A stretch of DNA of 21,251 nucleotides, taken from contig JAJRZV010000118.1 in NCBI GenBank assembly GCA_024275095.1, positions 1-21,251 of the forward strand, written 5' to 3'. The translations under genes were made by a program, and so were the position numbers. Shown piece by piece: positions 1 through 21,251 of this stretch. A model generated the notes under the pieces. It did not search any database. It worked only from the letters and a program-made list of their open reading frames with translations, and was not told the origin of the DNA. The first letter of the stretch is position 1; each line of letters opens with the position of its first letter. Source of the stretch: a bacterium. GTDB lineage: Bacteria > JAJRZV01.

Positions 1-132
1 CCCGCTCCTGACACTGCTCAAAAGCTGTATAAATGCCACTGTAAGAACCGTTAAATTCTTCTGAACACTCCTGCGTAAAAAATGAAAAACTTCCCTTATT
101 ACTCCATCTATTGCCTGTAATAAATCCTCTCC
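1..132 (-). other. Open frame in phase after the TAG; transposase-like N-terminus, runs off the edge
   Basis: Reading the minus strand on from the TAG at 133-135, all 44 codons to the window edge are open. They encode a sequence rich in Leu, Val, Arg and Phe, with segments such as AIDGVIREVFHFLRRSVQKN and LTVLTVAFIQLLSS. This resembles the N-terminal region of DDE transposases (inference from pattern, no domain is complete). There is no ATG, GTG or TTG in this frame between the TAG and about codon 32 (GTG at 37-39), so it lacks an obvious start of its own. It may be the continuation of the DUF6788-like gene, or a transposase relic. Confidence 0.4.
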
Positions 133-471
133 CTATAGCTCCTTCTTCCCTTTCTCTTTCCTCGCATCTCTTAACGCTTCCGTATACTTTATCGCAAATT
201 CCTTCATCAACTCCTGAACCTTCCTGCCGCTCTCGACCATCCTCTTCACCTCCCCAGCCAGCTCACCAGGCACATACACCGCTCGCCTCTTCCCCTTACG
301 CCTCACGTAAAGCACGTAACTGGAATGTCCCTCGCCTGTCTCGCATAAATGACAGCCCGGATAAGTACATGGACTTTTGCGTAAACTTAGAGAACCCAGC
401 CCCGCGGGAGTTAATTTCTCCAGCTCCTCATAAAACCACCTGATTACTTCTTCGGGATTTTTCTTCTCCAT
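133..471 (-). CDS. DUF6788-like small protein, transposase-associated type
   Basis: A 112-residue soluble protein. An N-terminal helix is followed by a motif of the form GSL-LRK, then a C-x3-C-x2-C cluster (CTYPGCHLC, about residues 35-43), a basic beta segment (YVLYVRRKGKRRAVYVP) and a charged C-terminal helix. This layout matches the DUF6788 family as I remember it; such proteins often sit directly before transposase genes, and their biochemical role is not established. The start is an ATG with no clear Shine-Dalgarno sequence, behind a TTGACA -35 element and a palindrome. The stop is TAG (133-135). The same frame stays open from there to the edge of the window, so the gene may be longer, through UAG readthrough or because a fused gene has been broken. 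The family assignment is moderate; expression as a real protein is likely. Confidence 0.6.
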   Translation of the reverse strand: MEKKNPEEVIRWFYEELEKLTPAGLGSLSLRKSPCTYPGCHLCETGEGHSSYVLYVRRKGKRRAVYVPGELAGEVKRMVESGRKVQELMKEFAIKYTEALRDARKEKGKKEL

Positions 472-477
472 ATCTTA

Positions 478-499
478 ATATGTGCCATAATGCACATAT
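478..499. repeat. Perfect 8-bp inverted repeat, operator-like
   Basis: The arms ATATGTGC and GCACATAT are separated by CATAAT. The dyad starts 7 bases upstream of the DUF6788-like start codon (471). It lies within the spacer and -10 region of the promoter candidate read on the minus strand, where a repressor could act. No binding protein is known. Confidence 0.45.
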
Positions 500-507
500 A
501 ATGTCAA
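480..507 (-). promoter_or_regulatory. Promoter candidate for the DUF6788-like gene
   Basis: On the minus strand a perfect TTGACA (complement of 502-507) is followed by an imperfect -10 region (CATATT at about 19 bp spacing). The long spacer and weak -10 make it uncertain. The -35 element is the strong part. Confidence 0.35.
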
Positions 508-556
508 GCAAAATCTTCAGCACCAAAACTGGGGGTGGGCAAGAGTTATTAAGACG

Positions 557-585
557 TTGACAAATCTACAGGTGTTAAAGATAAT
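557..585 (+). promoter_or_regulatory. Sigma70-type promoter of the tRNA pair
   Basis: TTGACA (557-562), a 17-base spacer and GATAAT (580-585) give a near-consensus promoter. Transcription would start near 592, about 17 bases before the mature tRNA-Thr. This is the strongest promoter visible in the window, as expected for stable RNA. Confidence 0.75.
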
Positions 586-608
586 TCTTATTTTGTCAGG
601 ATTTAGAA

Positions 609-681
609 GCCGACGTAGCTCAACCGGTAGAGCGGCTGACTTGTAATCAGCAGGTTGCCAGTTCGAGTCTGGCCGTCGGCT
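609..681 (+). tRNA. tRNA-Thr (anticodon UGU)
   Basis: A complete cloverleaf. The acceptor stem GCCGACG (609-615) pairs with CGTCGGC (674-680), the D-arm starts GCTC and ends GAGC, and the anticodon stem GCTGA/TCAGC holds the loop CTTGTAA. The anticodon TGT is at 642-644. The T-arm is GCCAG-TTCGAGT-CTGGC. The discriminator is T and no CCA is encoded. It is the first gene of a two-tRNA unit, 25 bases before tRNA-Tyr. Confidence 0.97.
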
Positions 682-706
682 TTAAATTTGATTTTGCAGG
701 TTTCAC

Positions 707-789
707 GGAGAGGTGCCCGAGTGGCCAAAGGGGGCAGGCTGTAAACCTGCTGGCGCAAGCCTTCGGTGGTTCGAACCCACCCCTCTCCA
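707..789 (+). tRNA. tRNA-Tyr (anticodon GUA)
   Basis: A class II tRNA of 83 bases. The acceptor stem GGAGAGG (707-713) pairs with CCTCTCC (782-788). The anticodon stem GCAGG/CCTGC carries the loop CTGTAAA with GTA at 741-743. A variable arm is built on TGGCGCAAGCC, and the T-arm is GGTGG-TTCGAAC-CCACC. The discriminator is A and no CCA is encoded. A short T run (793-797) follows and may end the transcript. Confidence 0.97.
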
Positions 790-842
790 GCGTTTTTCAA
801 ATTCGATAAGGTTGGGGTAGAAAGCTAAACATTGTGGTATGC

Positions 843-892
843 GAATGCGGGGGTGGGTTCGAACCACCGACGCCGTGAGGCGGTGGCGAGCG
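843..892 (-). other. 3' fragment of a class II-type tRNA, inverted; possible att remnant
   Basis: Read on the minus strand, the segment has a variable-arm-like hairpin (CGCC-TCAC-GGCG), a perfect T-arm (GGTGG-TTCGAAC-CCACC) and then CCCGCA, which resembles an acceptor 3' strand. No matching 5' acceptor, D-arm or intact anticodon arm is found in the preceding bases, so it is not a whole tRNA. Twenty of its bases (851-870) are the exact reverse complement of 763-782 in tRNA-Tyr. Copies of tRNA 3' ends are typical of integrase attachment sites, but no integrase is in the window. Confidence 0.45.
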
Positions 893-1038
893 GATAATAT
901 AAATGCATTGTTGATGGATTCAACCGATTTGATCTTGTTAATTTCAATTTTCATCCTGTTTTATTTGAAAAATAACTTTTAAATATCCCGGTATCTCCTG
1001 CTTCAATACCGATATTCCGCGAAAAATTGCTGCAGGTT

Positions 1039-1068
1039 TTGAAATGTGGTCGTGGTTACTCGTTATAT
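1039..1068 (+). promoter_or_regulatory. Promoter candidate for the 46-residue membrane protein
   Basis: TTGAAA (1039-1044), an 18-base spacer and TTATAT (1063-1068), with a predicted transcription start near 1075. This is 15 bases before the ATG and just ahead of the AGGAGG ribosome-binding site. The match is moderate. Confidence 0.4.
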
Positions 1069-1089
1069 TGATTAAAGAGGAGGTGAAAC

Positions 1090-1230
1090 ATGAAGAAGGC
1101 ATACGCGATTGTAATAGCAGTGGTATCCGGCGTATTTTTCATAACAGGGACAGGTATGTACTTGATCGTTAAGCACTCATCTCCAGCAAGAACAGATGAG
1201 TCGAAGGAAGTGGAGCTTAAAGAAAAGTAA
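1090..1230 (+). CDS. 46-residue single-pass membrane protein
   Basis: ATG preceded by an excellent ribosome-binding site (AGAGGAGGTGAAAC), ending in TAA. The N-terminus is MKKAYAIVIAVVSGVFFITG, a positive start followed by one membrane-spanning segment (about residues 4-30, reaching YLIV). A short polar tail of about 16 charged residues follows (KHSSPARTDESKEVELKEK). The hydrophobic stretch could be an uncleaved signal anchor; no signal-peptidase site or lipobox is obvious. The function is unknown. It stands alone with its own promoter candidate, so it is not part of a neighbouring operon. The ribosome-binding site and codon pattern make translation likely. Confidence 0.6.
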   Translation: MKKAYAIVIAVVSGVFFITGTGMYLIVKHSSPARTDESKEVELKEK

Positions 1231-1653
1231 ACAGGGATTGATGAAGATTAACAAAAGGAGAGAGTATTCTGGATGAACTCTATCAGTACGCGGTGAAATG
1301 CGCTAAGTATAAGGAAGGAAACTCATCTGACAGAATGGCCTGCATAAAGTTTTTTTAATTCGGATATGTGGTCAGGCAATTGCTGCTCTGGGGACTGAAC
1401 CCGTACTCCGAGAGAATAAAGAGATGTTAAAGCGGCTGTATATCCCAACGGGTGTAAGATTCAAGGATTCAAGGTACATGTGCACCATCTTCAAAAGTTT
1501 TTATTCGGATACGTTCACCACAATATGCTTGATAAACTTGCCGGGTGCTTTAGGCGAGAGATTGAGAGAGAAACATTTTGATCTTCAAAGCGTGGACTTG
1601 CCCCAACGACATGTACAGTTTATGAAATAACAATTTCCTTCTATAATTAGCGC
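1231..1653. other. Gene-poor stretch with fragmented open frames
   Basis: About 420 bases with no recognisable gene. The longest frame (1424-1630, 68 codons) has no proper ribosome-binding site and no family I know. Short pieces in other frames (for example around 1272-1355 and 1480-1580) look protein-like but are cut by stops. This suggests a decayed gene, possibly a mobile element, but I cannot name it. Confidence 0.4.
1642..1647 (+). promoter_or_regulatory. Perfect -10 box (TATAAT) just before the lipoprotein gene
   Basis: TATAAT lies 6 bases before the GTG at 1654. The -35 element at 17 bp spacing (TTTATG, 1619-1624) is poor. If used, transcription would begin at about 1654, making a leaderless or nearly leaderless mRNA. 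This fits the lack of a Shine-Dalgarno sequence. Confidence 0.3.
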
Positions 1654-3606
1654 GTGCGTCATATGCCTTTTATTATTATTTGCGTGCTTGTAATGCTTCT
1701 TCTTGCTTCCTGTGGTGAAGGGGGTGGGCCTCGTCCCTATTTCAACGTGGACACGTGGGATGCGTGTGAACAGGGATTGTTTAAAATCCCGTTTCCCAGT
1801 GACCTGAGGATTCGAGATGACACGCTGGCCCTTCCCTGTCTTCGTCTGCGTGGTGGGGCAGGTCTCGTGTCTGTTTACCTTTCGGCGGTTACCCGTTCAA
1901 CACATGAGTGGGGACTCCACCACGCTGTATACTTTCGCTTCAGTGCACCTGTGGATATCTCTTCCTGGCCTGAAGACGCTACAGCCAGTGTGGATGGTAC
2001 GGGAACGGCTTTTATTGTTAACATAGATCCTTCCTGTAAAGATTACGGAAGATATATTCCTGTAACCTGGTACTATACAGATACTTATTCCGGTTACCTC
2101 CCTCCACATACTCTTGCATTACTGCCGGTGGCCGGAGCCGGTTACTCCCCGGGTTGCCTGCACGCGGCATTTGTAAAGTCGGGGATTGTCACAGTTTCTG
2201 GTGAAAAGTTCAGGCAACCCGGGGCCGTTAAGGATTTGCTCTCTGGCAGGTGCTCCTCCCCGGTACTGTGCGAGGGAGCAGATGCTTTTGTTGAGTATTT
2301 GAAAGACGCCGGTATTTCTCGAGGCAGTATTCTCGTCTTTACCACCTTTCGCGCTGGCAGGCCCTATGAAGAACTGGAAAAAGCGATAGATTTTCTGGAT
2401 GCCCGGGCGTACGTGCCGGGTGTACAGGATTTTTCTTATACCGGCGTTGTTACTGAATCGTATCCCAGCGTTGTAACAGGTTCTTTTTACCTGTATGAAG
2501 GCCATGCTTCAGTGCTTACGTTTCAGCAAGGCGATCCCCCGTATTTCGATTTTGCTCGGAACAGCGGTGCCATCTTTTTTGACGAATGGGGGGATCCAGT
2601 AACTGCAGGTCGTACGAATGTACGATTTATATTTGCGCATCCAGAGAACGCCTCCGGTTCCATCCCGTGTGTTGTGTATTCCCACGGTACAGGGGGTGAT
2701 GCATATACAGTGCTTTACAACGGTGTGGCACTTAATTTAACCGCGCGCGGCATAGGTGTACTCTCCTTTGATGCTCCTCTTCACGGAGAGCGCATGCCGT
2801 ACAACATCGACCCTGTTTATACATTTTTCAATCCCCTGAACTTATACGCAGCAAGAGATAACATCAGGGAGACAGCCCTGGAGATCGCGCAATTTGTGAG
2901 ATTGGCTGAGCATTTTAAACTCGATGCAACTTTCAACCCTGATGGATTGACCGTTTCGTGCAATCCGTCGCAAATTTATTTTATGGGACATTCCCAGGGT
3001 GCTATTACAGGTGTTCCTTACCTTGGTTCGGATGACCACGTTAAGGGCGCGGTGCTTTCCGGCGGGGGCGGGGTGCTGCTTTATTCTCTTATAGATAAGG
3101 AACTACCTGTGCCAATTGCTCCCATGATTGAGGCTGTTTTTGGAAGCACAGAAGATTTAACTCCCTACCACTTTTTGCTCAATCTTTTTCAGATGTTCCT
3201 GGAAAGGGCCGATCCTGTTACATATGCACCGCGTATGTTGCGCGAAAGGCCGGAGACGTGGAGACCCCTTCACCTTTTTGTTTCTGAGGGCATGAAAGAT
3301 GGATACACTCCGCCGAGGAATGCAGAGGCCTTATGTGGTGCATCCGGACTTCCCCAGGTTGAACCGATCGCTTCCCTTGTGCCTCTTTACCAGCTTCAAG
3401 ATGAGAAAAGGGTTCAAACTTCCCCCGCCGTATTTAATGTTACCATCCCTTCAGGAGATTCTGTAACAGCGGGTTTTATACAATTTCCTGATTACGGACA
3501 TTTTGCGCTTTTTGACTCACCCTGCGGGTATTCCATGTGGGGTGTGTTTTTTCAATCGCTCGCTTCAGAAACACCGGTCATTGATACGGCGTGCCTGAGA
3601 CAGTGA
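1654..3606 (+). CDS. Alpha/beta-hydrolase lipoprotein, bacterial lipase (VolA/Pla-1)-like
   Basis: A 650-residue predicted lipoprotein. The N-terminus MRHMPFIIICVLVMLLLASC ends in a lipobox (LASC, Cys20), so the mature protein should be lipid-anchored. Residues about 35-270 resemble the N-terminal region of bacterial virulence-factor/VolA-type lipases (FPSDLRI start, two-domain layout; moderate). Residues about 330-650 form an alpha/beta-hydrolase domain. They carry YSHGTGG (342-348, oxyanion region), the nucleophile elbow GHSQG (445-449, Ser447), a likely acid Asp549 and the catalytic His616 in DYGHFALF. An esterase or lipase activity on lipids at the cell surface is inferred; the substrate is unknown. 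The start is GTG with no clear ribosome-binding site, and ATG at 1663 is an alternative with a less basic N-terminus. The stop overlaps the next gene, so the two are probably co-transcribed. Confidence 0.75.
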   Translation: MRHMPFIIICVLVMLLLASCGEGGGPRPYFNVDTWDACEQGLFKIPFPSDLRIRDDTLALPCLRLRGGAGLVSVYLSAVTRSTHEWGLHHAVYFRFSAPVDISSWPEDATASVDGTGTAFIVNIDPSCKDYGRYIPVTWYYTDTYSGYLPPHTLALLPVAGAGYSPGCLHAAFVKSGIVTVSGEKFRQPGAVKDLLSGRCSSPVLCEGADAFVEYLKDAGISRGSILVFTTFRAGRPYEELEKAIDFLDARAYVPGVQDFSYTGVVTESYPSVVTGSFYLYEGHASVLTFQQGDPPYFDFARNSGAIFFDEWGDPVTAGRTNVRFIFAHPENASGSIPCVVYSHGTGGDAYTVLYNGVALNLTARGIGVLSFDAPLHGERMPYNIDPVYTFFNPLNLYAARDNIRETALEIAQFVRLAEHFKLDATFNPDGLTVSCNPSQIYFMGHSQGAITGVPYLGSDDHVKGAVLSGGGGVLLYSLIDKELPVPIAPMIEAVFGSTEDLTPYHFLLNLFQMFLERADPVTYAPRMLRERPETWRPLHLFVSEGMKDGYTPPRNAEALCGASGLPQVEPIASLVPLYQLQDEKRVQTSPAVFNVTIPSGDSVTAGFIQFPDYGHFALFDSPCGYSMWGVFFQSLASETPVIDTACLRQ

Positions 3607-5747
3607 GAAACTCACGAATTCCCTTTTCTGTGGGTTTCATTGCCGCTTGTTTTCAGGTAATTTTCCTGCGCCGGCTGTATGCGGCATTTGCAGGAAGTGA
3701 AGTTGCCGTGGGCATGGGCTTTTTTGCCTGGATGGATCTTTACGGTGCAGGAGGGCTTCTGCTGGGACGATATGCAGACAGGGTGGGTCCCCGGGTAAAG
3801 GTATTTCTCGCTGTTTCCGCTGTGGTTGATGTACTGAGCATTGGGGCTATTCTTGTTTCTTACCGTCTGGGGGACCTGTTTGGATATGCTCCTGGTGAGT
3901 TGTTGCAGCCCTTTCTGGCGTTGCCGGCATCGTTGATGCTTGCTGTCCCGTGTGTCGGGATGGGGTTCTTGTTTGCACTGGCACCTGTTATTGTCAGGGG
4001 AGAAGAGGCCATTTCCCGTGCTTATTCTTTTGAGGCTATGGGTGGAGTGGCAGGGGCTCTGCTCACGGTTGCTACTGCTGCTGCAGGTTTTACAGGACTG
4101 AACGAAATGCTTGTTGCAATTCTCGTTCACCTGTTCATTCTCGTACCTTATTTCGTCGTCGTGCCTGTTATTGCTGTGGCGGGAATCGTTTGTTCTTTAA
4201 TCGACCTGGATGCTGTCTTTTTAAACGCCATGGGACGTTATGGAAATGTTCTTGTCAACACTGCAAGCCCTTACAGTCACCTGATGGTTACTCTCGACAG
4301 GGGACAGTCCACGCTTTATGTGAACGAGATGCCAGCCGGTGTTATCGGCCAGCGAGCCACACGGGAGTTGCCCGTACTTCTTGCAGATTACTATGCTCCA
4401 CCGGGTCGGCTGTTATTGATAGGTCCTGACCTTACCGCGGCGTGTACGATTGTATCTGCCACCGGCAGGAAAGTTACGCTCCTGTGGCGTGATGAGAAGG
4501 AAGTGAACATCCAGTGGTCTTTTGTTGGTCCATGTGCGAACCGTAAGAATATTAAACTTGTTTTTGTCGACCCCTTCTCCTATGTAAGGCAGGCGACACA
4601 GAAGTACGCGGGTGTGATACTTGCACCGGGTCCTCCCACGAGCCTCGCTGCCTCCCTTTTGTGGTCAAAGGAATTTTTTGAAAATTTAAAATCCGTGGTC
4701 CTTGCACGCGGCATTGTCGTGTCGGTTGCCGGGGAGGTGACCTCGACCCTTTCGTCAGCACAGGCTGATTTTCTTTCAATTTATATAAATACCCTTTCAG
4801 AAGCGGGATTCAAAAGCACGGTTTTTCCTGCAGGACCTTTCGTATTCGTTTCGTCTCTCCAGGGAGCGCCGGCGGTTCCAGATCCAGGAGTGCTCGATGC
4901 TTACATGAGCAAGAAGGGATACTACTTCCCCTACGCATCGTCTCGAAACATCGGATATCTATTAACTCCGGATCGGGTGAATTATTATTTATCCCAGATA
5001 AAAAAACGTCGGAAAACTTTCTCCAGCATTTACCATCCCCGTATTTACATGGCTGCAGCAGCGTTTTATGCAGAAATTGCAAAACCCGGACTTTACCGTA
5101 TTTTCATGAAAGTTGAAAAATACGGGATGTTTTTAACAGCTACAGCAATGTTAATGGCGCTGATTACAGCGTTTACATTTTTCAGGTTCGGTCCGGAGAA
5201 AGGCGGAGCCGCGGGAGCTGTTTTTGCAGCAGGATTCTCATCCATGGGTTTTGTTGTGCTCCTTCTGACCCTTTTTCAGGCAGCGCATGGGAGTTTGTAT
5301 ACGAGAATCAGCCTCTTCAATGCCGTATATTTTATCGCCATCGCCCTGGGAGCGCGGGGTTACGGATTGAGAAAAATTCGGCTTTATGAAATATTATTTT
5401 TTCTCTCCGTTGGTATCGGCGTTTCGCTCTACGGTCTTGCTGTGGTGTTTAAAATGGGACTTCTCCCCGCTGAAATTTTTTACTACGGGGCCAACTTTAT
5501 TGTTGGGTTCCTCGCTGCTGCGGTTTTTCGAGGCGCTTCGGCTGAAGCTGAACGAGACCGAATGGGACGGTGGGCTGGTGTGCTGGACTTTGCAGACCAT
5601 ACAGGCGCGGCCGTGGGTGCTGCAATTACAGCACTTCTTGCCCTTCCTTTCCTTGGCATGGTGGAAGGAGTGTTTTTAAGTTTTGTGTTTCCGCTGGTGG
5701 TGATCGTTGCAGCCGAAGCATTCTCCCACTTCGCGAAAATTTCATGA
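3591..5747 (+). CDS. Polytopic membrane protein, fused MFS/spermidine-synthase-like, degenerate catalytic motifs
   Basis: A 718-residue protein in three parts. Residues about 10-205 are membrane segments with the family signature GFIAACFQVIFLRRLYAAFAG and a GRYADR loop. Residues about 215-425 form a soluble Rossmann-type domain aligned by eye with spermidine synthases. Residues about 510-715 hold further membrane segments with the signatures GFSSMGFVVLLLTLFQ and LDFADHTGAAVGA. In polyamine synthases the GGGDG loop binds decarboxylated SAM and an Asp in a D-x-P-D-P-like motif is catalytic. Here these read LLIGPDLT (about 275-282) and LAPGPPTS (about 344-351), so ordinary aminopropyl transfer is unlikely. 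Function unknown. The GTG at 3591 overlaps the lipoprotein gene by 16 bases; GTG at 3603 would give a 4-base GTGA overlap and is equally plausible. Confidence 0.7.
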   Translation: MPETVRNSRIPFSVGFIAACFQVIFLRRLYAAFAGSEVAVGMGFFAWMDLYGAGGLLLGRYADRVGPRVKVFLAVSAVVDVLSIGAILVSYRLGDLFGYAPGELLQPFLALPASLMLAVPCVGMGFLFALAPVIVRGEEAISRAYSFEAMGGVAGALLTVATAAAGFTGLNEMLVAILVHLFILVPYFVVVPVIAVAGIVCSLIDLDAVFLNAMGRYGNVLVNTASPYSHLMVTLDRGQSTLYVNEMPAGVIGQRATRELPVLLADYYAPPGRLLLIGPDLTAACTIVSATGRKVTLLWRDEKEVNIQWSFVGPCANRKNIKLVFVDPFSYVRQATQKYAGVILAPGPPTSLAASLLWSKEFFENLKSVVLARGIVVSVAGEVTSTLSSAQADFLSIYINTLSEAGFKSTVFPAGPFVFVSSLQGAPAVPDPGVLDAYMSKKGYYFPYASSRNIGYLLTPDRVNYYLSQIKKRRKTFSSIYHPRIYMAAAAFYAEIAKPGLYRIFMKVEKYGMFLTATAMLMALITAFTFFRFGPEKGGAAGAVFAAGFSSMGFVVLLLTLFQAAHGSLYTRISLFNAVYFIAIALGARGYGLRKIRLYEILFFLSVGIGVSLYGLAVVFKMGLLPAEIFYYGANFIVGFLAAAVFRGASAEAERDRMGRWAGVLDFADHTGAAVGAAITALLALPFLGMVEGVFLSFVFPLVVIVAAEAFSHFAKIS

Positions 5748-5835
5748 ATTGTTACAGGGAATTTGAGGAAGAATGCCAGGGGGAAGTAAAGACATTTCCC
5801 TTTATATTTCCCACCCGCCCTATCCCTGTTTTTCT

Positions 5836-5864
5836 GGCGCGCAGTAAGCACTCGCGCCTTATTT
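5836..5864 (+). terminator. Weak terminator candidate after the membrane-protein gene
   Basis: Stem GGCGCG/CGCGCC with an 11-base loop, followed by TTATTT. It sits between two convergent genes, about 90 bases after the upstream stop. The large loop and short T tract lower confidence. Confidence 0.35.
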
Positions 5865-5916
5865 AAGGTGCGTCTGGATCAGGGCCGGCACAGGGCGCAG
5901 GTTGAGCAATTACAGG

Positions 5917-7395
5917 TTAAAAGAGCGCGTCGTACCACATTCTTCTTTGTCTTTCATTGACCAGGCTTGTGGACACATGCTTTTCTTCGGTGTATGCCAG
6001 CAGGCCGCTCTTGCCGAGTTCCCGGCCGATGCCGCTTTCCTTGTAACCTCCAAAGGGTGCATAAGGATTTAAAATATGATGCTCGTTTATCCAGACCGTT
6101 CCGGCCTGAATCTTTCTTGCCACCCCCGCTGCTCTGGTCAAATTGGATGACCATACGGAAGCAGCAAGACCATAATTTGTATCATTTGCTATGGATACAG
6201 CCTCTTCCTCATTTTTAAATTTGATAATGCTCATTACCGGACCGAAAATCTCATCCCGTTCAATAGACATGCCAGGTTTCACATCCGTAAAGATTGTGGG
6301 TTTTATGTAATATCCTTTTTCCAGATGCTCAGGTCTTGAGCCGCCTGTAACCAGCGTGGCGCCTTCTTCTGTTCCTTTTTTTATGTAGGACTCCACTTTA
6401 TCCCGATGCTCGGCAGATATCAGTGGCCCCATTCCCGTGGTCATGTCCATGGGGTCGCCGACTTTTATCCTCTCAGCTCGTTCTTTAACCCGTGAGAGAA
6501 ATTCGTCGTAGATTGAACTGTGGACAAGCACTCTCGAGCCGGAAGTACAAACCTGACCTGAATGATAGAAATTTGCAAAAAGAGCCCCGTCTATAGCCAG
6601 ATTAAGGTCGGCATCATCGAAAACAACAAAAGGATTCTTTCCTCCGAGTTCAAGTGTAATTCTTTCTATCCGACCTGAAGCGAGCTCGTATATTCTTTTC
6701 CCCACAGCAGTAGAGCCTGTGAAAGATATTTTTCTGATTGAGGGATGTTTAACAAGCGCTCCACCGGTTTCGGCATCGCCTGTAACGATGTTGAATACTC
6801 CCTCTGGCAGACCTGCTTCAAGAAAGATTTCAGCAAGCATAAAGGCTGTCAGAGGGGTTTGAGGAGCAGGCTTGAGCACAACCGTGTTGCCCATAACAAT
6901 TGCTGGAGCCACTTTCCACACAGCCATTAAAAGGGGAAAGTTCCACGGTATAATGCATCCGCATACTCCGAGAGGTTCTCTTCTGACAAAGCTGAAATTG
7001 ATGAAAAGGTTTTCCTCGATCCTTACATTATCGTGCAGGAGCTCTGTGGCAAGATGCGAAAATGCCCTCAGGTTTGCTGCTGCAAAATTAACGTCACCCA
7101 GGGCTTTTCGCATGGTGCATCCCGAATTTTCGACTTCTGTTTTCGCAATTTCCATGGTTTTTGAGGTTAACAGTTTGGCTGCCTTTCTCAATACCTCGGC
7201 TCTTTTTTCAACATTCTTTTTAGACCATGTCTTGAAGGCTTTTTCGGCCGATTGAACCGCCATATCCACATCTGTTTCTGAAGACCACACAATTTCCTCA
7301 ATTACTTCTTCTGTAGCAGGGTTGATGATTTTGCCGACATTTTTGGGACCGCTACTTTCCACTTTTTTACCGTCTATAAAAGTACCCTCTATCAT
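5917..7395 (-). CDS. NAD(P)-dependent aldehyde dehydrogenase
   Basis: A 492-residue ALDH-superfamily enzyme, oxidising an aldehyde to an acid in the cytoplasm. Residues seen: oxyanion Asn152 in PWNFP, cofactor Lys175 in KPAP, general base Glu249 in LELGGKNP, catalytic Cys283 in GQVCTSGSR and cofactor Glu382 in EIFGPV. Length and motif order are normal. It resembles betaine or general aliphatic aldehyde dehydrogenases, but the substrate cannot be read. ATG 7395 has a strong ribosome-binding site (GAAGGAGG, 5-6 bases upstream); a TTG at 7431 lies inside a hairpin and is less likely. The gene is a single unit with its own promoter at 7450-7478 and faces away from the metal-uptake genes. An aldehyde-oxidising tungsten-type enzyme is encoded at 18527, but no shared regulation is visible. 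Confidence 0.92.
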   Translation of the reverse strand: MIEGTFIDGKKVESSGPKNVGKIINPATEEVIEEIVWSSETDVDMAVQSAEKAFKTWSKKNVEKRAEVLRKAAKLLTSKTMEIAKTEVENSGCTMRKALGDVNFAAANLRAFSHLATELLHDNVRIEENLFINFSFVRREPLGVCGCIIPWNFPLLMAVWKVAPAIVMGNTVVLKPAPQTPLTAFMLAEIFLEAGLPEGVFNIVTGDAETGGALVKHPSIRKISFTGSTAVGKRIYELASGRIERITLELGGKNPFVVFDDADLNLAIDGALFANFYHSGQVCTSGSRVLVHSSIYDEFLSRVKERAERIKVGDPMDMTTGMGPLISAEHRDKVESYIKKGTEEGATLVTGGSRPEHLEKGYYIKPTIFTDVKPGMSIERDEIFGPVMSIIKFKNEEEAVSIANDTNYGLAASVWSSNLTRAAGVARKIQAGTVWINEHHILNPYAPFGGYKESGIGRELGKSGLLAYTEEKHVSTSLVNERQRRMWYDALF

Positions 7396-7421
7396 TTTGC
7401 CTCCTTCGAGCGTATTTTTTT

Positions 7422-7444
7422 GCTCCGTCAAGGAGCTTTTTATT
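7422..7444 (+). terminator. Hairpin plus T tract in the ALDH 5' leader
   Basis: GCTCC-GTCAA-GGAGC followed by TTTTTATT on the plus strand. It lies in the untranslated leader of the aldehyde dehydrogenase (transcribed leftward) and would terminate only rightward transcripts, though no rightward gene ends here. It might block antisense transcription or be a structural leader element. Confidence 0.35.
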
Positions 7445-7449
7445 CAGGT

Positions 7450-7478
7450 ATTCTAATTGCTGAACGAAAGGAGTTCAA
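7450..7478 (-). promoter_or_regulatory. Promoter of the aldehyde dehydrogenase, with dyad
   Basis: On the minus strand: TTGAAC, a 17-base spacer, TAGAAT. A dyad TGAAC-tcctttc-GTTCA overlaps the -35 element and spacer, the usual place for a repressor operator. The start of transcription should be near 7443, with a leader of about 48 bases. Confidence 0.55.
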
Positions 7479-7543
7479 TTTTATTGCGTATATCTGAGAA
7501 TGCCGTTCAGTAGTGTGTGCGTGCTTTGCGAAAGACGTTTTTG

Positions 7544-7572
7544 TTGACGTACCGAGATTTCAGTGTTACGGT
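7544..7572 (+). promoter_or_regulatory. Promoter candidate for the metal-uptake gene set
   Basis: TTGACG (7544-7549), a 17-base spacer and TACGGT (7567-7572). The predicted start of transcription (about 7579) lies upstream of GTG 7602 but downstream of GTG 7563, supporting the later start codon. Confidence 0.4.
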
Positions 7573-7601
7573 TTTGTAAAAAAGTAATACAGAGGGATGT
7601 C

Positions 7602-8402
7602 GTGAAAAAGAAAGTGCAGTTTGTAAAGGGCTTTTTCAAGACAATGACAGGAATATTTGTATTTTGTGGTGTTGCAGGAAGTCCTTTTCTGGCCCACGCA
7701 CACCACGCACTGGAGTTCATCGATGTTGAATCATATTCAGTAGCTCCTCACCTGGGCTTTATTTTTTATACCCGTTATGATTACAGGGTAGATGATAAGA
7801 ATGACCCTTCCCTTGATCACTGGGAAATTACCCCGGGCATCTCGTGCGGACTGTTTAATTTTCTCATGCTCGATGCACACACACATCTGGCCCGTTTTGG
7901 ACCGGGACACGTGGTGGACGGTACGGAACTCCCACCGTTTTTCGAGGCCTTCAGTGTTTCAGCACTTGCACAGATTACCAGGCCCCGTCAGTTTTTCCTC
8001 GACCTTGCCTTTTATCTTTCTTATGAGAACCCTTTTGAAAGAAGCAGAAATTACTTGGATGGCAAATATGGTATCGAAGGAATGTTGGTTGCTGAACATA
8101 CTTTCGCCAATCATGCTAAGATTACGGTCAATGCAGGTTACAGCCATGAATTCGACGGGGAGACCGATTATCCGTATGCCATTGGTATTAAAACCCCTCT
8201 CACCGAAGATGAACACGGAATTTCAGCAGGACTTGAAATTTTCGGGTCATTTAAGTCAACGGAAATTGAAACACTGGCAGGGGTTTATATGCCTTTTCTG
8301 GAGTCCATTTTGATGAAGGTTGGTTTAGGGATTTCCTTTGAGGAAGAATTGGGAGCAGCAAAAGGTTACAGGGCGGCTTTCCAGCTCATGTATATTTTCT
8401 GA
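7602..8402 (+). CDS. Outer-membrane beta-barrel-like protein of a metal-uptake cluster
   Basis: A 266-residue exported protein. A basic N-terminus (MKKKVQFVKGFFKTMTG) and a hydrophobic core end at a signal-peptidase site AHA near residue 35. The mature part starts HHALEFIDVE and consists of alternating amphipathic strands with Tyr, Phe and His. The C-terminus LMYIF ends in Phe, the mark of outer-membrane barrels. Early His clusters (HAHHAL, DAHTHLARFG) would suit metal contact, which is inferred. GTG 7602 is chosen because AGAGGG lies 5-6 bases before it; an upstream GTG (7563) would extend the N-terminus by 13 residues. It is the first of four co-directional genes ending in a CbiM-type transporter subunit and could bring nickel or cobalt across the outer membrane. 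The family is not identified with certainty. Confidence 0.6.
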   Translation: MKKKVQFVKGFFKTMTGIFVFCGVAGSPFLAHAHHALEFIDVESYSVAPHLGFIFYTRYDYRVDDKNDPSLDHWEITPGISCGLFNFLMLDAHTHLARFGPGHVVDGTELPPFFEAFSVSALAQITRPRQFFLDLAFYLSYENPFERSRNYLDGKYGIEGMLVAEHTFANHAKITVNAGYSHEFDGETDYPYAIGIKTPLTEDEHGISAGLEIFGSFKSTEIETLAGVYMPFLESILMKVGLGISFEEELGAAKGYRAAFQLMYIF

Positions 8403-8413
8403 AGGAGGGGAGT

Positions 8414-9049
8414 GTGAAGCAGGTTGTCCGATATATAGCTATTATTGGTGTTGCAGTATTGCTGTTTCCTTTTAATGCCCTTGCTCATTATTTCTGGATC
8501 ACTGTGGAGCAGGTACAGGGAAAGGAGCAGGTAAGAGTATGCGGTGGGCATAACTTTCCAAAGTGTGAATTTGCTCCTGATCTGCGACGAATCAATGTAA
8601 CGGCATATCGGTATGAAGCACCAAAAGGCAAAGCTCAGATTGTGAGCCTTGCACCTTTTGGAAATACGCTGCAGGGCGAGTTCGCTGGAAAAGAAGGAAA
8701 AGGTTTTTTCTATTTCCTTCTCAGGAAGAAGACACTGCAGAGGGTCATATACTGTGGAGAATATGTGGATGTTTCTAACGCTGGTTATACAGGCCGGGTA
8801 AAGGATTTGCAGCTCTGTCCTGTAAAATTACGTATTTCAGGAACTCAATCAGCCGGGAAGATTTCAATGGTGGTTGAAGGTGAGGCAGGTCCTGTTACAT
8901 GGCAGGTGAAATGGTTTGGCCCCGATGGCAGGCAGCGGTTTCTTACGGTCTCGAAAAAGGGCCGGGAAATTCAGTTGTCCAGTGGTCTGCACATGTTTGC
9001 AGTGGAAAAGGGCGGTACGGGTTATTCTGTGGTGGTGAGGGTGCGGTGA
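8414..9049 (+). CDS. DUF4198 periplasmic protein, NikK-like
   Basis: A 211-residue exported protein. The signal peptide (MKQVVRYIAIIGVAVLLFPF...) is cleaved at ALA, so the mature chain begins HYFWITVEQ, matching the His-x-Phe-Trp-Ile start typical of DUF4198 proteins. In that family the N-terminal His is thought to meet the metal, and members sit in nickel and cobalt uptake operons (NikK in the NikKLM naming). A Cys pair (VCGGHNFPKC, about residues 43-52) could form a disulfide. GTG 8414 follows a strong ribosome-binding site (GGAGGGG), 11 bases after the previous stop. The stop overlaps the next start in a GTGA. The role as a periplasmic metal-delivery protein is inferred from family and context. 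Confidence 0.75.
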   Translation: MKQVVRYIAIIGVAVLLFPFNALAHYFWITVEQVQGKEQVRVCGGHNFPKCEFAPDLRRINVTAYRYEAPKGKAQIVSLAPFGNTLQGEFAGKEGKGFFYFLLRKKTLQRVIYCGEYVDVSNAGYTGRVKDLQLCPVKLRISGTQSAGKISMVVEGEAGPVTWQVKWFGPDGRQRFLTVSKKGREIQLSSGLHMFAVEKGGTGYSVVVRVR

Positions 9050-9486
9050 CAGGCTCTGCGTGGATTCTTCTTGTAGCTCTCTTACCGGCTCATGGTGTAG
9101 AACACAGCGTGGAGAAGAGCAAGTGTATAAAAATACACGTCGAGTACGATGATGGCTCACCAATGGAGTTTGCCGATGTGGAAGCATATGCACCGGGTAA
9201 GACAGACGAACCCTACATGGTACTTCAAACGGATGAAAAGGGTAACGTGTGTTTTCTGCCATCTGACGTAAAAGCAGGGGAATGGACATTTCGCATTGAT
9301 GATGGGCTCGGGCACGGAGCAGTGGTGAGGGTAAATGTGGAGTCTACCGGTGCTGTGAAAACATCAACGACGGTTGGGTGCCCTCAAAGCATAAGAATTC
9401 TCGCGGGGGTGGGAGTTATATGGGGTTTGGCAGGATTGTTCTTTTATCTGGCAGCACGCAGGCGTTTAAAACCTGTAAGAGATTGA
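9046..9486 (+). CDS. NikL-like membrane-anchored periplasmic protein
   Basis: A 146-residue protein. It has a short signal sequence (MTGSAWILLVALLPAHG) and a beta-sandwich domain resembling carboxypeptidase regulatory-like folds (about residues 25-105, with KIHVEYDDGSPMEFADVEAY and TDEKGNVCFLP). A C-terminal membrane helix follows (about 118-140, GVIWGLAGLFFYLAARRR). This architecture fits NikL, the extra subunit of some nickel ECF transporters. The GTG start shares four bases (GTGA) with the preceding stop, so translation is coupled. It lies between the DUF4198 gene and the CbiM/NikM gene. Confidence 0.7.
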   Translation: MTGSAWILLVALLPAHGVEHSVEKSKCIKIHVEYDDGSPMEFADVEAYAPGKTDEPYMVLQTDEKGNVCFLPSDVKAGEWTFRIDDGLGHGAVVRVNVESTGAVKTSTTVGCPQSIRILAGVGVIWGLAGLFFYLAARRRLKPVRD

Positions 9487-9501
9487 CCTCCAGGAGTAAA
9501 G

Positions 9502-10110
9502 ATGCACATACCTGATGGTTTCCTTACTCCAGAAGTGGTTGCGGTGACAGATGCCGCGGGATACTCGGTATTTTTATGGGCTGCCAGGAAGGTTTCGAAA
9601 ACTGAAGACGTGGAACGCATACCCTTGATGGGACTGGTGGGTGCTTTTGTTTTTGCAGTAAACATGTTCAGCTTCCCCGTACCCGGGGGCACATCCGCGC
9701 ATCTCACTGGTGCAGTATTTGCATGTTTCCTTCTTGGACCCCTGGAAGGTTATTTTGTGGTATCGTGTGCACTTCTGCTGCAGGCGCTGTTGTTCCAGCA
9801 CGGGGGTATACTCACCTCCGGTGCGAATATGATCAACATTGCCTTAACGGCATTCGTGTTTTCTGTCCCGGCGAGAAAATTGTTTTACCGCTCACGCGCA
9901 GCCGGTTCAATAGCAGCTGGTATGGCTGCATTTGCTGCGGTAATTACAGGTTCAGTACTCTGTTCACTGGAACTTGCACTTTCCGGACGTGCGCCGCTTT
10001 CGACCACCCTTATTGCAATGGTAACCGCCAACTTTGTCCCGGCTATTATGGATGGTGGGGTTACGCTGGTGCTTGCTCGCTCTACTGCGAGGTATTTCCG
10101 GTCTCCCTGA
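9502..10110 (+). CDS. nikM: CbiM/NikM-type S-component for nickel or cobalt uptake
   Basis: A 202-residue integral membrane protein with the CbiM family start MHIPDGFLTP; in solved homologues the N-terminal amine and His2 bind Ni or Co. Further signatures are VPGGTSAHLTGAVFACFLLG (about residues 55-75, with the conserved His) and QALLFQHGGILTSGANMINI (about 92-112). About six membrane segments are expected. The length is that of CbiM/NikM without a fused CbiN-like tail. The ribosome-binding site CCAGGAG precedes the ATG. Together with the two upstream genes it forms a K-L-M set; no CbiQ/NikQ or CbiO/NikO gene follows. The 3' end overlaps the convergent MFS gene by 29 bases. Nickel versus cobalt cannot be told from sequence; nickel is favoured by the K/L partners. 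Confidence 0.88.
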   Translation: MHIPDGFLTPEVVAVTDAAGYSVFLWAARKVSKTEDVERIPLMGLVGAFVFAVNMFSFPVPGGTSAHLTGAVFACFLLGPLEGYFVVSCALLLQALLFQHGGILTSGANMINIALTAFVFSVPARKLFYRSRAAGSIAAGMAAFAAVITGSVLCSLELALSGRAPLSTTLIAMVTANFVPAIMDGGVTLVLARSTARYFRSP

Positions 10111-11254
10111 ATAAGAATGCTCCCAAAATAAAGGAGAGCAACCCTGCTGAGACACCCAGGGCAAAGGCAGCGCTTGCTCCGTATAGAGACCACAGCCACC
10201 CCGCGGCCACACTGCTTACGAAATTACCGGCCGCGGTGAAAAGGTAGAATATGCCGATACCGGAAGCTCGTTTTTCAGGTCCGGCCAGTTCGGAAACGTA
10301 GGTTCTTGAGGCTGTTTGATACATGCTTGAGGCAGCTCCGTAAACAGCAAATACGATGAGAAGGGTTAGTTGTGCCGACACAGTGCCTGCCACAACGCAG
10401 GCAGTAATGAACAGAAGATATGCGACGAGCATTCCTTTTTTTCTTCCGTACCTGTCCAGCAGAAATCCCGCAGGATAGGACACTAACACATAAACCAGGT
10501 TGTATTCGAACCAGAGCAGTGAAACCTGATAAGGTACGTATCCCGTAGCATCGGCCTGAAGGATGAAGAATGCATAGCTGAAAAATCCCATGTTGAAAAG
10601 AGTGTTCACTCCAACAAAAGCCCAGTATCCAGGTGTATAGCCCCTCACTGCAAGGGCAAAAGGGACAGGGCCTTTACCTTTGACTTCTTTTACGAAAAAG
10701 ATCAGAAGAATTACCGCGATGAAAGCAGGAACCAGCGATAGATAAAAAACATTTCGAATATCGGCAAAATGCCACTTGAGCACTGCGCCGGCAATCAGTG
10801 CACCTGCAAGTGCGCCCGACTGGTCCATTGCCCGGTGAAATCCGAACCAGCGTCCTCTGGATTCAGAAACGGTAGAGTCTGCAATGATGGCATCTCTGGG
10901 TGCAGTGCGTATGCCTTTGCCCACGCGGTCGAGGCTTCTGGCTGCAAGGACATGCCATGGAGCAGTTGCAAGGGCAAATCCCCCTTTGCTGAATGCAGAA
11001 AATGAGTAACCGAACACAACCAGCGGTTTACGACGTCCAAGGCGATCGGAAAGGATTCCGCTGAAGGCTTTGAGCAGACTTGAAATGGCCTCCGCGATAC
11101 CTTCGACAAGCCCGACAAAAGCCTTCCCGGCACCCAGCACGTCCACGAGAAACACGGGTATAAGCGGGAATATCATTTCACTGGAGAGATCAGTAAAAAA
11201 TGATGCCCATCCGAGAGCAATGATATTTCGACGGTTTTCCTTTTTACCGGCCAT
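10082..11254 (-). CDS. MFS transporter
   Basis: A 390-residue protein with 12 predicted membrane segments in two halves. The first half carries SFFTDLSSEMIFPLIPVFL, an A-motif-like GILSDRLGRRKPLV loop (about residues 64-77) and ARSLDRVGKGIRTAPRDAII. The second half has a repeat of the loop, FLLDRYGRKKG. This subfamily is widespread in anaerobic and delta-type bacteria; substrates are mostly unknown. It is the last gene of the operon beginning at tmk, 20 bases after the receiver-like gene. It ends in TAG with a TAA six codons later, inside the 3' end of the convergent nikM gene. ATG start, with only a weak AAGG upstream. Confidence 0.85.
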   Translation of the reverse strand: MAGKKENRRNIIALGWASFFTDLSSEMIFPLIPVFLVDVLGAGKAFVGLVEGIAEAISSLLKAFSGILSDRLGRRKPLVVFGYSFSAFSKGGFALATAPWHVLAARSLDRVGKGIRTAPRDAIIADSTVSESRGRWFGFHRAMDQSGALAGALIAGAVLKWHFADIRNVFYLSLVPAFIAVILLIFFVKEVKGKGPVPFALAVRGYTPGYWAFVGVNTLFNMGFFSYAFFILQADATGYVPYQVSLLWFEYNLVYVLVSYPAGFLLDRYGRKKGMLVAYLLFITACVVAGTVSAQLTLLIVFAVYGAASSMYQTASRTYVSELAGPEKRASGIGIFYLFTAAGNFVSSVAAGWLWSLYGASAAFALGVSAGLLSFILGAFLFRETGNTSQ

Positions 11255-11274
11255 CAGAATGCCTTGGCGTTTGT

Positions 11275-11667
11275 TTAAAGAGCAAGTGAGTCAGTAACCT
11301 TTTTTACCACATCTTCGACACTTACAGGACGTCTCAAAATCTCGACTTTCCTGGAAATTTCTGCAGGAAGTGAATCTGTAAACGAGCTCATTATAACGAA
11401 CACGCGGCATTGAGGTGTTCGTGAAAGGATGAGATTTATAATTTCTTCACCATTTAATGTGCGGGTTATATCTACTACTGCTCCGATTACTTCCACGTGT
11501 TTTTCCTGGACCCAGCTTTTAACATCCTCGATAGATTCACAGCCCAGGGCTTCTAAACCTCTGTCCCGGAGAGTGGCACGAACGAGAACCCTTTCCCACT
11601 GATCCCCGGAGACAACCAGAACTACTTTTACACGGAAATCGGACATGCGGCTATTATCCCAGGTCAT
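11275..11667 (-). CDS. Receiver-like (CheY-fold) small protein, atypical
   Basis: 130 residues with the alternation of a CheY-type receiver domain: strand VKVVLVVS, helix, strand VIGAVVDITRT with Asp66 at the phosphorylation position, strand CRVFVIMSSF, and VEILRRPVSVEDVVKKV near the end. The acidic pair normally after strand 1 is absent (SGDQWERV), and the conserved Lys-Pro near the C-terminus is Arg-Pro. Normal phosphotransfer is therefore doubtful and it may be a pseudo-receiver. No output domain is present. The ATG at 11667 overlaps the preceding gene by 14 bases; ATG 11646 is an alternative. Embedded in a housekeeping operon with no kinase nearby. Confidence 0.6.
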   Translation of the reverse strand: MTWDNSRMSDFRVKVVLVVSGDQWERVLVRATLRDRGLEALGCESIEDVKSWVQEKHVEVIGAVVDITRTLNGEEIINLILSRTPQCRVFVIMSSFTDSLPAEISRKVEILRRPVSVEDVVKKVTDSLAL

Positions 11668-13087
11668 TAAACGGCCTCATCCTTAACGGGACGTTGAGTG
11701 TATCTGCCACTGTCTGCACATCTTTTACCCGGAATGCACCGGGGATTTCCACTGCGGTTACCACAACGCGGGCGTATTTTGTGGCACTGCGAACGAAATT
11801 GAGAAGAGCGTTGAATGCGTCCATCCCCGAGGGAGGACGACATAGTTTGTTGTAAGTAGCTGCATCCGGCGCGTTTAAACTCACAGAATACATATCAATC
11901 AGTCCCTTCAAATATGCGGGAACATCAATTCCATGTACGGCGCTTGCCAGTCCGTCTGTATCTATCCTGATTGAGGCCGCTCCACGCTTTTTCAGCACTG
12001 AAGCTACATCTTTTACCACATCCAATCTGAGCAGCGGTTCTCCATATCCGCAAAAGACCACTTCATCATACCGGGATACATTATCGCCAACTGCATCCAG
12101 TATTTCATTTGTAGAGGGCTCTTTGTCGAGTTTGAGGTAATGTCCCTTTACGTACCATGAGCGAAATTTCCCACAAAAAGTGCAGGTGTTGGTGCACCTG
12201 TTGGTGATGTTCAAGTAAAGGGAATTTCTTATCCGATAGGCTATCTTGGGTTCATTTTCGTACGGAATTTTGAACGCCCTGTGAAAGTTTAAATTGGTCA
12301 CCCGCATGACGTCTTCTGGTGCAAGATTTTTCAGGCGGGCGATCTCTTCTACCACTTCCTTTACACGTGCCGGCTCATTGCGTTTGCCTCTGTAGGGATG
12401 TGGTGAAAGGAAGGGGGAATCGGTTTCTACAAGAAATGCCTCCACCGGAAGGGTCTGTACCACTTCACGTACGCGGGATTTTTTGAAGGTAACAGTGCCC
12501 GATATGGAAAGATAAAAACCCAGAGAAAGAGCTTTTCGTGCCTGTTCCACGTCACCTGAAAAACAGTGGAAAATTCCGCCTGTTAAGCCGTTACCTTCCT
12601 TCTCCACAATTGCGAGAGCATCGTCCATTGCATCGCGTACGTGAACAACAAGAGGTTTTTGAAGTTCTGCCGAAAGTCGTAGAGATTTTGTAAACCATTT
12701 TTTCTGTACGGCAACAGGAGAGTATTTTTTGGCATAATCCAAGCCTGTTTCTCCTAAGGCGACGAACAACGGGTCAGAGCGCAGGGTCTTTATTCGTTCA
12801 AACCATTCATCATCTGCCATTGCTGTTTCATGGGGATGTACACCGGCAGCGTAATATATACCTCTGTGCGAATGTGCGATTTTCCTGGCGTCTTCTATAC
12901 TTTTTAGACCTTCACCACATCCTACTTCTACCATCCATTTTACGCCTGTGTATTCCGCGCGGCGTATGACATCATCGCGGTCTTCACCATAATGGGGAAA
13001 ATGAAGGTGAACGTGAGAATCTGTCAGGACTTCATCTATTCTATGCGGGGAAAGATGGGTGTCAGATCCCCGATTTTTGTTTTCCAT
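11654..13087 (-). CDS. TatD family metallohydrolase fused to a radical SAM domain
   Basis: 477 residues. Residues 20-270 are TatD: DSHVHL (His25, His27), GETGLDY (Glu113), VVHVRD (His149), FHCFSG (His174) and ETDSPF (Asp223), all metal or catalytic residues of the two-metal TatD DNase family. Residues 280-477 are a radical SAM domain with the CTNTCTFC cluster motif (Cys298, 302, 305) and a GYGEP motif (347-351). This pairing is a known family, the TatD-associated radical SAM protein; its reaction is not established. The ATG at 13087 is chosen for its ribosome-binding site GTGGGGGAG, 6 bases upstream. A GTG at 13102 lies inside that site. The gene begins 52 bases inside the end of metG. Confidence 0.9.
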   Translation of the reverse strand: MENKNRGSDTHLSPHRIDEVLTDSHVHLHFPHYGEDRDDVIRRAEYTGVKWMVEVGCGEGLKSIEDARKIAHSHRGIYYAAGVHPHETAMADDEWFERIKTLRSDPLFVALGETGLDYAKKYSPVAVQKKWFTKSLRLSAELQKPLVVHVRDAMDDALAIVEKEGNGLTGGIFHCFSGDVEQARKALSLGFYLSISGTVTFKKSRVREVVQTLPVEAFLVETDSPFLSPHPYRGKRNEPARVKEVVEEIARLKNLAPEDVMRVTNLNFHRAFKIPYENEPKIAYRIRNSLYLNITNRCTNTCTFCGKFRSWYVKGHYLKLDKEPSTNEILDAVGDNVSRYDEVVFCGYGEPLLRLDVVKDVASVLKKRGAASIRIDTDGLASAVHGIDVPAYLKGLIDMYSVSLNAPDAATYNKLCRPPSGMDAFNALLNFVRSATKYARVVVTAVEIPGAFRVKDVQTVADTLNVPLRMRPFNDLG

Positions 13088-14535
13088 TTGATGCTCCCCC
13101 ACTCAAGTGGATTTCCATCAGTAACTTCAGGGAAACCCACCATTTCCATCATCTTGTTGAATGCTTCAGGCATAAATGGATAGCACATATACGCTACAAT
13201 ACGCAGTGCTTCCGATAGCTCAGCAAGGACACCATCCAGTCCAGCATCTTGCTCCCTGGCCATTTGCCAGGGTTTTTTTCGGTCAATGTATACGTTGGCC
13301 CTGGAAACGAGTCCCAGCAAACCCTCTCCTATGGCCCCTTGGAAATCTAATTTTTGCATGCGTGACGTATACTCTCTTATACACTCCTGCGCTTCCTCTG
13401 CCAGCTCATTTTTTTCGGAAATTTCAATTCCTGCTGGACGATATTTTTTTATCATTCCACAAACTCTTGAAAACAAATTGCCTATATCATTTGACAGCTC
13501 GGAGTTTACCCGGTGTACAAGCGATGCTTCAGAATAGTCTCCATCCAGGCCGAATGGAACTTCTCTTAAAAGAAAGTAACGGAATTTATCCACTCCAAAT
13601 CGTTCTGCTTCGATGACAGGATCTACAACGTTACCCCTGGATTTGCTCATTTTTTCACCTTCTACAGTCCACCAGCCGTGCGCGTAAACCTGTCGGGGCA
13701 GTGGCAGTCCTGCTGAAAGAAGAAACGCAGGCCAGTAGACCGCATGGAATCGAAGTATATCTTTCCCTATGATATGTACATCCGCAGGCCATGTGTTTTC
13801 AAACAGATCTCTGTGGTCCGGGAACCCTGCTCCTGTAAGGTAATTGGTCAGCGCGTCGAACCATACGTAAATCGCGTGTTTTTCATCTCCGGGAACACGA
13901 ATGCCCCATTTTAAACCGAGGCGGGACACGGACAAGTCTTTGAGGCCCTGCTTTACAAAGCTGATGATTTCGTTGCGTCGCCGTTCGGGTTTAATAAAAT
14001 CGGGGTTTTCCTCATAGAACCTTAGCAGAGGTTCTTCATATCTGGAGAGTCTGAAAAAGTAGCTTTCTTCGCTGAGTAGTTCTACATCACGTCCGCAGTC
14101 AGGGCATTTGTTATTTACAAGTTGTGAAGATGTCCAGAACGATTCGCAAGGCGTACAGTACCAGTCCCGATATACACCTTTATATATATCGCCTTTTTCA
14201 TAAATGATTTTCCATATATGTGTAACAGCACGCATGTGATCTTTATCTGTGGTGCGGATAAAACGAGAGTAAGAGATGTTCAGCTTCTGCCATAATTCTT
14301 TAAAACGTACGACCACTCTGTCAGCCAGTTCCTTAGGCTGAACGCCGTAGTCTGAAGCACTCTTTTCCACTTTTTTCCCGTGTTCATCAGTACCCGTGAG
14401 GAAGAAAACGTCATGGCCTGTCATTCGATAGAATCGTGCGAGGGCATCGGCTGCAATGGTTGTATAGGCATGACCAATATGGGGGACATCGTTCACATAA
14501 TAAATCGGCGTGGTTACGTAGTATTTTTTACTCAC
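13036..14535 (-). CDS. metG: Methionyl-tRNA synthetase
   Basis: A 499-residue class I synthetase charging tRNA-Met in the cytoplasm. Motifs: HIGH (19-22), one zinc knuckle C-x2-C...C-x2-C (Cys127, 130, 144, 147) and KMSKS (295-299). It lacks the C-terminal tRNA-binding (EMAP-like) domain of longer MetRS, so it is the short form, which is normal. GTG start with ribosome-binding site AGGAGGAG, lying inside the last codons of ricT (8-base overlap). The stop is TAG with a TGA four codons on (TAG ATG AAG TCC TGA), and the 3' end overlaps the TatD/radical SAM gene. Confidence 0.97.
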   Translation of the reverse strand: MSKKYYVTTPIYYVNDVPHIGHAYTTIAADALARFYRMTGHDVFFLTGTDEHGKKVEKSASDYGVQPKELADRVVVRFKELWQKLNISYSRFIRTTDKDHMRAVTHIWKIIYEKGDIYKGVYRDWYCTPCESFWTSSQLVNNKCPDCGRDVELLSEESYFFRLSRYEEPLLRFYEENPDFIKPERRRNEIISFVKQGLKDLSVSRLGLKWGIRVPGDEKHAIYVWFDALTNYLTGAGFPDHRDLFENTWPADVHIIGKDILRFHAVYWPAFLLSAGLPLPRQVYAHGWWTVEGEKMSKSRGNVVDPVIEAERFGVDKFRYFLLREVPFGLDGDYSEASLVHRVNSELSNDIGNLFSRVCGMIKKYRPAGIEISEKNELAEEAQECIREYTSRMQKLDFQGAIGEGLLGLVSRANVYIDRKKPWQMAREQDAGLDGVLAELSEALRIVAYMCYPFMPEAFNKMMEMVGFPEVTDGNPLEWGSIKWKTKIGDLTPIFPRIE

Positions 14536-15352
14536 AGCTCTCCTCCTGTTCTTCGACCACGCTGACGTCCGAGACGGAAAATTTCAACTCTCTCCCCTCG
14601 TCAAGTTTCACGGTCACCATTCCCTTAAAAACATCCTGGAACACCACCTCTCCCCTTCCTTCAGGAGTTTCCACTTCGGTCCCGAGTGGTGGGAACGACT
14701 CCTTTAACTCCACGTATACAGGTTGCTCATAACTGAGACAGCACATTAAGCGTCCGCATATGCCCGAGTATTTAACAGGATTGAGCATTATATTCTGATC
14801 CCGAAGCATCTTCACGGAAATAGACTCGAACCGATCCAGAAACAGCGAACAGCATGTTTGAAGTCCACACGGAGCAACGCCGCCCATTATTTTTACTTCA
14901 TCGCGCACTCCTATCTGGCGCATTTCAATGCGGGTACGAAGTGTGCGTGCAAGGTCTCTCACAAGTGCACGAAAGTCCACCCGCGTTTCAGAGACAAAAT
15001 AAAAAATCGCTTTTGAGCGATCCAAGTAAAATTCAACATCGACGAGTTTCATGTTCAACTTATGATTTGCAATTTTTTTCAAACCGATTTGATAAGCAGA
15101 TTTTTCTTCTTCTTCCATTTGTTTCGCTTTTTTCAAGTCCTCCTCACCGGCAATACGCAACACCCGGGGTAGCTCTTCTTCCCCCTCGGTGGTTTCCACC
15201 TCCATCTCTTCGACTTCTCCAACGGCTGTGGCGAGCCTTATTCCCCTGTCAGCTTCAACCACGATTTTGTCTCTCCAGTGTATGTCCAGATCTCCTGCGT
15301 TAAACAGGTGAAGCTTTCCTGCAATTCTAAAACGTGCTTTTACGACCCTCAT
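14528..15352 (-). CDS. ricT: PSP1-domain protein (RicT/YaaT-like)
   Basis: 274 residues. The central PSP1 domain (about 90-210) contains the six conserved Cys: Cys162, 167 and 168 in APCGLQTCC, and 199, 204 and 205 in SGICGRLMCC. In Bacillus RicT, partner of RicA and RicF, such cysteines bind iron-sulfur clusters and the complex affects RNase Y; the role in delta-type bacteria is not shown. The start ATG 15352 shares ATGA with the holB stop and has GGAG 6 bases upstream. A GTG at 15370 is the longer alternative but would overlap the site. The gene sits between holB and metG, a common order. Confidence 0.9.
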   Translation of the reverse strand: MRVVKARFRIAGKLHLFNAGDLDIHWRDKIVVEADRGIRLATAVGEVEEMEVETTEGEEELPRVLRIAGEEDLKKAKQMEEEEKSAYQIGLKKIANHKLNMKLVDVEFYLDRSKAIFYFVSETRVDFRALVRDLARTLRTRIEMRQIGVRDEVKIMGGVAPCGLQTCCSLFLDRFESISVKMLRDQNIMLNPVKYSGICGRLMCCLSYEQPVYVELKESFPPLGTEVETPEGRGEVVFQDVFKGMVTVKLDEGRELKFSVSDVSVVEEQEESCE

Positions 15353-16293
15353 CCTTTTCTCCACTTCCACGTGCTTAAAGAGGCCGCTATAAGCGAAGGT
15401 GAAGCACCTGATTCAACTCGCCTCATTGCCTGATAACACACATCATAGAGATGAATATAGTCTTCAATTTTCAACTGTTCCTCGTCCTTTTCAACTGCCT
15501 GGCGAATTTTGTGTAGGATAACCCACTTTGTGGTTTTTAGAAAACTCAGTGTTGTCTTCTGGTCTGAACATTTTGAAACAAGTAACTGGTACGCGTTCAG
15601 TATCTTTGATCCCGGTTCTATAAGATCATTGATCAGTTTTTCTGCATCTTCGTATTCATCGGCGGTTCCCTCTATCATTTTTATGTAAAGTCCAGGAGCC
15701 CCGAAACACATTTCGTAATCTTTTTGCGAAACTTCAATACCATTGTCTTGCATCACTTTTACAAAGTCGGAGAAGTTTAACCGGCGAAAGTGAATATCAA
15801 CTGTGCGTGAACGTATTGTTGGCAGGAGTACCCACGGAGTAGGGGTGATAAGTACAATAATAGTGCTTTCAGGGGGTTCTTCGAGAATTTTGAGCAGGGT
15901 GTTCTGTGCAGGAAGATTGAGATGGTGGGCTTCGTCAATAATAACCATCCGCCAGTTGCCTTCTATCGGCCTGTATTTTCCAATAAGCAACAGGTTCTCC
16001 CTGATTTGATCCACTGTGATCTGTCCCCCTTTGCCAGAGGGTTCAAGTACTCTGAGCTCCGGGTATGTCATTTTTGAAATGAGTTTACAGCGTCGGCATT
16101 CACCACAGGCATATTGCAATTTGCTTTCGCACACTAAGCTGGCGAATGCATAAACAGCCGAAAACTTCTTTCCTACTCCTTCGGGTCCGTGGAACAGAAA
16201 CGCGCGTCCTTCACTTTCCCCTTTTTTGATTACGTTAAAAAAAACTTCTAATTGCAAATCGTGTCCGACAGGTTTTTTAAAAAACTTACCCAC
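15349..16293 (-). CDS. holB: DNA polymerase III delta' subunit
   Basis: A clamp-loader subunit of about 314 residues, AAA+ fold. Walker A is GPEGVGKK (about 36-43), the zinc knuckle is Cys55, 63, 66 and 69 (CGECRRC), Walker B-like is IIDEAHHL (about 118-125), and sensor IRSRT is near 160. All match the DnaX/HolB type. The intact P-loop suggests nucleotide binding, unlike E. coli delta'. The start is uncertain: GTG 16293 gives an 8-base overlap with tmk, while TTG 16308 gives 23 bases. Neither has a strong ribosome-binding site. The stop is inside ATGA shared with ricT. Confidence 0.92.
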   Translation of the reverse strand: MGKFFKKPVGHDLQLEVFFNVIKKGESEGRAFLFHGPEGVGKKFSAVYAFASLVCESKLQYACGECRRCKLISKMTYPELRVLEPSGKGGQITVDQIRENLLLIGKYRPIEGNWRMVIIDEAHHLNLPAQNTLLKILEEPPESTIIVLITPTPWVLLPTIRSRTVDIHFRRLNFSDFVKVMQDNGIEVSQKDYEMCFGAPGLYIKMIEGTADEYEDAEKLINDLIEPGSKILNAYQLLVSKCSDQKTTLSFLKTTKWVILHKIRQAVEKDEEQLKIEDYIHLYDVCYQAMRRVESGASPSLIAASLSTWKWRKG

Positions 16294-16921
16294 CCAAATT
16301 AACCCCAAACCGCTCTTCTATGGTTGTGATAATTTTTTCGAACACTTTTTCCTTTGGTTGTTTTGCGTCTATGACTACACAGCGCTTTTGCTCTTCTTTT
16401 GCAATGCGAAGATAACCTCTGCGCACTTTCTTGATAAACTTAAGCCCGCTCTGTTCCATTCGGTCAGGTTCTCTGTTTGAGATGCGCAGCATACCCTTCT
16501 CTGCTGGTACATCTAAAATAAACGTGAGCTGAGGCACATAACCCAGCGTGGATGCCTGCGTGACTTCTTTGACAAACTTCATGTCAAGTCCGCGCCCGTA
16601 TCCCTGATAGGCTATGGTGGCATCGTGATAGCGGTCACTCACCACCCACAAGCCATCTTTAACTGCGGGAGCAATAATTTCTCTAACGCGTTGTGCTCTG
16701 GAGGCGGCATAGAGAAACAGTTCGCTTTCAGCGTGTATGTTCCATTGAGGATTGAGCAAAATATCTCTGATTGCTTCACTCACATGTGTTCCTCCGGGTT
16801 CGCGTACGAACACGGCATTGAAGCGTCGTTTTTCAAATAGGTTTTTTAACATGAGCCAGTGAGTGGTTTTACCAGCACCTTCTATGCCCTCGATGGAAAT
16901 AAACACTCCTTTCAAGTTCAT
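16286..16921 (-). CDS. tmk: Thymidylate kinase
   Basis: A 211-residue kinase phosphorylating dTMP to dTDP. P-loop GIEGAGKTT (12-20), REPGGT (40-45), the DR pair (Asp96-Arg97) in VVSDRYHD, and a LID region rich in Arg (ISNREPDRMEQS, about 147-158). ATG 16921 is given, but AGGGAG abuts it with no spacing. The TTG at 16915 (MKGVFISIEG) sits 6 bases after that site and is the better fit to the ribosome-binding site. It is the first gene of the leftward operon, so the promoter should lie within 16922-17241, where no convincing sigma70 match was found. Confidence 0.95.
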   Translation of the reverse strand: MNLKGVFISIEGIEGAGKTTHWLMLKNLFEKRRFNAVFVREPGGTHVSEAIRDILLNPQWNIHAESELFLYAASRAQRVREIIAPAVKDGLWVVSDRYHDATIAYQGYGRGLDMKFVKEVTQASTLGYVPQLTFILDVPAEKGMLRISNREPDRMEQSGLKFIKKVRRGYLRIAKEEQKRCVVIDAKQPKEKVFEKIITTIEERFGVNLGG

Positions 16922-17109
16922 CTCCCTGTGAGTAAAATTTATTTGCGTCAACCCGAGCGTATGGCAAAATACGCCTTTTATCCATTTTTTCGGAACACCA
17001 AAGTGAGTTTATTATCTCGCATCTTTTCCCCATATTCATCTTCTAACAATAATTTTTTATCAATGATGCTTCACATCTGTTTTTTATTTCTTGTTAAAGG
17101 TAAAACAAA

Positions 17110-17143
17110 AAGGATGATTGCACCATCAAAAACACACATCCTT
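17110..17143 (+). repeat. Inverted repeat in the tmk/moeA intergenic region
   Basis: AAGGATG and CATCCTT are separated by 20 bases, with a nested GATG/CATC pair inside, followed by ATTT. It could be a weak hairpin in a moeA leader or a protein site. Only the symmetry is seen. Confidence 0.3.
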
Positions 17144-17169
17144 ATTTCCTCGAATCAATTGCAGAGTTT

Positions 17170-17190
17170 ACAGCCTCAGGGCTGTTTTTT
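17170..17190 (+). terminator. Intrinsic-terminator-like hairpin upstream of moeA
   Basis: ACAGCC-TCAG-GGCTGT, a 6-bp perfect stem with a 4-base loop, followed immediately by T6. It ends 51 bases before the moeA start. No rightward gene lies upstream (tmk runs the other way), so it may act as a leader attenuator or insulate moeA. A -10-like TATAAG (17204-17209) lies after it, which would bypass the hairpin. Confidence 0.5.
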
Positions 17191-17241
17191 AACGATTACC
17201 ATTATAAGATATTTCAGAATATTTACCATCTGGAGGCAGAA

Positions 17242-18441
17242 ATGATTGGGTACATAGAGGCGATGGATCGGCTTATGCGATACGCCCCGCGCATTCGTGA
17301 GTCAGTTGAAGTGACTATTGAAGAGTGCCCGGGCAGGGTGCTGAGCGAGGACGTGTTTTCTCTTGCAGATGTTCCGGGTTTTGACAAGGCAGCCATGGAT
17401 GGATTTGCTGTGCGTTCAGTGGATACACAGAATCCACCCGTGGAGCTGAAGATAATAGAGGATATACCCGCTGGTGTTAAGCCTCGAAAATGCGTTGGTA
17501 AAGGCACTGCCTCTCGTATTATGACCGGTGCTATGCTCCCGGATGGCGCGGACAGTGTGGTCATGTGGGAGGATTGCGAAGAGAAAGATGGCGTTGTTAT
17601 TGTGAAAAAAGCTGTTAAAAAGGGCCAGAATGTTTCCAGGAAGGGGGAAGACTTCTCGAAGGATGCTTTGCTGGCTTCTAAGGGTACTATCCTCGATTTT
17701 CGTCACACTGCTTTGTTCGCCGCGTGTGGTATCTCTCGGGTTAGTGTAGTAAGGAAACCTCGAGTCTGTATATTTACTACCGGTGATGAAATTGTTGAGC
17801 CGGGGGAGGAGGCGATTCCACCTGCAACCTACAATGTGAACCGATCCACACTTTCCGTAATGGTGAAAACCGCTGGAGCTGAGATTTTTCTCTGTAAACA
17901 TCTTCCTGATAATCTTGATGAATTGAAAGAGCACTTCCGGGAATCTGCAGATTCAGGCGCTGACATTCTTCTGTTTAATGCAGGAATTTCCACCGGTCTT
18001 CACGACGTGGTAAGAGGACTCATGAGTGAGGAAGGTGTGAATGAGATTTATTACAAGGTTGCGATAAAGCCCGGGAAGCCCGTGTACTTCGGCATGTACC
18101 GAAACATTCCTGTTTTTGGACTGCCGGGTTATCCCGGTAGCACCATTGTGACATTTTTGAGATTTGTCAAGCCTTTCATCTACCGTATGATGGGGGCTAC
18201 CTGGAAACCCCGAGGAGTTTGGGCAAAAGCTGCCACGGATATTGCTGTGGGGGGCAAACGCCAGTCGCTTATTCGTGTTCAGCTTCGACAAGAAAACCGT
18301 GATTTTGTATTTTCTGAGGCAGGGCCTCATAAGTCCGGTGTGGTTTCAAGCATTGCTGCATCCGATGGTTTTATTCTTGTAGATAATCCTCAGGAAGGTG
18401 TGAAAGCCGGTGAGCGTTTTTTTGTGTATTTCTGGACGTAA
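17242..18441 (+). CDS. moeA: MoeA-type molybdopterin molybdotransferase
   Basis: A 399-residue protein inserting molybdate or tungstate into adenylylated molybdopterin. Domains in order: N-terminal MoeA domain with FDKAAMDGFAV (47-57), MoCF/MogA-like domain with TTGDE (179-183) and KPGKP (276-280), GLPGYPGST (293-301), and a C-terminal beta-barrel with FILVDNPQEGV. Two motifs deviate from the common MoeA form: SGGVS-x-GDYD reads NAGISTGLHD (246-255), and GLPGNP-V-S reads GLPGYPGS. This points to a paralogue, perhaps specialised for tungstate since the next gene encodes an AOR (inference). Ribosome-binding site GGAGG is 5 bases before the ATG. There are 85 bases before the AOR start, so it is likely in the same operon. 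Confidence 0.92.
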   Translation: MIGYIEAMDRLMRYAPRIRESVEVTIEECPGRVLSEDVFSLADVPGFDKAAMDGFAVRSVDTQNPPVELKIIEDIPAGVKPRKCVGKGTASRIMTGAMLPDGADSVVMWEDCEEKDGVVIVKKAVKKGQNVSRKGEDFSKDALLASKGTILDFRHTALFAACGISRVSVVRKPRVCIFTTGDEIVEPGEEAIPPATYNVNRSTLSVMVKTAGAEIFLCKHLPDNLDELKEHFRESADSGADILLFNAGISTGLHDVVRGLMSEEGVNEIYYKVAIKPGKPVYFGMYRNIPVFGLPGYPGSTIVTFLRFVKPFIYRMMGATWKPRGVWAKAATDIAVGGKRQSLIRVQLRQENRDFVFSEAGPHKSGVVSSIAASDGFILVDNPQEGVKAGERFFVYFWT

Positions 18442-18526
18442 ACTCATAAAGCGAGAATGAGAAGACATTTTATCTTTTATAGTGTATAAGGATATATAAG
18501 TTAAATTTTTGAAAGGAGGATTTTCC

Positions 18527-20515
18527 ATGGCGGGAGGATATGTGGGACGTATTCTGTGGGTGGACCTTTCAAATGGCACCCATGAAATTGAAGAGTTACC
18601 GGAGGAAATATATCGCCATTATATAGGTGGTTATGGTCTGGGTGCCCGCATTATTTATGAACGCCAAAAACCGGGAGTGGATCCTCTGGGCGAGGAAGCA
18701 ATTTTCGGCATGGTACCTGGACTTCTTACCGGCACAGGTGCCCAGTTTGCCGGGCGTTATATGTGTGTGGGGAAGTCACCGCTTACAGGCGGCTGGGGTG
18801 ATTCGAATTCAGGCGGTTTTTTCGCTCCTGCTATAAAACAGTGTGGTTTTGATGGAATTTTCTTTAAAGGTAAGTCTGAAAGACCGGTATATCTTCTCGT
18901 CCAGGGCGATAAAATTGAAATTCGTGATGCGTCTCATCTCTGGGGTAAATCCACGATAGAGACTGAAAAGATGCTCAAAGAAGAGCTGGGTGATTCACGT
19001 GTTCAGGTGGCGTGTATTGGTCCTGCGGGAGAGAACCTCTCATTTATTTCGGGAGTTGTTACGGACAGGGGACGCATCGCTGCCCGTTCAGGGCTTGGAG
19101 CCGTGATGGGGTCCAAAAAGCTCAAGGCGGTGGTACTCAAAGGTAATGCGAAAATTCCCGTACACGACAGGGAACGTCTCATGAATGAGACGCGTCGTTT
19201 TCTGCGACGCATGGCAATTGCGGATAGAATTGTCAAATGGACAAATAAGGGTCTGCTTCACCGGGCAGGTAAACTCATGCGTTTTCTGCCCTTTCACATG
19301 CGCCAGGAAGCAATCCTCTGGAGAATTATTCTCAAAAAATTCGGTACATCTGGCATACTTGCTTTTTCGGTGGAAGGGGGAGATACCCCGGTGAAGAACT
19401 GGAAGGGCGTGGGATACATTGAATTTCCCCTTAAACGCTCTGCTCGTATCAGTGACGCGAATATTATTAAATACGAGGTGAAAAAGTATCACTGCTATTC
19501 GTGTCCCATCGGATGCGGTGGAATCATTAAAAAAACAGACGGTCGTTACCCCATTGAGGAAGGTCACAAACCCTAGTATGAAAACCTGGGCGCACTTGGA
19601 GCGATGAATCTGGTAGATGATCCGGACATTATTTTCATGATGAACGAAATGTGCAACGAAGCAGGGATTGATGCTATTTCTGCAGGAGCTGTGATTTCAT
19701 TTGCCATGGAATTGTACGAGCAGGGGATTCTCACACAAAACGATGTAGACGGATTGGACCTTTCCTGGGGCAATGGAGAAGCTGCAATGAAACTTCTTGA
19801 AAAGATTATCAAGCGTGAGGGAATTGGTGACGTGCTCGCTGATGGTGTGAGAAAAGCAGCCCAGAAAATCGGAAAAAATGCCGACCAATTTGCCATGCAC
19901 GCAGGTGGCCAGGAACTTCCCATGCATGACCCGAGGTATGACCCCGGATACGGTATTGGATACCATGGTGAACCCACACCGGGCCGTCACACCATCGCTT
20001 CATTTACATATCTGGAACTGACCCAGCTTGAGCGTAAATACAAACAGTTCAAAAAGATGAGTGCGCTTATGACCAAATCTTCCTGGTACAAACCCGAAGG
20101 TAAAGGAGAAGCCATAGCGTTTTTGAGCAAATTTTCCCAGACCGCATTTTCAGCAGGCCTTTGCCTGTTTGGTCTTCAAATGGGAGCCGATATTCCACTG
20201 GCGGAATGGATTGCTGCAGCTACTGGCTGGGATTTCACCAATGATGACCTTATTGAAACCGGTCAGCGTATAGGTACCCTCCGCCAGGCGTTCAACGCAC
20301 GCGAGGGGCTTGTTCCAAAACGTGATTTTGCCATCAATCCCCGTGCAATCGGCAAACCGCCGCTGCCCAAGGGACCCACCCAGGGGGTAACACTGGACAT
20401 GGATGCCTACCTGAAAGATTATTACCAGGCGTACGGATGGGACCCTGAAACAGGTATCCCTGTAAAGGAAACCATTGAAAAACTGGGCCTGAAAGATGTG
20501 GTGGAGGAGCTCTAA
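18527..20515 (+). CDS. aor: Aldehyde ferredoxin oxidoreductase, interrupted by one in-frame TAG
   Basis: 662 codons of an AOR-family tungsten enzyme, normally oxidising aldehydes to acids with ferredoxin. Seen: N-terminal cofactor domain (GGYVGRILWVDLSNG, HYIGGYGLGARI), cluster ligands CYSCPIGC (Cys323, 326, 330), NEAGIDAIS (about 376-384) and the fourth cluster Cys (Cys546) in FSAGLCLFG. Codon 350 is TAG (19574-19576) in EEGHKP[TAG]YENLGALG, where relatives carry the Glu of P-E-Y-E; the frame then runs cleanly to TAA. The segment after the TAG has no good start (ATG 19604 has GGAG only two bases before it), so a designed split is unlikely. Either a nonsense mutation or UAG decoding. ATG 18527 follows AAAGGAGG. 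FSAGLC replaces the usual D-x-x-GLC pterin motif. Confidence 0.85.
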
Positions 20516-20810
20516 GAAACCCGCCGGGACAGTTAAGCTTACTGTTGTTGCATTTCTCGATGGTAAGGCCATTAATCGTCAGTTTACAGTTGATATTAAG
20601 GAGGGAGAAACACTCTGGAAGTTGTTCAAAAGACTGGATCGTGAGGGGCCGCTGGATCGAAACTATTTCAAGCGCATTTTCAGTCTTTCGCGGCCACCCA
20701 CGGTACTCCTTAATGGCGACCGTCTCACCGATATTCCCGGAGACCTCAAAAAGATTACTCTCAAGGATGCTGATGAAATTTCTGTTCTCATGCCGATTGC
20801 CGGCGGATAA
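20496..20810 (+). CDS. MoaD/ThiS-like ubiquitin-fold protein
   Basis: A 104-residue beta-grasp protein. A short basic N-terminus is followed by TVKLTVVAFLDGK, INRQFTVDIKEGETL, a helix, VLLNGDRL, and the C-terminal VLMPIAGG. The final Gly-Gly is the site where MoaD and ThiS are adenylated and carry sulfur. Such proteins often sit beside AOR genes and may supply sulfur to the pterin; that role is inferred. ATG 20496 overlaps the AOR stop by 20 bases. No strong ribosome-binding site is seen, so coupling to AOR translation is likely. No ATG, GTG or TTG occurs in frame before the first strand. Confidence 0.8.
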   Translation: MWWRSSKKPAGTVKLTVVAFLDGKAINRQFTVDIKEGETLWKLFKRLDREGPLDRNYFKRIFSLSRPPTVLLNGDRLTDIPGDLKKITLKDADEISVLMPIAGG

Positions 20811-20811
20811 G

Positions 20812-20839
20812 TTGAATTTGATTCTTATTCGTGTTAAAT
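20812..20839 (+). promoter_or_regulatory. Weak promoter candidate before the Crp/Fnr-like gene
   Basis: TTGAAT (20812-20817), a 16-base spacer and TTAAAT (20834-20839), in the 37-base gap. The following ATG has no ribosome-binding site, so transcription starting here would give a very short leader. The match is weak. Confidence 0.25.
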
Positions 20840-20847
20840 AAACTTTC

Positions 20848-21251
20848 ATGAAGGAACTTTTGAAAAAAATCTCATTCTTGCGTGATTTGCCCGATCATTT
20901 ATTGGAAAGATTTCGCCCGTATATGGCACGTCGCAGTTATACTGCTGGAAGTGTCATCGTGGAGCAGGACGAAGCGGGAGACTCTCTTTATATCATTGCT
21001 CAGGGACGAGCCAAGGTATGTATCATGGGCGAAGATGGTAAAGAAGTGCTTCTTTCCATACTGAAAGAGGGTGACTTTTTTGGGGAGATGTCGGTTATAG
21101 ACCGTAAGCCCAGGTCTGCCTCGGTGGTTGCTCTTGACGATTGTGAACTTTTTACCATCACGCGCAATGCATTTCTTGAAATGATTAGAGAATGTCCTGA
21201 AATCTCCCTGAATATACTTTATGTAATGAGCGAACGACTCAGGAGGGCTGA
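20848..21251 (+). CDS. Crp/Fnr-type cyclic-nucleotide-binding regulator, 3' end missing
   Basis: The first 134 codons of a protein running off the window. It starts MKELLKKISFLRDLPDHLLE. The cNMP-binding beta-roll follows: YTAGSVIVEQDEAGDSLYII (about 31-50), GRAKVCIMGEDGKEVLLSIL, and the phosphate-binding cassette-like GDFFGEMSVIDRKPRSASVVA (about 75-95). In Crp this cassette ends with R-S/T contacts to cAMP; Arg-Ser is present here. The domain ends in a helix (ILYVMSERLRRA). The DNA-binding part, if any, lies outside, so it may be a transcription factor or a stand-alone sensor. No N-terminal Fnr cysteines are seen. It could control the moeA-AOR unit upstream. Confidence 0.85.
   Translation, partial: MKELLKKISFLRDLPDHLLERFRPYMARRSYTAGSVIVEQDEAGDSLYIIAQGRAKVCIMGEDGKEVLLSILKEGDFFGEMSVIDRKPRSASVVALDDCELFTITRNAFLEMIRECPEISLNILYVMSERLRRA

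Follow-up and report, generated by a model that had tools for sequence, protein, structure and literature searches.

The tungsten aldehyde:ferredoxin oxidoreductase (AOR) of Pyrococcus furiosus (PDB 1AOR) contains the two Pfam domains AFOR_N and AFOR_C, four cluster cysteines, and a catalytic residue, Glu313, within a PxYE context; the adjoining Glu311 is described in a review as highly conserved and as flanking the tungsten cofactor (PMC12096430). In-frame UAG codons within otherwise intact genes are seen in pyrrolysine proteins such as the trimethylamine methyltransferase MttB, and the known pyrrolysine sites belong to methylamine methyltransferases of organisms whose genomes encode the Pyl machinery (PMC8318568). 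Lone stops within intact frames are also the form taken by consensus errors in draft metagenome assemblies, which fall in unrelated genes, essential genes included, and create TAA and TAG alike.

The window analysed here, 21,251 nucleotides in length, is the entire contig C88 of a draft metagenome-assembled genome (MAG) of 2.45 Mb in 136 contigs, estimated as 97% complete; a second genome of the same species was sought and none was found. The features that concern us are as follows.

133..471, minus strand: DUF6788 gene at the left edge, covering the Pfam DUF6788 profile up to position 101 of 103 ahead of its stop
17242..18441, plus strand: MoeA, molybdopterin/tungstopterin cofactor synthesis, upstream of the AOR gene (Pfam MoeA_N, MoCF_biosynth and MoeA_C)
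18527..20515, plus strand: AOR gene (Pfam AFOR_N and AFOR_C, and alignment to 1AOR)
19574..19576, plus strand: in-frame TAG corresponding to Glu311 of P. furiosus AOR, by alignment to 1AOR and to 80 relatives
20496..20810, plus strand: small protein of 104 aa overlapping the end of the AOR gene, MoaD/ThiS-like by look and ending in GG

The TAG at 19574-19576 is present in the assembly in the same frame as the ATG at 18527 and the TAA at 20513-20515, and with it read through the gene encodes 662 aa, matching AFOR_N (6e-78) and AFOR_C (2e-106, residues 265-655), with the TAG inside the second matched span. The two domains thus lie in one frame, confirming the original prediction of an in-frame UAG in an otherwise intact AOR gene; the protein belongs to the AOR/tungsten oxidoreductase family, with both domains and the cluster cysteines, only with the TAG read through. 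Three of these cysteines (Cys 323, 326 and 330) precede the TAG and the fourth (Cys546) follows it, as had been proposed, and each is a cysteine in all 80 relatives. When aligned to 1AOR, the X of the TAG codon falls on Glu311, adjoining the catalytic Glu313, whose equivalent here, E352, is intact. The gene therefore resembles that of P. furiosus in both domains, all four cluster cysteines, the Glu313 equivalent and the PxYE context, but differs in that the Glu311 codon is TAG in the assembly.

The codon at this position was read in 80 AOR relatives, the nearest of which are 60% and 58% identical and come from bacterial MAGs. All 80 encode Glu (37 GAG and 43 GAA), with GAG in the four nearest and TAG in none, in agreement with the proposals that the TAG replaces the Glu of a P-E-Y-E motif and that it is a single-base change from GAG. 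Neither conserved columns nor identity reveal decay of the half of AOR that follows the TAG. Among columns conserved at 95% or more, 49 of 49 are kept before the TAG and 36 of 38 after it; the exceptions are the TAG itself and one position where Ser stands in place of Ala. Compared with the nearest homologue, identity is 62% for the part before the TAG and 59% for the part that follows. Because the second half is undecayed, the nonsense change must be very recent if it is real at all. The only other AOR-like match in the genome (C120), which is distantly related and about 430 aa long, was rejected as a comparison copy.

A total of 738,686 bases of the MAG, including the window, was scanned for long stretches of coding frame with a single stop between them, and the candidates were checked for homology. 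Seven conserved genes in these 739 kb contain one lone in-frame stop each (four TAA and three TAG), as listed below; the scan relied on codon usage and may have overlooked others.

C88 (the window): AOR, TAG
C21, L178:8465-9529, plus strand: prfB (release factor 2), only copy, TAA
C21, L178:714-4172, minus strand: dnaE (DNA polymerase III alpha), only copy, TAA
C59, L171:4754-6232: malic enzyme, TAA
C89, L183:7402-10167: M16 peptidase, TAG
C79, L182:3395-4282: M50 peptidase, TAG
C121, L154:8698-11475: TPR protein, TAA

Two of these genes are especially informative, as truncation of prfB, in a genome where 131 of 242 confident coding frames end in TGA, or loss of the only dnaE should be incompatible with life. 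The prfB TAA, which surfaced in the search for RF1, is separate from the usual frameshift site near the prfB start, and the alignment to E. coli RF2 runs across it without gaps; searches of the genome found neither another RF2 nor a second dnaE. Because the cell should not survive the loss of either gene, the stops in prfB and dnaE are very probably false, and because essential genes are hit and the stops are not specific to UAG, all seven are most likely consensus errors. Under uniform substitution they imply an error rate of about 3e-4 per base, and the lack of TGA among them is then unremarkable (probability about 0.16). The likely original residue is Glu in both AOR and the M16 peptidase, and the E. 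coli RF2 residue is acidic; an oxidative G-to-T signature was considered, and the number of stops is too small to claim one. As a control, 400 kb of a single-contig finished genome yielded eight candidates, none of which, judged by eye only, is a clear interruption of a conserved gene. A TGA in a sodium:solute symporter gene (L171:12886-14811) was left out of the count, as it lies beyond the Pfam match; it is followed by 73 open, membrane-like codons and may represent a further lone stop.

The rate of false nonsense codons in this assembly readily accounts for the AOR TAG, which we consider quite probably to be a consensus error of the draft genome, the error at this particular base being judged from the assembly as a whole. 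The TAG would be one of the single-base nonsense substitutions scattered through the draft MAG, most probably arising at the consensus stage, and the real population would most likely have Glu at this codon and make an ordinary full-length AOR. Compared at the level of assembled sequence, the seven stops share with consensus errors of draft metagenomes the single stop, the intact frame and the spread over unrelated genes, and no distinguishing difference was found. The simpler of the two readings offered originally, an assembly error or a recent nonsense mutation, is thus supported by the lone stops elsewhere, including those in prfB and dnaE, and by the intact second half. More generally, a caution is warranted: before a single in-frame stop in a draft genome is interpreted, it should be compared with any such stops in indispensable genes, here prfB and dnaE.

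The chief alternative is the other part of that reading, a genuine and very recent nonsense mutation, either a new pseudogene or a strain polymorphism, that would truncate AOR after residue 349, inside the C-terminal cofactor-binding part, with loss of the enzyme. One base change from the GAG of the four nearest relatives would suffice, AOR need not be essential, and the lack of damage in the second half is what a recent event would leave; however, stops of the same kind in the unbreakable prfB and dnaE genes demonstrate that such errors are present in this assembly, and we regard a real mutation as rather unlikely.

Decoding of the UAG, either as pyrrolysine or, through a suppressor tRNA, as Glu or some other amino acid, such that full-length AOR is made, was the more exciting proposal, and is unsupported. 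The frame is intact on both sides of the TAG, as in pyrrolysine proteins, but AOR is of a different protein family, its 80 relatives invariably have Glu, and neither mark of a pyrrolysine-encoding genome, a PylS above the family cut-off or a CUA tRNA, was found. A search of this 97% complete assembly recovered 43 tRNA genes, to none of which ARAGORN assigns a CUA or UUA anticodon, and a pattern search added none, its candidates for a CUA tRNA being ordinary Gln and Glu tRNAs together with chance matches. At least tRNA-Asn, Ile(GAT) and Ala(TGC) are missing from the tRNA set, and because it is incomplete the absence of a CUA or UUA tRNA is not absolute, which leaves some room for a missing decoder. 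The PylS profile has a sole match of 26.8 bits against a cut-off of 178; this is lysyl-tRNA synthetase (LysS) and was rejected as far under the cut-off, and the family likewise matches 13 of 14 control genomes. Among terminators TAG is used least often in this genome, as might favor its reassignment, but it is still in use, ending 17 of the 242 frames confidently called as coding (the AOR TAG being one of the 17) compared to 131 for TGA, in a count to which two overlapping loci may have contributed a few duplicate frames. RF1 (prfA) is present and uninterrupted, and the comparable stops elsewhere in the genome, some of them in essential single-copy genes, are mostly TAA. Taken together, these observations make UAG decoding very improbable.

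About equally improbable is a split of AOR into two proteins, the second starting at the in-frame ATG at 19604, 27 nt past the TAG. A GGAG precedes this ATG, but at a distance of just 2 nt and itself as coding sequence, consistent with the earlier view that no start signal supports a split gene; moreover neither protein would contain residues 350-359, among them the counterpart of the catalytic Glu313, and all 80 relatives are one chain through this point. Least probable of all, by a little, is that the cell reads through some UAG and UAA codons, whether with a suppressor tRNA that the assembly lacks or by another mechanism, so that AOR, prfB, dnaE and the others are made at full length. Stops that were real and tolerated would constitute an unusual case of stop-codon readthrough.

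A second open-frame TAG had been noted at the left edge of the window as a hint of readthrough. The codon is indeed there, on the minus strand at 133-135, but the DUF6788 gene that it closes is complete, and because the entire domain precedes it, it is best read as an ordinary terminator. A second copy of this region was sought in the genome, as was a plasmid relative, and neither was found. Beyond the stop, the minus-strand frame at 1-132 is open to the contig edge and coding-like, and may hold the beginning of a neighboring mobile-element gene.

The 104-aa protein encoded downstream of AOR is without a Pfam match, and its assignment as MoaD/ThiS-like is suggested by its appearance, including the terminal GG; a similar small open reading frame is also located downstream of AOR in the nearest relative. 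Elsewhere in the window, we note that a TatD DNase and a radical SAM domain are fused in one open reading frame (11654-13102, minus strand).
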